Source of the DNA: Prochlorococcus marinus str. MIT 0917
GTDB lineage: Bacteria; Cyanobacteriota; Cyanobacteriia; PCC-6307; Cyanobiaceae
Assembly (NCBI RefSeq): GCF_027359575.1
Contig: NZ_CP114784.1
Coordinates: 743,819 to 807,818, forward strand
Length of the DNA stretch: 64,000 nt
Direction: 5' to 3'
The position numbers were made by a program, and so were the translations under genes. The stretch's first letter is position 1; every line of letters begins with the position of its first letter. Positions 1 through 64,000 of the stretch are shown here, one piece after another. A model generated the notes under the pieces. It saw only the letters and a list, made by a program, of their open reading frames with translations, had not been told where the DNA came from and did not search any database.

Positions 1-285
1 GAAATTGGTGCTCAGCTTTCAGAGCAAGGAGGGTCAGGTCTTGTACTCTTTTCTGCTTTGGTTTCAATTAATCTGGCAGTTCTTAACTCTTTACCATTGC
101 CTCTTTTAGATGGAGGACAACTTTTTCTTCTAATTCTAGAGAGTATCCGTGGAAAGCCAGTTCCAGAAAAAGTTCAATTAGCTTTTATGCAATCTGGATT
201 TGTTTTACTAGTTGGACTAAGTGTTGTTTTAATAATCCGCGATACAACTCAACTATCTTTATTTCAACAGCTTGTCCATAGATAA
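1..285 (+). CDS. rseP: RseP/site-2 membrane zinc protease, C-terminal part
   Basis: The reading frame is open from base 1, so the gene begins before the window; the visible part is 94 residues. It contains the NSLPLPLLDGGQ motif, the third conserved metalloprotease segment of site-2 proteases, where the Asp of LDGG is a zinc ligand. A final hydrophobic segment (FVLLVGLSVVLII) ends just before the stop. Known members cleave transmembrane segments of anti-sigma factors and other membrane proteins within the bilayer. In picocyanobacteria this gene commonly lies before rpsN, as here. The HExxH motif and PDZ domain must lie outside the window, so the assignment rests on the LDGG segment and on context. 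Confidence 0.88.
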   Translation, partial: EIGAQLSEQGGSGLVLFSALVSINLAVLNSLPLPLLDGGQLFLLILESIRGKPVPEKVQLAFMQSGFVLLVGLSVVLIIRDTTQLSLFQQLVHR

Positions 286-408
286 TAACCTAAAAAATGG
301 ATTATTTAAATTTGAAAAAAATATTTTGAAAATAAATTTCCTGCAATTTCTTAAAACAATCAGGCAAAGAGTTAAAATGATATCCAAACGTGTTTAATAA
401 GCACCTTA

Positions 409-711
409 ATGGCCAAAAAGTCAATGATAGCGCGTGATGTAAAGCGCAAAAAACTTGTAGAAAGATACGCAGCGAAGCGTAAAACTCTTATTGATGCTTT
501 CAAATCAGCTAAAGATCCTATGGAAAGGCTAGAAATCCATCGAAAGATTCAAGCTTTACCAAGAAATTGTGCACCAAATAGAATTAGAAATCGTTGTTGG
601 GCCACGGGTAAACCAAGAGGCGTTTATAGGGATTTTGGCTTATGCAGGAATCAACTTAGATCAAGAGCTCATAATGGAGAATTACCTGGAGTAGTAAAAT
701 CAAGTTGGTAA
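409..711 (+). CDS. rpsN: 30S ribosomal protein S14
   Basis: A 100-residue basic protein with the S14 signature [20 protein letters not shown] followed by [15 protein letters not shown]. Its length matches the long, zinc-independent S14 of cyanobacteria and Gram-negatives rather than the 61-residue zinc form. S14 is part of the head of the small ribosomal subunit. The ATG at 409 gives the expected [10 protein letters not shown] start. A strong hairpin with a T-run lies 27 bases after the stop, so the gene is probably a single transcription unit. Confidence 0.97.
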
Positions 712-737
712 TAACTATCAGCAAATTTATTTAAACC

Positions 738-774
738 AAGAAGTGGGAAAGATTATATTTCCCACTTCTTTTTT
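738..774 (+). terminator. Rho-independent terminator after rpsN
   Basis: A 13-bp perfect stem (738-750 with 758-770; core AAGTGGGAAA / TTTCCCACTT) and a 7-nt loop are followed directly by TTTT. It lies between rpsN and pnp and separates the two units. Confidence 0.88.
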
Positions 775-895
775 AATTTTATAGTTTCAGGAATTGTGGT
801 AAATGTTTCCTCTAGGAAACAAATCTATCGAGATTTTTACTCAATTAGTCCCATCAAGTGTAAGAATGTCTAAAGACAAAAAGCTATAAAGGCAC

Positions 896-3064
896 GTGCA
901 AGGTCAGACAAAATCCGTTTCCTTCGATGGTAGAGAGATAAAGCTCACTACAGGGAGATTTGCTCCACAGGCTGGTGGTTCAGTAATGATTGAGTGTGGG
1001 GACACCTCCGTTCTCGTAACAGCAACAAGATCTACAGGAAGAGAGGGGATTGATTTCCTACCTTTAATGTGTGAATACGAAGAAAGGTTATATGCAGCAG
1101 GAAGGATTCCAGGAAGTTTTATGCGTCGCGAAGGTCGACCTCCCGAAAGAGCGACTTTGATATCAAGACTTATTGATCGTCCAATGAGACCTCTTTTCCC
1201 TGGTTGGATGAGGGATGACATACAAATAGTTGCAACCTGTCTTTCCTTAGATGAAAGAGTTCCAGCAGATGTATTAGCTGTAACAGGAGCTTCAATGGCA
1301 ACATTAATGGCAGGTATTCCTTTCCAAGGGCCTATGGCTGCTGTTCGCGTTGGCCTCTTAGGAGATGACTTTGTTCTTAATCCAAGTTATCGAGAAATCG
1401 AAAGAGGTGATCTTGACCTTGTAGTTGCTGGAACTCCAGATGGAGTAGTAATGGTTGAAGCAGGAGCCAATCAACTTTCCGAACAAGACGTTATTGAAGC
1501 TATTGATTTTGGCTACGAAGCCATAACTGAATTAATCAATGCTCAAAAAGAAGTTTTAAAAGAGTCAGGAATCAATCAAGAGATTCCTGAAGCCCCTAAG
1601 GTTGACGAAACAATATCAAACTATTTAGATAAAAACTGTACAAAATCAATTAGTGAAGTCCTCAAAAACTTTGATCAAACGAAAGAAGAAAGAGACAATA
1701 AGATCGAAGAAATAAAGACAAGTATTTCTTTAAAAATAGATGGACTAAAAGACGATAACGCTGTAAAAAAATCTATTTCTTTAAACAACAAACTACTAGA
1801 AAATAGTTATAAAGCTTTAACCAAAAAGTTAATGAGAGATCAGATAATTAAGGAAGGTAAAAGGGTAGACGGAAGAGAATTGAATGAAGTAAGAGCAATT
1901 GAGGCTGATGCTGCAGTTTTACCTAACAGAGTTCATGGATCAGCTTTATTTCAAAGAGGTTTAACTCAAGTACTCTCTACTGCAACATTGGGCACTCCAA
2001 GCGATGCCCAGGAAATGGACGATTTAAACCCTAATACTGATAAGACCTATATACATCATTACAATTTTCCACCTTACTCAGTAGGAGAGACTCGACCAAT
2101 GAGAACTCCTGGAAGAAGAGAGATTGGTCACGGAGCTTTAGCAGAAAGGGCTTTAATTCCTGTACTTCCAGCAAAAGATACTTTTCCTTATGTTTTAAGA
2201 GTTGTTAGCGAAGTCTTGAGTTCTAACGGCTCCACCTCTATGGCCTCAGTATGTGGAAGTACGCTTGCACTCATGGATGCAGGAGTCCCCTTAAAAGCCC
2301 CTGTAGGTGGCGCTGCCATGGGCCTAATCAAAGAAGGCAAGGAAGTCAGAATTTTAACTGATATTCAAGGTATTGAAGACTTTCTTGGAGATATGGATTT
2401 CAAAGTTGCTGGCACAGAAAAAGGAATTACAGCCTTGCAAATGGATATGAAGATAACTGGACTTCCCATTGAGACAATTGGGGAGGCTATTAATCAAGCA
2501 CTTCCTGCTAGGACACACATATTAGGGAAAATGCTAGAGGCAATTGAAACACCAAAAGACAATTTATCTCCTCATGCCCCAAGGCTATTAAGCTTTAGAA
2601 TTGACCCAGAGCTCATTGGAACTGTCATTGGACCTGGAGGAAGAACAATAAAAGGAATCACAGAAAGAACTAACACAAAAATCGATATAGAAGATGGGGG
2701 TATTGTCACTATTGCCTCACATGATGGGGCAGCGGCAGAAGAAGCTCAGAGAATTATTGAAGGTTTAACTAGAAAAGTACATGAGGGAGAAATTTTCCCT
2801 GGTTCCATCACTAGAATTATTCCAATTGGCGCGTTTGTTGAAATACTTCCTGGAAAAGAGGGAATGATTCATATTTCTCAATTATCTGAAGCAAGAGTAG
2901 AAAAAGTGGAAGACGTTGTAAAAGTTGGAGATCAAGTAACGGTAAGGGTAAGAGAAATAGATAATCGCGGGCGCATTAATCTAACTTTAAGAGGAGTATC
3001 TCAAAATGGTGGAATGAACAACTACCCTGAGCCAACTCCTACGCCTGTAGCCCCTCTTACTTGA
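896..3064 (+). CDS. pnp: Polyribonucleotide nucleotidyltransferase (PNPase)
   Basis: A 722-residue 3'-5' exoribonuclease that phosphorolyses RNA and can also add tails; it is the main RNA turnover enzyme in many bacteria. Domain order is canonical: first RNase PH fold (about 10-230), a charged, lysine- and glutamate-rich linker (about 230-320), second RNase PH fold (about 330-550) with the active-site segment GDMDFKVAG near 500, a KH domain with GPGGRTIKG near 580, and an S1 domain to about 705. Length is close to the usual 700-720. The start is GTG at 896, giving [10 protein letters not shown], the normal PNPase N terminus. It is convergent with cysQ (3-base gap). Confidence 0.97.
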
Positions 3065-3067
3065 TAA

Positions 3068-3982
3068 TTAAACTACAAATTTAGATTCTTCTAGAGAGAA
3101 AAACTCCATAGCTTTTTGGCAAATCTTTTTATGAGATTTACCATGGCTAGCAATTAAACAGCCAGGCTGAGAATAGTTAGTTTGCTGGTAAGTCAAATTT
3201 GTTCCATCGGCATGAGAGAACATTCCACCAGCCGCTTCAATGAGTACATGGGGAGCAGCCATATCCCAATCCTTTGGAGAAGTTTGTCCAGATATAGATA
3301 TATAAACATCTGCTTCTCCTCTCATAATCGAGGCGATTTTACAACCGACACTGCCTATTTTTTTTGTCTCAGCAAAGCACAAAGTTGACAGAAGTTTTTT
3401 AAGTTTTGATTGTTGATGATTTTTGCTTGAAACCAGAACTAATTTAGGAATATCAATCCTTTCACTAAAAGAAAAGTTCTTTTTAGAGCCATCTCGGTTT
3501 TCAAACCATGCACCAATTCCAATAATTCCAAACCATAATTCATTCTTTTCAGGAATCAAAACTATCCCAAGTTTTGGCTTTTCTTTATATGCCAAAGCAA
3601 TATGAACTGCATAGTTTTCAGACCCTTGAAGAAAATCCTTTGTCCCATCAAGTGGGTCAATAATCCAGCACCAATCTTTTTTATAATTTTCTAGTTGAAA
3701 GGTTTTTTCCTTAGAAGTTTCTTCACTTAAAATATCCCATTCTTTAAATGTGAGATTATCCTGCAATCCAGAGATCAATAATTCATTAACTGCCATGTCA
3801 GCTGCTGATACTGGGCCATCGCCACCTTCTTCTACAGTTAAGGATCTTGGAAAGCCATAGGGAGGCTGCTCCCCTCTCGCATATGCCATCAAAACATCGG
3901 CTGAAGCCCAGCAAAGTTTTCTAAGCTCATCCAATAAAGTCGTTAATTCGACCTCTTCTGGCACAACAAGATCAATTGACAT
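3068..3982 (-). CDS. cysQ: 3'(2'),5'-bisphosphate nucleotidase (CysQ, inositol monophosphatase family)
   Basis: A 304-residue member of the metal-dependent inositol monophosphatase superfamily. The family metal-binding motifs are present: EE at 87-88, DPLDGTKDF at 109-117, and WDMAAPH followed by EAAGG near the C terminus. CysQ hydrolyses 3'-phosphoadenosine 5'-phosphate, a by-product of sulfate assimilation. An inositol or fructose phosphatase cannot be fully excluded from motifs alone. The gene is divergent from rsmI with one base between the start codons, so both promoters must lie within or over coding sequence. Confidence 0.88.
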   Translation of the reverse strand: MSIDLVVPEEVELTTLLDELRKLCWASADVLMAYARGEQPPYGFPRSLTVEEGGDGPVSAADMAVNELLISGLQDNLTFKEWDILSEETSKEKTFQLENYKKDWCWIIDPLDGTKDFLQGSENYAVHIALAYKEKPKLGIVLIPEKNELWFGIIGIGAWFENRDGSKKNFSFSERIDIPKLVLVSSKNHQQSKLKKLLSTLCFAETKKIGSVGCKIASIMRGEADVYISISGQTSPKDWDMAAPHVLIEAAGGMFSHADGTNLTYQQTNYSQPGCLIASHGKSHKKICQKAMEFFSLEESKFVV

Positions 3983-3983
3983 A

Positions 3984-4871
3984 ATGGATTTAATTGACGA
4001 GAACCAGCATCAGCAAGAAAGATCAGAACCTTGTCCAGGGACACTTTACATAGTAGGTACGCCAATAGGAAACTTAGGAGATTTATCTCCGAGGGCAAAG
4101 TCAATTCTCAAGAATGTTTCAGTAATAGCCTGTGAGGATACTCGTAGAAGTGGACAATTATTGAAAATAATAAAATCTAAAGTACCACTTCTTAGCTATC
4201 ACAAACACAATTTCAAAAGTCGTCAATCTCAATTATTAGGAATACTAGAAAGCAGGGGGAGTCTTGCTTTAATTAGTGATGCTGGCTTACCAGGGATAAA
4301 TGATCCAGGTCAAGAACTTGTTCATGCTGCTAGGTCCAATAGTTATGAAGTAATTTGCATTCCAGGACCTTGCGCTGCAACTACAGCATTAGTAATAAGT
4401 GGCTTACCATCAGAGCGATTTTGCTTTGAAGGGTTTCTCCCAAAGAAACGAAGCCTTAGGAAGAAACGTTTGGAGGATATTTCACAAGAACATAGAACGA
4501 CAGTAATATATGAATCACCGCATCAATTGATAAAACTCTTAGAAGATTTATCTATTGAATGCGGAAAAGATCGCCCTATTCAAATCGCAAGAGAACTTAC
4601 AAAAAGATATGAAGAGTCAATAGGGAAGACCATCGAGGAGGTAAAAAAATATTTCATGATAAACAAGCCAAAAGGAGAATTCACAATAGTTCTAGGAGGA
4701 AATAATAAAAAGAAAAAGAATAGAATAGGTGAATCAGAAGCATTAAATAAACTCAATATTTTAATCAATCAAGGAGAAAGATCTAATATTGCAGCTCGAA
4801 AAGTTTCAGAAGAAACGGGTTATGACAAAAAATGGCTTTATTCGAAATTACATAAGAAGCTTGACAAATAA
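3984..4871 (+). CDS. rsmI: 16S rRNA (cytidine(1402)-2'-O)-methyltransferase
   Basis: A 295-residue SAM-dependent methyltransferase of the tetrapyrrole-methylase fold. Diagnostic stretches are LYIVGTPIGNLGDLSPRA near residue 21, ACEDTRRSG, LISDAGLPGINDPG and the PGPCAATTALVISGLPS motif. RsmI methylates C1402 in the decoding centre of 16S rRNA. Length is slightly above the usual 275-290, with a lysine-rich stretch (KKKKN) before the C-terminal helical domain. It starts one base from the cysQ start on the opposite strand. Confidence 0.95.
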   Translation: MDLIDENQHQQERSEPCPGTLYIVGTPIGNLGDLSPRAKSILKNVSVIACEDTRRSGQLLKIIKSKVPLLSYHKHNFKSRQSQLLGILESRGSLALISDAGLPGINDPGQELVHAARSNSYEVICIPGPCAATTALVISGLPSERFCFEGFLPKKRSLRKKRLEDISQEHRTTVIYESPHQLIKLLEDLSIECGKDRPIQIARELTKRYEESIGKTIEEVKKYFMINKPKGEFTIVLGGNNKKKKNRIGESEALNKLNILINQGERSNIAARKVSEETGYDKKWLYSKLHKKLDK

Positions 4872-4924
4872 ACTTTTTAACTCAAAGCTAATAAAAAGAT
4901 AAATTTTTATTAGAGAATTTTTAA

Positions 4925-5155
4925 ATGTTTTTCAGATTAAAACTTTTAACTCTAAATATTGCCACAGCAATATTGTTAATTTTTTTTCTATGCCTAGGAT
5001 CTCAAAATATAGGGAAAAAATATAGTTTAGATTTTATAATTAATAAAACAGTATCTCTTCCAATTGGTTTCTTAATGGGTGCGACATTTACTTTCGGATT
5101 AATGTCTGGTGGTTTAACTTCAGTATTAATGATTAGCAAGGATGATGATAATTAA
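4925..5155 (+). CDS. Small membrane protein, LapA/DUF1049-like
   Basis: A 76-residue protein with two hydrophobic segments (about 8-27 and 45-66), a short polar loop, and an acidic tail (SKDDDN). Spacing and a glycine-rich second segment (GFLMGATFTFGLMSGG) resemble the LapA/DUF1049 family of small inner-membrane proteins common in cyanobacteria. The function is not established. It lies 53 bases after rsmI and may be co-transcribed. ATG at 4925 is the only sensible start. Confidence 0.65.
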   Translation: MFFRLKLLTLNIATAILLIFFLCLGSQNIGKKYSLDFIINKTVSLPIGFLMGATFTFGLMSGGLTSVLMISKDDDN

Positions 5156-5167
5156 CTTTTACAATAA

Positions 5168-5965
5168 CTAATTATCCAAGCCAATTATTGAATCTTCAAG
5201 TATTAATCTAGTAATACCTTTTGAAATTAAATATGATTTTGAAAGTTTAAATACATTTGTGTTTGGAACCTTAATTACTCTTTGACTTCTCGAACAAATC
5301 CTTTTAGCAGAACGTTGATTAGCAAATAATAAAATTGCATTTCTTTGTAATTCATTTTCAGGTAAAAAGCTCCACTCAGGCAAATCAGAAATAGACTGCA
5401 ATTCTAACTCAACTTTTTTATCCACAATCATATATACGCTTTCAGGAAGGCTTTCATAATTAAGTATCTCAAAATCTGATTTTTGCTTCCCTAAATCAAA
5501 ATCAAAGCTAGAAATCAAGGGGGCTATTTCCTCAAAATCATTAGCTACATCTTGACTATTATTATTACTTACAAAAGACAAATCTTCACTTAAATAATCA
5601 GAATCTTCAACTGAAAAAGAATTAATCATATCAAGTTCATGTAAATTAGATTCTTGATTTACGTTAATACTTGAATCTTCTTTTTCATCTTGTTCCTTAA
5701 ATGAAATCAATGAATTAGAATATTCTATATCCTTCTTTTCTATTATAGTTTTAGTATCAAACAATTTTTCGCTTTTATTGTGAATCTTTGATCGTTTTTT
5801 CTTTAAAAGTTTATATTCACTATCTGTTAATAAAGTTTTGACCGTTCTATTTATAGTATTTGGTGAACAACTATATTTTCCTGCTAAGAAATTGGTACTA
5901 TCTCCAGCCTTATAAGCATCTAAAATCTCTGCTTTTTGTGTTTTGGTCAACCTTCTTGAAATCAT
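5168..5965 (-). CDS. Conserved helix-turn-helix protein of unknown function
   Basis: A 265-residue protein. The first 60 residues form a likely transposase/resolvase-type helix-turn-helix (LTKTQKAEILDAYKAGDST followed by a second helix pair with CSPNTINRTVK). Then comes a basic stretch, a long acidic, serine-rich and low-complexity middle (about 70-180), and a compact C-terminal domain (about 190-265) with LPENELQRNAILLF and CSRSQRVIKVP. The N terminus suggests DNA binding and the acidic middle suggests a flexible linker. It is convergent with the small membrane protein at 4925. It is probably a chromosomal picocyanobacterial protein and not cargo of the island that starts at 6279. Confidence 0.6.
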   Translation of the reverse strand: MISRRLTKTQKAEILDAYKAGDSTNFLAGKYSCSPNTINRTVKTLLTDSEYKLLKKKRSKIHNKSEKLFDTKTIIEKKDIEYSNSLISFKEQDEKEDSSINVNQESNLHELDMINSFSVEDSDYLSEDLSFVSNNNSQDVANDFEEIAPLISSFDFDLGKQKSDFEILNYESLPESVYMIVDKKVELELQSISDLPEWSFLPENELQRNAILLFANQRSAKRICSRSQRVIKVPNTNVFKLSKSYLISKGITRLILEDSIIGLDN

Positions 5966-6278
5966 TTTCTATCGTTTCTACATATCCAAGATAAGACCTA
6001 ATCGCTAGAACTAGTAAAAAAACATTTCAACCTACAAAAAAATCTTATAAAAATCCAGAAAGCACAAGGCACCACCAAATTCAGTCCCAAAAATCCTATA
6101 TTATTTGATTATCCATATGTTGATAAGAATCAATTAATTTCAATACATCAACAATCAAGCTATTGTTGGTCTGCTTAATTCTGCTTGTGGCGTGATACGT
6201 CAGTATGTAGTCTTGAATAGTTGAGTTTTTCAGACTAAAGCGAGCCTTATCGTTTTTCTCTTAAAAGAACCCCATTTA
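5966..6278. other. Intergenic region before tRNA-Arg
   Basis: 313 bases between the HTH gene and the tRNA, with stops in every frame. No hairpin or gene could be supported. The promoter of the tRNA must lie here, but no box stands out. Confidence 0.5.
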
Positions 6279-6352
<74 letters not shown>

Positions 6353-6506
6353 TTCAAAAAAGCTTTGATAGAAATAGACTTCAGAGATCGGTGAAATTAT
6401 CCAAGTCATTTTTCATATGTCATGCTATTTGCTCTTATTGCAATTCTAAAACAAAATATTTACCAAAAAGATTTAGCCGTACCAACGAAATGGCGTATTG
6501 GCTTGA

Positions 6507-6941
6507 ATTCTGCATCAAAATATCAAGGTTGAATGTGAACGTGGGTGGTTAATTACTCCACAAGGTCGCAAAACAAAGGTTGAAAGAAAACTTGCAAAAG
6601 GACTCGGATCTAATAATCCAAGAAGCTTATGGAATCTGTACATAGCTTTCAAGCAAGAAAATACCTCCTCCCTTATCAGAGACACATTTAAACGACCTAA
6701 TGTCCTAACAATAAATTCAGATAATTCTCTTTCACCAAAAGAAGCTCAATCCAAAGTTGAAACTCAAAGCCTTGTTCAAGGTGTATTAATGAACAGGGAG
6801 AACTTAAAAAAACGAATACTTGGCGACTTGCAAAGCAAAAGGGAAAAGAACAACAACTACCTACTAAGCAAGGTGAAGACACATCAATTTATTAAGGAAA
6901 CTCTAGTGAAGAAAAGCCTCGGTCAGAAAGAAAAGCGATGA
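6507..6941 (+). pseudogene. Decayed coding fragment in the tRNA-Arg proximal end of the island
   Basis: A 144-codon open stretch with no credible start, preceded by a stop at 6504-6506. A neighbouring frame upstream reads EYWLEFCIKISR before ending, so a frameshift is likely. The fragment is basic (ITPQGRKTKVERKLAKGL, then SLWNLYIAFKQEN). Its second half (from about 6790) is nucleotide-similar to 29990-30235, where another frame reads DEYLAICKAKGEKQQL. I do not recognise the family. Its place directly after the tRNA would suit a recombinase or other mobile-element gene, but no catalytic motif is visible. Confidence 0.45.
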
Positions 6942-7114
6942 TTAAATACTCAAAACAGGACTGAAAAAAGTAAAAACCTGAGGAAACGAAAGGAAGAAAA
7001 CCCTTCAAAACTTAGCTGTTTTTTCACTTTATGCTCGACCAACATGTTATGGATAAGGGCTGGAACACATTAAATACTGAAAAAGTGAATATTTAATTAG
7101 AAAATTTACGATAA

Positions 7115-7317
7115 TCTTGTTAAAGGGAAAAAGTTTCCCTTGAAGGGAAAGCGGTGGGTAATTAACAAATACCTTTATTTCAATAGGCTTTGACAAATTA
7201 CTTCCCCGTGCATGGAGATAAACTTCTGCATAATTACAACGGGTCAAGCTCTTCTTAAAGTTAAGCCCAAGTGTAAGTTAATATCCTAATGAAAAGCTTT
7301 TTAAAGAAAGAATAGAA
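7115..7317 (+). promoter_or_regulatory. Repeated upstream module of a TPR gene (copy 1)
   Basis: About 200 non-coding bases before the TPR-GT41 gene. They include an 8-bp hairpin AAGGGAAA/TTTCCCTT (7123-7139) and a core around 7151-7215 (cggtgggtaattaac, then CTTTATTTCAATAGGCTTTG and AATTACTTCC). Recognisably related sequence precedes the genes at 30481, 41306 (minus strand), 59982 and 62642, and part of it precedes 21275. This conservation outside coding sequence suggests a shared leader or promoter, or a recombination landing site. Confidence 0.6.
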
Positions 7318-9603
7318 GTGCCTGAAGAAATGAAAGGTTTTGGTAAACAACGTAAACATAAAAAGAAACAACCAAAAGCAAATAAAAAAATATTAATTCC
7401 AGGTGCTTTAGAAGAATTTAAAGGCAATTTTTCACTTTCAACCAATAAATCAGCCAAGCCAACTAAGGAAGAAATAATTAATAAAGTATTTAAATTTCAT
7501 TCAGAAGGTAATATTCCAGAAGCAGTAAGATATTATGAACTTTTTATCAATCTTGGCTTTAAGGATTGCAATATTTTTTCAAATTATGGAATTATTTTAA
7601 GAAGGTTAGGGAAACTACAAGAAGCAGAATTATTTACTCGCAAATCTATTGAGATGAACCCTAACAATGCAGATGCTTATGTAAATCTAGGAAATATATT
7701 GATAGATCTTGGTAAATCAAAAGAAGCAGAATCATCACAACGTATTGCCATTAAATTGAACCCTAATCTTGCAATGGCGCATAACAATCTGGGAAACACA
7801 TTGAAAGATCTTGGACAATTGAAAGAGGCAGAAATTTCTACTCGAAAAGCAATAGAAATAAATCCTGATTTAGCAATCTCTCATAATAATCTAGGATCTA
7901 TTTTGAAAGATAAGGGCCAATTACAAGAGGCGGAAATTTCTGCTCGCAAAGCAATTGAAATAAAACCTGATTTCGCAGAAGCGCATTGTAATCTGGGATC
8001 TATCATGAAAGATCTTGGACAATTGAAAGAGGCAGAAATTTCTGCTCGCAAATCAATTGAACTTAAACCTGATTACGCTGTTGGTAATTTTAATCTTGGA
8101 TGTATATTGCTTGATATATATGATAAATACCAATCGATTATTGATTTAAAAGAAGCAGAATTATATACTCGAAAAACGATAGAACTTAAACCTGATTATC
8201 CTGATGCTCATTTTAATCTAGGGTCCATTTTGCTGGATTCAGACAAATTAGAAGAATCACATCTAGCATATAAAAAATCCTTAGAAATAAATCCCAAACA
8301 AATTCGTACTATTTCCAAGATGATTTTCACTTCAGCCCATCTTTGCATGTGGGATCAGATGGAAAAGTATATACCTGATTTAAATAGATTAGGGATAGAG
8401 GGAAAGGCAGTAAATCCATTAGAATTAATGTATGTAGAGGACAACCCATTAAATCACTTAAAGCGTGCAGTTAAATATAATCAAGAACACAAAAAAGAAG
8501 AATTACCAAATGTCAATCACAAAAAAAACAAAAAAATTAAGATCGGCTATTTTTCATCTGATTTCAGAAATCATCCAGTTACTCATTTACTAATAAGGAC
8601 ACTAGAGTTACATGATAAATCCAAATTCGATATATATGCATATAGTCTATCTAAGGTTAAAGATGATTATACAATAAGAGTAAAGAAAGCTGTATCTACT
8701 TTCAGAGAAATCAATAATCTTTCTGATCTTGATATAGTTAAACTTGCAAGAAATGATCAAATAGATATAGCAATAGATCTAAATGGAATTACAAAATTTC
8801 ATAGAGCTTCTATTTTTTCTTATAGAGTAGCTCCTATTCAAATAAACTATCTTGGTTATACTGGATCGCTAGGATCAGATTCCTATGATTATATTCTTGC
8901 TGATAAAGTATTAATTCCAGAGGAAAATAAGAAATTTTATACTGAAAAAGTCTTACACCTTCCTAATAGCTCTTATCCCCATGATAATACAAGGAAAGTA
9001 TCAGTTAATAAATTCAGCAGGGAGCAATTAGGACTTCCAGTAGATGGATTCGTATTTACATGCTTTAATGCAATCCAAAAAATAACTAGAAAAGAATTCA
9101 ATATATGGCTCAGATTATTACATAGCGTAGAAGGAAGTGTTTTATGGTTAATAAAACCACATCAGGTTGCAATGAATAACTTATATTCTGAATTAATTAA
9201 TCATGGCTTAGATAAAGAAAGGATAATATTTGCTGAACATATGAAATTAGACGAGCATTTATCAAGACAAGCATGTGCTGATTTATTTCTTGATACTTTC
9301 AATTTTAATGCTGCAACAACAGCAAATTTTGCCTTATCCTCGGGTTTACCAGTTATAACTTTATTAGGAAAGAGTTACAGTGCAAGAATAGGAGCAAGTA
9401 TACTAAGTGCTTGTAATCTAAATGAATTAATTACAACTAGCCATGCTGAATATGAATCTTTAGCATGTGAACTTGCAACTAACAAAGAAAAGCTCAAAGC
9501 AATTCGCGAAAAGCTTATAAATAAAAATAAATTATCGTTTTTTGATTCTTCCAAATTTACTAATGAATTAGAACTTATTTATAATAAAATTATTAATACT
9601 TAG
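7318..9603 (+). CDS. TPR protein with OGT/SPINDLY-like (GT41) glycosyltransferase domain
   Basis: 761 residues. The N terminus is a basic leader (KGFGKQRKHKKK) plus the family cassette ending in a first helix pair (about 55-80). Seven TPR units (about 81-325) follow, the sixth enlarged by about 8 residues. The C-terminal half (about 404-760) is GT41-like: IGYFSSDFRNHPVTHL near 406, CFNAIQKI near 581 (the Lys aligns with the UDP-contacting Lys of OGT) and LDTFNFNAATT near 658. Known members move a sugar from a nucleotide sugar to Ser/Thr of proteins; donor and acceptor are unknown here. The start is GTG at 7318. The stop is 9 bases before the SDR at 9612, so the two are probably one operon. 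Confidence 0.9.
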   Translation: MPEEMKGFGKQRKHKKKQPKANKKILIPGALEEFKGNFSLSTNKSAKPTKEEIINKVFKFHSEGNIPEAVRYYELFINLGFKDCNIFSNYGIILRRLGKLQEAELFTRKSIEMNPNNADAYVNLGNILIDLGKSKEAESSQRIAIKLNPNLAMAHNNLGNTLKDLGQLKEAEISTRKAIEINPDLAISHNNLGSILKDKGQLQEAEISARKAIEIKPDFAEAHCNLGSIMKDLGQLKEAEISARKSIELKPDYAVGNFNLGCILLDIYDKYQSIIDLKEAELYTRKTIELKPDYPDAHFNLGSILLDSDKLEESHLAYKKSLEINPKQIRTISKMIFTSAHLCMWDQMEKYIPDLNRLGIEGKAVNPLELMYVEDNPLNHLKRAVKYNQEHKKEELPNVNHKKNKKIKIGYFSSDFRNHPVTHLLIRTLELHDKSKFDIYAYSLSKVKDDYTIRVKKAVSTFREINNLSDLDIVKLARNDQIDIAIDLNGITKFHRASIFSYRVAPIQINYLGYTGSLGSDSYDYILADKVLIPEENKKFYTEKVLHLPNSSYPHDNTRKVSVNKFSREQLGLPVDGFVFTCFNAIQKITRKEFNIWLRLLHSVEGSVLWLIKPHQVAMNNLYSELINHGLDKERIIFAEHMKLDEHLSRQACADLFLDTFNFNAATTANFALSSGLPVITLLGKSYSARIGASILSACNLNELITTSHAEYESLACELATNKEKLKAIREKLINKNKLSFFDSSKFTNELELIYNKIINT

Positions 9604-9611
9604 TTATAAAA

Positions 9612-10430
9612 ATGGAATTATCAATTTATGGTTCAACGGGTTTTATTGGAAGTAAATTTATAAAGATGTACCCTTTTCATAATAGAATCAAACGCGAAGA
9701 GAGGAAACCTTTAAATAAAGATATTCTCTATTTAATTTCAAATGTAGGTAATTATAATCTCGATATAGATGCTTCAATTGATATAAAAACGAATTTATCA
9801 ATACTTTGTGAAGTCTTAAATTATTGTAAAAATGAAGAAATTATATTCAACTTTATAAGTTCATCATTGGTTTATGGAAGTTTATGCCCAATCCCTGCAA
9901 ATGAAAACTCAATATGCACCCCTAAAGGTTTTTATTCAATTACCAAAAAATGTGCAGAAGATTTGCTTATTTCATTCAGTAAAACATTTGGCATCAAGTA
10001 TAGAATACTAAGATTATGTAGTGTCTTAGGAAAAGGAGAAAAAAAAGTTTCTAATAGAAAGAATACCTTAACTCAGATTGTTAATAAATTAAAAACCAAT
10101 GAAAATATTGAATTGCATGGTGAGAGGGGACAAATTAGAGAGATCATACATATTGAGGATGCTTGCAGGGCAATTGAGTTAATATGTAAAAAAGGAAGAT
10201 TAAATCAAATATATAATGTTGGTTCTGGTGAAATAATAAAAATTGAAAGTTTCATAAGTAATGCAAAAGAAAAACTCCAATCGAAATCAAAAATTATATA
10301 CGTAGACACACCTAAATCAAAAACAGAAGAACTAAAAACTAATTTCTGGATGGATAGTAAAAAACTTAATGATCTAGGGTTTAAAAACCATTTTAATTAT
10401 AAAGATATAATCAATGACATATGTAATTAA
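9612..10430 (+). CDS. NAD-dependent epimerase/dehydratase (short extended-SDR)
   Basis: 272 residues with an N-terminal Rossmann motif YGSTGFIGSKF (residues 6-16) and the catalytic pair YSITKK. FISSSLVYG is the usual Ser-containing strand before the active site, and RLCSVLGKG follows. These proteins bind NAD(P) and act on nucleotide sugars; the exact reaction cannot be told. At 272 residues it is shorter than typical sugar epimerases (310-350). It lies 9 bases after the TPR-GT41 gene. A paralogue of the same length is at 50827-51645; the first 15 residues are nearly the same, while the middle has diverged. Confidence 0.82.
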   Translation: MELSIYGSTGFIGSKFIKMYPFHNRIKREERKPLNKDILYLISNVGNYNLDIDASIDIKTNLSILCEVLNYCKNEEIIFNFISSSLVYGSLCPIPANENSICTPKGFYSITKKCAEDLLISFSKTFGIKYRILRLCSVLGKGEKKVSNRKNTLTQIVNKLKTNENIELHGERGQIREIIHIEDACRAIELICKKGRLNQIYNVGSGEIIKIESFISNAKEKLQSKSKIIYVDTPKSKTEELKTNFWMDSKKLNDLGFKNHFNYKDIINDICN

Positions 10431-10466
10431 TTTTTAAAGGAAAACTATATTGATTATATATTTCAT

Positions 10467-11516
10467 TTAAACCACTAGATTTGAACTATGCTTTTTACAC
10501 CAATCTAAATTTGATAAATACCATTCAATTGTAATTAATATGGCTTTCGAGAAATCATGTTTAGGGCACCAATCTAATTCTTGTATTATTTTTTTATTAT
10601 CAATAGCGTACCTTCTATCATGACCCGGGCGATCTTTTACAAATACCTTAAATCTACTATGAGGAGCATTTGATTTATTATGACTATCTAGTAATTCACA
10701 AATTAATTCTACGATCTCTTCATTACTTTTTTCCTGATTTGCTCCAATACAGTATGAATCACCTACTCTGCCATTTAAAGCCACTTTTAATAAAGCATCT
10801 ATATGATCTTCAACGTAAATCCAGTCTCTTATATTTTTTCCATCTCCATAAATAGGGATAGGTTTTTGTGATATAGCATTCATAATAATTACAGGAATTA
10901 ATTTCTCTGGTAATTGCCATGCTCCAAAATTATTACTTGAGTTAGTTATTATTGTAGGCAGCCCATAAGTATGAAACCAAGATTTAACTAAATGATCACT
11001 GGCCGCCTTTGTTGCTGAATATGGACTACTTGGTTTATATGGACTGTCCTCAGAGAAAAGACCAATTGGGCCTAGCGAACCAAAAACCTCATCAGTACTA
11101 ACATGAATAAACCTAAAGGAATCTTTTCTAGATAATTCAAGTGATTCCCAATGCTGGAAAACTGACTCCAACAAATTAAATGTGCCTATCATGTTAGCTT
11201 CTAGAAATATTCGTGGGCCTAAGATAGATCTATCAACATGACTTTCGGCTGCTAAATGAAAAACAATATCTGGATCAATTAAATCAATAGCATTTTTAGT
11301 ATCTTCCTTATTCGCTAAGTCAATATTTAACAATTGATATCTATTAAGATCAAATTCATTATTAACAACATCTAAGTTACTCGCGTAGCTTAATTTATCT
11401 AAGTTAAATACTTTATGAGTAGTTTCTTTAAGTATTCTTCTAACTAATGTTCCTCCTATAAAACCAGAGCCACCTGTAACGAGGATTCTATTTATAGGTT
11501 CAGGAAACGAAATCAT
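10467..11516 (-). CDS. rfbB: dTDP-glucose 4,6-dehydratase
   Basis: 349 residues. Features of RmlB are GGSGFIGGTLVRR at the N terminus, HLAAESHVDRSI, HVSTDEVFGSL and YSATKAASDHLV (catalytic Tyr/Lys), plus NNFGAWQLPEKLIPV and RDWIYVEDH. It converts dTDP-glucose to dTDP-4-keto-6-deoxyglucose using bound NAD. It is the last gene of a minus-strand unit that starts with the PLP enzyme at 13816 and continues through rfbA; the gap to rfbA is 47 bases. rfbC and rfbD are absent from the window, so the product is probably not dTDP-rhamnose made from this cluster alone. Confidence 0.95.
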   Translation of the reverse strand: MISFPEPINRILVTGGSGFIGGTLVRRILKETTHKVFNLDKLSYASNLDVVNNEFDLNRYQLLNIDLANKEDTKNAIDLIDPDIVFHLAAESHVDRSILGPRIFLEANMIGTFNLLESVFQHWESLELSRKDSFRFIHVSTDEVFGSLGPIGLFSEDSPYKPSSPYSATKAASDHLVKSWFHTYGLPTIITNSSNNFGAWQLPEKLIPVIIMNAISQKPIPIYGDGKNIRDWIYVEDHIDALLKVALNGRVGDSYCIGANQEKSNEEIVELICELLDSHNKSNAPHSRFKVFVKDRPGHDRRYAIDNKKIIQELDWCPKHDFSKAILITIEWYLSNLDWCKKHSSNLVV

Positions 11517-11563
11517 GATTTTGACCTTATATTCTTAATTTGTGTAAAATTTTAAAGAAAAAT

Positions 11564-12466
11564 TCATCTGGTATATTTAGTTCTTAATAGCTTTAATAGA
11601 TATTTTCCATATCCACTATTACTTAAACTATCGGCTAATTTTTCTAATTGCAGATCATCGATCCAACCTTGTCTCCAAGCAACCTCCTCTGGACATCCTA
11701 TTTTCAACCCTTGCCGATGTTCAAGAGTCTTAACATAAAAGGATGCTTCCTGAAGTGAATTAATTGTGCCCGTATCTAGCCATGCCATGCCTCTTCCCAT
11801 GATCTTTACATTTAAAAGTTTATCATTTAAATATTTTCTATTTAAATCAGTGACTTCCATTTCGCCTCGCGAAGAAATTTCTAATTCTTTTATTCTTTTA
11901 AACACCGTATTATCGTAGAAATATATTCCTGTTATTGCATATTGACTTGATGGTAATTCAGGCTTTTCTTCAATATCAATAACATTTCCAGAATTATCAA
12001 ACTTCACTACTCCATATTCTTTAGGATCTCTTACTGGGTAAGCCAACACAGTAGATCCTTTTGAAATAGAGTCTGCAGAGCGCAAAAGATTAACAAAGTC
12101 GTTACCGTGAAAAATATTATCTCCAAGAGCAACAGCAACATTGGATTTATCAATAAAACTTTCTCCTAGTGAAATTGCATTTGCAACACCATCTGGCTTC
12201 TTTTGGATCTTATAACAAATTTTCATCCCCCACTGATTTCCATCACCCAAAAGATTTTTAAATAAATTCATATTCATTGAATCGCTAACAACCAAAATCT
12301 CTTTAATTCCACAGAGCATTAAGTTTGTAATCGGGTAATAAATCATAGGTTTATCATAAACAGGCATCAACTGTTTACTTAATACATTCGTAAGTGGAGC
12401 TAATCTTCTGCCTTTTCCACCTGCAACTAAAATCCCTTTCCGAATAGATGAATAACGGAAGTCCAT
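11564..12466 (-). CDS. rfbA: Glucose-1-phosphate thymidylyltransferase
   Basis: 300 residues, normal for RmlA. The nucleotide-binding loop GGKGRRLAPLT is followed by KQLMPVYDKPMIYYP, LGDNIFHG and the sugar-binding EKPELPSS and YAITGIYFYD. WLDTGT and the C-terminal KIGCPEEVAWRQGWI are family hallmarks. It makes dTDP-glucose from dTTP and glucose-1-phosphate, the substrate of the adjacent rfbB. It is co-oriented with rfbB and with the PLP-dependent gene at 12587, which may use the downstream 4-keto sugar. Confidence 0.95.
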   Translation of the reverse strand: MDFRYSSIRKGILVAGGKGRRLAPLTNVLSKQLMPVYDKPMIYYPITNLMLCGIKEILVVSDSMNMNLFKNLLGDGNQWGMKICYKIQKKPDGVANAISLGESFIDKSNVAVALGDNIFHGNDFVNLLRSADSISKGSTVLAYPVRDPKEYGVVKFDNSGNVIDIEEKPELPSSQYAITGIYFYDNTVFKRIKELEISSRGEMEVTDLNRKYLNDKLLNVKIMGRGMAWLDTGTINSLQEASFYVKTLEHRQGLKIGCPEEVAWRQGWIDDLQLEKLADSLSNSGYGKYLLKLLRTKYTR

Positions 12467-12586
12467 TATAAATATATAGTATTTATAGATCCTAAAGTAT
12501 AGACTTATGTATTATGAAAATATTTTCTTTGTAAGTTTAATAAAAATAATATTGATAGAAAACAGGAGCTTAAAGGTTAAGCTTCT

Positions 12587-13816
12587 TTATGAATTAGCAA
12601 ATATATATTCTGCTTCAAAAACCTTATTAACTATATAATTTAAATTATCTTGACTTTGTCTATTATGAATACCTAGTAATAGTCCAGATTTCATTATTTC
12701 ATCACTTACTTCAAATGTTCCATATTTATCCCATTGAAATTTATTAGCCACTGGATGTCTCATGATATTACCCGAAAATATTGTCCTCGTCTGAATACCA
12801 GCTTTTTCCAAGAAAGTCTGAATTTCCTTTCTTTTTGAGGCTAGCTTATTTTTAAGAATCAGAGGAAATGCCAGCCAACCCGTCTCAACATTATCATACG
12901 TGATAGGGATATAAAAATTAGAGGAAGAAGAAAATTTATTACTAAGAAAATTAAAATTAATAGATCTTTTTCTAATATTTTCATTCAACTTTTTTAGTTG
13001 AACTAATGCGAAAGCTGCTGATATTTCTGAGGGTAGAAAATTATACCCTATCTCATCAAATACATATTTATCATCATAATCTATACCATCAATTTTAACA
13101 GAGAATCTTCTTTGATAGTCTTCTATTTCTCCATATAGACAAGATCGTCTTCCCCACCCTCTAAGAGAAAGCCCATTATTATATTCCATAGCATTAGCAT
13201 AAGAAACCATACCACCAAAACCCGCTCCTGTAATAACATGTGATGCATAAAAACTAGTTGTTGTTATATCAGACCAATTTTCAATTTTAGTCTTATATGT
13301 ATACCCTATAGTATCGGCAGAATCTTCAATAATTTTAAGTTTATTCTCCTTTGCGAAGTTATATATATCATTCCAATTTGCTATATTACCAATTAGATTA
13401 GGAACACAAATAGCAGATACATTCTCTAAATCCATTTCCTTTAGTCTTGATGTATTTATTTGCAAGGTTTCCTCCTCTACATCTACAAAATAAGGTATTA
13501 AGTTGCTCTGAACAATGGGTGCAATTGTAGTTGAAAAAGTTAGCGAAGGAGTTATAACCTTAGTACCTTTTTCAAGCTTAAGAGATAAAAACGCAATTAG
13601 ATTGGCAGATGAGCCGCTATTGACCATTAGTCCATAACTTTTATTGAATATATTTGAAACTTTTTGCTCTAATATCTTAACTTTCTTTCCTCCCATTAAA
13701 GAAAGTCGATTATTTTTTAAAACATCTATTACTGCATCAATTTCATCCTGAGAATAATCTGCCTCAGCATAAAAAATTTTTTTAATAGAATTATTATATT
13801 CTATTTGATTATTCAC
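12587..13816 (-). CDS. PLP-dependent sugar 3-dehydrase (DegT/DnrJ/EryC1 fold, RfbH-like)
   Basis: 409 residues with the sugar-aminotransferase fold: GSSANLIAFLSL, EDSADTIGY (the Asp binds the PLP ring nitrogen) and SFYASHVITGAGFGG. In true aminotransferases the last motif holds the PLP lysine. Here the aligned residue is His, as in the E1/RfbH and ColD dehydrases, which remove the 3-hydroxyl of 4-keto-6-deoxy sugars instead of transaminating. Its neighbours rfbA and rfbB would supply a dTDP-4-keto-6-deoxyhexose, so a 3,6-dideoxyhexose is the likely product class. It is probably the first gene of the unit with rfbA and rfbB. Confidence 0.8.
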   Translation of the reverse strand: MNNQIEYNNSIKKIFYAEADYSQDEIDAVIDVLKNNRLSLMGGKKVKILEQKVSNIFNKSYGLMVNSGSSANLIAFLSLKLEKGTKVITPSLTFSTTIAPIVQSNLIPYFVDVEEETLQINTSRLKEMDLENVSAICVPNLIGNIANWNDIYNFAKENKLKIIEDSADTIGYTYKTKIENWSDITTTSFYASHVITGAGFGGMVSYANAMEYNNGLSLRGWGRRSCLYGEIEDYQRRFSVKIDGIDYDDKYVFDEIGYNFLPSEISAAFALVQLKKLNENIRKRSINFNFLSNKFSSSSNFYIPITYDNVETGWLAFPLILKNKLASKRKEIQTFLEKAGIQTRTIFSGNIMRHPVANKFQWDKYGTFEVSDEIMKSGLLLGIHNRQSQDNLNYIVNKVFEAEYIFANS

Positions 13817-13854
13817 GTTAGTTTATCTATTTAATTACCAAACTAACACTTATT

Positions 13855-14175
13855 CTTTTCAAAATTAAGCACATACTAGATTTTTCTAAATCGATTGTTA
13901 TATGTGGAATCAGCAGTCAATCGAGCTAGTGAAATGATTTGTATTGCACAACCAGCAAAACCACTTGATTGATTATTGAGAAGTCCTTGTTTATATACCT
14001 TGCTCAAGATTTAAGAGTATTTTTGCCACCATTTGGGTCCGCGCAATATTGATCTCTTAAAAGTCTTGATCAATCAAATACATTGCCTTAGCTGTAATTA
14101 GTCTAGCTTGTCATCTGCTTAAGTCATATTCTTCTGTCACTCGGGACGTTATGACTTTGCAGATGATCTCTTCTT
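13855..14175 (-). pseudogene. Broken copy 1 of the small HTH-like repeat gene
   Basis: Nucleotide-similar on the minus strand to the intact gene at 16033-16371 over most of its length (for example the shared gaatcagcagtcaat stretch near its 3' end), but with several stops and indels. It also matches 39040-39350 on the plus strand. Its 5' side faces the start of the TPR gene at 14242, head to head, and occupies the 425-base gap between the PLP gene and that gene. Confidence 0.75.
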
Positions 14176-14201
14176 TTTAAGAGATAAACCCTAATTCCAG
14201 A

Positions 14202-14207
14202 TATAAT
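14202..14207 (+). promoter_or_regulatory. Likely -10 box of TPR-oxygenase gene
   Basis: A TATAAT exact match whose last base is 35 bases before the GTG start at 14242. The same box and spacing recur before other members of the family. No convincing -35 box is visible. Confidence 0.6.
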
Positions 14208-14241
14208 CGAATTCAATGGATCTTTCATAAAGCGAAGAGAT

Positions 14242-16032
14242 GTGACTGAGGGAAAAAAAAATCAAAAGCAAAAAGTTCAAGTTAAAACATTCGCTGTTCC
14301 ATTTGCTTTAGGAGAAATCAAAGAGAATGTTTCTATTCCCGCTAATACATCAAAGAGACCTTCTAAAGAACAAATAATCAATAAAGCCTTTAAGCTTCAC
14401 TCAGAAGGAAAACTTCTAGAAGCAGTAAAATATTATCAATATTGCATCAATCAAGGGTTTAAAGATCACATAGTTTTTTCTAATTATGGATGCTTATTAA
14501 AAGGTCTTGGCAAACTACAGGAAGCAGAAATATATACTCGCAAAGCAGTTGAACTTAACCCTAATTTCGCAAGATCTCATTTTAATCTTGGTAGCATATT
14601 GAATGATCTTGGCAAATTAGAAGAAGCAGAAATATCCACTCGCAAAGCAGTTGAACTTAACCCTACTTTCACTGAAGCTCATTCCAATCTTGGTAGCATA
14701 TTGAATGATCTTGGCAAACTACAAGAAGCAGAAATAGCCACTCGCAAAGCAGTTGAACTTAATCCTACTTTCGCTGAGGCTCATTCCAATCTTGGTAGCA
14801 TATTAAAAGGTCTTGGCAAACTACAGGAAGCAGAAATATATACTCGCAAAGCAATTGAACTCAAACCTGATTACACAGATGCTCATTCTAATCTTGGAAA
14901 TATATTAAAAGGTCTTGGCAAACTACAGGAAGCAGAAATATATACTCGCAAAGCAATTAAATTGAATCCCAACTTCGCAAGAGCTCATTCTAATCTTGGA
15001 AGCATATTAAAAGATCTTGGCAAACTACAAGAAGCAGAAATATATACTCGCAAAGCAATTAAACTGAAACCTAATTACGCAGAGGCTTATAATAATCTGG
15101 GAAACATATTTCAGGATATTGGTAAATTAAGAGAGGCAGAAAATAGTTTCACAAAAGCAATTGAGATGAAATCAGATTTTGATAGCGCATATATTAACAG
15201 AGCATGTTTATATCGTGATCAGGGAAAACTTGATAAAGCATTAACAGATTCAGACTCATGCAATACGCAAATTTCAAGAGTATTATCTCTGGAAATTCTT
15301 TACGAATTAGGAAGAATTGACGAGATTTATGAGAGAATTGAAAAAACGGCTACATTTGATAATGAAAATATAAGACTAGCTTCATTCTCTTCATTTATTG
15401 CGGAACAAGAAAAGAAAAATACCTCCAATAATTTTTGTCAAGACCCACTTTCATTTTTATATTTTTCAAATATAAAATATCATTGTAAAGACTATATAGA
15501 TTTTGCAAGCAAACTAATTAAAGATTTGTCTGAGGTTGAAACTATTTGGGAGCCTATAAATAAAACCACTCGAAATGGGTTCCAAACGCCTACTCATCTA
15601 AATATATTTTCAAACTCATCAAAAAGTATTTCCAAACTTAAATCAATAATTTCAAATGAATTGGAATCATATTATTCAAAGTTTGAAAAAGAATCTTGCT
15701 CTTATATTCAGAAATGGCCAAAACAAAAGAATATTGTTGGTTGGCATGTAATTCTAAAGAAGCAAGGTTATCAAGAAGCTCATATACATCCAGGAGGTTG
15801 GCTAAGCGGCGTAATTTATTTAAAAGTTGTACCTCCTTTAGAAAAGGATGAAGGTGCAATTGAATTTAGTTTAAATGGACAAACTTATTTTAATATCAAC
15901 TCTCCTAAATTAACTTATCTACCTGAATTAGGGGATATAGTTTTGTTTCCTTCTTCTCTTCACCACAGAACAATACCTTTTTCTTCAGATACAGACAGAA
16001 TAGTTATATCTTTTGACTTGATTCCAGATTGA
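14242..16032 (+). CDS. TPR protein with C-terminal putative 2OG-Fe(II) oxygenase
   Basis: 596 residues. The family N-terminal cassette (VKTFAVPFALGEIKENVS) is followed by eight TPR units (about 80-345), several nearly identical in DNA. The C-terminal region carries HIHPGGWLSGVIYLK near 514 and GDIVLFPSSLHHRTIPF near 565-580, then DRIVISFDLIPD. This matches the layout of the putative 2OG-Fe(II) oxygenase family 5 (H-x-H in the first motif, His in the FPSSLHH motif, Arg before the last strand). It would hydroxylate or otherwise oxidise a substrate with Fe(II) and 2-oxoglutarate. GTG start at 14242; the stop abuts the convergent gene at 16033. Confidence 0.82.
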   Translation: MTEGKKNQKQKVQVKTFAVPFALGEIKENVSIPANTSKRPSKEQIINKAFKLHSEGKLLEAVKYYQYCINQGFKDHIVFSNYGCLLKGLGKLQEAEIYTRKAVELNPNFARSHFNLGSILNDLGKLEEAEISTRKAVELNPTFTEAHSNLGSILNDLGKLQEAEIATRKAVELNPTFAEAHSNLGSILKGLGKLQEAEIYTRKAIELKPDYTDAHSNLGNILKGLGKLQEAEIYTRKAIKLNPNFARAHSNLGSILKDLGKLQEAEIYTRKAIKLKPNYAEAYNNLGNIFQDIGKLREAENSFTKAIEMKSDFDSAYINRACLYRDQGKLDKALTDSDSCNTQISRVLSLEILYELGRIDEIYERIEKTATFDNENIRLASFSSFIAEQEKKNTSNNFCQDPLSFLYFSNIKYHCKDYIDFASKLIKDLSEVETIWEPINKTTRNGFQTPTHLNIFSNSSKSISKLKSIISNELESYYSKFEKESCSYIQKWPKQKNIVGWHVILKKQGYQEAHIHPGGWLSGVIYLKVVPPLEKDEGAIEFSLNGQTYFNINSPKLTYLPELGDIVLFPSSLHHRTIPFSSDTDRIVISFDLIPD

Positions 16033-16371
16033 TTAACATATATTTCTCTCTCTATTGTTATACGAGGAATCAGCAGTCAATCCAGCTAATAAAATTATTT
16101 GTCTTGCGCAGGCAGCAACACCACTTGATTGATTATTAATAAGACCTTTTTGCATCCCTTGTTCAAGATTTACGAGTAGTTTTGCCACCATTTGCGGCCG
16201 CTCAATATTAATTTCATCAAAGTCTTGAACGATCAAATCCATTGCCTTCGCTGTTATTCGCCTCGCTTGCCGTCTACTTAAGCCATATTTTTGAGGCATT
16301 TCGGCCTTTATAACTGTGCAGCTATGACCTTGAGCAAGAATCGGAGCAGCCTCGTCCGTACTTAATTCCAT
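16033..16371 (-). CDS. Small HTH-like protein, most complete member of a repeated family
   Basis: 112 residues. The N-terminal half (ILAQGHSCTVIKAEM, then GLSRRQARRITAKAMDL) resembles a short helix-turn-helix of the kind seen in phage-type and cyanobacterial small proteins. The second half is helical (RPQMVAKLLVNLEQGM, GLINNQSSGVAACARQIILL). No function is known to me. Four further copies lie at 13855, 29815, 39040 and 47322 and are broken or shortened. Every copy points away from a nearby TPR gene, here 16936. It could be a local regulator or a remnant mobile-element gene. Its 3' end abuts the TPR-oxygenase stop with no gap. Confidence 0.6.
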   Translation of the reverse strand: MELSTDEAAPILAQGHSCTVIKAEMPQKYGLSRRQARRITAKAMDLIVQDFDEINIERPQMVAKLLVNLEQGMQKGLINNQSSGVAACARQIILLAGLTADSSYNNRERNIC

Positions 16372-16399
16372 GATTTATTTATTGTTTTTTTTCACAATT

Positions 16400-16834
16400 G
16401 GCCTCAATTAAATGAATGTTGAGCTACCTACTCATAATCACGATGCACTAAGCTAATTCGGGTAGAAATTCGGGCATCATATTCCAAGCGTTGTTCTCTT
16501 CAATCGAATTGAAGCAAATCAAGAAATCTTTTTTGTATGGTCTTATTCATTAAGCAGGCAACTTGAGTATTCTTGAGCATTTCTCAAAAATAAGGTCCAT
16601 CTTTTCTTGAGCTTATAGACCTAATTGAACATATTTTTGAATGTCTTCATTCATCTTGTCTGACTGCTCTTTTAGATCAGCAATATGCTTTTAAAGCTGT
16701 TTTCTATAAAAAGGATTATTCAATAAATTTGGAAACTTTTCTTCCATGAACCATTTCTCAGCTCTAGAAGAAAGACCTAAAGAATGATCTCCCTTTTTAA
16801 GATCTTCATCGCTCAAGCGAAGGAATGGATCCAT
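16400..16834 (-). pseudogene. Broken small gene
   Basis: On the minus strand an ATG at 16834 starts MDPFLRLSDEDLKKGDHS and continues for 47 codons to an in-frame TAA at 16691-16693. After the stop the same frame keeps reading protein-like sequence (KHIADLKEQSDKMNEDIQ) before further stops. It looks like a small helical protein gene that has decayed. I do not recognise the family. It fills much of the gap between 16371 and 16936. Confidence 0.5.
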
Positions 16835-16896
16835 TGCTTAATTATACAAATTTGCAACGGGTTAATTTCTTTTCAAAATTAGAAACTAGTTATAGA

Positions 16897-16902
16897 TATA
16901 AT
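16897..16902 (+). promoter_or_regulatory. Likely -10 box of TPR-methyltransferase gene
   Basis: A TATAAT whose last base lies 34 bases before the GTG start at 16936, the same arrangement as at 14202, 42617 and 62604. Confidence 0.58.
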
Positions 16903-16935
16903 ATATGCAAAAGATTTAATCTTTAACTAATCGAT

Positions 16936-18555
16936 GTGATTGAGGGAAAAAAAATCCAAAAGAAGGAAGCCTCTAACGTAAGAACATTTACAGTTCCATT
17001 ATCATCAGAAAAAATCAAAGAAAATATTTTAATTTACTCTAATACATCAAAGAGACCTTCGAAAGAGGAATTAATTAAAAAAGCATTTAAGTTTCACTCA
17101 GAAGGAAACATTTCAGAAGCAGTAAAATATTATCAACTTTTTATCAATCAAGGCTTCGAGGATTACAGAGTTTTTTCTAATTATGGAATCATCTTAAAAG
17201 GTTTTGGCAAATTAAAAGAAGCAGAATTATTTACTCGTAAAGCTATAGAAATTAATCCTGATTTCGCAAAAGCTCATTCAAATCTAGGTAATATATTAAG
17301 TGATCTTGGTAAATCACAAGAAGCGGAATTATCGACCCGTAAAGCAATTGAACTTAATCCTAATTTTACAGAAGCTCATTCAAATCTTGGTAATATATTG
17401 AGAGATCTTGGTAAATTACAAGAAGCTGAATTATCAACTCGTAAAGCTATTAAACTCAATCCTAATTTTGCAGAGGCATATTCCAATCTAGGTAATGTAT
17501 TCAGAGATCTTGGCAACTTACAAGAAGCTGAATTATCAACTCGTAAAGCTATTAAACTCAATCCTAATTTTGCAGAGGCTCATTCAAATCTAGGTAATAT
17601 ATTAAAAGTTCTTGATAAATTACAAGAAGCAGAAGAATCCACTCGTAAAGCAATTGAACTTAATCCTAATTTTGCAGAGGCTCATTCAAATCTTGGTAGT
17701 ATATTAAAAGTTCTTGGCAAACTACAGGAAGCAGAAATATCTACTCGCAAAGCAATTGAAATTAAGCCTGATTTAGCAGAAGCTCACTACAATCTTGGAA
17801 ATATATTAAATACTCTAGGTAAATCAGAAGAAGGAGAGAAAAGTATAGTGCAATGCTTAAAAGTGAATGAAAATCATTTACAAGGAAGGCTCACACTGAG
17901 CGCTATGAGGCTACACCAAGGTGACAATTCATTATTGAAGCACTTAATACAATCAACTCAAGCAAATAATCCTTTTCTAAATTCTTTAAAATGGGTATCA
18001 GATTTATCCAAAATACCAGAAGTTTTTTTTGATAGATATTCTTTTTATGACGCAATAATTACTCAAAGTATAAAAAATCGACCTTTTTATGAGTTTGGTG
18101 TGTATACAGGTTCTTCATTTGAGTATTTAATTAAAACATTTAAAAAAGGCTATGGGTTTGATACATTTGAAGGCTTGCCTGAAAATTGGAATCATTTTAA
18201 AAAAGGAGCATTTTCAACACAAGGAACAATTCCAAAAATTAATGGAGGAACATTTATAGCAGGAATGTTTGAAGAAACATTACCTACGTTCTTTTCTAAA
18301 CCAAGACCAATAGCATCAGTTATAAATTTTGACGCCGATCTATATTCTTCTACTGTCTGTGCGTTGAATTATTCAAAACCAATCATCGATAAAGATACGA
18401 TTTTAATTTTTGATGAATTTATTGTCCACGATAATTGGGAGCAAGACGAATATAGAGCATTCAATGAATTTTGCTTAAACAACAATTTTACTTACGAGGT
18501 TTTGGCAGTTTCTTATTCTACTTATCAAACAGCAGTGAAGATAATAGGTATTTAA
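16936..18555 (+). CDS. TPR protein with C-terminal TylF-like methyltransferase
   Basis: 539 residues. The N-terminal cassette (VRTFTVPLSSEKIKENI) is followed by seven TPR units (about 80-320). From about 380 a class I SAM-dependent methyltransferase is visible: FYEFGVYTGSSFEYL near 385 (SAM loop), GFDTFEGLPENW, INFDADLYSSTVCAL near 465 and LIFDEFIVHDNW near 493. The order matches the macrocin-O-methyltransferase (TylF) family, which methylates sugar hydroxyls and uses acidic residues to bind a metal. A sugar O-methyltransferase role is inferred. Bases 17091-17190 are essentially identical to 19165-19264 in the next TPR gene. Confidence 0.83.
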   Translation: MIEGKKIQKKEASNVRTFTVPLSSEKIKENILIYSNTSKRPSKEELIKKAFKFHSEGNISEAVKYYQLFINQGFEDYRVFSNYGIILKGFGKLKEAELFTRKAIEINPDFAKAHSNLGNILSDLGKSQEAELSTRKAIELNPNFTEAHSNLGNILRDLGKLQEAELSTRKAIKLNPNFAEAYSNLGNVFRDLGNLQEAELSTRKAIKLNPNFAEAHSNLGNILKVLDKLQEAEESTRKAIELNPNFAEAHSNLGSILKVLGKLQEAEISTRKAIEIKPDLAEAHYNLGNILNTLGKSEEGEKSIVQCLKVNENHLQGRLTLSAMRLHQGDNSLLKHLIQSTQANNPFLNSLKWVSDLSKIPEVFFDRYSFYDAIITQSIKNRPFYEFGVYTGSSFEYLIKTFKKGYGFDTFEGLPENWNHFKKGAFSTQGTIPKINGGTFIAGMFEETLPTFFSKPRPIASVINFDADLYSSTVCALNYSKPIIDKDTILIFDEFIVHDNWEQDEYRAFNEFCLNNNFTYEVLAVSYSTYQTAVKIIGI

Positions 18556-18650
18556 CTAAGTTGCAACAACAAACCACATTAGAAAACTGGGAGCGTTTAA
18601 TATAAGTATCCACATATCTTCAGAGGAGTGTATAAATTGGTTTTAAAACG

Positions 18651-18693
18651 AAAATCAGAATATTTCAAGAGCATTAAAATATTCTGATTTTTT
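18651..18693 (+). terminator. Hairpin after the TPR-methyltransferase gene
   Basis: A 15-bp perfect stem (18651-18665 with 18677-18691; AAAATCAGAATATTT and its complement) with an 11-nt loop and a short T-run. It lies about 95 bases after the stop at 18555. It is AT-rich but long enough to act as a terminator, possibly in both directions. Confidence 0.6.
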
Positions 18694-18749
18694 AGAAAAA
18701 AGAAACTTGCTATGATTTTGTCTAGAGAGAGGTGAAAGAGCATATTTGA

Positions 18750-18929
18750 AACCTATGTGAAACGCACACTTCAAAGCCCTTATATCCATTATTATTAGAA
18801 GAGTTCTCGCAAACCTTTAATTATGGATTAACAGACTTAAGCAAATTGGATGACTTCAATCAATTAGTTGACTGGAAAAATAGTTCGTTTTATCAAGCAA
18901 CTAATCAATCATCTAGCGTTATTAGTTAA
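18750..18929 (+). pseudogene. Short coding remnant of unknown family
   Basis: 59 sense codons open between an upstream TGA and a TAA, without a good start codon. The reading includes LLLEEFSQTFNYGLTDLSK and DDFNQLVDWKNSSFYQ, which looks protein-like. I cannot assign it. It may be the tail of a lost gene between the two TPR genes at 16936 and 19009. Confidence 0.3.
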
Positions 18930-19008
18930 GTATCAATAATCTCAAAAAGAGTTTTAACAAGGATAGAGTGAGTAATGAAATTACTCAAATTAAAAATTTT
19001 TAAAATTA

Positions 19009-21135
19009 ATGGAACCTAGTGATAAAGAGCAAGTAAAAAAGAAAGTGACTGAAGTAAAAACATTCTCAGTACCATTTCCTTTAAAAGAAATTAAAGAAAA
19101 TACAACTATTACTACGAACAATCCTTTCAAACCTTCTAAAGAACAAATAATTAATCAAGCATTTAAGTTTCACTCAGAAGGAAACATTTCAGAAGCAGTA
19201 AAATATTATCAACTTTTTATCAATCAAGGCTTCGAGGATTACAGAGTTTTTTCTAATTATGGAACAATTTTAAAAGATCTTGGTAAATTAAAAGAGGCAG
19301 AGTTATCTGCTCGCAAAGCTATTGAACTTAATCCTGATTTCGGAAAAGCATATTCCAATCTGGGAAGCATTTTGAATGATCTTGGCAAATCACAAGAAGC
19401 GGAATTATCGACTCGTAAAGCTATTGAACTTAATCCTAATTTTACAGAGGCTCATTCCAATCTAGGTAATGTATTGAGAGATCTTGGCAAATTACAAGAA
19501 GCGGAATTATCGACCCGTAAAGCTATTGAACTTAATCCTAATTTTACAGAGGCTCATTTCATTCTAGGTAATGTATTGAGAGATCTTGGTAAATTACAAG
19601 AAGCGGAATTATCGACCCGTAAAGCAATTGAACTTAATCCTAATTTTACAGAAGCTCATTCAAATCTTGGTAATATATTAAGTGATCTTGGTAAATTACA
19701 AGAAGCGGAATCATCGACTCGTAAAGCTATTAAACTTAATCCTAATTTTGCAGAAGCTCATTCAAATCTTGGTAATATATTGAGAGATCTTGGTAAATTA
19801 CAAGAAGCTGAATTATCAACTCGTAAAGCTATTAAACTTAATCCTAATTTTGCAGAGGCATATTCCAATCTAGGTAATGTATTAAGAGATCATGGCAACT
19901 TACAAGAAGCTGAATTATCAACTCGTAAAGCTATTAAACTCAATCCTAATTTTGCAGAGGCATATTCCAATTTGGGAAACATATTGAGCGATCTTGGTAA
20001 ATTAAAGGAAGCAGAATTATCCCAAATAAAGGCAATTGAAATCAAACCTAATTTATCAAAAGCATATTACAATCTAGGGACTATACAAAAATATCTTGGG
20101 AAATTAGAAGAAGCTGAAATATCACAGCGTAAAGCAATTGAACTGAAACCTGATTTTGCAGAGGCATATTCTAATCTTGCCAATCTTCTTTTACAAAGAA
20201 TGAAATTTAAAGAGGGTTGGGATTATTATGAATGGAGATGGCAAGTAAATGAGAAGGACAATTATATTGGAGAAAAATTAGTGACATCAAAACCTGAGTG
20301 GTCTCTAATCGATAAAGGTAGGGTTTTGCTTTGGGGCGAGCAAGGAATAGGAGATCAAATTCTATTTACATCTTTAATACCTGAATTAGTACAAAAAGTT
20401 GATAAATTAATTATTAAAGTTGATAAAAGATTAATTCCTTTATTGCAAAGATCTTTCGATAGGAATATAATTTATTTTGATCAAAATGATTTTGTTAGTG
20501 AAGATAAATATGATTTCCAAATTGCAATGGGTTCCCTTCCTAGGTTACTAAGAACTAACAAAGAAAGTTTAGCAAAAAATAATAAGCCATATTTAAAAGT
20601 AGATGATAAAAAGTCTCATAATTTTAGAAAGCAATTAAGACATTCACAATTTAAAAAAATTATAGGTATTTCTTGGAAATCAATGTCAAGATTTAATAAA
20701 GATAAATCATTATCTCTTGAAGAATTTATTCTCGGAATTTATTCTCCATCATTTTGTTTTGTTAATCTTCAGTATGGTAATACAACTGATGAAATAATTA
20801 ATTTAAAGAAAAAATATGATATTAATATTATTGAAATAGAAGAAGTTGATACTTTTAACGATATTGATGACCTTGCATCTCTAATAAATGCATGTGATCA
20901 AATAGTCAGCATTGAAAATTTAATCTCAGACCTCGCAGGTTCAATTGGTATCAATAGCTTAATTTTACTAAATCATAAAAGTCATTGGAGATCTGGACAA
21001 AATAATGATTACTCTTATTGGTTCCCATTGCAAAAGCTATTTAGAAAAAACCACTCTCAGACATGGGATAACGCTTTAAATCAAATCCAGAAAGATTTAA
21101 TTAACGAAAAAAACAATATTCAAACTTCCATTTAA
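19009..21135 (+). CDS. TPR protein with GT9-like glycosyltransferase domain (type 1)
   Basis: 708 residues. The N-terminal cassette is followed by ten TPR units (about 80-420), the last modified to NLLLQRMKFKEGWDYYEWRW, which leads into the catalytic part. From about 436 the sequence GRVLLWGEQGIGDQILFTSL matches the first Rossmann strand and glycine loop of GT9 (heptosyltransferase-like) enzymes, with IIGISWKSMSR and a C-terminal ACDQIVSIEN and SYWFPLQKLFRK. Members transfer sugars from nucleotide-activated donors; the donor here is unknown. The C-terminal half is very close to 42657-44372 and more distant from 30481-32181. ATG at 19009. Confidence 0.85.
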   Translation: MEPSDKEQVKKKVTEVKTFSVPFPLKEIKENTTITTNNPFKPSKEQIINQAFKFHSEGNISEAVKYYQLFINQGFEDYRVFSNYGTILKDLGKLKEAELSARKAIELNPDFGKAYSNLGSILNDLGKSQEAELSTRKAIELNPNFTEAHSNLGNVLRDLGKLQEAELSTRKAIELNPNFTEAHFILGNVLRDLGKLQEAELSTRKAIELNPNFTEAHSNLGNILSDLGKLQEAESSTRKAIKLNPNFAEAHSNLGNILRDLGKLQEAELSTRKAIKLNPNFAEAYSNLGNVLRDHGNLQEAELSTRKAIKLNPNFAEAYSNLGNILSDLGKLKEAELSQIKAIEIKPNLSKAYYNLGTIQKYLGKLEEAEISQRKAIELKPDFAEAYSNLANLLLQRMKFKEGWDYYEWRWQVNEKDNYIGEKLVTSKPEWSLIDKGRVLLWGEQGIGDQILFTSLIPELVQKVDKLIIKVDKRLIPLLQRSFDRNIIYFDQNDFVSEDKYDFQIAMGSLPRLLRTNKESLAKNNKPYLKVDDKKSHNFRKQLRHSQFKKIIGISWKSMSRFNKDKSLSLEEFILGIYSPSFCFVNLQYGNTTDEIINLKKKYDINIIEIEEVDTFNDIDDLASLINACDQIVSIENLISDLAGSIGINSLILLNHKSHWRSGQNNDYSYWFPLQKLFRKNHSQTWDNALNQIQKDLINEKNNIQTSI

Positions 21136-21234
21136 TTCTGGACTAATGACTTCCCGTTGGAGGGGACTAGACAACGGTTGCATTAAATAGGGTCAATAAC
21201 TATTGAAAGTTAAGAATTTAATGGCAAGATAAGT

Positions 21235-21240
21235 TATAAT
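21235..21240 (+). promoter_or_regulatory. Likely -10 box of second TPR-oxygenase gene
   Basis: A TATAAT whose last base is 35 bases before the GTG at 21275. The preceding 21138-21170 region carries a partial form of the repeated upstream module (tctggactaatgacttcc). Confidence 0.58.
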
Positions 21241-21274
21241 CAGGAAAAGTAGTTACCTTACAAAACCAATAGAT

Positions 21275-22786
21275 GTGATGGAGGGGAAAAGATCTAGAGA
21301 CCAAGCAGAATTTAAAGTAAAAACATTCCCTGTTCCAATTTCGTTAGGAGTAATAAAAGAAAAAAGTAGTAAAAATGATAAGCTAAATCAAGAAGAACTA
21401 ATTAATCAATCAATTAATATTCATATACAGGGAAACATTAAAGAGGCAACCAAATATTATAAATATTTAATAGATCAAGGAGTCAATGATTACAGGGTTT
21501 TCAGTAATTTAGGTAATATATTGAAAGGCCTTGGTAACTTAGATGAAGCAGAATTATATACTCGCAAAGCAATTGAAATTAATCCTAATGAAGCAAGTAT
21601 ATTATTCAATCTAGGAAATATTTTGAAAGATCTTGGTAACTTAGAAGAAGCAGAATTATATACTCTTAAATCTATAAAGATTAAACCTGATTTAGCTAAA
21701 GCTCATTTTTGTCTTGGATTAATATCAAATAGACAAGGTGATCCTTACAAAGCAATAGAAGCTTTTAAAAAAACAATAAAATTTTCACCTGATAACTTAG
21801 ATGCCATATTAAGCCTAGGGTCCACCTTAATAGATATAAGAAAAAATGAAGAAGGGAAAAAATATCTAATGAATATATTAGATATTAAACCTAATAAAGA
21901 TATAAACAAAGAAAGAATTAATTTACTAAATACTATTCAACAAAAGGCTTTATATAAATTAACCCACTGTCTTTTTCATGAAGGTGATTTTACATCTTCA
22001 AGAGAACTTCTTGGAAAATTAACAGTTGATGAATATTATTATAGCTATAATATAGCATGCTTGCTAGGACTTGATACTACTAAGGATTTCTATAATGCCT
22101 ACAAAATAATATCTGAGAAAAATATATGTAATTCAATAATCGGATCAGTTATTGATCATTCTAATATAATTTATGGTGAAAAAAATAATTCAACCTTTTG
22201 CAATGAAGCTATTGATTATATAATGCATAAAAACTTAAATGAAGAAGAATTTCCAACAAATATGTGTGATTCTCTTATCTCATTTCTACATCAAGATAAC
22301 AACAAAGCAAAAGTTAGGAATGGATTAAATAATATATCTCAAACAAAAGGAAATATCTTTTCATTAGATTATACTTTCATAAAGGACTTAAAGAAATTAA
22401 TCGAAAATCAAATAAATAATTATAGACATCTTTTTAGAGATAGTAAAGAGGGTTTTATAAAGAATTGGCCTGAAAATTATAGCTTGGGTGGCTGGCTATT
22501 AGATACCAAGCCTGGTGGTTTACTAAAGCCTCATATGCATGAAGGAGCATGGCTAAGTGGCTCATTTTATTTAAAAGTTCCAAAGAAAAACAATGACGAA
22601 GGTAATATTGTCTTCAGTCCTAAAGGTCCACTTTATCCTGACAAAGGAAAGCTTTTCCCTGAGAAAGTATTAACAATAAAATCAAGAGATATATGTATTT
22701 TTCCCTCTTCATTATTTCATTATACTATCCCTTTTAAAAGCTCAGAAGAGAGAATTTGTTTTGTTTTTGACATTATGCCATTTTGA
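21275..22786 (+). CDS. TPR protein with C-terminal putative 2OG-Fe(II) oxygenase (second copy)
   Basis: 503 residues. The N-terminal cassette (VKTFPVPISLGVIKEK) is followed by only four clear TPR units (about 80-215), then a long linker. The C-terminal oxygenase is marked by HMHEGAWLSGSFYLK near 420 and CIFPSSLFHYTIPFKSSEER near 475-490. The two motifs correspond one for one with those of 14242-16032 (HIHPGGWLSG, FPSSLHHRTIPF), but the middle differs strongly, so this is an old paralogue. The GTG at 21275 is chosen because it aligns with the other family starts; an ATG follows immediately at 21278. Confidence 0.8.
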   Translation: MMEGKRSRDQAEFKVKTFPVPISLGVIKEKSSKNDKLNQEELINQSINIHIQGNIKEATKYYKYLIDQGVNDYRVFSNLGNILKGLGNLDEAELYTRKAIEINPNEASILFNLGNILKDLGNLEEAELYTLKSIKIKPDLAKAHFCLGLISNRQGDPYKAIEAFKKTIKFSPDNLDAILSLGSTLIDIRKNEEGKKYLMNILDIKPNKDINKERINLLNTIQQKALYKLTHCLFHEGDFTSSRELLGKLTVDEYYYSYNIACLLGLDTTKDFYNAYKIISEKNICNSIIGSVIDHSNIIYGEKNNSTFCNEAIDYIMHKNLNEEEFPTNMCDSLISFLHQDNNKAKVRNGLNNISQTKGNIFSLDYTFIKDLKKLIENQINNYRHLFRDSKEGFIKNWPENYSLGGWLLDTKPGGLLKPHMHEGAWLSGSFYLKVPKKNNDEGNIVFSPKGPLYPDKGKLFPEKVLTIKSRDICIFPSSLFHYTIPFKSSEERICFVFDIMPF

Positions 22787-22924
22787 ATAATAGATATTTC
22801 TCACTAAAGTATTGGATGTATAATCAGAATTCAATCCAACCAGTTAAGTTATTAAAAAAACACAATTTAAAAACCTGGAATGGGCTATTAAAATCTATAA
22901 AGAAAAATTAAACCTTCTAAATAA

Positions 22925-23455
22925 ATGACCAATCCATTTATGGGAATAGTCTCAGATATAAAATTGATAGCGATGGATTTTGATGGAGTACTTTCTGATG
23001 GAGGAATTTATATTGATTCGAAAGGCAATGAGATGAAAAGATTTGATGTAAAGGATGGTATGGGAATAAAACTACTTCAAGCAAATGGCTTCCATATTGC
23101 TTTAATTTCAGGATCTAAAAGTAATACTATACACGAACGGGCTAATTCATTGAAAATTGATATTGTTCTGAAAGGGGTGGAAAATAAACTGTTTGCGATA
23201 AATAAAGTTCAGAAAGAATTAAATATAATTCCACAACAAACTATTTTTCTAGGTGATGATGTAAATGACCTTTTAGTATTACCTGCAGTTAAAATGTTTT
23301 TAACTCCTGCTAATGCTCATCCTGCTTGTATCAAAAACGCATACTGGACAGGATCATTAAAGGGTGGAGAAGGATTCATAAGAGAGTTCACTGACTTATT
23401 TTTACTAGCACTAAATATAAATCCACTATTACCATTTGAGACATGTAATAATTAG
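22925..23455 (+). CDS. kdsC: 3-deoxy-D-manno-octulosonate 8-phosphate phosphatase (KdsC-type HAD)
   Basis: 176 residues, typical for the cap-less KdsC group of HAD phosphatases. The motif I segment is MDFDGVLSDGGIYID (nucleophile Asp and second Asp), motif II is LISGSKS, and motif IV is IFLGDDVNDL. RFDVKDGMGIKLL is characteristic of KdsC and related sugar phosphatases. It would remove phosphate from KDO-8-phosphate, the step after KdsA (32292-33179, about 9 kb away). A related nonulosonate phosphatase is the main alternative. It lies 138 bases after the TPR-oxygenase. Confidence 0.85.
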   Translation: MTNPFMGIVSDIKLIAMDFDGVLSDGGIYIDSKGNEMKRFDVKDGMGIKLLQANGFHIALISGSKSNTIHERANSLKIDIVLKGVENKLFAINKVQKELNIIPQQTIFLGDDVNDLLVLPAVKMFLTPANAHPACIKNAYWTGSLKGGEGFIREFTDLFLLALNINPLLPFETCNN

Positions 23456-24055
23456 ATTAATACATATTTTAGTTCTTATGAATAAATGAAATCTGGTAAT
23501 TTTAATTTGTAAAGACCTTACTAATTTGAGGATTTTTGAATATTTATAAGTTTATATATTTTTCCCGTATTATTCTAAGAAACTAACTTGGCCTAAAAAA
23601 AATAATCAAAATCGATAAAAGAGCTATATCTTAAAGAAAATAGTTTCAAATCAATAGAATAATGCAAAACACTTAAACTTCATAAATAGAGAATTTTTAT
23701 ACTAGATAACAGCTATTTATATAAGGATAAATGCAGTAATTGCTTTTGAAGCATAAACATACTTAGAGAATAATTTTTAGTTCTGCCATAAATTGTGAGA
23801 AATTATTTATAACTAAAAAATCCTATTAATTAAAATCAACTTCATGAATTTAACCTTATAATTGCCTTTCATTTGACATACAAACTAAGCCATGGTCGTA
23901 AATAATTGATATGAATAGCTATCAATATGAAGAAAAATTATAGATCAAAAACTACATATACCAAAATACACCCTTGTACACACTATAGGAAAAAGATGAT
24001 GTGATAAATCTATAGCGAGCTATAATGCTAAAAATTAGATCCTGATATAAAATCG
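23456..24055. other. Intergenic region, AT-rich
   Basis: 600 bases without a supported gene. Stops are frequent in all frames and no long inverted repeat is seen. A TATAAT at 24021-24026, 30 bases before the ATG at 24056, is the likely -10 box of the next TPR gene. Confidence 0.5.
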
Positions 24056-26926
24056 ATGGATGTGAATAAGATGCAAACACATAAAAAAGAAGGAATATCT
24101 AAAGCAAAAACATTCACAATTCCTTTTACTTTACAAGAAATCAAAGATAATAGTATTATTATTACTAGTAGTGAGTCTAAACTCTCTAAAGAAAAAATAA
24201 TTAAGCAAGCATTTAAATCTCATTCTGAAAATAATATTCCAGAAGCAGTAAAATATTATCAACTGTTTATTAATCAAGGCTTCGAGGATTCCAGGGTTTT
24301 CTCAAATTATGGAATTATCTTAAAAGGTTTTGGAAAATTAAAAGAAGCAGAATTATTATACCGAAAAGCAATTAAAATCAACCCTGAATTCTCTGATGCC
24401 TATTTGAATTTAGGAGATTTACTTAGAGATATTGGTGAATTAAAAGACGCAGAAATATATACTAATAAAGCGATATCAATCAATCCTAATTTTGCAGATG
24501 CTCATTGTAATCTGGGAAGTATCTTAAGAGATGTTGGTAAATCGCATGAAGCTGAAATTGCATATATTAAAGCTATTGAAATTAATCCTAATTTTACAGA
24601 GGCTTATTTATATTTAGGAAATATATTAAGAGATCGGGGAAACTTGCAAGAAGCTGAATCATATACTCGCAAAGCTATTGAAATCAGGCCTGATTGTGCT
24701 GATGCTCATTGCAATCTGGGAAGCATATTGAAAGATCATGGCAAATTAGAAGATGCGGAAATAGCATGTCTTAAAGCTATTGAACTTGCTCCTGATTTAG
24801 CCTTTGCTCATCTAAATCTGGGAAGCATATTTAAAGATCTTGGCAAATTACAAGAAGCAGAATTATCAACACGAAAAGCAATTGAATTAAAACCTGATTT
24901 TACTAATGCTCATTTACATCTGGGAAATATATTGAGAGATCTTGGCAAATTACAAGAAGCAGAATTATCAACACGAAAAGCAATTGAATTAAAACCTGAT
25001 TTTAGTTATGCTCATTTACATCTGGGAAATATATTGAGAGATCTTGGCAAGTTAAAAGAAGCTGAATTATCAACACGAAAAGCAATTGAACTGACACCTA
25101 AATCAGCAGATGCTCATTTAAATCTGGGAAATATATTGAGAGATCTTGGCAAAACAGAACAAGCCGAATTGTCATACCGAAATGCAATTAACATTAAACC
25201 TGATTTCGCAAATGCATATTCCAATCTTGGAAACATTTTAAGAGAGCTTCGTAAATCACAAGAAGCTGAATTATATACTCGTAAAGCTATTAAACTTGTG
25301 CCTGATTTCGCAGAGTTTCATTCCAATCTTGGAAACATATTAAGAGATCTTGGCAACTTAAAAGAAGCGGAAATTTCATATCTTAAAGCTATTGAACTTA
25401 ATCCTGATTTAGGAATTGCACATAATAACCTTGGAAACATTTTAGGAGAGCTTAGTAAATTACAAGAAGCAGAATTATATACTCGTAAAGCTATTAAACT
25501 TATGCCTGATAACGTTAATGCTTATAACAATCTTGGAAACATATTAAGGGATCTTGAAAAACTTGATGATGCAATAAATATATACAAAAAAGCAATAAAA
25601 TTAAACAATCAATCATCAAGGGCGAAGCTTGGTTTAATTGAAACCAAAGGCCATATCTGCGACTGGAGTGATCTAGATATACAAACCATTTGGCTAAAGA
25701 ATCTTGGTATTGAAGGATCTTCTACTTCACCATTTGGATTACTTTATTTTGAAGATAATCCATTGAATAATTTAAAAAGAAGTAAAAAATATTTTAAAGA
25801 AAATTTTTATCGACCAACTAAAAAAATAAAACATACTAAAAAAAATATAATTCATATAGGTTATTTCTCTGCTGATTTCCGGATGCATCCTGTAATGCAA
25901 CTAATTGCTCCCTTACTTGAGTTGCATGATAAATCTAGGTTTAAAATATATTTATACTCATTTGTTAAAATAGAAGATGAATATACTGAAAGAGCAAGAA
26001 ATTCTGGATGCATATTTAGAAACATAAGCGAGTTTAATAATACCGAAGCTATAGCTTTAGCAAGAAGTGACGAAATTGATATTGCTGTAGATCTGATGGG
26101 TTATACAAAACACAATAGGTTTAATATATTTTCTTCGAGAGTCGCACCTATTCAAATAAATTATTTGGGATATCCTTCTACTGTTGGTTCTAATATTATT
26201 GATTATATTATTGCAGATAAAATTGTAATCCCAGATAATTATGAAAAATTCTACGCAGAAAAGATACTAAGAATGCCAAATTGTTATATATGTAATGATG
26301 ATAAAATCAAAATAGATAAAAAACTTATTTCTCGAAAAGATTTCAACCTACCTGAGAAAGGATTTATCTTTACTTGCTTTAATAATAATAAAAAAATCAC
26401 ACCCAAAGAGTTTGATATTTGGATGAGATTACTAATTAAAATAAAAGGAAGTGTACTTTGGTTGAAACAGCCAAATAAATTAGCGACTGATAATTTGTAT
26501 AGAGAAGCAGAGAAAAGAAATGTAGATCCAAAACGTTTAATCTTCGCAAATCCAGTTAAATTTAATTTACATTTAGCAAGACACTCTCTTGGAGATCTTG
26601 GACTTGATACTTTTAACTTTAATGGTCATAAAACAACTTTTGATGCATTAAGTGCAGGATTACCAGTCCTAACAAAAATTGGAGAAAACTTTGTGGCAAG
26701 AGTTTCATCAAGTCTATTAAATTCAATAGGCTTGCCAGAACTAATTACATATAATGAAAATGAATATGAAGAAACAGCATTACGACTAGCAAATAATAGT
26801 GATGAACTTTTTAAATTAAAATCTAAGCTATCAAAACTAATGAAAGAACCAACACATTTTTCTTCAAAATTATATACTCAAGATCTTGAAACTATTTATC
26901 ATAATCTTGTTCGAAAATCATTTTAG
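24056..26926 (+). CDS. Large TPR protein with OGT/SPINDLY-like (GT41) domain
   Basis: 956 residues, the longest of the family. The cassette (AKTFTIPFTLQEIKDNS) is followed by thirteen TPR units (about 85-525) and a linker ending in SSTSPFGLLYFEDNPL. The GT41 domain begins near 598 (IHIGYFSADFRMHPVMQL); FTCFNNNKKI near 772 holds the expected UDP-contacting Lys, and NGHKTTFDALSAG near 856 keeps the His-x-Thr found in eukaryotic OGT but replaced in the 7318 and 47564 proteins. Its last 730 bases are nearly identical to 61725-62453, and its TPR part near 25216-25450 is nearly identical to 63487-63720. It is followed 46 bases later by a GDP-mannose hydrolase. Confidence 0.9.
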   Translation: MDVNKMQTHKKEGISKAKTFTIPFTLQEIKDNSIIITSSESKLSKEKIIKQAFKSHSENNIPEAVKYYQLFINQGFEDSRVFSNYGIILKGFGKLKEAELLYRKAIKINPEFSDAYLNLGDLLRDIGELKDAEIYTNKAISINPNFADAHCNLGSILRDVGKSHEAEIAYIKAIEINPNFTEAYLYLGNILRDRGNLQEAESYTRKAIEIRPDCADAHCNLGSILKDHGKLEDAEIACLKAIELAPDLAFAHLNLGSIFKDLGKLQEAELSTRKAIELKPDFTNAHLHLGNILRDLGKLQEAELSTRKAIELKPDFSYAHLHLGNILRDLGKLKEAELSTRKAIELTPKSADAHLNLGNILRDLGKTEQAELSYRNAINIKPDFANAYSNLGNILRELRKSQEAELYTRKAIKLVPDFAEFHSNLGNILRDLGNLKEAEISYLKAIELNPDLGIAHNNLGNILGELSKLQEAELYTRKAIKLMPDNVNAYNNLGNILRDLEKLDDAINIYKKAIKLNNQSSRAKLGLIETKGHICDWSDLDIQTIWLKNLGIEGSSTSPFGLLYFEDNPLNNLKRSKKYFKENFYRPTKKIKHTKKNIIHIGYFSADFRMHPVMQLIAPLLELHDKSRFKIYLYSFVKIEDEYTERARNSGCIFRNISEFNNTEAIALARSDEIDIAVDLMGYTKHNRFNIFSSRVAPIQINYLGYPSTVGSNIIDYIIADKIVIPDNYEKFYAEKILRMPNCYICNDDKIKIDKKLISRKDFNLPEKGFIFTCFNNNKKITPKEFDIWMRLLIKIKGSVLWLKQPNKLATDNLYREAEKRNVDPKRLIFANPVKFNLHLARHSLGDLGLDTFNFNGHKTTFDALSAGLPVLTKIGENFVARVSSSLLNSIGLPELITYNENEYEETALRLANNSDELFKLKSKLSKLMKEPTHFSSKLYTQDLETIYHNLVRKSF

Positions 26927-26972
26927 TCTTCGCTTTTGAAAGTGTTAAAGTAGTTAAGTTGATAATTTCTTC

Positions 26973-27464
26973 ATGCTTACAAAAAAATTACCTGAAGAGA
27001 TCTGGAGAACCTGTGTAGATTCAATACCAATATTTGGTATTGATATGATTATATTTTCCCGAAGATATGGAGTGTTAATGGGCTATAGAATTAATAATCC
27101 AGCAAAAGGTAAACTTTTTGTCCCAGGTGGAAGAATTTATAAAAACGAAAGAATTATAGATGCTTTTAATAGAATATTACTAAGTGAAACAGGTTTAACT
27201 TTCCCCTTTAATAAAACGACTTCAATGGGTTTATACGAACACTTTTATAATGTTACATATTGGTCTACCTTAGAAAGCAGTACCCATTATATTATAGAAG
27301 CAAGATTAATTGAAGTTGAACAAGAGAATATTAAACTAAACATAAATTTAAATGAGCAACATTCAAATTTCGAATGGATTTCTCTGGAAGATATGGCATC
27401 AAAGGCTATTCATTCCTATTCAAAAATGTATTTAAATAAAATCAAAGATCTAAAATTTAATTAA
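26973..27464 (+). CDS. gmm: GDP-mannose mannosyl hydrolase (Nudix)
   Basis: 163 residues. The modified Nudix box runs VPGGRIYKNERIIDAF then NRILLSETG. It lacks the complete canonical REUXEE pattern, as is typical for the Gmm/WcaH subgroup. WSTLESSTHYIIEARL and FEWISLEDM also fit. Gmm hydrolyses GDP-mannose and related GDP-hexoses with inversion and is usually found in fucose or colitose clusters. It is convergent with, and next to, two genes of GDP-sugar chemistry (27502 and 28705). Confidence 0.82.
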   Translation: MLTKKLPEEIWRTCVDSIPIFGIDMIIFSRRYGVLMGYRINNPAKGKLFVPGGRIYKNERIIDAFNRILLSETGLTFPFNKTTSMGLYEHFYNVTYWSTLESSTHYIIEARLIEVEQENIKLNINLNEQHSNFEWISLEDMASKAIHSYSKMYLNKIKDLKFN

Positions 27465-27501
27465 TCAATTTATTTAGAAAAAATCTAATTCAATATAAAT
27501 C

Positions 27502-28674
27502 TCATATAAAATTGTAGGGTTCTGCAACTTTTTTAAATTCAGTACATATTCTCTGAACATCGCTTTTATCTATATCTGCATTAACAGGAAGATAAATTCC
27601 ATATAAATGAATTTGATCAGCATATTTCAGAGAAGTACTTTTGCCGCTATATTCATTCCAAAACGGTTGTTGACCAATACTTCCAGCAATAAGAGGCCTA
27701 CTTTCAATATTTTTTTTCTTTAAATGAATCCAAACCTCCTCAGGATTTTTTACTAAAGTAGCATAGGCAAAACTTGAAATAAAATCGTTAGATGATTCTT
27801 GACACCAAAAGTTTGAAAGTTCTTCCCTGTATTTATTAAAAACTATTGATCGCTTTGAGCAATATTCATCTAAAATACTCATCTGCATCAGGCCCAAAAA
27901 TGCATTCAATTCAGTAGATCTTAAGTTATATCCAGGATAATAAAATGTATATAAGTCTCTAAAGTCTGAGGTGTTGTATTTTGATCTTAAATTCTCATGA
28001 AATTCAACATCGAGGTTTCTTCCCCAGCCATGAGTCCTTATTGACTTGCTTACTTGATTAAACTCATAATCATTGCTACAAAGACATCCTCCCTCAATTG
28101 TGGAAATATGATGACCATAAAAAAATGAAAATGTTGAGGCAAGACCAAATGATCCTAGGGATTTCCCAGAGATGGTAGAGCCTAATGATTGGCAAGTATC
28201 TTCAAGCAAACGTATATCAAATTCTTCGCAAATATCTAGTATTTTCTCAACAGATGAATTATGACCAAGAACATGAACTAAAATCAAAGTTCCAATATCC
28301 TCTTCCTTTATTAACTTATATAAATTATCAATATTAATACCTAGATTAATAGGATCAGCATCCAATAGATAAGGTTGATAACCTAATTGAATAAATGGTG
28401 ATACTGTTGTTGCCCATGACAAGGCTGGTATACCAACTTTTTTATTCCTTAGATCTTTAAAAAAAAGATTTGTAGTTGCCATTAACAAATTGGCAGAAGA
28501 GCCACTATTAACAAGAGTTGAATCATTTACTTGTATATATTTTGCAAATAAAGATTCAAATTCAATTACTTTCTCACCTTGAGTCAATCTTGGATAGGTT
28601 TTAATCCACTCGGATAATCTGTCTAGATGTTTTTTGGGTATTGTTTCTGAAGCTAAACCTATTTTTTTATTCAT
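27502..28674 (-). CDS. PLP-dependent GDP-4-keto-6-deoxymannose 3-dehydratase-like (ColD-like)
   Basis: 390 residues, the length of ColD (about 388). GSSANLLMATTNLFF and LEDTCQSLGS are the PLP-binding parts. The segment FSFFYGHHISTIEGG has His where aminotransferases have the Schiff-base Lys, which marks the ColD/E1 dehydrases. ColD removes the 3-hydroxyl of GDP-4-keto-6-deoxymannose during colitose synthesis. The upstream gene (28705-29625) resembles the epimerase/reductase that would finish the pathway, 30 bases away in the same direction. The first enzyme, GDP-mannose 4,6-dehydratase, is not in the window. Confidence 0.78.
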   Translation of the reverse strand: MNKKIGLASETIPKKHLDRLSEWIKTYPRLTQGEKVIEFESLFAKYIQVNDSTLVNSGSSANLLMATTNLFFKDLRNKKVGIPALSWATTVSPFIQLGYQPYLLDADPINLGINIDNLYKLIKEEDIGTLILVHVLGHNSSVEKILDICEEFDIRLLEDTCQSLGSTISGKSLGSFGLASTFSFFYGHHISTIEGGCLCSNDYEFNQVSKSIRTHGWGRNLDVEFHENLRSKYNTSDFRDLYTFYYPGYNLRSTELNAFLGLMQMSILDEYCSKRSIVFNKYREELSNFWCQESSNDFISSFAYATLVKNPEEVWIHLKKKNIESRPLIAGSIGQQPFWNEYSGKSTSLKYADQIHLYGIYLPVNADIDKSDVQRICTEFKKVAEPYNFI

Positions 28675-28704
28675 TTTTTATAAATCAAACATAATTGATA
28701 AATA

Positions 28705-29625
28705 TCATCGATGACAGTCTAAATAATGAGCATATGTTTTTTTAATTCCTAATTCTAAATCATGCATTGGGTACCAACCTAAATCATTTATTTTCTTAAC
28801 ATCTAACAACTTTTGCTTCATTCCAGTAGGTTTTCTTAAATCAAATGTAAAAGTACCTTCAAAGCCTAAAATATCAGAGATTTTTTTATAGTAATCAAAA
28901 ATCGAATAATCCTCTCCTCTACCTATATTAATTATATGAGGCATTTCCTTTATCCTAGGTAAAGCGAACCAAACTGCATCAGCAAAATCTTTAGCATACA
29001 TAAATTCTCTTCTAACACTGCCATCTCCCCAAATCTCAACTGATTTATCTTTATTAATTTTAGCCTCATGTAGTTTAACTATTATTGAAGCAATTAAATG
29101 AGAGCGTTTAGGATTATAATTATCATATTTACCATACAAATTACAAGGCATTAAAGTAATATAATTTCTCGAATTATCTTCTATTCTTAAATAATCACAT
29201 AATCTTTGTGCAGCTATCTTAGCAATTGCATAACCTTCATTCGTTGGCTCCAACAAACCATTTAATAAATATTCTTCTTTTAATGGATTAGGACCATTCT
29301 TAGGATACATGCAAGAACTTCCCAAATTAATAATATTTTTTACTCCTATCCTTGCCGCTTCAGATATTAGATTACAACCTATCTCAAGATTCTCTAATAG
29401 AAATTTTGAGGGATTTGCGATATTTGCATGAATTCCACCAACCAATCCAGCTGCATGAATAATATATTCTGGAGTATTTGCCTTCAAATAACTTCTTATT
29501 TGATCTCTATTAGTTAAATCTAGTTCTTTACGAGAAGGAGATAAAACACAATAATTACTGGCATTTTGATGCTCCTTTATATTATGTCCAACCATTCCAG
29601 TTCCTCCTGTTAGAAGAACACTCAT
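28705..29625 (-). CDS. GDP-fucose synthase / ColC-like epimerase-reductase
   Basis: 306 residues, an extended SDR. The NADP-binding motif is LLTGGTGMVGHN, then AAGLVGGIHAN, LGSSCMYP (catalytic Ser), YAIAKIAAQRL (Tyr/Lys pair) and MPCNLYGKYDNY, all typical of GDP-L-fucose synthase. The late segment FDLRKPTGMKQKLLD is also standard for that family. Fcl and ColC are close homologues doing 3,5- or 5-epimerisation followed by 4-reduction. The ColD-like neighbour downstream favours ColC, with GDP-colitose as product; GDP-fucose is the alternative. It is probably the first gene of a two-gene operon. Confidence 0.83.
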   Translation of the reverse strand: MSVLLTGGTGMVGHNIKEHQNASNYCVLSPSRKELDLTNRDQIRSYLKANTPEYIIHAAGLVGGIHANIANPSKFLLENLEIGCNLISEAARIGVKNIINLGSSCMYPKNGPNPLKEEYLLNGLLEPTNEGYAIAKIAAQRLCDYLRIEDNSRNYITLMPCNLYGKYDNYNPKRSHLIASIIVKLHEAKINKDKSVEIWGDGSVRREFMYAKDFADAVWFALPRIKEMPHIINIGRGEDYSIFDYYKKISDILGFEGTFTFDLRKPTGMKQKLLDVKKINDLGWYPMHDLELGIKKTYAHYLDCHR

Positions 29626-29716
29626 AATAATTTCAAAGTAAATAAAGACTTTCTAAAAAAACTAATTTTAGAAATCTCTTTTTATATTCAAATATAGCAT
29701 CAAGAGATATATATTT

Positions 29717-29805
29717 TCTCTTCATCTTCATTTCATTATACTATTTGTTTTAAAAGCTCAGAAGAGAGAATTGGTTTTGTTTTTTGACTTGATTCCAGAT
29801 TAATT
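29717..29805 (+). pseudogene. 3' tail fragment of a lost TPR-oxygenase gene
   Basis: About 85 bases match the last codons of the oxygenase genes: the part around 29726-29785 is nearly identical to 22716-22773, and the end (ttgacttgattccagatta) matches 16015-16034. It is followed at once by a broken copy of the small HTH-like gene, exactly as at 16032/16033. The rest of the gene is gone. Confidence 0.72.
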
Positions 29806-29814
29806 AACAGATTT

Positions 29815-29985
29815 TTCTCTCCCTATTGTTATACGAGGTATCAGCAGTCAATCCAGCTAATAAAATTATTTGTCTTGCACAAGCAGCAAAGCAACTCCAC
29901 TTGATTCATTATTAATTAGTCCTTTTTGCCTCCCTCGTTCAAGCTTTACTAGTTGTTGTGCCACCATTTGCGGCCACTCAATACT
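29815..29985 (-). pseudogene. Truncated copy 3 of the small HTH-like repeat gene
   Basis: The minus strand matches the 3' half of 16033-16371 (the shared tatcagcagtcaatccagct and ccaccatttgcggcc stretches) with a small insertion that breaks the frame. It stops abruptly near 29985, where sequence of another repeat begins. It points away from the TPR gene at 30481. Confidence 0.72.
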
Positions 29986-29989
29986 GGCA

Positions 29990-30235
29990 GAACTTAAAAG
30001 ATGAATACTTGGCGATTTGCAAAGCAAAAGGGGAAAAGCAACAACTTACTACCAAAAAAGAATAAGACTCTCCTATTTATTGAGGATGCTCCCAGGGAAG
30101 ACAACGCCTTGGCCAGGCAGAGAAGAGATGATTCAATACTCAAATCAGCACTGGGAAAAAGTAAAACCGGAGGAAACGAAAGGAAGAAACCCCTTCAAAA
30201 CATCGCTTCTTTTTTTCATTTTCTGAATCGACCAA
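29990..30235 (+). repeat. Dispersed repeat, second copy of 6790-7030
   Basis: Bases from gagaacttaaa onwards align with 6790-7030 with many small changes, including a shared gaggaaacgaaaggaagaaa stretch and ccttcaaaac. Short overlapping frames are present but neither copy has an intact common frame. One frame here reads DEYLAICKAKGEKQQLTTKK. Both copies lie upstream of a TPR gene, so this is probably part of the same duplicated block. Confidence 0.6.
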
Positions 30236-30289
30236 AATGTTCTTGATAATGATTGGAACCCATTAAATGCTGAAAACGTGAATATTGTT

Positions 30290-30480
30290 GGGAAAAGTTC
30301 CAGATACTTTTACGAAGGGAAAAGTTTACTTCGAGGGAAGAGTGGTAAGAACTTAACAAAAGTCCTTATTTTAAACAGGTCTGGACTAATTGTTTCTCAT
30401 CGAAGGTAGATGGACTACTGCTCCAATTGCAGAGGGTCAATTTTTATTAAAGATATACAATGTAGTCATAGTAAAAGCGA
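30290..30480 (+). promoter_or_regulatory. Repeated upstream module of a TPR gene (copy 2)
   Basis: It matches the module at 7115-7317 in order: gggaaaagttt, a gaagggaaaag stretch, ctTAACAAAAGTCCTTATTT, then GGACTAATTGTTTCTC. A TATACAAT-like box sits near 30450. It ends at the ATG of 30481. Confidence 0.5.
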
Positions 30481-32181
30481 ATGGAATTGACTGAAAAAGA
30501 AACAGATCAAAAGCAAAAAGTTCCTGAACTTAAAACATTCGCTGTTCCATTTACTTTAGGAGAAGTCAAAGAAAATATTACTATTAATATAAATAGTCCT
30601 TATAAACCATCGAAAGAGGAATTAATTAAAAAAGCATTTAAATTTCACTCAGAAGGTAATATTCCAGAAGCAGTAAAATATTATCAAATTTTTATCAATC
30701 AAGGCTTCGAGGACTACAGAGTTTTCTCTAATTATGGAATCATCTTAAAAGGTTTTGGCAAATTAAAAGAAGCAGAAATCTCATACCGTAAAGCTATTGA
30801 ACTTAATCCTGATTTCGCTGACTCTCATTTATATTTAGGAAATATATTAAGTGATCTTAATTATTTAGAAGAAGCAGAATTATCAACTCGTAAAGCTATT
30901 CAACTTAATCCTAATTTGACAGAGGCGCATTCCAATCTAGGTAATGTATTGAGAGATCTTGGTAACTTAAAAGAAGCAGAAATATCATATCGTAAAGCAA
31001 TTGAACTTAATCCTAAGTTTCCAGAAGCCTATTCTAATCTAGGGAACATATTTAGTGACCTTGGCAAATTGAAAGAAGCAGAAACATTATATCGTAAAGC
31101 AATTGAACTTAATCCTGATTTCGCTGACGTACATTGCAACTTAGGAATCCTTTTGAGAGATATTGGGAAATTAAAGCAAGCCGAAATATCAACTAGAAAA
31201 GCTATTGAGCTTCGTCCTGAATGGGGAGAAGCTCATCATAATCTTTCTTCTATTCTTTTAAAATTAAAGCAATTTAAAGAAGGATGGAATCACTTTGAAT
31301 GGAGATGGAAAATGAGTAATTCAAAATTGTCAATCGGCAAAAAGTTAAGGACAACTAAACCAGTGTGGACAATAGAATCTAAAGGTAGGGTTTTACTTTG
31401 GCCAGAACAAGGTGTGGGTGATGAAATATTTTTTTCATCTATGATTCCTGAATTAGAAAAAAAAGTTGATCATTTGATAGTTATGGCAGATAAGAGACTA
31501 ATAGCTATTTTCAAAAGATCATTTGATAGAAGAATTGTTTATGTAAATAAGGATAGTTATGTAGAAGAAGATAAGTATGATTTTCAAATTCCTATGGGCT
31601 CACTTCCAAAAATCTTTAGAGAAAATGAAGAAAGTTTTAAAAGAGTACCAGAAAATTATCTTAAAGTTGATGATATAAAAGCTAGTAATATCAGAAATAG
31701 AATACAAAATCCTAACTACGAAAAAATCGTGGGTATCTCATGGAAAACTATTGCAAAAGCTAAGAAAAGTAGGTCGCTAGAACTAGAAGAATTGATTCTT
31801 GGTATTTATTCACCAAAAATTAAATTCATTTGTCTTCAATATGGTGATGTAGAAAAAGAAGTTTATAATTTAAAAAATAAACATGGGGTGGAAATTGAGT
31901 TAGTAAATGATATTGATAAATTCAATGATATTGATGGACTCTCATCCCTAATAAGTGCATGTGATGAAATAGTTACGATTGATAATAGTACAGTTATTTT
32001 AGCAGGTGCCATTGGTTCAAAATGTAACTTACTAATACCAATTAATTCTCATTGGTATTGGGGATTAAATGAGATTAAGAGTTACTGGTTTCCTTCAATT
32101 AAATTATTTAGAAAACAGAATTTTAAAACATGGAATGAGCCATTAAAATCTATAAAGAAACAAATTAATCCCTATAAATAA
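30481..32181 (+). CDS. TPR protein with GT9-like glycosyltransferase domain (type 1)
   Basis: 566 residues. The cassette (LKTFAVPFTLGEVKENIT) is followed by six TPR units (about 80-290), the last altered to SSILLKLKQFKEGWNHFEWRW. The catalytic part starts near 302 with GRVLLWPEQGVGDEIFFSSM and includes IVGISWKTIAKAKKS and ACDEIVTIDNSTVILAG. It belongs to the same C-terminal type as 19009 and 42657 but is clearly more diverged, so it is an older paralogue. Sugar donor and acceptor are unknown. ATG at 30481; kdsA follows 110 bases after the stop. Confidence 0.84.
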   Translation: MELTEKETDQKQKVPELKTFAVPFTLGEVKENITININSPYKPSKEELIKKAFKFHSEGNIPEAVKYYQIFINQGFEDYRVFSNYGIILKGFGKLKEAEISYRKAIELNPDFADSHLYLGNILSDLNYLEEAELSTRKAIQLNPNLTEAHSNLGNVLRDLGNLKEAEISYRKAIELNPKFPEAYSNLGNIFSDLGKLKEAETLYRKAIELNPDFADVHCNLGILLRDIGKLKQAEISTRKAIELRPEWGEAHHNLSSILLKLKQFKEGWNHFEWRWKMSNSKLSIGKKLRTTKPVWTIESKGRVLLWPEQGVGDEIFFSSMIPELEKKVDHLIVMADKRLIAIFKRSFDRRIVYVNKDSYVEEDKYDFQIPMGSLPKIFRENEESFKRVPENYLKVDDIKASNIRNRIQNPNYEKIVGISWKTIAKAKKSRSLELEELILGIYSPKIKFICLQYGDVEKEVYNLKNKHGVEIELVNDIDKFNDIDGLSSLISACDEIVTIDNSTVILAGAIGSKCNLLIPINSHWYWGLNEIKSYWFPSIKLFRKQNFKTWNEPLKSIKKQINPYK

Positions 32182-32291
32182 ATTAAAACCCATCTATAGT
32201 ATATGCCTACATTAACTATATTTATCTTTATTAAATTACATATTATGACTCAATCCTAAATTCAATATGGCAAAAGGTTATTTTTAAATTA

Positions 32292-33179
32292 ATGAGAAAA
32301 TCAAACAAAGATATAACTGTTGGCTACGGAGAGGTAACTCCGGTAAAAATAGGCCTTGGATATCCACTTGTTCTCATCGCTGGACCCTGTGCGATTGAAT
32401 CTTATGATCATACTTTTCTAATGGCAGGTCTAATTTCGAAAATATGCAAAAAATTAGGAATACAATGGATATATAAATCTTGTTATGATAAAGATTGTCG
32501 ATCTTCGCCTCAAAGTTTTCATGGAGTTGGATTAGAAGAAGGACTTGAAATACTTTCAGCTGTTAGGAAAGAATTCAATGTTCCTGTTGTATCAGATTTC
32601 TCAGATGCTTCATGGGCAAAAGCAACAGGTAAGGTTTGTGACCTAGTACAAGTTCCAGCTTATTTATGTCGTCAATCATCGATCCTAAAAGCTGCAGCAG
32701 AAACAGGAAGACCTGTACACCTAAAGAAAGGACAATTTATTAGTCCTTGGAATATAAAGAATTCTGTTCGCAAATTAGAGTTATTTGGATGCAAACAAAT
32801 TCTAATAACTGACAGAGGAACATTTTTTGGATATAACCAATTAGTAAACGATATGACTTGTTTTCCAATAATGAAGCGATCTGGTTATCCAGTTTGTTTT
32901 GACGCAACTCATTCAATTCAGTTGCCAACTTCTATGGGCAATATTTCCGGAGGACAAAGAGAATTCATACCATGTCTAGTACGATCAGCAGTTGCTTGTG
33001 GGATTAACGCTCTTTTCATGGAAGTTCATGACAATCCAAGTCAGGCATTATCTGACCCTAATACAGTTTTGGACATTCAATATTTAGAAATTATACTTAA
33101 GCAAAGCCAAGAAATTCACAATCTTAGATTAAAACAACTCAAGACTTATGGAGAAGACAATGTTCATACAAAAAAATAA
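32292..33179 (+). CDS. kdsA: 3-deoxy-8-phosphooctulonate synthase (KDO-8-P synthase)
   Basis: 295 residues. Diagnostic motifs are VLIAGPCAIES near the N terminus, VPAYLCRQSSILKAAAETG, LKKGQFISPW, DRGTFFGYNQLV and FDATHSIQLPTSMG. KdsA condenses phosphoenolpyruvate and arabinose-5-phosphate. The Cys of GPCAIES is the metal-binding Cys of the metal-dependent class, in contrast to the Asn of the E. coli enzyme. The 3' end overlaps the next gene by 32 bases, so they are translationally linked. The product would be dephosphorylated by KdsC (22925-23455). Confidence 0.93.
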   Translation: MRKSNKDITVGYGEVTPVKIGLGYPLVLIAGPCAIESYDHTFLMAGLISKICKKLGIQWIYKSCYDKDCRSSPQSFHGVGLEEGLEILSAVRKEFNVPVVSDFSDASWAKATGKVCDLVQVPAYLCRQSSILKAAAETGRPVHLKKGQFISPWNIKNSVRKLELFGCKQILITDRGTFFGYNQLVNDMTCFPIMKRSGYPVCFDATHSIQLPTSMGNISGGQREFIPCLVRSAVACGINALFMEVHDNPSQALSDPNTVLDIQYLEIILKQSQEIHNLRLKQLKTYGEDNVHTKK

Positions 33180-33594
33180 TCTCTTAGTAAAAGATGTCAT
33201 GCTATCGAATGATAACTTTCCTATTGTCTCAGCGAATCATATTACGAAAGAAGTAATAGATAAAATGAATCATTTTAGAATAGGTATAGCATGTATAGTT
33301 TCAAATAAAATGAGACTAGAAGCTGTTTTTTGTGATGGTGATTTAAGAAGGACAATTATAAATAATCAACAAACTCTTTCTTCTTTTTTTATTGATGATA
33401 TAGTAAATTATGCTGTAAAAAATTATAAGTTTGTGAATGAAAAAACTACTTTGTTAGATGCTGTTAAGTTAATGGGTAAATTAAAGATTTGGGATCTTCC
33501 TGTAATCAACTCAAAGTCTGAATTAAAGGGTCTACTTCATTTGCATCCTGCCGTTTTAAGCTTATTAAATGAAAGAATAATAGAATCAAAATAA
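33148..33594 (+). CDS. CBS-domain pair, C-terminal half of arabinose-5-phosphate isomerase (KdsD/KpsF) without the SIS domain
   Basis: 148 residues. The beginning LVKDVMLSNDNFPIVSANH and the segment GDGDLRRTI-like CDGDLRRTI match the CBS half of KdsD/KpsF, where two CBS motifs follow the sugar isomerase domain. No SIS domain is encoded upstream; that stretch is occupied by kdsA in another frame. It overlaps kdsA by 32 bases. It may regulate kdsA or a separate isomerase, or be a truncation product. The start is ATG at 33148; an ATG at 33163 or another internal start is possible. Confidence 0.72.
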   Translation: MEKTMFIQKNNLLVKDVMLSNDNFPIVSANHITKEVIDKMNHFRIGIACIVSNKMRLEAVFCDGDLRRTIINNQQTLSSFFIDDIVNYAVKNYKFVNEKTTLLDAVKLMGKLKIWDLPVINSKSELKGLLHLHPAVLSLLNERIIESK

Positions 33595-33629
33595 TTGCGA
33601 TTATTCCAGCAAGATTAAAAGCAAAAGAC
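33594..33629 (+). pseudogene. Possible stub of a CMP-sugar cytidylyltransferase (KdsB/NeuA-like)
   Basis: Directly after the CBS gene stop the frame reads IAIIPARLKAKD and then a stop. IAIIPAR is the standard N terminus of CMP-KDO and CMP-sialate synthetases, and KAKRL/KSKR usually follows. A single-base shift would continue it. It is too short to prove, but the location at the end of a KDO cluster makes the reading plausible. Confidence 0.35.
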
Positions 33630-34278
33630 TAAAAAAAATTTTAAATGCATGAGAATGGAACATTAAGAGCTGCTTAATCTATAAAAAGTATCGAAGCATA
33701 ACATATAGTTTTAATTAAAGGATATGAACTACGAATTTTGCATGAAAATCAAAGAATTAGTAGGCCATAAAAAAGCCTAATCATGATAGATAGAAATTAA
33801 CATCAAAATCGGATCAAGGGTCATATATCGATAATTGTTAGCAGGTCAAATGTTCGATAAATGAGGAAGATCAAATTTCATATTATTTTAGACTATCACC
33901 TTCTTATTTACCCAGGGCAAAAAATAAATTATATTAGAAAAATGCTTAGAATAATTGGCTATAAAATGAAATACTTGAAGCAAAACCTGATCTAAGTAAA
34001 CCTATATTAGAAAAATTAGAAATCGATAAATAAAATGCGTTTAATATCAAAATCTATAGATTAATAGTATTGAGTTTGACTAGTAATTTACCCCTTTCAA
34101 TATTAATAGTGATATGAATCTGGTCTTAAATTGAATAAAAAAATAACACTAAACAAAAAATAATTATAAAGAATATTTTAGATAGGTATAATTGAAATTA
34201 ATTAAAAGACTTGAGAGTTTCTTCCACTGGCTAATATATTAAATAGGCTCTACCTATATTAAATTTAACAAAAGATCA
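33630..34278. other. Intergenic region before the tRNA-Arg remnant
   Basis: About 650 AT-rich bases with stops in all frames. No gene is supported. Possibly the decayed body of the cytidylyltransferase gene or other dead island sequence. Confidence 0.45.
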
Positions 34279-34357
34279 ATTCCCTTATCTGTGTTCTAAA
34301 CCACTAAATAACTGCCTTATTAACAGTTGGGAGCAAGTTCCAATCTTGTAGGGATCG
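34279..34357 (+). pseudogene. Decayed copy of tRNA-Arg(UCU)
   Basis: It aligns along nearly its full length with the intact tRNA at 6279-6352: TTCCCTTA for CTCCCTTA, AACTGCCTTATTAACAGT for AACTGCCTTCTAAGCAGT, and GCAAGTTCCAATCTTGTAGG for GCAAGTTCGAATCTTGCAGG, ending GGATCG. The acceptor and D-arm no longer pair. Same orientation as the intact tRNA. Together they bracket about 28 kb of accessory genes. Confidence 0.72.
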
Positions 34358-34454
34358 CTTTAATTTATTTAAAGCTAGATTAAATCATAAAAAAATTATA
34401 ATTTGAAACCAAACATTTGTTAATCCATTAAAAAGCATTATAAAGCAGAAAGTT

Positions 34455-34937
34455 TCAACCTAATCCCACTCCTCTAGCCATAAGTGTCGCTAGAAAAGGT
34501 ATTGAAGCAAAACCTATTAATTCGACATTAATTATCAGCCTTAACCTTAAAACAAGATTCTCATTGACTTGAGGCAGAGTTCCCTTACTCAAAGGGATTG
34601 CCCATAATATATAAGTAATTGTTGGATAGAGCGATAGAGAGCCGGTCAAAGCAAAAACAATAATCTTTGTCCAAAAGATAGGATTTTGAGTATAAAATTC
34701 TGAACCCTGACCAAACTTAATAACTCTATAAACACCACTAACCAAAAGAGCAACTCCTGCAATTCCATAGATAATATCAGCAGCCACCATTGATATTGCC
34801 TCATCTCTATTTGGATTAGGCTTCAATGAAATTCGTTCAAAAATCAATGCCCCAAAACAAAGCATAAAACTTAGATAATGGATATAAGCAACGGTAGCAG
34901 ATTTAAATAAATCCACTGGCAAAACCAATCCGAACAC
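34455..34937 (-). CDS. DUF2214-like integral membrane protein
   Basis: 160 residues with four hydrophobic segments (about 12-32, 50-70, 86-108 and 128-152). The stretch AYIHYLSFMLCFGALIFER and the following DIIYGIAGVALLVSG match the layout of the DUF2214 family of cyanobacterial membrane proteins. Function is unknown. It is the first gene after the tRNA-Arg remnant and has none of the sugar-related character of the island, so it is probably core chromosome. Confidence 0.65.
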   Translation of the reverse strand: MFGLVLPVDLFKSATVAYIHYLSFMLCFGALIFERISLKPNPNRDEAISMVAADIIYGIAGVALLVSGVYRVIKFGQGSEFYTQNPIFWTKIIVFALTGSLSLYPTITYILWAIPLSKGTLPQVNENLVLRLRLIINVELIGFASIPFLATLMARGVGLG

Positions 34938-35196
34938 AATAACTATATTTAAATCAATTTATACAATAGCAAAAATCATAAGTCACAGGGAGTAAGCCTT
35001 AGCTTATTTACCAAGCAAGATAAAATTGGCTTTAATTGAATAAATCGACCCCGTAAGGACTCAATATCAAGATTTTTAATATATTAGCTAATGATAAGCA
35101 AGAGCTTCCTAAACAAAAATTTTATGCTATTACAAATTTATTAAAAATAGATATAAAATTAATTTATTAGTCTAATTTAAAGTTTTAGGATACATC

Positions 35197-35601
35197 ATGG
35201 CAGAAATAAAAAAGAAAATTATATTCAAGCTTTTTTCTTTCATTTTTATAGTGTCTTCAACATTATTTTTATTTCAGACTGAAACTTTATATGCCTCAGA
35301 AAGCGATCAGTCTGCTTTTATAAAAAAAGTATCAAGATCATATACAAAAAAATATTGTAATGCAATAGGTTTCGGCCTTTCAAAGGAAAGTGCTATGAAC
35401 TTTTCCATAGAAGAGAATAAACAAGTATTTAAAAAGAAAAAAGAATTCAATAGCATTAATCAAGATATACTTGCAGAAGAGATAGCTATATCAGTAGTTG
35501 AAAAATGTGGCTACCCAATAAACCTCTCTGGTGAAAAAGGTATTCAAATATTCAAAAGTTTTTACCTATCCAAAGCAAGTGAAACATCTAAAAAAGATTA
35601 A
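35197..35601 (+). CDS. Small exported protein of unknown function
   Basis: 134 residues. A lysine-rich N terminus and a hydrophobic core (about 10-28) are followed by LYASESD, a good signal peptide cleavage region near residue 33. The mature part contains KYCNAIGFGLSKESAMNFS and EIAISVVEKCGYPINLSGE; the two cysteines could pair. Style and length resemble a conserved picocyanobacterial secreted protein. No function is known to me. It ends the core-like stretch between the two accessory regions. Confidence 0.68.
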   Translation: MAEIKKKIIFKLFSFIFIVSSTLFLFQTETLYASESDQSAFIKKVSRSYTKKYCNAIGFGLSKESAMNFSIEENKQVFKKKKEFNSINQDILAEEIAISVVEKCGYPINLSGEKGIQIFKSFYLSKASETSKKD

Positions 35602-35733
35602 TTAATTAGAAAACAAATCAAGAAGAAATTAAGCGTTAAGTATTGCTAAATAATTTACCTTTACGATAAATAATTTGTCATATTGGATTTTCCTTAATGC
35701 AGCTGAAGAACATATTAATATCTTAATAAATAT

Positions 35734-36996
35734 TTAATAAAAAATTGGCTCTTCAATAATTTTATTCATTTCAAAATCAAATTTGACTATAGAAAATTTT
35801 GGTCTATAAAAGATTAATTCCCCACCATCCTTTAAAAAGTTTTCATATCGATTTATAATTTCACTTTTAAACTGATAGGGCATCACTAAATAACAATCAG
35901 GTGAATCATGTTCAGGGTCATATTCTATAGAGATATTAGAACCTGGAATTAATCTTCCTTTTTTATTTAATTGAAGATCTACCGCTGAGATAATTATTTT
36001 ACTATTTAGTTTTATCATTTGTGAAACTAAAGCTCCTCGAGTAGATGCTCCGAGAATTTTTATTTTAGATGAATTAGACTTTTCCTTGATCCATTTATGA
36101 AAAAGTCTGAATTCCGTTTTTACATTGTTTTCAAATAATTTAAAGTTAAATTTATTTAACCATTCTATTTCTTCCTCTATTAGCTTAAGCAAGTTTTTAG
36201 TCTTTCCAAGATTTGATTTAGTAATAACAAATGTAATATTTCCTCCATTCATCTCTGTAAGATATGCATCATGAATAAAGAGTCCAGATTCTCTACATAT
36301 AATTTCAAATGTTTTTATAAAATAATAGATTAAATGTTCTTGACCAAGCATATCTACATTCTTTCTTTGAAAAAAATCTTTTGCATAATTAACTTCAATA
36401 ATTGCTTTTCCTGTATCTTTTAAAAGGTATTTTATACCAGTTAAGAATTCTAGAGGTTTGGAGATATCATAGAACATTGATATAACAGTTACGAGATCAA
36501 AAGAATTATTCAAATCCAATAATTTTGTTTTACAAAATTCTAAATTAAAAAAATCATTGAACACTTTTGTCTTATATTTATTTGGAATTTCTTCTACAGC
36601 ATTTGAAGGGTCTATTCCAAAAACTTCCATGCCAAAGTTATCCGCAAATTGAATTAAAGTTCCATCATTACAACCAATATCAAATAGGCGACCATTTTTA
36701 ATACCATAGTTATGTACAATACGCTGAAGATGATCTTTCATAGTATTAGTTGTAGAAGATCGATACCAATAATTAACAAACATATTTTTTGGGTCAACTT
36801 TTTCTTTCATTTGTATATTATTACATTCATTGCAAAGATTTAGCGTGATTGGGGTTTTAATCAAATTAGTTTCATTTTTTAGAGGGAAATAACCTGTTAA
36901 GAATATATTGGATAAATTAAAAATACTTTGCAAATTATCACTTCCACATACAACACATTTATCAAGACTTTTACTATTGATAGCTTGAAAATTCAA
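35734..36996 (-). CDS. Sugar C-methyltransferase-like protein (three-domain NovU/TylCIII type)
   Basis: 420 residues. The N-terminal zinc-binding part has CVVCGSDN and LCNECNN. A SAM-binding motif FDIGCNDGTLIQF follows near 100, GQEHLIYYF near 215, and the C-terminal domain shows ILGASTRGALVSQM. This is the layout of NDP-4-keto-sugar C-methyltransferases. The catalytic-domain segment that reads SHGGSVR in the paralogue at 56109 is MNGGNIT here, so the His is missing and the activity may be changed. Minus strand, 74 bases after the TPR-GT9 gene at 37071-38966, so probably co-transcribed with it. Confidence 0.78.
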   Translation of the reverse strand: MNFQAINSKSLDKCVVCGSDNLQSIFNLSNIFLTGYFPLKNETNLIKTPITLNLCNECNNIQMKEKVDPKNMFVNYWYRSSTTNTMKDHLQRIVHNYGIKNGRLFDIGCNDGTLIQFADNFGMEVFGIDPSNAVEEIPNKYKTKVFNDFFNLEFCKTKLLDLNNSFDLVTVISMFYDISKPLEFLTGIKYLLKDTGKAIIEVNYAKDFFQRKNVDMLGQEHLIYYFIKTFEIICRESGLFIHDAYLTEMNGGNITFVITKSNLGKTKNLLKLIEEEIEWLNKFNFKLFENNVKTEFRLFHKWIKEKSNSSKIKILGASTRGALVSQMIKLNSKIIISAVDLQLNKKGRLIPGSNISIEYDPEHDSPDCYLVMPYQFKSEIINRYENFLKDGGELIFYRPKFSIVKFDFEMNKIIEEPIFY

Positions 36997-37070
36997 AAGA
37001 GTGATTTTTATATTATCTATTATTATAGCACAGAAATTTTATGCTTCAGTCTTGTATTTAAATATATCAA

Positions 37071-38966
37071 CTAGTTATTAATCTTCTCAAACTCAATTGA
37101 TACTCTCTCCAAAACTTCAGTCCAATTATTCTTCTCTTTCTGTCGAAACAATCTCATAGACGGGTACCAAAAAGTACTTTCCTTTTCAAGTCCCCAAGTC
37201 CAATGAGGTATATCACGCAATAGTAGCCAAACTTGTTTGCCCATACCTCCTGCAAGAGTAGCTGCGCAACTGTCATTGCTAATAACTAAGTCACAGCTAT
37301 TAATTATTGCAGCATGTTCTTCAAAGTCCAAAATACTGTCAATTTCATCTTGGCAAGCAACAAAATGCTTTCTAAAAGAACAATGTTTCAGTTGTTCTGA
37401 TCCATAACCCTTTTGTAAAGAAAGAAACTTGATATTATTTTTCTTAAGAAGAGTTCCAAAAGTTTCTAGAGGAATTGATCTTCCTTGATAACCATTTTTC
37501 TCTATTTCAGGGCTTCCTTGCCAATGAATTCCAATAATTGGTAATGTTTCATTAGAAAGTTTCTCCGCCCATTTATAGTTAAGTTCTTGTCTCGCTCTAA
37601 TATATGGTTTAGTAGTAATTGGGTTCTTAGGATTTACACCTAGTAATTTAGATATTGATAGTAATGGGATCCATTTACCTTCAGAAATTTTACAACACTG
37701 ATCTTGGGTCAATGGATTGTGATCAATATTTGAAGATTTAATCAAACTATGTAATTTTAATTGTGGACAAAAAGAAATATCTAGACCTTTATTCTTTAAA
37801 TAATGTAGATATCTCATGTAATGTAAAGTATCACCTAAACCTTGCTCACATACGATTAAAAGTTTTTCTCCTTTTAGTAAATCGATATCAATTTTTTTTC
37901 TGATAATAGGATTCCCATGAATTATTGAGGGTGATTTCTTTTTAAATCTATATTCATAATTTTCTAGACCATCTACATAGTTACCTTTTAAAAGTTCTAC
38001 CAATGATAGGTTGAAGTAAGCATCAGCGTAATCAGGATTGAGTTCAATTGCTTTTCGAAATGATCTCTGTGCACCCTCTAACTTACCTAGGTCTGTTAAT
38101 ATTAGTCCTAGGTTGGAATAAGCCTCTACATATTCAGGATTAAGTTCAATAGCCTTGCGAGTTAATATTTCAGCATTTTGTAAGTTATCAAGACTTTTCA
38201 GTATTCCTCCTAGATTTGAATACGCAGCTGCAAAATCAGGATTAAGTTTTATAGCTTTGCGAGTAGCTAATTCTGCGTCTTTTAATTTGCCTAGATCTTT
38301 CAATATTATACCAAGATTATAATGTTCATTTGCAAAGTTAGGATTAAGTTCAATAGCTTTTCTAGTGGCTAATTCTGCTCCTCTCAGGTCGCCAAGTTCT
38401 CTCAAAACACTTGCCAGATTGGAATGCAGTTTTGATAAATTAGGGTTAAGTTCAATAGCCTTTCGATTGGATAATTCTGCTTCTTTCAATTTACCTAGTT
38501 CTTTTAATATTATTCCCAGATTGTAATGACCATCTACCTGATTAGGCTTAAGTTCAATAGCTTTTCGAATGGATAATTCTGCTCCTTTTAGATCACCAAC
38601 TTCGCTCAATATATTTGCCAAATTTAAATGCGCTTTTACAAAATTAGGATTGATTTTAATAGCTTTGCGATAGTATATTTCTGCATCTTTTAATTTTCCA
38701 ATATCTTTTAAAATTACTCCATAATTAAAAAATATTGCTGAGTCTTTAAAACCTTGATTTATCAAGTATTTATAATATTTTGCTGCTTCTAAAATGTTTC
38801 CTTGTGAATGAAACTTAAATGCTTTATTAATTATTTTCTCTTTAGAAAAATTTGAATTAGAATTAATAGTTCTAGTAATATTTTCTTGGATTTCTCCTAA
38901 AGCAAATGGAACAGCGAATGTTTTAACTTGAACTTTTTGCTTTTGATCTTTTTTTCCTTCAGTCAC
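37071..38966 (-). CDS. TPR protein with GT9-like glycosyltransferase domain (type 2)
   Basis: 631 residues. The cassette (VKTFAVPFALGEIQENIT) is the same as in 14242. Eight TPR units (about 80-350) follow, the last altered to LLKGNYVDGLENYEYRF. The catalytic part begins near 362 (KGEKLLIVCEQGLGDTLHYM), with PIIGIHWQGSPE and the late HAAIINSCDLVISNDSCAAT near 550-570, the usual donor-binding end of GT9-like enzymes. Bases 37258-37450 are essentially identical to 44939-45131 in the other type 2 gene, although the flanks differ. GTG start at 38966 on the minus strand. Its upstream region is an inverted copy of that of 14242. Confidence 0.86.
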   Translation of the reverse strand: MTEGKKDQKQKVQVKTFAVPFALGEIQENITRTINSNSNFSKEKIINKAFKFHSQGNILEAAKYYKYLINQGFKDSAIFFNYGVILKDIGKLKDAEIYYRKAIKINPNFVKAHLNLANILSEVGDLKGAELSIRKAIELKPNQVDGHYNLGIILKELGKLKEAELSNRKAIELNPNLSKLHSNLASVLRELGDLRGAELATRKAIELNPNFANEHYNLGIILKDLGKLKDAELATRKAIKLNPDFAAAYSNLGGILKSLDNLQNAEILTRKAIELNPEYVEAYSNLGLILTDLGKLEGAQRSFRKAIELNPDYADAYFNLSLVELLKGNYVDGLENYEYRFKKKSPSIIHGNPIIRKKIDIDLLKGEKLLIVCEQGLGDTLHYMRYLHYLKNKGLDISFCPQLKLHSLIKSSNIDHNPLTQDQCCKISEGKWIPLLSISKLLGVNPKNPITTKPYIRARQELNYKWAEKLSNETLPIIGIHWQGSPEIEKNGYQGRSIPLETFGTLLKKNNIKFLSLQKGYGSEQLKHCSFRKHFVACQDEIDSILDFEEHAAIINSCDLVISNDSCAATLAGGMGKQVWLLLRDIPHWTWGLEKESTFWYPSMRLFRQKEKNNWTEVLERVSIEFEKINN

Positions 38967-39039
38967 ATCTCTTCGCTTTATGAAAGATCCATTGAATTCG
39001 ATTATATCTGGAACTAGTGTTTATCTCTTAAAAAAATAG

Positions 39040-39350
39040 ATCATCTGCAAAGTCATAACGACCCTAGTTACCGAAAAGTACGAAGTAAGCAGAAGACAAG
39101 CTCGAAGGATTACAGCTAAGGCAATGGGCTGATTGTTCAGAACTTTGAAGAGATCAATATTGAGCGGCAGCAAATGGTGGCAAAGCTACTAATAAATTTT
39201 GAACAACCAATGCAAAAAGGACTCATCAACAACCAATCAAGTGGCTTTGATGCATTTACAAAACAAATAATTTCACTGGCTGTATTGACTGCTGATTCCT
39301 TGTATAAGAACGAGTTAGAAAATCTAGTATGTGCTCGATTTCAAAACCTA
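39040..39350 (+). pseudogene. Broken copy 4 of the small HTH-like repeat gene
   Basis: The plus strand matches 16033-16371 (minus) and 13855-14175 (minus), including TCGAAGGATTACAGCTAAGG and the later segment GLINNQSSG. A stop follows the AKAMG-like position (39130), and the frame resumes later as a 73-codon open stretch (39174-39395). It points away from the TPR gene starting at 38966. Confidence 0.75.
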
Positions 39351-39365
39351 GTTTTTATATCTTTT

Positions 39366-41309
39366 TTATTTTCTAGTTATTTTTTTTCCATTTAGATAAA
39401 GCACATCAAGTTTTGTAGTTACAAGGAAATCAATAGCTTCTTCAGGTTTCTCAACAATAGGTTCTTTGGGACCATTAAATGAGGTATTAAGTACAACTGA
39501 AGATCCAGATATTTCTTTAAGTTTTTTAAGTATTAAAAAAAGCCCACCTGTTTCTTCTGTAACTGTTTGAACCCGTGCAGAACCATCTACATGAGTAATT
39601 GCAGGTAAATTGCTTTTTAGAACTTGAGCAGTGAAAAGCATAAAAGGCGATTCATTTAGTAAACCCTTAAAGTACAAATTCACATCTTCTTTTAAAACTG
39701 CAGGTGCAAAAGGACGCCATTTCTCTCTTTGCTTTAACTCATTCATACGCGGCCAATTTTCAGGATATGAAGGATTGCTCAATAGTGAGCGGTGTCCTAG
39801 AGCTCGAGGTCCAATTTCACTACGACCTTCAAACCATGCAATGATTTTATTTTCATGAAGATCATTTGCTGCTGACTGTTCACAATCAATATTTTCTTCG
39901 ATATTAATTTGATTCTCATATTTCTTAATTGCCTTATTTAGATCATTCTTACTATTTTCCAAACCAAGATATGGTAGAGATAAATATGATTTTTGAGTCA
40001 TTTTTAGACGAGGTTTATTTAGTAGATGGTGATAAGCATATTGAGCTACTCCTAAAGACAAACCACTGTCATCACAATTAGGAGGAATATAGATATTTCT
40101 AAAAGAACTATCTTTCAGTAAAAGAGAATTGGCAGGACAATTTAAGCCTGTTCCACCTGCATAACAAAGAGTATCAATACTAATTTGGTTATTAAAACAC
40201 ATTTCTGAAATACAGTTGACTGTATATAAAAGAGTTTCTTCAAAAAGCTTTTGTGTACTAGCAGCTATATCAACGCATATTGGTTCAAGAATTTTGTTGG
40301 TATTTCCTATTGGATCAAGATTATATCCTTTTAATTTAGACAATTTTATGCAATGTTTTATCCAATCTTGAGTAGGTTCTTTAAATCCTTTCGAACGAAG
40401 GTCATAAGTATTCCCAACCATTTCTTTTTTGAAGAAAACAGGTTTACCATAAGGTGCTAAACCCATCAGTTTTCCAGCGCCACCAAACAGATCAAAGCCT
40501 AAAAATTGGCCAATTTGATTATATAAAGTTCCTAAAAAAAGATGATTAGGAACAATTGGAATGATTTTATTTGATTCTCCATAAAAAATCATTCCACTGC
40601 TAGGACCTGGAGGAATTCCTCCATCATGAGTAAGAATTATAGATTCATTAGATTTACAGTTATAAAAAGTAGAAGCTGCATGTGCAAGCTGATGTTGAAT
40701 AGAAACACCAGGTATATTCCTTCCCTTTAAAGTTATTTGCATTGGGTAATGAAAAAGATTTTGATTTTTTTCTTTCGCAGTTAATATATTATTAAACTTA
40801 ATATGCTTAATATCTTTTAAACATATTTCGTCTTTCCAAAAATCTATTGAAGGAAAATTTAATAATGACTTTGTTATTCCTAAATCCTCTTGTTTTATAC
40901 TTTTATATTCAGGAAATGAATTTTTTAGACTATTATGTTGTTTATTTTTTTGATAAACACATTCAATAATATTTCCGCACAAACGCTTTTCAAAGCTATT
41001 ATTATTTGGATTTAAATATTTATTATTGGGGTTTTCACCATATTTAAATTCTAAATCATTAGGACGATCGACCACTACAAGCTCAAAGCCTTGAGTCGAT
41101 GTTATAGAAATCATATCAATATCTTCTACTTTTACTTTTGCATCTAATAATGCTTCTTCAATATGAGAGACATTAATTCCAAATGAATGCTTAGATCTAT
41201 TATATCTTTCTCTTATTAAATTACATTTAGGGATACCATCTATCAAAACAGCGACACCAGCATCGTGTCCAAAATGAAGTCCAAGTATTACAACTTTATG
41301 TTCTTTCAT
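39366..41309 (-). CDS. Carbamoyltransferase (NodU/CmcH family)
   Basis: 647 residues. The N-terminal domain begins VVILGLHFGHDAGVAVLIDG, has IQHQLAHAASTFYN (metal-binding His) and LTHDGGIPPGPSSG. The C-terminal domain contains AGGTGLNCPANSLLL, WFEGRSEIGPRALGHRS, REKWRPFAPAVL and VLNTSFNGPKEPIVEKP, all hallmarks of O-carbamoyltransferases. These enzymes use carbamoyl phosphate and ATP to carbamoylate a sugar or antibiotic hydroxyl. The start overlaps the stop of the TPR-only gene at 41306 by four bases (ATGA), so translation is coupled. It probably acts on a sugar with that TPR protein as partner. Confidence 0.92.
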   Translation of the reverse strand: MKEHKVVILGLHFGHDAGVAVLIDGIPKCNLIRERYNRSKHSFGINVSHIEEALLDAKVKVEDIDMISITSTQGFELVVVDRPNDLEFKYGENPNNKYLNPNNNSFEKRLCGNIIECVYQKNKQHNSLKNSFPEYKSIKQEDLGITKSLLNFPSIDFWKDEICLKDIKHIKFNNILTAKEKNQNLFHYPMQITLKGRNIPGVSIQHQLAHAASTFYNCKSNESIILTHDGGIPPGPSSGMIFYGESNKIIPIVPNHLFLGTLYNQIGQFLGFDLFGGAGKLMGLAPYGKPVFFKKEMVGNTYDLRSKGFKEPTQDWIKHCIKLSKLKGYNLDPIGNTNKILEPICVDIAASTQKLFEETLLYTVNCISEMCFNNQISIDTLCYAGGTGLNCPANSLLLKDSSFRNIYIPPNCDDSGLSLGVAQYAYHHLLNKPRLKMTQKSYLSLPYLGLENSKNDLNKAIKKYENQINIEENIDCEQSAANDLHENKIIAWFEGRSEIGPRALGHRSLLSNPSYPENWPRMNELKQREKWRPFAPAVLKEDVNLYFKGLLNESPFMLFTAQVLKSNLPAITHVDGSARVQTVTEETGGLFLILKKLKEISGSSVVLNTSFNGPKEPIVEKPEEAIDFLVTTKLDVLYLNGKKITRK

Positions 41310-41899
41310 GAAGCTATTTCCTCAATTTCTTGTAAAATCTTCCCAAGAAAAGAATAAGCATTTATGAGGTCAGGATCAATTTCAATAGCTTTGCGAATAG
41401 ATAATTCTGCCTCTTTTAAGTTACCAAGATCTTTAAAAATAGTTCCTAGATTGTAATGAGCATTAGCAAAATTGGGTTCAATTGCTATTGCCTTTTTTGT
41501 AGCTATCTCAGCTTCTTTTGATTTGCCTTGATCTTGCAATATGCTTCCTAGTAGTAAATGATGATTTGCTATATCAGGATTGATTTTAATAGCTTTAATT
41601 GTCAATATCTCTGCTTCTTCTAGTTGACCTTGATCTTTTAAAATCATTGCATAATTAGAAAAAACACTATCAGTAATAAAACCTTGATTAATACAATATT
41701 GGTATGATTTTACCGCTTCGTTAATATTTCCTTTTAAATGAAAATCTATTGCTTGTTTAATTATTCTTTCTGAAGAAGGTTTAGAAGGAGTATTGAAATT
41801 AATGGAAATATTTTTTTTTCTTTCTCCCAGTTCAAAAGGAACTGGGAATGTTTTCACTTCAAACCCTGCTTTCTTTTGATTTTTTCGTTCCTCAGTCAA
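41306..41899 (-). CDS. TPR-only member of the family, coupled to the carbamoyltransferase
   Basis: 197 residues. The normal cassette (VKTFPVPFELGERKKNIS) and four TPR units (about 80-195) are present, and the protein ends there without a catalytic domain. The stop overlaps the carbamoyltransferase ATG. In other members the enzyme domain is fused at this place, so this looks like an unfused, two-subunit version of the same design. The start is TTG at 41899, aligned with the GTG of its relatives; TATAAT lies upstream on the minus strand near 41936-41941. Confidence 0.82.
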   Translation of the reverse strand: MTEERKNQKKAGFEVKTFPVPFELGERKKNISINFNTPSKPSSERIIKQAIDFHLKGNINEAVKSYQYCINQGFITDSVFSNYAMILKDQGQLEEAEILTIKAIKINPDIANHHLLLGSILQDQGKSKEAEIATKKAIAIEPNFANAHYNLGTIFKDLGNLKEAELSIRKAIEIDPDLINAYSFLGKILQEIEEIAS

Positions 41900-41929
41900 A
41901 TTTATTTGTTTTACAAAGGATTTATTAAT

Positions 41930-42110
41930 GATGATTATACCTTGTACTTAGGATTTAGTATTTAGCTTTGAAAAGATATTGCCCCCTTTAATTAGGTGGG
42001 GGATTATCTCCCTGCAAAGGGAAGTAATCAGTCTAGTCCCATTAAAGAAACAAAGACCTTTGATAATTTTCCACGGCTTCCATTGCAGGTAAAAGTTATT
42101 TTCCTTAGAA
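41930..42110 (-). promoter_or_regulatory. Repeated upstream module of a TPR gene (copy 3)
   Basis: Read on the minus strand, the region before the TPR-only gene contains cgtggaaaattatcaaagg, CTTTGTTTCTTTAATGG, GACTGATTACTTCCCTTTGC and gggagataat. These align in order with 7140-7225. Two opposite overlapping frames of 74 and 102 codons run across it and are considered chance. Confidence 0.52.
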
Positions 42111-42374
42111 ACATTATTAGGAACTTTATCAAAGCTAGTTATATTAATAGTTTTACTTTCTTTAATTCCCATAGAATCGAGACTAATAAGGAGCCACAAT
42201 TGCGATGGGTTATTGGGTAATGAGACGTTTTTAGATAGCATTTGGTTATTAGGCACTGATATGGCGCATATAATTTCTAATCATTTCTACTTTAACAACT
42301 ATCAATTCCTATCAAGCAAAGTAGAGGTTTTTTTCTTCCAAAGATCACTGGTATGAATGACCTTTCACCTGATT

Positions 42375-42447
42375 GAGGCCATGGCTCAGCGAGTAGAGCA
42401 CCTGCATGGCATGCAGGGGGTAAGCGGTTCAAGTCCGCTTGGCTACA
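42375..42447 (+). pseudogene. Decayed tRNA-Ala(GGC), remnant R1
   Basis: 73 nt aligned end to end with the intact tRNA at 51877-51949. The anticodon arm CCTGCATGGCATGCAGG is unchanged, but the acceptor stem has a mismatch (GAGGCCA against TGGCTAC), the D-loop GG pair is lost, and the T-loop is TTCAAGT. It is followed by about 110 bases that match the 3' flank of the intact tRNA. It lies just upstream of the TPR gene at 42657, in the same direction. Confidence 0.85.
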
Positions 42448-42776
42448 TTAGGATTTCTAAGTCACGGTAATAGATTTCAGAGGATTTACGTTAGAGCGTG
42501 AATAAAACGATATTGCCTGATATGGCAATTGTGTGTTCCGTTATGCCCTCATTTTCAGCTCTGAATCTTATGCTCGAATGTTTTTATCAACTATTATGAT
42601 GAACCTTAGCGCAAGATATAATTTTAATTAATAGTCCATTTATAAAATAAATAGACGTGATTGAAAGAAAAAAAGATCAAAAGCAAAAAGTTCCTGAAGT
42701 TAAAACATTCGCTGTTCCATTTATTTTAGGAGAAGTCAAAGAAAATATTTCCATTAATTTAAATACTCCTTCTAAA
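42411..42776 (+). repeat. Left arm of a 366-nt inverted repeat
   Basis: The stretch from the 3' half of R1 through the promoter and the first 40 codons of the gene at 42657 is repeated in reverse complement at 46430-46795. Both arms are 366 nt and I see no difference between them by eye. The arms enclose 3653 bases holding the bodies of two TPR genes. Confidence 0.88.
42617..42622 (+). promoter_or_regulatory. Likely -10 box of the TPR gene at 42657
   Basis: TATAAT ending 35 bases before the GTG start. As it is inside the inverted repeat, the same box serves the gene at 44744-46549 on the other strand. Confidence 0.58.
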
Positions 42777-44372
42777 ATATCTAAAGAACAAATAATTAAC
42801 CAAGCATTTAAATTTCATTCAGAAGGTAATATTCCAGAAGCAGTAAAATATTATCAACTTTTTATAAATCAAGGGTTAGAAGATTACAGAGTTTTCTCTA
42901 ATTATGGAATCATCTTAAAAGGTTTTGGCAAATTAAAAGAAGCAGAAATCTCATACCGTAAAGCTATTGAACTTCATCCTGATTTTGCAGATGCTTATTT
43001 AAATCTGGGAGATTTATTGAGAGATCTTAGCAACTTAGAAGAAGCAGAATTATATACTCGTAAAGCTATTAAAATTAATCCTGATTTTGCAGATGCTAAT
43101 TCCAATTTGGGAATAATTTTGAAAGATCTTGGTAACTTAAAAGAGGCAGAATTATATACTCGTAAAGCTATTAAAATTAATCCTGATTTAGCAGATTCAC
43201 ATTCCAATTTGGGAATCATTTTAAATAATATTGGCAAATCACAAGAAGCAGAATTATCTATTAGAAAAGCTATTAAACTCAATCCTAATTTAGCAGATGC
43301 TCATTTAACTTTGGGAAACATATTAAGAGATCTTGGCAAATTAGAAGAAGCTGAAATATCACAGCGTAAAGCAATTGAACTGAAACCTGATTTTGCAGAG
43401 GCATACTCTAATCTTGCTAGTCTTCTTTTACAAAGAATGAAATTTAAAGAAGGTTGGGATTATTATGAATGGAGATGGAAAGTACATGATAAGGACAATT
43501 ATATTGGAGAAAAATTAGTTACATCAAAACCTGAGTGGTCACTAATCAGTAAAGGTAGGGTTTTGCTTTGGGGCGAGCAAGGAATAGGAGATCAAATTCT
43601 ATTTACATCTTTAATACCTGAATTAGTACAAAAAGTTGATAAATTAATTGTTAAAGTTGATAAAAGATTGATTCCTTTATTGCAAAGATCTTTCGATAAG
43701 AATATAATTTATTTTGATCAAAATGATTTTATTAGTGAAGATAAATATGATTTCCAAATTGCAATGGGTTCCCTACCTAGGTTACTAATAACTAACAAAG
43801 AAAGCTTGACAAAAAGTAATAAGACATATCTAAAAGTAGATGATAAAAAGTCTCATAACTTTAGAAAGCAATTAAGAAATTTAAAATTTGAAAAAATTAT
43901 AGGCATTTCTTGGAAATCGATGTCAAAAATCAATAAAGATAAATCATTATCCCTTGAAGAATTTATTCTAGGAATTCATTCTCCATCATTTTGTTTTGTT
44001 AATCTTCAGTATGGTGATACTACTGATGAAATTATTAATCTAAAGAAAAAATATGATATTAATATTATTGATATAGATGAAGTGGATACTTTTAATGATA
44101 TTGATGACCTTGCATCTCTAATCAATGCATGTGATCAAATAGTAACCATTGAAAATTTAATCTCAGACCTGGCAGGTGCAATTGGTATCAATAGCTTGAT
44201 TTTACTAAATAATAAAAGTCATTGGAGATTTGGACAAACTAATGATTACAGTTATTGGTTTCCATTGCAAAAGCTATTTAGAAAAAATCAGTCTCAGACA
44301 TGGGATAACACTTTAAATCAAATCCAGAAAGATTTAATTAGCGAAAACAATAAGATTCACACTTCCATTTGA
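42657..44372 (+). CDS. TPR protein with GT9-like glycosyltransferase domain (type 1)
   Basis: 571 residues. The cassette (VKTFAVPFILGEVKENIS) is followed by six TPR units (about 80-290), the last being SLLLQRMKFKEGWDYYEWRW. The catalytic part starts near 300 (GRVLLWGEQGIGDQILF) and closely follows 19009-21135 to the last residues, including IIGISWKSMSK, ACDQIVTIENL and SYWFPLQKLF. Even the DNA just after the stop (ttctggactaattacttcc) matches that gene, so the catalytic half and 3' flank were duplicated together. GTG start. It converges on 44744-46549 with two strong hairpins between. Confidence 0.86.
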   Translation: MIERKKDQKQKVPEVKTFAVPFILGEVKENISINLNTPSKISKEQIINQAFKFHSEGNIPEAVKYYQLFINQGLEDYRVFSNYGIILKGFGKLKEAEISYRKAIELHPDFADAYLNLGDLLRDLSNLEEAELYTRKAIKINPDFADANSNLGIILKDLGNLKEAELYTRKAIKINPDLADSHSNLGIILNNIGKSQEAELSIRKAIKLNPNLADAHLTLGNILRDLGKLEEAEISQRKAIELKPDFAEAYSNLASLLLQRMKFKEGWDYYEWRWKVHDKDNYIGEKLVTSKPEWSLISKGRVLLWGEQGIGDQILFTSLIPELVQKVDKLIVKVDKRLIPLLQRSFDKNIIYFDQNDFISEDKYDFQIAMGSLPRLLITNKESLTKSNKTYLKVDDKKSHNFRKQLRNLKFEKIIGISWKSMSKINKDKSLSLEEFILGIHSPSFCFVNLQYGDTTDEIINLKKKYDINIIDIDEVDTFNDIDDLASLINACDQIVTIENLISDLAGAIGINSLILLNNKSHWRFGQTNDYSYWFPLQKLFRKNQSQTWDNTLNQIQKDLISENNKIHTSI

Positions 44373-44394
44373 TTCTGGACTAATTACTTCCTTT

Positions 44395-44447
44395 TTTCAA
44401 GGGTTTACCCCTCCTGCATGGCATGCAGGAGGGGTAAACCCTTGAAA
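44395..44447 (+). terminator. Very long perfect hairpin with a tRNA-Ala anticodon-arm apex
   Basis: Arms 44395-44420 and 44422-44447 pair over 26 bp without a mismatch. The centre CCTGCATGGCATGCAGG equals the anticodon arm of tRNA-Ala. It lies 23 bases after the stop of the TPR-GT9 gene and is preceded by a T-run (44392-44397). A transcription terminator acting in both directions is the simplest role; a recombination or attachment site is the alternative. Confidence 0.8.
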
Positions 44448-44681
44448 GTCATAGCGATCACTAAGTTCTCTTGTTAAGTAAGAAATGATTGCTGCACGAT
44501 TTACCTCATAGCAGTTTTTGACATTAATAACTAAATACAAAATAATAAAAAAAGAACTGTAAAGGCAGGCTGCATATTGAATTCTAAACTAGGTAATGGG
44601 TGAAATTTAATTGTAATCAATTATATTCTAAGCTATTTTATAATTACATTAGTTGCCTATTTAATTTCTAAAATTGTGATT

Positions 44682-44718
44682 TTATCTATCAAGTCTCCTT
44701 GGGAGACTTGATAGATAA
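44682..44718 (-). terminator. Perfect hairpin between convergent TPR genes
   Basis: A 17-bp stem (44682-44698 with 44702-44718; TTATCTATCAAGTCTCC and its complement) with a 3-nt loop. It lies 26 bases after the stop of the minus-strand gene at 44744, so it is the likely terminator for that gene. Confidence 0.72.
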
Positions 44719-44743
44719 TGGTGAATAGGTTTATGTTTTGAAT

Positions 44744-46549
44744 TCATGCTTCAACTTCCATTTCTTCTTTAAGTGCAGTTGATACTCTTTCCATAACTTC
44801 TTCCCAATTGTTTCTTTCATTTTGTCGGAATAACCTCATAGATGGATACCAAAATGTACTATCTCCTTTAATTCCCCAAGCCCAAAAAGATATATTTTTC
44901 ATAAGTAAACACACTTTTTTACCCATGCTTGCTGCAAGAGTAGCTGCGCAACTGTCATTGCTAATAACTAAGTCACAGCTATTAATTATTGCAGCATGTT
45001 CTTCAAAGTCCAAAATACTGTCAATTTCATCTTGGCAAGCAACAAAATGCTTTCTAAAAGAACAATGTTTCAGTTGTTCTGATCCATAACCCTTTTGTAA
45101 AGAAAGAAACTTGATATTATTTTTCTTAAGAATAGTTCCAAAAGTTTCTAGAGGAATTGATCGTCCAGCATAAAAACCTTTTTCTATATATGGGTTTCCT
45201 TGCCAATTAATTCCAATGATTGGTAATGTTTCATTAGAAAGTTTCTCCACCCATTTATAGTTAAGTTCTTGTCTTGCGCTGACATATGGTTTGGTAATGA
45301 TTGGATTTTTTGGGTTAACCTTTAGATATCGTGGTAAAGATAAAAGCGGGATCCATTGACCTTCTGAAATTGAATCAACTTGATATGAAAACAATGGATT
45401 GGGATCAATTCCAGAGGATTTGATCAATGTATGTAATTTTTCCTGGGCACAAAATGAAACTTCTATGCCTAGTTTTTTAAGATAAGGAATATACCTCATA
45501 AATAGAATAGTGTCGCCTAAGCCTTGTTCAGTCACAACTAAAAGCTTTTCTCCCTTGTTTAGTTTTCTATCATCTATTCGATTAATTTTTGGATTAGCAT
45601 GTACTTTTGAGGGGTTATCGATTTTAAATCTATATTCATAATTTTCTAGACCAGATTCATATTCTCCTTTACGTAGCTGAATGTTTGCTAAGGTATAAAA
45701 AGCATCTGCAAAATTAGGATTTAGATTAATAGATTTTCGTATAGATATTTCAGCCTCCTTAAATCTTCCAAGGATTTTCAATATGAATCCAAGATTATAA
45801 AAAGCCTCTGCTAAATTAGGATTTATTTGAATAGCTTTTAGAGTATAATATTCTGCTTCCTCTAATCTATCTAAACTTGTCAAGATTGTTCCAAGATTAT
45901 AATTTGCTAAGGCATATTCAGGATTTATTTCAATGGCTTTACATGTCACTGTTTCTGCTTCTTTTAATCTCCCAAGTTTAATCAAAATAGTTCCCAAGTT
46001 TGAATATGATTCTGCATGACTTGGGTTAAGTTCAATTCCTTTTCTAAATGATATTTCTGCTTCTTTTAATCTCCCAAGTTCAATCAAAATAGTTCCCAAA
46101 TTAGAATATGATTCTGCAAAATTTGGTTTAAGTTCAATTGTTTTCATATAGGATATCTCTGCTTCTTTTAACTTACCCATTTCTGTTAATATATTTCCAA
46201 GATTGAAATGAGCGTCAGCGTAGCTAGGATTATATTCAATAGCTGTACGATAGAACTTTTCTGCTTCTTGTGATTTCCCAAGATCTTGCAATATTATTCC
46301 ATAATTATAAAAAACTCTGTGGTCCTTTAATCCTTGATCTATTAAATTTTGATAATATTTTGCCGCTTCGTTAATATTTCCTTTTAAATGAAAATCTATT
46401 GCTTGTTTAATTATTTTTTCTGAAGAAGGTTTAGAAGGAGTATTTAAATTAATGGAAATATTTTCTTTGACTTCTCCTAAAATAAATGGAACAGCGAATG
46501 TTTTAACTTCAGGAACTTTTTGCTTTTGATCTTTTTTTCTTTCAATCAC
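44744..46549 (-). CDS. TPR protein with GT9-like glycosyltransferase domain (type 2)
   Basis: 601 residues. The first 40 residues equal those of 42657-44372 (they lie in the inverted repeat). Seven TPR units (about 80-315) end in NIQLRKGEYESGLENYEYRF. The catalytic part begins near 330 (KGEKLLVVTEQGLGDTILFM), with PIIGINWQGNPY and a CDLVISNDSCAATLAA segment like that of 37071-38966. The catalytic domains of these two genes match closely in one 193-nt identical tract and differ elsewhere. Thus the N terminus comes from one relative and the catalytic part from another. GTG start. Confidence 0.86.
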   Translation of the reverse strand: MIERKKDQKQKVPEVKTFAVPFILGEVKENISINLNTPSKPSSEKIIKQAIDFHLKGNINEAAKYYQNLIDQGLKDHRVFYNYGIILQDLGKSQEAEKFYRTAIEYNPSYADAHFNLGNILTEMGKLKEAEISYMKTIELKPNFAESYSNLGTILIELGRLKEAEISFRKGIELNPSHAESYSNLGTILIKLGRLKEAETVTCKAIEINPEYALANYNLGTILTSLDRLEEAEYYTLKAIQINPNLAEAFYNLGFILKILGRFKEAEISIRKSINLNPNFADAFYTLANIQLRKGEYESGLENYEYRFKIDNPSKVHANPKINRIDDRKLNKGEKLLVVTEQGLGDTILFMRYIPYLKKLGIEVSFCAQEKLHTLIKSSGIDPNPLFSYQVDSISEGQWIPLLSLPRYLKVNPKNPIITKPYVSARQELNYKWVEKLSNETLPIIGINWQGNPYIEKGFYAGRSIPLETFGTILKKNNIKFLSLQKGYGSEQLKHCSFRKHFVACQDEIDSILDFEEHAAIINSCDLVISNDSCAATLAASMGKKVCLLMKNISFWAWGIKGDSTFWYPSMRLFRQNERNNWEEVMERVSTALKEEMEVEA

Positions 46550-46795
46550 GTCTATTTATTTTATAAATGGACTATTAATTAAAATTATATCTTGCGCTAA
46601 GGTTCATCATAATAGTTGATAAAAACATTCGAGCATAAGATTCAGAGCTGAAAATGAGGGCATAACGGAACACACAATTGCCATATCAGGCAATATCGTT
46701 TTATTCACGCTCTAACGTAAATCCTCTGAAATCTATTACCGTGACTTAGAAATCCTAATGTAGCCAAGCGGACTTGAACCGCTTACCCCCTGCAT
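46430..46795 (-). repeat. Right arm of the 366-nt inverted repeat
   Basis: Reverse complement of 42411-42776. It includes the first 40 codons of the gene ending at 44744, its promoter, a tRNA-Ala 3' flank and part of tRNA-Ala remnant R2. Confidence 0.88.
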
Positions 46796-46800
46796 ACCAT
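46759..46800 (-). pseudogene. Partial tRNA-Ala(GGC), remnant R2
   Basis: The minus strand carries the 3' half of tRNA-Ala with the same changes as R1 (ggtaagcggttcaag, ggctaca). The 5' half is replaced by gagcttcat. The replacing sequence (46798-46845, caaaacccctgaatatccta) also follows remnant R4 at 50630-50680, so it looks like the end of one particular element. Confidence 0.8.
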
Positions 46801-46930
46801 GAAGCTCAAAACCCCTGAATATCCTAGTCATAGATTTAAAACCAACCTCTTAAAAGCTCCTTACACTATGTAAAGCGCGCATAATTGAGCGCATATCTGA
46901 TAGCCCTAGATATAGGGCCACTCAATCACT

Positions 46931-46980
46931 TATGAACAGACATATATAGATATAGATATAGATATATATGTCTGTTCATA
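46931..46980. repeat. Long palindrome with GATATA repeats in the loop
   Basis: An 18-bp perfect stem (46931-46948 with 46963-46980; TATGAACAGACATATATA and its complement) around a 14-nt loop of GATATA units, followed by AAAAAAG. It lies between divergent genes (46549 minus, 47147 plus), so a terminator for either is not obvious. Confidence 0.6.
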
Positions 46981-47146
46981 AAAAAGAACAAAATGCAATC
47001 CTTATATCGTAAATTGAAACCAAATAAGAAGTCAAATTAATTGAAATTATTATGTTATTCAGCTACTTTAATTATTATTTTGGTTATTTATATAGTTGAT
47101 CAGATTTATAGTCTCAGCAAAGATAGCAACGCCTAGAAAATCTTAA

Positions 47147-47338
47147 ATGACAAAAGTCATTCACTCTGATTTTTTAAATGTCGGAGAAGCAATGTGTTCT
47201 CTTTTTTCTTCAATAGAAAAGAATCCAGCTTGGGCTTTGAAGCCTCAAATGGTTGCTGAACTTGCATTGTGCTTGCACATGCTCCAGAGAGAATTATATC
47301 TACATTGCATCGAGGAGGAATATGAAAAACGCTACTAA
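47147..47338 (+). CDS. Small protein of unknown function
   Basis: 63 residues (MTKVIHSDFLNVGEAMCSLF, then NPAWALKPQMVAELALCLHM). It is helical and acidic to neutral, with no signal peptide or known motif. Its 3' end overlaps the start of the next small gene (47322) by 17 bases, and a strong GAGGAGG ribosome-binding site for that gene lies inside it, so the two form an overlapping pair. Tiny overlapping genes of this kind are usual in phages and integrative elements. Confidence 0.5.
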   Translation: MTKVIHSDFLNVGEAMCSLFSSIEKNPAWALKPQMVAELALCLHMLQRELYLHCIEEEYEKRY

Positions 47339-47501
47339 ACAAGAGATGGAATTAAGAGCAGGCTTTGCTGCTGGCTTACTCGCTCAAGATCATAGTTGCA
47401 CCGTAGTAACGACCCGAGTGACCGAAGAATACAAATTAAGCAAAAGAAAGGCTCGAAGGATTACAGCGAAGGCAATGGATTTAAACAGAAATATTATCTA
47501 G
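47322..47501 (+). CDS. Small HTH-like repeat gene, copy 5, C-terminally truncated
   Basis: 59 residues from the ATG at 47322, which has GAGGAGG 5-11 bases upstream. Longer readings start at 47253 but lack such a site. AAGLLAQDHSCTVVTTRVTE and LSKRKARRITAKAMDL match the first half of 16033-16371. The sequence then ends with NRNII, while the longer relative continues for about 50 residues. It has the best N terminus of the five copies. It points away from the TPR gene starting at 46549. Confidence 0.6.
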   Translation: MKNATKQEMELRAGFAAGLLAQDHSCTVVTTRVTEEYKLSKRKARRITAKAMDLNRNII

Positions 47502-47563
47502 ACGATATACTAAAAGAACTTTATTTATAACGTATAATTGATAATTATCTCCTATTCATAGGA

Positions 47564-50329
47564 TCAGATATATTTATTCGATTTTACTAAAGTAATAAAT
47601 ATATTTTCTAATTCTTTAGTGTAATTGTTAGAGTTAAATAATATTAAATCTTCTTTATTTTTTAATTTATTTCTTATTTTCTTTAGTTTGTCTTTATTAG
47701 TCGCTAGTTCATATGCTAACGATTCGTATTCCGATTCAGTATGTGTTATTAATTCTTTTAAATCACACGAACTTAGAATGCTTGCTGCCATCCTAGCACT
47801 GTAACTTTTGCCTAACATTGTTATTAGAGGTAATCCTGCCCACAAAGAATCAGAAGCAGTAGTTCCTGCATTATAATTAAAGGTATCTAAGAATAAATCA
47901 GCGCATGAATGCCTTGACAAATGTTCATCTAAATTCATTTTTTCGGCGAATACAACTCTATCTTTCTGTAAGCCCTGATTGATTAGTTCCCTATGTATAT
48001 TTTTTATTGCATAGTGATTTGGCTTCATCAACCAAAGTATGCTTTTGTCAACTTTCTTTAATAATCTAATCCATATATTAAACTCTTTTCTGGTAATTTT
48101 TTGGATATTATTAAAGCATGTGAATATAAATCCAATAGATGGAAGACCTAATTCTTCCCTACTAAAATTGTAACTTGATATCTCTTTTGTATTATCATGA
48201 GGTACTAGTGTGTTTTTCAGATATAATACTTTTTCGGTATAGAATTTCTTGTTTTTCTCTGGTATTACTATTTTATCTGCAATTATATAATCAAATGATT
48301 CTGAGCCAATAGTACCAGGATAACCTAGATAATTGATTTGGATTGGGGCTAATTTGTAAGAGAAAATTGATTGCCTATTGAATGTTGTTATTCCATTCAG
48401 ATCTATTGCTATATCTATTTTATCTTTTCTGGCAAGTTGAACTATTTCAAGATCACTTAAATTAGCTATTTCTCTAAAGCAATAAACCGCATCCTTTACT
48501 CTATTTGTGTAATTGTCATTTATATTACTAAGACTATAAGCATATATATCGAATTTAGATTTATCATGTAATTCTAATATTCTTATTATTAAATGTGTTA
48601 TTGCATGATTTCTGAAATCGGAAGAAAAATATCCGATTTTAATTTTATTATTATTTTGATGACTTATAATTGGTAATTCTTCTCTTCGATGTCTCTGATT
48701 AAAGTTAACTGCTCTTTTTAAATGATTTATGGGATTATCCTCTAGATACATCAACCCTAATGGTTCTGTGGATTTTCCCTCTATTCCAATTTTATTTGAA
48801 TAAGGTAAATATTTTTCTATTTCATCCCACAAACACATTTTTGATAATGTAAGCATTAGATCTGATAAGCGGTAAATATCTTTGGGTTCTATTTCTAGGC
48901 TTTTTTCAAATTCTTTTTTGGCTTCTTCTAATTTGCCAATATCTTTTAATATGACTCCTAGATTAGAATGTGCTTCAACTAAATCTGATTTTAGTTCAAT
49001 TGCTTTGCGTGTTGATATTTCAGCTTCTTCTAAGTTGCCACACTCAATCAATATGCTTCCTAGATTTAAATGGAAATCGGCGTAATCAGGGTTAAGTTCA
49101 ATTGCTTTTCGTTGTGACAACTCTGCTTCTTTAAATTGGCCTAGATCTTTTAATATATTTCCCAGATATGAATGTGCTTCAGCGAAATCAGGTTTGAGCT
49201 CAGTTGCTTTTCGAGCTGTTAATTCTGCTTCTTCTAATTTCCCAAGATCACTCAATATATTGCCTAGATTGGAATGTGCTTCAGCGAAATCAGGTTTGAG
49301 TTCAGTCGCTTTTCGAGCTGATAATTCTGCTTCTTCTGATTTTCCAAGATCACTCAATATATTTCCCAGATTGGAATATGCTTCTGCGTAATCAGGTTTG
49401 AGTTCAGTCGCTTTTCGAGCTGATAATTCTGCTTCTTCTAATTTTCCAAGATCATTTAATATGTTTCCCAGATTTAAATGTGCGTCTACGTAATTAGGTT
49501 TGAGTTCAATTGCTTGACGAGTGGAGATCTCTGCTTCTTCTAATTTCCCAAGATCATTTAATATGTTTCCCAGATTTAAATGTGCGTCTACGTAATTAGG
49601 TTTGAGTTCAATTGCTTGACGAGTGGAGATCTCTGCTTCTTCTAATTTCCCAAGATCACTCAATATGTTTCCCAGATTGGAATGTGCTTCAGCGAAATCA
49701 GGTTTGAGTTCAATTGCTTGACGAGTGGAGATTTCTGCTTCTTCTAATTTCCCAAGATCACTCAATATATTTCCCAGATTTAAATGCGCCTCTGCGTAAT
49801 TAGGATTGAGTTCAATTGCTTTGCGAGTTGATATTTCTGCTTCCTTTAAGTTACTAAGATCTTGTAAAACCACTCCAAGATTAAAATGCGCATCTGAGTC
49901 ATCAGGATTCAATTCAATTGCTTTTCGAATAGATAATTCTGCATCTTTTGATTTGCCAAGATCTTTTAACATTTTTCCCAGATTGGAATGAGCAACAGCG
50001 AAATTAGGGTTATGTTCAATTGCTTTACGAGTAAATAACTCTGCTTCTTGTGATTTGCCAAGTTTTTTCAGGAGGATTCCATAATTTGAAAAAACCATGT
50101 AGTCTTTGAAGCCTTGGTTAATGAAATATTGATAATACTTTTTTGCTTCTTGAATATTACCTTCTGAATGAAATTTAAATGCTTGATTAATTATTTGTTC
50201 CTTTGATTGTTTGCAAGGAGTATTGCTATGAACCGTAAGATCTTCTTGGATTACTTTTAAATCAAATGGCACTGGGAATGTTTTTACTTTAGATCTTTCT
50301 TTCTTATTATCTTTGTTTCTTTCACTCAA
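47564..50329 (-). CDS. Large TPR protein with OGT/SPINDLY-like (GT41) domain
   Basis: 921 residues. The cassette (VKTFPVPFDLKVIQEDLT) is followed by twelve clear TPR units (about 80-490). Two adjacent units (49443-49648) are identical in DNA. GT41 starts near 563 with IGYFSSDFRNHAITHL; the Pro of the usual NHP is Ala here. CFNNIQKI lies near 736 and NAGTTASDSLWAGLPLITM near 823, the usual bacterial form. It is probably a Ser/Thr-type glycosyltransferase; acceptor unknown. TTG start at 50329, aligned with its relatives. A tRNA-Ala 3' flank sits immediately upstream. Confidence 0.9.
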   Translation of the reverse strand: MSERNKDNKKERSKVKTFPVPFDLKVIQEDLTVHSNTPCKQSKEQIINQAFKFHSEGNIQEAKKYYQYFINQGFKDYMVFSNYGILLKKLGKSQEAELFTRKAIEHNPNFAVAHSNLGKMLKDLGKSKDAELSIRKAIELNPDDSDAHFNLGVVLQDLSNLKEAEISTRKAIELNPNYAEAHLNLGNILSDLGKLEEAEISTRQAIELKPDFAEAHSNLGNILSDLGKLEEAEISTRQAIELKPNYVDAHLNLGNILNDLGKLEEAEISTRQAIELKPNYVDAHLNLGNILNDLGKLEEAELSARKATELKPDYAEAYSNLGNILSDLGKSEEAELSARKATELKPDFAEAHSNLGNILSDLGKLEEAELTARKATELKPDFAEAHSYLGNILKDLGQFKEAELSQRKAIELNPDYADFHLNLGSILIECGNLEEAEISTRKAIELKSDLVEAHSNLGVILKDIGKLEEAKKEFEKSLEIEPKDIYRLSDLMLTLSKMCLWDEIEKYLPYSNKIGIEGKSTEPLGLMYLEDNPINHLKRAVNFNQRHRREELPIISHQNNNKIKIGYFSSDFRNHAITHLIIRILELHDKSKFDIYAYSLSNINDNYTNRVKDAVYCFREIANLSDLEIVQLARKDKIDIAIDLNGITTFNRQSIFSYKLAPIQINYLGYPGTIGSESFDYIIADKIVIPEKNKKFYTEKVLYLKNTLVPHDNTKEISSYNFSREELGLPSIGFIFTCFNNIQKITRKEFNIWIRLLKKVDKSILWLMKPNHYAIKNIHRELINQGLQKDRVVFAEKMNLDEHLSRHSCADLFLDTFNYNAGTTASDSLWAGLPLITMLGKSYSARMAASILSSCDLKELITHTESEYESLAYELATNKDKLKKIRNKLKNKEDLILFNSNNYTKELENIFITLVKSNKYI

Positions 50330-50451
50330 ATCTATTATGAGCTAATAACTGTTCGCATAATAGCTATATCTAGCTATATCAGGCAATATCGTATTATGCA
50401 TTTACTTCCATAAATCCCGCTATATCTTTTGCTATAACGAATAAATCTTAA

Positions 50452-50494
50452 TGAACCCAAACGGGTTCGAACCGCTAAACCCCTGCATGCCATT
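50452..50494 (-). pseudogene. Partial tRNA-Ala(GGC), remnant R3
   Basis: The minus strand matches the 3' half of tRNA-Ala (atggcatgcagggg, gcggttcgaacc) with changes. About 110 bases of the tRNA 3' flank follow, including the tatatcaggcaatatcg segment at 50374-50391. It is upstream of, and in line with, the TPR gene at 50329. Confidence 0.78.
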
Positions 50495-50550
50495 AAGGGA
50501 AAATTTCTTCTAAATATATTTTTATGAAAGAACTTAAGAAAAATATCAAA

Positions 50551-50579
50551 TTAGATGCGCGCATTTTGCGCGCATCTAA
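50551..50579. repeat. GC-rich hairpin
   Basis: A 13-bp perfect stem (50551-50563 with 50567-50579; TTAGATGCGCGCA and its complement) with a TTT loop. It sits between tRNA-Ala remnants R3 and R4. A related but imperfect hairpin with GCGCGC lies near 46875-46895 beside R2. Confidence 0.6.
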
Positions 50580-50596
50580 GACCTATCTATCTAGTA

Positions 50597-50630
50597 TGGA
50601 GCCAAGCGCACTCGAACCGCTGACCCCTAC
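50597..50630 (-). pseudogene. Partial tRNA-Ala(GGC), remnant R4
   Basis: The minus strand matches the last 34 nt of tRNA-Ala (gtcagcggttcgag, gcttggctcca) with one change in the T-stem. Beyond it (50631-50680) the sequence aaaacccctaaatattctagg matches the sequence next to R2. Confidence 0.78.
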
Positions 50631-50826
50631 ATTTATGAACCTCGAAAACCCCTAAATATTCTAGGTATAGATTCAACAATACCCACTGGAAGCAACTTGC
50701 AATTTAAAGCCGGCCTAATCAAACGCATACTATGTAACCTAAAACATGACCTCAAAAGCTTGAATAGACTGATATATATATCTTTATATTTCAGGTAATA
50801 TAAGATTAAAATTTTAAGTTTATATT

Positions 50827-51645
50827 TTAATTACATAAATCATTAATTATATCTAAATGAGAGAAGTCTGCATTAAATCCAAGTGATTGTATTTTATTAA
50901 TATCCATCCAAAAACTTTTATTTACTGATTCTGATCGGAATTTAGGAGAATTTATGGATATTATATTTGATCTAGATTGGATTCTTTCCTTTGCCAAATT
51001 TATAAAATCTCCAATACTAATTGGCTTGCCTAGGCCAACATTATATATTTCATTTAGCGCCCCTTTCCTGCAAATTAATTCAATAGCTTTGCAAGCATCA
51101 TGAATATGTATTATTTCTCTCATATGCTCACCATTGTCATGCAATTCAATTTGCTCATCTTCTTTTAGTTTATTAATCATCCATAGTAATGCATTTTTAT
51201 TATTTGATATATTTTTATCGCCCTTTCCTAAAACATTACATAATCTTATTATCCTATATTTGATACCAAATGTTTCACTAAATGTAATAAGCATATCTTC
51301 TGCACACTTCTTAGTAATTGAATAAAATCCCTTGGGTTTACATAATGAGATTTCTTTAGCTGGTAGAGAATCCAACTTTCCATAAACATACCATGAACTT
51401 ATAAAATTAAAAATAATATCTTTTTTTTTACAGTAATTTAAAACCTCACAAAGTACTGATAAATTGCTTTCAACATCAATTGATGTATCAGTAAATATAC
51501 TAGAATTATCGATGCTTGAAATAAAATAAAGGATCTCATTACTTAACGGATTTCTATTCTCACGTTTAATATTTATGTGAGAAGGGTACAATTTTATAAA
51601 CTTACTTCCAATAAAACCAGTCGAACCATAAATTGATAGCTTCAT
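50827..51645 (-). CDS. NAD-dependent epimerase/dehydratase (short extended-SDR), paralogue
   Basis: 272 residues, the same length as 9612-10430. YGSTGFIGSKFIKLY at the N terminus is the NAD-binding motif; FISSWYVYGKL and YSITKKCAEDML supply the catalytic residues; RLCNVLGKGDKN follows. Sequence between the motifs differs clearly from the paralogue, so the duplication is not recent. Substrate unknown. It lies 231 bases after the 3' end of the intact tRNA-Ala, in the same direction as that tRNA and apparently without a TPR gene of its own. Confidence 0.82.
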   Translation of the reverse strand: MKLSIYGSTGFIGSKFIKLYPSHINIKRENRNPLSNEILYFISSIDNSSIFTDTSIDVESNLSVLCEVLNYCKKKDIIFNFISSWYVYGKLDSLPAKEISLCKPKGFYSITKKCAEDMLITFSETFGIKYRIIRLCNVLGKGDKNISNNKNALLWMINKLKEDEQIELHDNGEHMREIIHIHDACKAIELICRKGALNEIYNVGLGKPISIGDFINLAKERIQSRSNIISINSPKFRSESVNKSFWMDINKIQSLGFNADFSHLDIINDLCN

Positions 51646-51876
51646 TTAATATAAATAATTACTACTGAGATTAGATTAAATACGATATAAGATATTTTAG
51701 TAAATCAGATAAGACTGTGAAGATCAAAGCCTTAATCTTAATATCATTCCTTAATAGGATTATCGATCTAACAATGAGAGCACAATAGCGATTTCTAGCT
51801 ATATCAGGCAATATCGTATTATTCACGCTTTACAGCAAATTCTCTGAAATCTATTGCTGTGAATGAGAAAACCTAA

Positions 51877-51949
51877 TGGAGCCAAGCGGACTCGAACCGC
51901 TGACCCCCTGCATGCCATGCAGGTGCTCTACCAGCTGAGCTATGGCCCC
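51877..51949 (-). tRNA. tRNA-Ala (anticodon GGC), intact
   Basis: A 73-nt cloverleaf: acceptor GGGGCCA with TGGCTCC, discriminator A, D-arm GCTCAGCTGGTAGAGC, anticodon stem CCTGC/GCAGG with loop ATGGCAT (anticodon GGC), T-arm GCGGTTCGAGTCCGC. It reads GCC/GCU codons. Four remnants of it (R1-R4) lie at 42375, 46759, 50452 and 50597, so it has probably served as an integration site. Confidence 0.96.
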
Positions 51950-52099
51950 AAATCGTTCTAAACACTGTGTTATCAACAGCTTTCAAGGAATTTAGAGTTG
52001 AAGTCAAAATCACTTGATATTGGCTGTATAGCAATTCTGCGCAACAATATGCGCAATGGATTACCAATCACAGAGTGGGTTCCAGGACTGAATGGCAGA

Positions 52100-52433
52100 A
52101 AATTCTGCGCAAAACCAACAAACTCGAGAACGGCGAGGGATGATCTCTTCGTAGAAAAGGGAAAAGGGCTTCCTACAAACTCAAGTAACTCTTAGACACC
52201 GAGAGGATGGTCGTAGAGAAAGTACTTTTATTCCTTACGAATGGAACAGTCGAAACCAAACCAAGATTACTACGGCGGTTGCAGAACTAAAAATGCTTAT
52301 TGATGATCGAAATCTAACTATTAAAGAAGCCGAGAAATTCAGACTTGGTTCCAGTGAAGAAGCAAGTGCAGTAAAAGCTATCAACTGGGTCAGAATCCTA
52401 GAGTTCAAGCAAGATCACTGCTTGATCAATTAG
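52100..52433 (+). pseudogene. Broken integrase (tyrosine recombinase) N-terminal fragment
   Basis: An open stretch from 52155 to 52433 reads GFLQTQVTLRHREDGRREST, then FIPYEWNSRNQTKITTAV and LTIKEAEKF. A different frame just before it reads SLRRKG. The order (LRxxG...QT..., short charged turn, ..PYEW or PWxx, later LxxKEA) resembles the arm-binding N terminus of cyanobacterial tRNA-associated integrases. No catalytic domain remains. It sits within 500 bases of the tRNA-Ala. Recognition is by pattern only. Confidence 0.45.
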
Positions 52434-52780
52434 TGGCTAAAGGACTAGAAGCAAAGAATGAACACTTCCACTCCCGATCGAGGCAAAGTGTCTTTCCACC
52501 GACCTATATAAATAACATCGTTTTTACTCTTATATAAGAAGAGTGAAAATGGTAAAAAGGTTCTTTTAATTAGAAACTCTGCTATGGGTAAAGGTGATTA
52601 TTTACTTTTCTTCGTTTGCCATATCTAAATTTTGTATCAAACAGGATTCCAAAATGCATACATGGCTCACTATTTTGTAACCAGATCCAAGAAATTTATA
52701 CACAAGGAATATTTGTGAAAGGATTTAAGTTAGAATAATTTTTAATAGCCTTTTAAAAAAGGACAGAAGTTACTTAGAAA
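52434..52780. other. Intergenic region before the TPR gene at 52781
   Basis: 347 bases with stops in all frames. The first part may be further decayed recombinase. No module like that at 7115 is obvious here. Confidence 0.4.
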
Positions 52781-55453
52781 ATGAAAGGTTTTGGTAAACA
52801 ACATAAACATAAAAAGAAAAAAATAACAGCAAATAAAAGAACTCCAGTTCGATTTCCTTTAGGTGAAATCAAAGAGAATATTACTGTTATAACTAATACT
52901 GATTCTCAACTTTCTAAAGAACGAATATTTAATCAAGCATGTAAATTTCATTCAGAAGGTAATATTCAAGAAGCAAAAAAGTATTATCAATATTTCATTA
53001 ATCAAGGCTTCAAAAACCACATAGTTTTTTCTAATTATGGAAACATATTACACGAACTTGGAAACTCAAAAGAAGCAGTATTATTGTACAGAAAAGCAAT
53101 TAAAATCAAACCTGATTACACAGATTTTTATTACAACCTAAGTATAATATTAAAAGATATTGGCAACTTAGAAGAAGCTGAGTTATCTACTCGTAAAGCA
53201 ATTGAACTTAAGCCTGATTATGCAGAAGCACATTACAACCTAGGTATAATATTAAAAGATCTTGGCAACTTAAAACAATCAGAATTATCATACCGCAATG
53301 CAATTAAAATTAAACCTGATTATGCAGAAGCACATTACAACCTAGGTATAATATTAAAAGATCTTGGCAACTTAAAACAATCAGAATTATCATACCGCAA
53401 TGCAATTAAAATTAAACCTAATTACGCAGAAGCACATTACAACCTAGGTATAATATTAAAAGATCTTGGCAACTTAAAACAAGCAGAATTATCATACCGC
53501 AATGCAATTAAAATTAAACCTGATTACATAGAAGCTCATTCCAATCTTGGAAATATTTTGAGAGATATTGATAAGTTACAAGAAGCAGAATTATCATACC
53601 GTAATGCAATTAAAATAAAACCTAATTACGCAGAAGCCCATTACAACCTAGGCATAATATTGAGAGATATTGTTAACTTACAAGAAGCAGAATTATATAC
53701 TCGTAAAGCAATTGAACTTAAGCCTGATTTCGCAGAGGCTCATTCGAATTTAGGAAACATATTGAGAGATATTGGTAACTTACAAGAAGCAGAATCATCT
53801 ACTCGTAAAGCAATTGAACTTAAGCCTGATTTCGCAGAGGCTCATTCGAATTTAGGAAATCTATTGAGAGATATTGGTAACTTACAAGAAGCAGAATTAT
53901 ATACTCGTAAAGCAATTGAACTTAAGCCTGATTTCGCAGAGGCTCATGTGAATTTGGGAACCATTTTGTACGATCTTGGTAAAGTAATAGATGCAAATAA
54001 AGAATATTCACTTGCATTCGAAAAGGACCCAAACAATATTTCTTTTTTTATAAATTCTAGATTGAGATTCTCACCAATAATGAATAATATTGAACAGATA
54101 GATACTGAGCGTAAAGAATACAAAAGGCAAATCAAAACATTAAAGAATAATGAAAAAATCTATTATGAAAGCAAAATTATTTTTCAAACAAGTATTTTTT
54201 ATCTTGCTTACCAAAACAGATTAGATGACAAGGTTATTCTCGAAGAACTGAATAATACAATATCCAAAGTAAAAGGACTAATATTTAAAGGGTTTTCGAG
54301 AGAAAAATATCTTGCCACTTCATCAAGAAAAAACAACTTAACGTTAGGTATTTGCTCTGAATTTCTTAGAGAGAATCATACCATCGGAAAATTATATACT
54401 AAAGTTCTATTAGATTTATTAAAAGCGGGTATTGAAGTTAATATTTATATACCACCTAATAAATTCATTAATTCAGGTCTAGACCTAATTAAAAAGGGCT
54501 TCAAAAGAGTTATCTTTCTTCCAAATTCAACACAGAAAGCAAGTGAATTAATATTTTCAGACAACCTAGATGTTTTATTTTACCCAGATATTGGGATGTC
54601 TAACTATACATATATTCTTGCATCATCAAGACTAGCTTTGGTTCAAGCAACCAGCCTAGGCCATCCAAATACATCTGGAATTAAGAATATAGATTATTTT
54701 ATTACTAATGATATAGTCCCTCACCATCCATCATCTAGCTACACAGAGCGCTTAATTAAATTAAGTAGATTGCCTTTCAATTATCCTAAGCCAAAAATAA
54801 ATAAATCAAAGTTATCTAGTAAAAATCTAGTTAATTCTGATAATAATTTTATAATCGGACTTACTCAGTCTTTATTTAAGCTTCATCCTGATTTCGATAA
54901 AGTACTTGAATCAATATTAAGCGAGATAAAGAATGCATATATTATACTTATAAAAGACAAGCAGGACAATACAACTACAAAATTAAAAACCAGATGGAAA
55001 CAACAAAGTAATTTATTAATAGAAAGATCAATATTTCTTAATCGAATGTCTAAAGATGATTTTATTAATACCACAAAAAATTGTCACATTATGCTAGATC
55101 CATTCTATTTTGGAAGCGGTAATACTTTTTATGAAGCAATGGCCTTTGGCATTCCATTTATTACTTACCCATACAGTCAAAGAGGCAGTTTAGTTGCTTC
55201 AGGCTATAAACAGATGGGTGTAAAAAACCCACCAATTGCTCAATCACCTGAAGATTATATAAATTGGTGTAAAGAATATGCTAAGAACAAATTATTTCTT
55301 GAGAAAACAAAAAATGATTTAAAAGAAAGGGCACAGAAGTATCTATTTAATGATAACGAAATATACAAAGAATATTATATATTTTTTACTGAGGCTGTAA
55401 AAATAGCAGAACAGGGAGAATTGCTAGAAGATAATTGGAAGCCATTTGCTTAA
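52781..55453 (+). CDS. TPR protein with divergent GT41/HMW1C-like glycosyltransferase domain
   Basis: 890 residues. The basic leader (KGFGKQHKHKKKK) is like that of 7318 and 59982. Ten TPR units (about 80-420) follow; three successive units (53217-53520) are almost identical in DNA. The C-terminal domain is unlike the other GT41 members: LTLGICSEFLRENHTIGKL near 520, SLGHPNTSGIKNIDYF near 625, and LDPFYFGSGNTFYEAMAFGI near 770 (the donor-binding region). The overall GT-B pattern fits a distant GT41 or HMW1C-type enzyme. ATG at 52781 is used because an in-frame stop lies four codons before it. Confidence 0.8.
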   Translation: MKGFGKQHKHKKKKITANKRTPVRFPLGEIKENITVITNTDSQLSKERIFNQACKFHSEGNIQEAKKYYQYFINQGFKNHIVFSNYGNILHELGNSKEAVLLYRKAIKIKPDYTDFYYNLSIILKDIGNLEEAELSTRKAIELKPDYAEAHYNLGIILKDLGNLKQSELSYRNAIKIKPDYAEAHYNLGIILKDLGNLKQSELSYRNAIKIKPNYAEAHYNLGIILKDLGNLKQAELSYRNAIKIKPDYIEAHSNLGNILRDIDKLQEAELSYRNAIKIKPNYAEAHYNLGIILRDIVNLQEAELYTRKAIELKPDFAEAHSNLGNILRDIGNLQEAESSTRKAIELKPDFAEAHSNLGNLLRDIGNLQEAELYTRKAIELKPDFAEAHVNLGTILYDLGKVIDANKEYSLAFEKDPNNISFFINSRLRFSPIMNNIEQIDTERKEYKRQIKTLKNNEKIYYESKIIFQTSIFYLAYQNRLDDKVILEELNNTISKVKGLIFKGFSREKYLATSSRKNNLTLGICSEFLRENHTIGKLYTKVLLDLLKAGIEVNIYIPPNKFINSGLDLIKKGFKRVIFLPNSTQKASELIFSDNLDVLFYPDIGMSNYTYILASSRLALVQATSLGHPNTSGIKNIDYFITNDIVPHHPSSSYTERLIKLSRLPFNYPKPKINKSKLSSKNLVNSDNNFIIGLTQSLFKLHPDFDKVLESILSEIKNAYIILIKDKQDNTTTKLKTRWKQQSNLLIERSIFLNRMSKDDFINTTKNCHIMLDPFYFGSGNTFYEAMAFGIPFITYPYSQRGSLVASGYKQMGVKNPPIAQSPEDYINWCKEYAKNKLFLEKTKNDLKERAQKYLFNDNEIYKEYYIFFTEAVKIAEQGELLEDNWKPFA

Positions 55454-55672
55454 AGCAAAAATTAATTAAAAATATATAACTTTTATATCTTTTCCAAGTC
55501 TAAGCTTGTCAAATACATAATTAATTTTATATTTAAATTAATTAAAATCCTTCTTAGAATTCATGAAAATCTCATAAAGCTTAATCCATTAGTTATGAAT
55601 CTTTATAAATTGTTAGTTAAAGTTAATCGTTTCATTAAAATCAAATCAATAATATAGTTATGGTTAATTCAT

Positions 55673-56101
55673 ATGGATAAAATAATACCCCATTCAGAGA
55701 ATGAAAAAAAAGAATGGCCCTCTTCTGTAATTATCAATCTTCCAGAGGCTTTCTGTGATATCAGAGGCTCAATACAGCCACTATTGGATGTTGATATGAA
55801 AAGTTCTGTCTTAATAATTTCAAATGCAGGATCTGTTAGAGCTAATCATTACCATAAAACTGATTGGCATTATTGTTATGTACTCTCTGGAGAAATAAAA
55901 TATTACTATCGTCCTCATGGGGACAAAAAATTAGCTAAGGAATTAATAATAAAAGAGAATCAAATGTTTTTCACTCCACCTATGGTTGATCATGCCATGG
56001 TTTTTGACAAAAAAACTAAATTCTTAACCTGGAGCAGAAATTCAAGGCTGCAAGAATTTTATGAAGCTGATGTTTTTAGAATTGCTCCAATAAACCCGTA
56101 A
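55673..56101 (+). CDS. Cupin-fold protein, possible sugar isomerase/epimerase-like
   Basis: 142 residues with a single cupin barrel. The first motif includes ANHYHKTDWHYCYVLSGEIK (His ligands and Gly turn) and the second includes MFFTPPMVDHAMVF. FCDIRGSIQPLLD at the start resembles the early part of dTDP-sugar 3,5-epimerases and of FdtA-type 3,4-ketoisomerases. No metal or substrate can be assigned from the sequence alone. It stands 7 bases before the C-methyltransferase-like gene, so the two are likely one operon with a shared sugar substrate. Confidence 0.68.
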   Translation: MDKIIPHSENEKKEWPSSVIINLPEAFCDIRGSIQPLLDVDMKSSVLIISNAGSVRANHYHKTDWHYCYVLSGEIKYYYRPHGDKKLAKELIIKENQMFFTPPMVDHAMVFDKKTKFLTWSRNSRLQEFYEADVFRIAPINP

Positions 56102-56108
56102 AGATATT

Positions 56109-57350
56109 ATGCTTAAAAATCATTATTTAAGAACTACCTGCAGGCAATGTAACTCTAGAGATCTGACATTAGCGATAAAGATTAAAGAAACACCTCCTGC
56201 AAATTCATTTGTAAAAGAATCAGAAATAGCTTTAAATCAGCCTTTATACCCATTAAATGTCTATTTTTGTAATGAATGCAAGCATTTACAATTAGTTGAT
56301 GTAATAAACCCAGAATATCTTTATAAAAACTATCTTTATGTTTCAGGAACTTCTAATGTATTTGTTAAGCATTTTAATGATTATTTTCAATCAATAAAAG
56401 AAAATTATTTTAAAAATGGATTAATAATTGATATTGGATCTAATGATGGAACGTTATTGAGATTTTTTCAAGACGATGGATTTAAAGTATTAGGAATAGA
56501 ACCTGCAAAAAAAATCGCAACCGAAGCTCTAAATAAAGGGATACCTACATTGATTGATTTTTTTAGTAATGATTTATCTAAAGAAGTTTTAAAAAACTAT
56601 GGTTCAGCATCAGTAATTACAGCAAACAACGTTTTTGCCCATATTGATAATCCTAAATCATTTTTGAAAGGTATTAAAACTTTGATTAAAGATAGTAAAG
56701 GTATTTTTATAATTGAAGTTTCATACCTTCTAGATGTCATAAAGGACAATTTATTTGATACTATTTATCATGAGCACTTAGATTACCATTCAATAATTTC
56801 ATTAAATAGATTTTTAAATGAAAATGGTTTTGAAATTTTTAATGTAGAGCATGTAGATTCTCATGGAGGCTCAGTAAGAATATTTATTCAACTAAAGAAT
56901 GGTCAATTTGATATTTCCAATTCAGTTTTGGAGTTTGTAACTAAAGAAATGGAATCAGGTCTAGATAAAATTGATACTTATCTAAACTTTGCCAATAAAA
57001 TAAATCATATTGGCAGGGAACTTAAAACTTTGCTTAAATCATTAAAATCAAAAGGTAAAACAATTGTTGGTTATGGAGCTCCAGCAAAAGCTACGACTTT
57101 AATGTATCACTTTGATATTGGTCCTGAAATCTTAAGCTATATAATTGACGACAGTAAATGGAAGCAGAATTTATATACGCCCGGTATGCATATACCTATA
57201 GTTTCTAAGACTTTTCTCAAAGAAAAGAAACCAGATTATATTCTTATTTTAGCTTGGAATTTTTCATCATCAATAATAAAGAATAATATTGACTTTCAGA
57301 ATAAAGGCGGAAAATTTATTATTCCATTACCAAATATAGAAGTAATTTAG
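56109..57350 (+). CDS. Sugar C-methyltransferase (three-domain NovU/TylCIII type)
   Basis: 413 residues. The N-terminal zinc domain has CRQCNSRD and FCNECKH. The SAM domain shows LIIDIGSNDGTLLRFFQ near 105; the catalytic region contains YHEHLDYHSIISL near 220 with the Glu-His pair, and DSHGGSVRIFIQ near 258. The C-terminal domain has IVGYGAPAKATTLMYHF. All the usual catalytic elements are visible, unlike in the paralogue at 35734. It would add a methyl group at carbon 3 (or 5) of an NDP-4-keto-deoxy sugar. The oxidoreductase at 57379 follows by 28 bases. Confidence 0.86.
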   Translation: MLKNHYLRTTCRQCNSRDLTLAIKIKETPPANSFVKESEIALNQPLYPLNVYFCNECKHLQLVDVINPEYLYKNYLYVSGTSNVFVKHFNDYFQSIKENYFKNGLIIDIGSNDGTLLRFFQDDGFKVLGIEPAKKIATEALNKGIPTLIDFFSNDLSKEVLKNYGSASVITANNVFAHIDNPKSFLKGIKTLIKDSKGIFIIEVSYLLDVIKDNLFDTIYHEHLDYHSIISLNRFLNENGFEIFNVEHVDSHGGSVRIFIQLKNGQFDISNSVLEFVTKEMESGLDKIDTYLNFANKINHIGRELKTLLKSLKSKGKTIVGYGAPAKATTLMYHFDIGPEILSYIIDDSKWKQNLYTPGMHIPIVSKTFLKEKKPDYILILAWNFSSSIIKNNIDFQNKGGKFIIPLPNIEVI

Positions 57351-57378
57351 TAAACATCTTATATCATTCAAATCATTA

Positions 57379-58335
57379 ATGAAAAAGAAGAAAAAAAATG
57401 AAGATGATTTACCTGAAATAGGCTTAATTGGATTAGGTCGTTGGGGTAAAAATATGCTAGCCGCATGCCAAAACATATCGTGCTTGAAGTTGAAATGTGT
57501 AGCAAGCAAAAATCCAGATGCCAAAGAATTAATTCCAAAAGATTGTGAAATTTACTTGGACTGGCGTGAAATGATTACTTACCAGGAATTAGATGGGGTA
57601 ATTATATGCACACCACCAAATACCCATTTAGAGATTGCACAAAATTTTATAAAAGCCAGAATTCCAATTCTTATTGAGAAGCCTTTAACACTTAATCTAA
57701 ATGAAGCCAAATCTATTTACAAAATAGCTAAATATTACAATAGTCTAGTTGTGACTGACTTTATACATTTATTTAATTACAAATTCAAAGCCTTAAAAGA
57801 TTCATTAAAGCTAATTGGTGATATCAAATATATATTAACAAAAGCAGGTAATTTTGGCCCCTATAGAAAAGATACTCCTGTTCTATGGGATTGGGGTGCT
57901 CATGATTTGTCAATGTTGATTAGTTTAATGGGACAATCTCCTAACAAAATATCTACAAAAAAAATTAGAGAAAATAAAACTAGAAAAGAAAATGAATCAA
58001 TATGGCAGATAAATTGTAGCTTTGATAATCAAATTGAATCGAGTACCTTAATAGGCAACATGATGCCTAGATGCAGAAAAATGGGGGTTTTAGGGTCTAA
58101 TGGAATGCTTGTTTTTGATGATATAGAAACTACTCCTTTAAAGTTTTATAAAAATTGGACCTGCCGTAATTTTCCAAGCAAGGGAGGTATATCAATCCCA
58201 GTCTTAGAAGAGAAGGAACCAGTTCAATTAGTTATAGAATCATTTTTAGATTTAATAAACAATGATATAAATCATCATTGGAGTTTATCACTAGGGGTAG
58301 AAATTTGTAGACTTTTAAAAGAATCCTCGATATAG
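57379..58335 (+). CDS. Gfo/Idh/MocA-family oxidoreductase
   Basis: 318 residues. After a lysine-rich start (MKKKKKNEDD) the NAD(P)-binding motif IGLIGLGRWGKNMLA appears, then GVIICTPPNTHLEIA and the family motif LIEKPLTL with the catalytic Lys. Later DWGAHDLSMLISLMG supplies the Asp/His expected in the active site. Members reduce or oxidise sugar ketones, often nucleotide sugars. Together with the cupin and C-methyltransferase just upstream it forms a three-gene sugar module (55673-58335). The final ketone reduction in a branched deoxysugar route would be a fitting role, which is an inference. Confidence 0.84.
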   Translation: MKKKKKNEDDLPEIGLIGLGRWGKNMLAACQNISCLKLKCVASKNPDAKELIPKDCEIYLDWREMITYQELDGVIICTPPNTHLEIAQNFIKARIPILIEKPLTLNLNEAKSIYKIAKYYNSLVVTDFIHLFNYKFKALKDSLKLIGDIKYILTKAGNFGPYRKDTPVLWDWGAHDLSMLISLMGQSPNKISTKKIRENKTRKENESIWQINCSFDNQIESSTLIGNMMPRCRKMGVLGSNGMLVFDDIETTPLKFYKNWTCRNFPSKGGISIPVLEEKEPVQLVIESFLDLINNDINHHWSLSLGVEICRLLKESSI

Positions 58336-58557
58336 ATTCTTTTAAATAAAGATAATTAAAACCCAATCACTCCTTACCATTAAGTCTATATCTTTAATAA
58401 GTATTTACAGATTTATAAATAAAAAATATATATCTTTATGATATTAATATATAATTTTAATTTAGTTTAAAAATTCAAATAAATACAAATAGAACCTAAT
58501 ATTTTTATAATAGCTCTTTCATAACATATACTTAAAAAGGTCAATGTGAAATGATTG

Positions 58558-59526
58558 ATGAAAAAAATTCTTCTGACAGGGTCAAATGGATTCTTAGGGA
58601 CACATATTTTATCTAAAATTATAAATTCAAATCAATTCGATTCGATTACTAATATCACAGGGATAGATAACTTCATTAGTTCTAATAAATCAAATGTTTA
58701 TACAACTAGTTCTAAATATAACTTTATCGAAGCTGATTTAATTAAATTCGACTTCGATCAACTACAAGAATTTGATACTGTTATTCACTTGGCTAGCTTG
58801 GCTAGCCCTTTCTACTATAATAAGTATCCTCTTGAGACAGTAGACATAGGTACAACAGTTACACGGAAGTTACTAGAAAAATGTAAAGAGTGGAACGCAA
58901 GATTCATATTCTTCTCTTCATCCGAAATTTATGGTAACCCGTCTCCAGATAATATACCTACGAAAGAAGAATATAAAGGATATGTTTCATGTCAAGGATC
59001 AAGATCTTGTTATGACGAAAGCAAAAGGCTCGGAGAGACTTTGTGCTATATATATAATAAAAAATACAATATAAATACTAATATAATTAGACCTTTTAAC
59101 ATTTATGGTCCAGGCATGTCTATTTATACAGATTATAGAATGATTCCAAATTTAATGAAATCTGCACTTAGAATGCAGACATTTAATATATATGGTAATG
59201 GTAATCAGACAAGAACTTTTTGTTATTATACAGATGCAATTGAGGGGATAATTAAAGTTATAAAAAATGGGGTTTATGGTGAAACCTATAATATTGGTAA
59301 TGACAAACCTGAAATATCAATGATAGATTTAGTTAAATTATTTCGCAAAACAATTAATATAGATCTAAGTTATAAAATAACTCCATATCCAGAATATTAT
59401 CCTGATGATGAACCGCTAAGAAGGCTTGCATCAATTGAGAAAGCAAGAGAACATTTAAACTTCCATCCAAAAGTAACTTTAGAAGCGGGTCTGACTAAAA
59501 CATGGAAGTGGGCTTTAAAGAATTAA
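58558..59526 (+). CDS. UDP-glucuronate decarboxylase / UDP-xylose-synthase-like SDR
   Basis: 322 residues from the ATG at 58558 (a TTG at 58555 is in frame but unnecessary). The NAD motif is LLTGSNGFLGTHIL. FFSSSEIYGNPSP and RSCYDESKRLGETL correspond to the catalytic Ser and Tyr/Lys; the RSCYDE-KR form is typical of UDP-glucuronate decarboxylases. RPFNIYGPGM, GNGNQTRTFCYYTDA and YNIGNDKPE follow. The product would be a UDP-pentose, but a related 4,6-dehydratase cannot be excluded. It lies 222 bases after the oxidoreductase gene. Confidence 0.8.
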   Translation: MKKILLTGSNGFLGTHILSKIINSNQFDSITNITGIDNFISSNKSNVYTTSSKYNFIEADLIKFDFDQLQEFDTVIHLASLASPFYYNKYPLETVDIGTTVTRKLLEKCKEWNARFIFFSSSEIYGNPSPDNIPTKEEYKGYVSCQGSRSCYDESKRLGETLCYIYNKKYNINTNIIRPFNIYGPGMSIYTDYRMIPNLMKSALRMQTFNIYGNGNQTRTFCYYTDAIEGIIKVIKNGVYGETYNIGNDKPEISMIDLVKLFRKTINIDLSYKITPYPEYYPDDEPLRRLASIEKAREHLNFHPKVTLEAGLTKTWKWALKN

Positions 59527-59981
59527 TTGTATAAAAATATATTTATGATCAATATAATTATTTTTCATAAATGTTTCTCAACTACAGTAATAAATTGCAT
59601 TTTGTAAGATTAAAAAAATCCACTGGTTTACTTGATAGCACTTATTCAACATAAGGGTCTAATAAATACATGGTATCTTGGAACATGATCATCACCCTAT
59701 AGGTCCAGCGCATTTGCAGCTCCTAATTAGACTCCGGTCAAAGGGAGGGGAAAAAGATAAAACGATTGAAATAACAAGTGTTGATAAATTTTCAGATACT
59801 ATTCCCGAAGGAAAGGCGGTGGAAAATCAACAAATGCCTTTATTTAAATAGGCTTTAACTAATTTCTTCCCTTACATAGAGATAACTTTCAGCATAATTA
59901 CAATGCTGCAAGTCCATTTGAAAGTTAAGCCCATGTGTAAGTTAAACTCCTCATGAATAACCTTTTACAGAAAGAATTGAA
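59527..59981 (+). promoter_or_regulatory. Intergenic region with repeated upstream module (copy 4)
   Basis: The first 250 bases hold nothing I can support. From about 59790 the sequence matches 7115-7317: ttttcagatactattccc, gaaggaaaggcggtggaaaa, then CTTTATTTAAATAGGCTTTA and AATTTCTTCC, and finally the aagttaagcccatgtgtaag stretch, which is nearly the same as 7258-7277. Confidence 0.6.
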
Positions 59982-62453
59982 GTGACTGATAAAATTAAAG
60001 GTTTTGGTAAACAAAGTAAACATAAAAAGAAAAAAACTAAAGAAAATAAAGCCATAATAATTCCAGATGCATTAGAAGAAGTTAAAGGGAATTTTTCAAT
60101 TTCAACTAATACATCAGCCAAGCCATCTAAAGAAGAAATAATTAATAAAGCATTTATGTTTCATTCACAAGGAAAAATTTTAGAAGCAGCAAAATATTAT
60201 CAATATTTTATAGATCAAGGGTTTAACGACCCAAAAATTTTTTCTAATTATGGATCTATTTTAAAAGGCCTAGGTAAAATAAAAGAAGCTAAAATTTTGT
60301 ATCAAAAAGCAATTTCTTTAAATCCTAATCATATCAATGCTCATAATAACCTGGGGAACTTATTTAGAGAAATAGGGCAGTTTAAAGAAGCTGAAACTTA
60401 TACTCGTAAGGCAATTTCACTTAAACCAGATCTAGCTGAAGCTCATAATAACCTTGGAATCATATTGAGAGATCTTGGAAGATTACAAGAAGCAGAATTA
60501 TCAACCCGCAAAGCAATTGATCTAACACCTCAATCAGCAGATGCTCATTTGAATCTGGGAAATATATTGAGAGATCTTGGAAACCTACAAGAAGCAGAAT
60601 TGTCATTCCTTAATGCAATTAAAATTAAACCTAATTACGCAGAGGCTCATTCAAATCTAGGAAACATATTTAAAGATCTTGGCAAATTACAAGAAGCAAA
60701 ATTTTCATTCCTTAATGCAATTAAAATTAAATCTGATTACGCAGAGGCTCATTCCAATCTGGGAAATATTTTGAGAGATCTTAAAAAATTACAAGAAGCA
60801 GAATTATCATACCGCACAGCAATTAAAATTAAACCTAATTACGCAGAGGCTCATTACAATCTAGGAAATGTATTGAACGATCTTGGAAACTTACAAGAAG
60901 CAGAATTGTCATACCGCAAAGCAATTAAAATTAAACCTAATTACGCAGAGGTTCACTCCAATCTGGGAAATGTTTTGAGAGATCTTGAAAAATTACAAGA
61001 AGCAGAATTGTCATACCGCAAAGCAATTAAAATTAAACCTAGTTACGCAAAAGCACATTTTAATTTAGGAAATTTACAGGTAGATCTTGGCAATTTCAGA
61101 GATGCTATAAATCAATACGAAAAAGCTCTAAAATTAAACAATCAATTATCCTTAGCGAAGGCTGCTTTAATTGAAACCAAAAGCAATATCTGTGATTGGA
61201 GTAATCAAGATATACTAGCTATTTGGCTAAAGAATCTTGGTATTGAAGGATCTTCTGTTTCACCATCTGGTTTACTTTATTATGAAGATAATCCATTGAG
61301 GAATTTAAAAAGAAGTAAAAAATATTATAAAGAAAAATATGATCGACCAACTAAAAAAATAATACATACTAAAAAAAATATAATTCATATAGGTTATTTC
61401 TCTGCTGATTTCCGGAATCATCCTGTAATGCAACTAATTGCTCCTTTACTTGAGTTGCATGATAAATCTAGGTTTAAAATATATTTATACTCATTTGTTA
61501 AAAAAGAAGATGAATATACTGAAAGAGCAAGAAATTCTGGATGTATATTTAGAGACATAAGCAAGTTAAATAATATCCAAGCTGTCGAATTAGCAAGGGG
61601 TGACAACATTGATATTGCTGTTGATCTAATGGGATATACAAAGAAAAATAGAATGTCTATATTTTCTTATAGAGTCGCACCTATTCAAATAAATTATTTG
61701 GGATATCCTTCTTCTATTGGGTCTAATATTATTGATTATATTATTGCAGATAAAATTGTAATTCCAGATAATTATGAGAAATTCTACGCAGAAAAGATAC
61801 TAAGAATGCCAAATTGTTATATATGTAATGATGATAAAATCAAAATAAATAAAGAACTTATTTCTCGAAAAGATTTCAACCTACCTGAGAAAGGATTTAT
61901 CTTTACTTGCTTTAATAATAGCATAAAAATCACACCAAAAGAGTTTGATATTTGGATGAGATTACTAATTAAAATAAAAGGAAGTGTACTTTGGTTGAAA
62001 CAGACAAATAAATTAGCGACTGATAATTTGTATAGAGAAGTAGAGAAAAGAAATGTAGATCCAAAACGTTTAATCTTCGCAAATCCAGTTAAATTTAATT
62101 TACATTTAGCAAGACACTCTCTTGGAGATCTTGGACTTGATACTTTTAACTTTAATGGTCATAAAACAACTTTTGATGCATTAAGTGCAGGATTACCAGT
62201 CCTAACAAAAATTGGAGAAAACTTTACCGCAAGAGTTTCATCAAGTCTATTAAATTCAATAGGCTTGCCAGAACTAATTACATATAATGAAAATGAATAT
62301 GAAGAAACAGCATTACGACTAGCAAATAATAGTGATGAACTTTTTAAATTAAAATCTAAGCTATCAAAACTAATGAAAGAACCAACACATTTTTCTTCAA
62401 AATTATATACTCAAGATCTTGAATCAATTTATACTAATCTTGTTAAAGAATAA
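59982..62453 (+). CDS. TPR protein with OGT/SPINDLY-like (GT41) domain
   Basis: 823 residues. The N terminus has KGFGKQSKHKKKKTK and the DALEEVKGNFSISTNT form of the cassette, as at 7318. Nine TPR units (about 85-395) follow. GT41 begins near 466 with IGYFSADFRNHPVMQL; FTCFNNSIKI and NGHKTTFDALSAG keep the usual residues. The last 730 bases are almost identical to those of 24056-26926, while the N-terminal leader belongs to another subtype. So this gene has the 5' end of one group and the 3' end of another. GTG start. Confidence 0.9.
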   Translation: MTDKIKGFGKQSKHKKKKTKENKAIIIPDALEEVKGNFSISTNTSAKPSKEEIINKAFMFHSQGKILEAAKYYQYFIDQGFNDPKIFSNYGSILKGLGKIKEAKILYQKAISLNPNHINAHNNLGNLFREIGQFKEAETYTRKAISLKPDLAEAHNNLGIILRDLGRLQEAELSTRKAIDLTPQSADAHLNLGNILRDLGNLQEAELSFLNAIKIKPNYAEAHSNLGNIFKDLGKLQEAKFSFLNAIKIKSDYAEAHSNLGNILRDLKKLQEAELSYRTAIKIKPNYAEAHYNLGNVLNDLGNLQEAELSYRKAIKIKPNYAEVHSNLGNVLRDLEKLQEAELSYRKAIKIKPSYAKAHFNLGNLQVDLGNFRDAINQYEKALKLNNQLSLAKAALIETKSNICDWSNQDILAIWLKNLGIEGSSVSPSGLLYYEDNPLRNLKRSKKYYKEKYDRPTKKIIHTKKNIIHIGYFSADFRNHPVMQLIAPLLELHDKSRFKIYLYSFVKKEDEYTERARNSGCIFRDISKLNNIQAVELARGDNIDIAVDLMGYTKKNRMSIFSYRVAPIQINYLGYPSSIGSNIIDYIIADKIVIPDNYEKFYAEKILRMPNCYICNDDKIKINKELISRKDFNLPEKGFIFTCFNNSIKITPKEFDIWMRLLIKIKGSVLWLKQTNKLATDNLYREVEKRNVDPKRLIFANPVKFNLHLARHSLGDLGLDTFNFNGHKTTFDALSAGLPVLTKIGENFTARVSSSLLNSIGLPELITYNENEYEETALRLANNSDELFKLKSKLSKLMKEPTHFSSKLYTQDLESIYTNLVKE

Positions 62454-62454
62454 T

Positions 62455-62641
62455 CTTATACGCACTTGAAGAAATCGGTGGTTAATTGCAAACGTCTTTA
62501 TTTTCATTGGCTTTGAAATAATTGCTTCCTTTTCTAGGGAGATAATTTCTTTCTTAATAAAAGGGAGCCAAGATCTATTCAAAGCTAAAACCTCAGTGAA
62601 AGTTATAATCATAATTAATAGGTCTTTCTAAACAAATAAAT
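62455..62641 (+). promoter_or_regulatory. Repeated upstream module with -10 box (copy 5)
   Basis: It includes gaaatcggtggttaattgc, gtCTTTATTTTCATTGGC and ATAATTGCTTCC, matching 7151-7215, and a TATAAT at 62604-62609, which ends 33 bases before the GTG start of the next gene. Confidence 0.58.
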
Positions 62642-64000
62642 GTGACTGAGGGAAAAAGAAATCAAAAGAAAGCAGGCTTTGAATTCAAAACATTCAAAGT
62701 ACCATTTGATTTAGAAGAATTCGAAGAAAATATCACTTTGACTTCGAACACTCCTTCTAAACTTTCTAAAGAACAAATAATTAACCAAGCATTTAAATTT
62801 CATGCAGAAGGCAACATTTTAGAAGCAATAAAATATTATAAATATTTCATAGATCAAGGATTTAGTGACTACAGAGTTTTTTCTAATTATGGAGGACTTT
62901 TATTGAGTTGTGGCAAACCACAAGAAGCAGAATTATCAACACGAAAAGCAATTGAACTAAAACCTGATTTTGCTGATGCTCATTTAAATCTGGGAAGCAT
63001 ATTGAGAGATCTTGGCAAGTCAAAAGAAGCTGAATTATCAACACGAAAAGCAATTGAACTAAAACCTCAATCAGCAGATGCTCATTTAAATCTGGGAAGC
63101 ATATTTAAAGATCTTGGCAAATTACAAGAAGCTGAATTATCAACACGAAAAGCAATTGAACTAAAACCTGACTTAGCAGATGCTCATTTGAATCTAGGAA
63201 ACATATTGAGAGATCTTGGAAGATTACAAGAAGCAGAATTATCAACACGAAAAGCAATTGAACTAAAACCTGACTTAGCAGATGCTCATTTGAATCTGGG
63301 AAATATATTGAGGGATCTTTGCCAATTAGAACAAGCAGAAATATATCAACGAAAAGCAATTGAAATCAAGCCAGATTCCGCAAATGCTTATGCTAGCTTG
63401 GGTAACGTTTTGAGGGATCTTGGCAAATTAGAACAAGCAGAAATATATCAACGAAAAGCAATCGAACTTAATCCGGATTTCGCAAATGCATATTCCAATC
63501 TTGGAAACATTTTAAGAGAGCTTCGTAAATTACAAGAAGCTGAATTATATACTCGTAAAGCTATTAAACTTGTGCCTGATTTCGCAGAGTTTCATTCCAA
63601 TCTTGGAAACATATTAAGAGATCTTGGCAACTTAAAAGAAGCGGAAATTTCATATCTTAAAGCTATTGAACTTAATCCTGATTTAGGAATTGCACATTAT
63701 AACCTTGGAAATATATTAAGAGATCTTGGGAACTTAAAAGAAGCAGAATTATCCACTCGTAAATCGATTGAACTTAAACCAGATAACGTTGTTGCTCATA
63801 ACAATCTTGGAAGTATATTGAGTGAGCTTGGAAAACTTGATGATGCAATAAATCAATACAAAAAAGCTCTAAAATTAAACAATCAATCATCAACGGCGAA
63901 GCTTGGTTTAATTGAAAATAAAGGCTATATCTGCGACTGGAGTGATCTAGATATACAAACCATTTGGCTAAAGAATCTTGGTATTGAAGGATCTTCTGTT
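62642..64000 (+). CDS. TPR protein, probably with GT41 domain, cut by the window end
   Basis: 453 codons are visible from the GTG at 62642 and the frame is still open at 64000. MTEGKRNQKKAGFEFKTFKV begins the usual cassette. Ten TPR units follow (about 80-410), then the linker WLKNLGIEGSSV, which in 24056 and 59982 stands immediately before the GT41 domain. Bases 63487-63720 differ by about one base from 25216-25450. I therefore expect a GT41 domain beyond the window. Same strand as 59982, 188 bases downstream. Confidence 0.85.
   Translation, partial: MTEGKRNQKKAGFEFKTFKVPFDLEEFEENITLTSNTPSKLSKEQIINQAFKFHAEGNILEAIKYYKYFIDQGFSDYRVFSNYGGLLLSCGKPQEAELSTRKAIELKPDFADAHLNLGSILRDLGKSKEAELSTRKAIELKPQSADAHLNLGSIFKDLGKLQEAELSTRKAIELKPDLADAHLNLGNILRDLGRLQEAELSTRKAIELKPDLADAHLNLGNILRDLCQLEQAEIYQRKAIEIKPDSANAYASLGNVLRDLGKLEQAEIYQRKAIELNPDFANAYSNLGNILRELRKLQEAELYTRKAIKLVPDFAEFHSNLGNILRDLGNLKEAEISYLKAIELNPDLGIAHYNLGNILRDLGNLKEAELSTRKSIELKPDNVVAHNNLGSILSELGKLDDAINQYKKALKLNNQSSTAKLGLIENKGYICDWSDLDIQTIWLKNLGIEGSSV

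Follow-up and report, generated by a model that had tools for sequence, protein, structure and literature searches.

Two converging TPR genes of Prochlorococcus marinus str. MIT 0917 have their starts inside the arms of an apparently perfect inverted repeat, which raises the question of why the arms are identical and whether recombination between them could act as a switch. We analysed the repeat in its window, i.e. the whole stretch of 64,000 nucleotides under study, and compared it with relatives, with one genome per species (designated below by G numbers). A scan of named genomes returned Prochlorococcus, as single-cell genomes, and distant relatives, and none of these was demonstrably of the same species. 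The genome that contains the window is 1.92 Mb in size and forms a single contig.

The inverted repeat and its two genes

The repeat and the genes that it flanks consist of the following features (coordinates in the window, strand in brackets):

42411–42776 (+): left arm, comprising 38 nt of the tRNA-Ala 3′ half, then leader DNA, then gene A up to codon 40
46430–46795 (−): right arm, with the same content, forming the head of gene B
42657–44372 (+): gene A, TPR repeats and a C-terminal domain that no family matches with confidence
44744–46549 (−): gene B, TPR and a weakly GT9-like domain, with a mosaic head
44682–44718 (−): hairpin at the 3′ end of gene B, a likely terminator (−25 kcal/mol, z −8.6)

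The arm-to-arm comparison confirmed what the initial annotation had claimed about the geometry of the locus. The arms are reverse complements of each other at 366/366 positions, with no hidden differences, 3653 nt lie between them (42777–46429), and the two TPR genes, both of which start with GTG, converge and have their first 40 codons (120 nt) in the arms. The left arm is bounded by mismatches at 42410 and 42777. It belongs to a longer homologous stretch (42402–43355 and 45851–46804) in which 175 of 954 positions differ. Inward of the arms the homology continues to 43355 and 45851 with 70.1 % identity, and at the outer edge it is lost over no more than nine bases, in the anticodon arm of a tRNA-Ala sequence. 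In 2000 shuffles of the mismatches no identical run exceeded 63 nt, and the identity over 366 nt is therefore not due to chance.

Besides the coding part, each arm contains the last 38 nt of the tRNA-Ala(GGC) 3′ half and 208 nt of leader DNA. The presence of tRNA-Ala sequence in each arm, as proposed before, holds for the 3′ half, but the 5′ half extends outward from the left arm alone and the tRNA called there is degenerate. A promoter had also been assigned to the arms. A TATAAT hexamer is indeed located at 42617–42622 and at the mirror position in the other arm, but sigma-70-like sites in the region show no excess over shuffled sequences (23 vs 22.3).

Regarding the gene bodies, the proposed division into type 1 and type 2 GT9 could be kept only in part: gene B is faintly GT9-like (PF01075, E=0.0012, below the Pfam cut-off), but the family search with the C-terminal domain of gene A returned no match to any glycosyltransferase family. 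The closest relatives of both bodies are paralogues from the same island, with 90 % identity for gene A (at most 54 % elsewhere) and 74 % for gene B (at most 64 % elsewhere), and a scan of IMG/VR with gene B found no relative. Among the relatives searched, no orthologue of either body exceeded 64 % identity, so that an alignment of the empty site took the place of a gene-by-gene comparison of the orientation.

tRNA-Ala halves, the palindromic core and the empty site

The tRNA-derived sequences and the elements that adjoin them are:

51876–51950 (−): canonical tRNA-Ala(GGC), the anchor of the island (65.5 bits; G030-like upstream flank)
42374–42448 (+): putative chimeric pseudo-tRNA-Ala, in which the 5′ half of an older half-site and the 3′ half of the gene-A cassette are joined at the core, as judged from the empty-site alignment
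50451–50493 (−): further tRNA-Ala 3′ half
50596–50627 (−): further tRNA-Ala 3′ fragment, preceded by E3-like sequence
42401–42417 (no strand): core 1, CCTGCATGGCATGCAGG, anticodon arm, an exact copy
44413–44429 (no strand): core 2, identical to the tRNA-Ala anticodon arm
46788–46804 (−): core 3, degenerate, at the junction of the E3 end with the tRNA 3′ half of gene B
44394–44448 (no strand): 26-bp perfect hairpin centred on core 2 (−46.9 kcal/mol, z −10.3), probably both the gene-A terminator and the place where two element ends meet head-to-head
44430–44660 (+): element end E5, in relatives directly after a tRNA 5′ half
46805–46935 (−): element end E3, in relatives directly before a tRNA 3′ half (G002 87 %, G030 83 %, G005 79 %, G033 78 %; also G015)
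47102–47501 (+): two small conserved genes by the E end, one of an 80-aa family and one of a 119-aa helix-turn-helix family, truncated here
42418–44429 (+): gene-A cassette, 2012 bp, located at the core, with a direct 17-bp core at each end, from the empty-site alignment with G033, G020, G060 and G031

The tRNA called at 42374–42448 scored 50.7 bits, compared with 65.5 for the canonical gene at 51950–51876, and lacks the second acceptor pair (A2:A71 mismatch). Fragments of the tRNA-Ala 3′ part were found on the minus strand at 46804, 50493 and 50627. Relative to the canonical tRNA at 51950, the right arm and the E3 sites have the same orientation and the 5′ half at 42374 is inverted. In G033, a complete relative, four 5′ halves (nt 1–43) and three 3′ halves (beginning at nt 27, 28 or 29 and ending at nt 75) occur together with the same tRNA. 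The two kinds of halves overlap at nt 27–43, i.e. in the anticodon arm, and this 17-mer is a near-perfect palindrome with 8-bp inverted arms around one base. Each relative searched has at most one copy, in tRNA-Ala, whereas the genome of the window has three, in the canonical tRNA, at 42401 and at 44413–44429 between the converging genes. We also considered the hairpin in the centre as a mere terminator, and this reading was dropped, as the 17-bp core in relatives occurs nowhere outside tRNA-Ala. Crossovers centred on the anticodon, with a flanking palindromic stem, have been described for tyrosine integrases (PMC8371274, PMC4383910).

Homologues of E5 were identified in G033, G020, G060 and G031, each immediately 3′ of a 5′ half, and each E3 homologue in the five relatives listed above immediately precedes a 3′ half. 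The two ends are also homologous to each other from 180 to 330 nt from the core, at equal distance and with 70–78 % identity, and in intact cases of both the same two small genes are found approximately 300 nt from the core. These similarities suggest that element ends of a single kind adjoin the tRNA halves in either orientation, an arrangement that a palindromic core would permit. The small-gene family was considered as a candidate terminase small subunit, but searches with it gave no match of weight in PHROGs, Pfam or NCBIfam and only insignificant fold matches in PDB. Among viral folds it matched phage proteins that are unnamed or uncharacterised, near E=0.001, and terminase small subunits followed only weakly below these.

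The empty site was constructed by joining 42374–42417 to 44430–44530, with 2012 bp removed. It aligned through the junction with G033 (83 % over 126 nt, one gap), G020 (82 %), G060 (80 %) and G031 (70 % over 188 nt). Because the excised junction aligns with four other species, the stretch 42418–44429 is an insertion exactly at the core. Such an insertion implies that the tRNA called at 42374–42448 combines an old 5′ half with a cassette-borne 3′ half and that the hairpin in the centre is the cassette end meeting E5 head-to-head. Moreover, E5 reads away from the 5′ half as it does in 4/4 relatives, so the present orientation is the parental one and can be explained without a net inversion. The comparison thus shows gene A to be a one-gene cassette inserted at the core, opposite in direction to its neighbour B.

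A profile search for PF00589 integrases found none in the window and none at the sites of 12 further relatives; two matches are located elsewhere in the genome, and divergent picocyanobacterial integrases are known to escape standard models (PMC10187409). It is from the junctions alone that we infer a site-specific insertion of the cassette, and the enzyme responsible, not encoded nearby, would have acted on it in trans.

Identity of the arms and the question of inversion

As the probable explanation of the locus we favour the insertion of the gene-A cassette at the tRNA-Ala core together with a recent non-reciprocal exchange of heads. By the comparison above, the cassette entered an older half-tRNA site at the palindromic anticodon core, where the 5′ half met the element end, and it points against the neighbouring gene-B cassette. 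Both cassettes start alike, with a tRNA 3′ half, the downstream flank of the tRNA, a promoter region and the TPR leader. Their heads were probably made identical by recent homologous exchange, either gene conversion or the copying of a head, which one genome cannot separate. Most simply, the exchange would have proceeded from A to B and run from the att junction, where the homology ends, to codon 40, and ectopic exchange of this type would reach many of the island's TPR paralogues, direct as well as inverted.

Gene conversion and concerted evolution leave identical tracts in otherwise diverged paralogues, whatever their orientation. The same pattern is seen here, where the identical tract is bounded on the outside by the att junction and on the inside by a homologous gene of 70 % identity, and several of the tracts span promoter plus leader. 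Gene B is a sharp mosaic, as its codons 1–40 are 100 % identical to gene A, and over the 60 nt that follow it shares 98 % identity with the same-strand gene at 41899. The leader of gene A and several stretches past it resemble the gene at 30481. The direction from A to B would be the simplest reading of such mosaic patterns, in a family whose members are all patchworks. Identical tracts are common among the TPR paralogues of the island and mostly direct (1035, 419, 234, 201 nt and more). Identical blocks of promoter and leader, with a diverged homologous gene after them, were also recovered in relatives: an inverted one of 494 nt in G033, from −254 to +239, a direct one of 351 nt in G002, from −297 to +53, beyond which the body looks unaligned in our ungapped comparison, and a direct one of 588 nt in G034. 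With such tracts common in the island and its relatives and gene B so sharply mosaic, the earlier proposal of a very recent duplication or continuing exchange has held up well.

The perfect identity and the coincidence of the att junction with the outer edge would also be expected from a fresh inverted segmental duplication, in which the head of one cassette was copied beside the other in a single event, without gene conversion. We consider this rather unlikely, since the genes remain homologous past codon 40, with 70 % identity. The inner edge thus lies within pre-existing homology, which argues for a recombination breakpoint and not for the end of a copied block.

A rival reading takes the repeat as an invertible switch, in which recombination at the arms or at the palindromic cores would flip the 3.65 kb back and forth in a manner that matters to the cell, similar to phase variation. 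Such a switch would fit the identical 366-nt inverted arms, the palindromic core at both of them (exact at one, degenerate at the other) and the situation in G033, a second species with longer inverted identical repeats around tRNA-Ala (1663 + 252 nt). However, both genes have the same arm sequence from position −246 to +119, so that an inversion would leave the proteins and the proximal promoters, along with the 40 codons, unchanged; the context beyond −246 alone would change, with the tRNA 5′ half swapped for E3. The empty-site test also gives the present orientation as the parental one, and no recombinase gene was found nearby (PF00589, in the window). Furthermore, equivalent blocks are direct in G002 and G034 and inverted in G033, which makes the inverted orientation incidental. 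Of the features that define phase variation, we found inverted repeats flanking a segment but not an inversion that alters a protein or a proximal promoter. We therefore regard a switch that matters to the cell as very improbable. A dedicated switch is unlikely, while a rare incidental inversion by ordinary recombination is, judging from the arms, quite possible. The inversion of 3653 bases with a swap of the gene bodies, as put forward by the initial annotation, thus stands in principle but finds no support as a functional switch. A short-read assembly, if one was used, could leave the orientation of the 3.65-kb interior arbitrary.

Constraint alone, i.e. strong selection on promoter and leader, is barely conceivable as the cause of the identity, for although the leader is conserved across many TPR genes of the genus, other leaders in the same island differ by ~9–30 % at the DNA level and the identity extends over the decayed tRNA 3′ half as well.

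Relation to known islands and cassettes

Among known systems, the structure most resembles additive flexible islands in which tRNA ends recur, as well as the Islander signature. It would depart from both in having no integrase, halves of the 5′ and the 3′ kind at one tRNA, and several one-gene segments. In the fGI-2 of Methylophilaceae, short repeats of tRNA parts separate variable segments of 330 bp–42 kb with 1–63 genes (PMC10872708), and tRNA-part repeats recur between variable segments at this island, too. The repeats of fGI-2, however, are direct and consist of the last 20 bp of tRNA-Lys (PMC10872708), whereas here 5′ and 3′ halves of tRNA-Ala, which meet in the palindromic anticodon arm, are found to either side of the tRNA and in either orientation. 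Islander reported 2083 islands with an anticodon-centred crossover, and 5′ fragments in 159/3919 (PMC4383910). Its signature, an intact tRNA with displaced fragments flanking foreign DNA, is present at our locus, but the integrase expected within the island was not found (PF00589; window and sites of the 12 further relatives). The Islander filters would reject these segments, as they have no integrase, several are at or below the 2-kb limit and one fragment is inverted.

Tycheposons of Prochlorococcus (Hackl et al., Cell 2023), as summarised in PMC10872708, have a tRNA at the border, carry cargo genes and measure 4–200 kb. From that summary, our island resembles them in the host, the border tRNA and the cargo genes, and differs in that tycheposons have their own tyrosine recombinase, none of which was found here, and in the size of the segments around the repeat (1.2–3.6 kb). 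Several segments of the island fall in this size range and contain a single gene each. The gene cassettes of integrons likewise carry one gene each and have a hairpin-forming recombination core at the 3′ end. The gene-A cassette is alike in both respects, but its core is derived from a tRNA, and no counterpart to the integrase and attI of integrons was found in the window (no PF00589 match).

At the level of the genus, we propose only tentatively that tRNA-Ala(GGC) may anchor an array of tiny, often one-gene cassettes that lack integrases and are moved in trans. The palindromic core might permit insertion on both sides and in both orientations and leave 5′ and 3′ halves behind, and the shared heads of promoter and leader might reshuffle TPR enzymes, which would amount to an integron-like system on a tRNA. 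At base resolution, the locus reveals how an abundant ocean phototroph adds genes to a surface-glycosylation-type island and homogenises them, by insertion at half-tRNA cores and by exchange of shared heads. It is also a caution for annotation, since what is called as a second tRNA-Ala gene may be a reassembled pseudogene and an inverted repeat with identical arms is not necessarily a switch. The palindromic core would offer a simple and testable reason why both kinds of tRNA fragments, in both orientations, pile up around one tRNA.

Small genes at the element ends

The element ends, which abut the 5′ and 3′ halves of tRNA-Ala, carry two small conserved genes about 300 nt off the tRNA core (the 17-bp anticodon-arm sequence in which both halves overlap).

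Two small conserved genes
47102-47501, also 39046-39127: window
G033:C1:846533-847106 and 875391-875979: complete genome of a relative of another species (G033)

The products are 80 aa and 119 aa long; in the longer one a helix-turn-helix is predicted, along with long helices. Searches of PHROGs, Pfam and NCBIfam gave no family match for these proteins; their folds weakly resemble phage proteins, possibly terminase small subunits. Decayed copies were found upstream of many TPR genes across the genus.

Repeated sequence among TPR genes

A conserved N-terminal leader, K-T-F-x-V-P-F-x-L-G-E (e.g. 42657-42776), recurs in TPR proteins whose C-terminal domains are unrelated (GT41, 2OG-Fe(II) oxygenase, methyltransferase-like). 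The tandem TPR genes at 62471-66434, a region extending beyond the window end, have 1035 identical nt in common, a stretch that takes in promoter and leader. The region at 24056-26926 shares other identical tracts with these genes. In G033, tRNA-Ala lies between two nearly identical inverted copies of a sequence about 1.9 kb long. This repeat contains 5′ half tRNAs, and in it two TPR genes have their 3′ parts in common.

Inverted repeat arms in G033
G033:C1:851488-853403
G033:C1:864418-866333

A second tRNA with a displaced half

A displaced 3′ half was also seen for tRNA-Arg(TCT), about 28 kb distant and matching at 81 % over 48 nt.

6279-6352: tRNA-Arg(TCT)
34310-34357: its displaced 3′ half

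As this half begins at nt 27, the anticodon-centred pattern may extend to a second tRNA.
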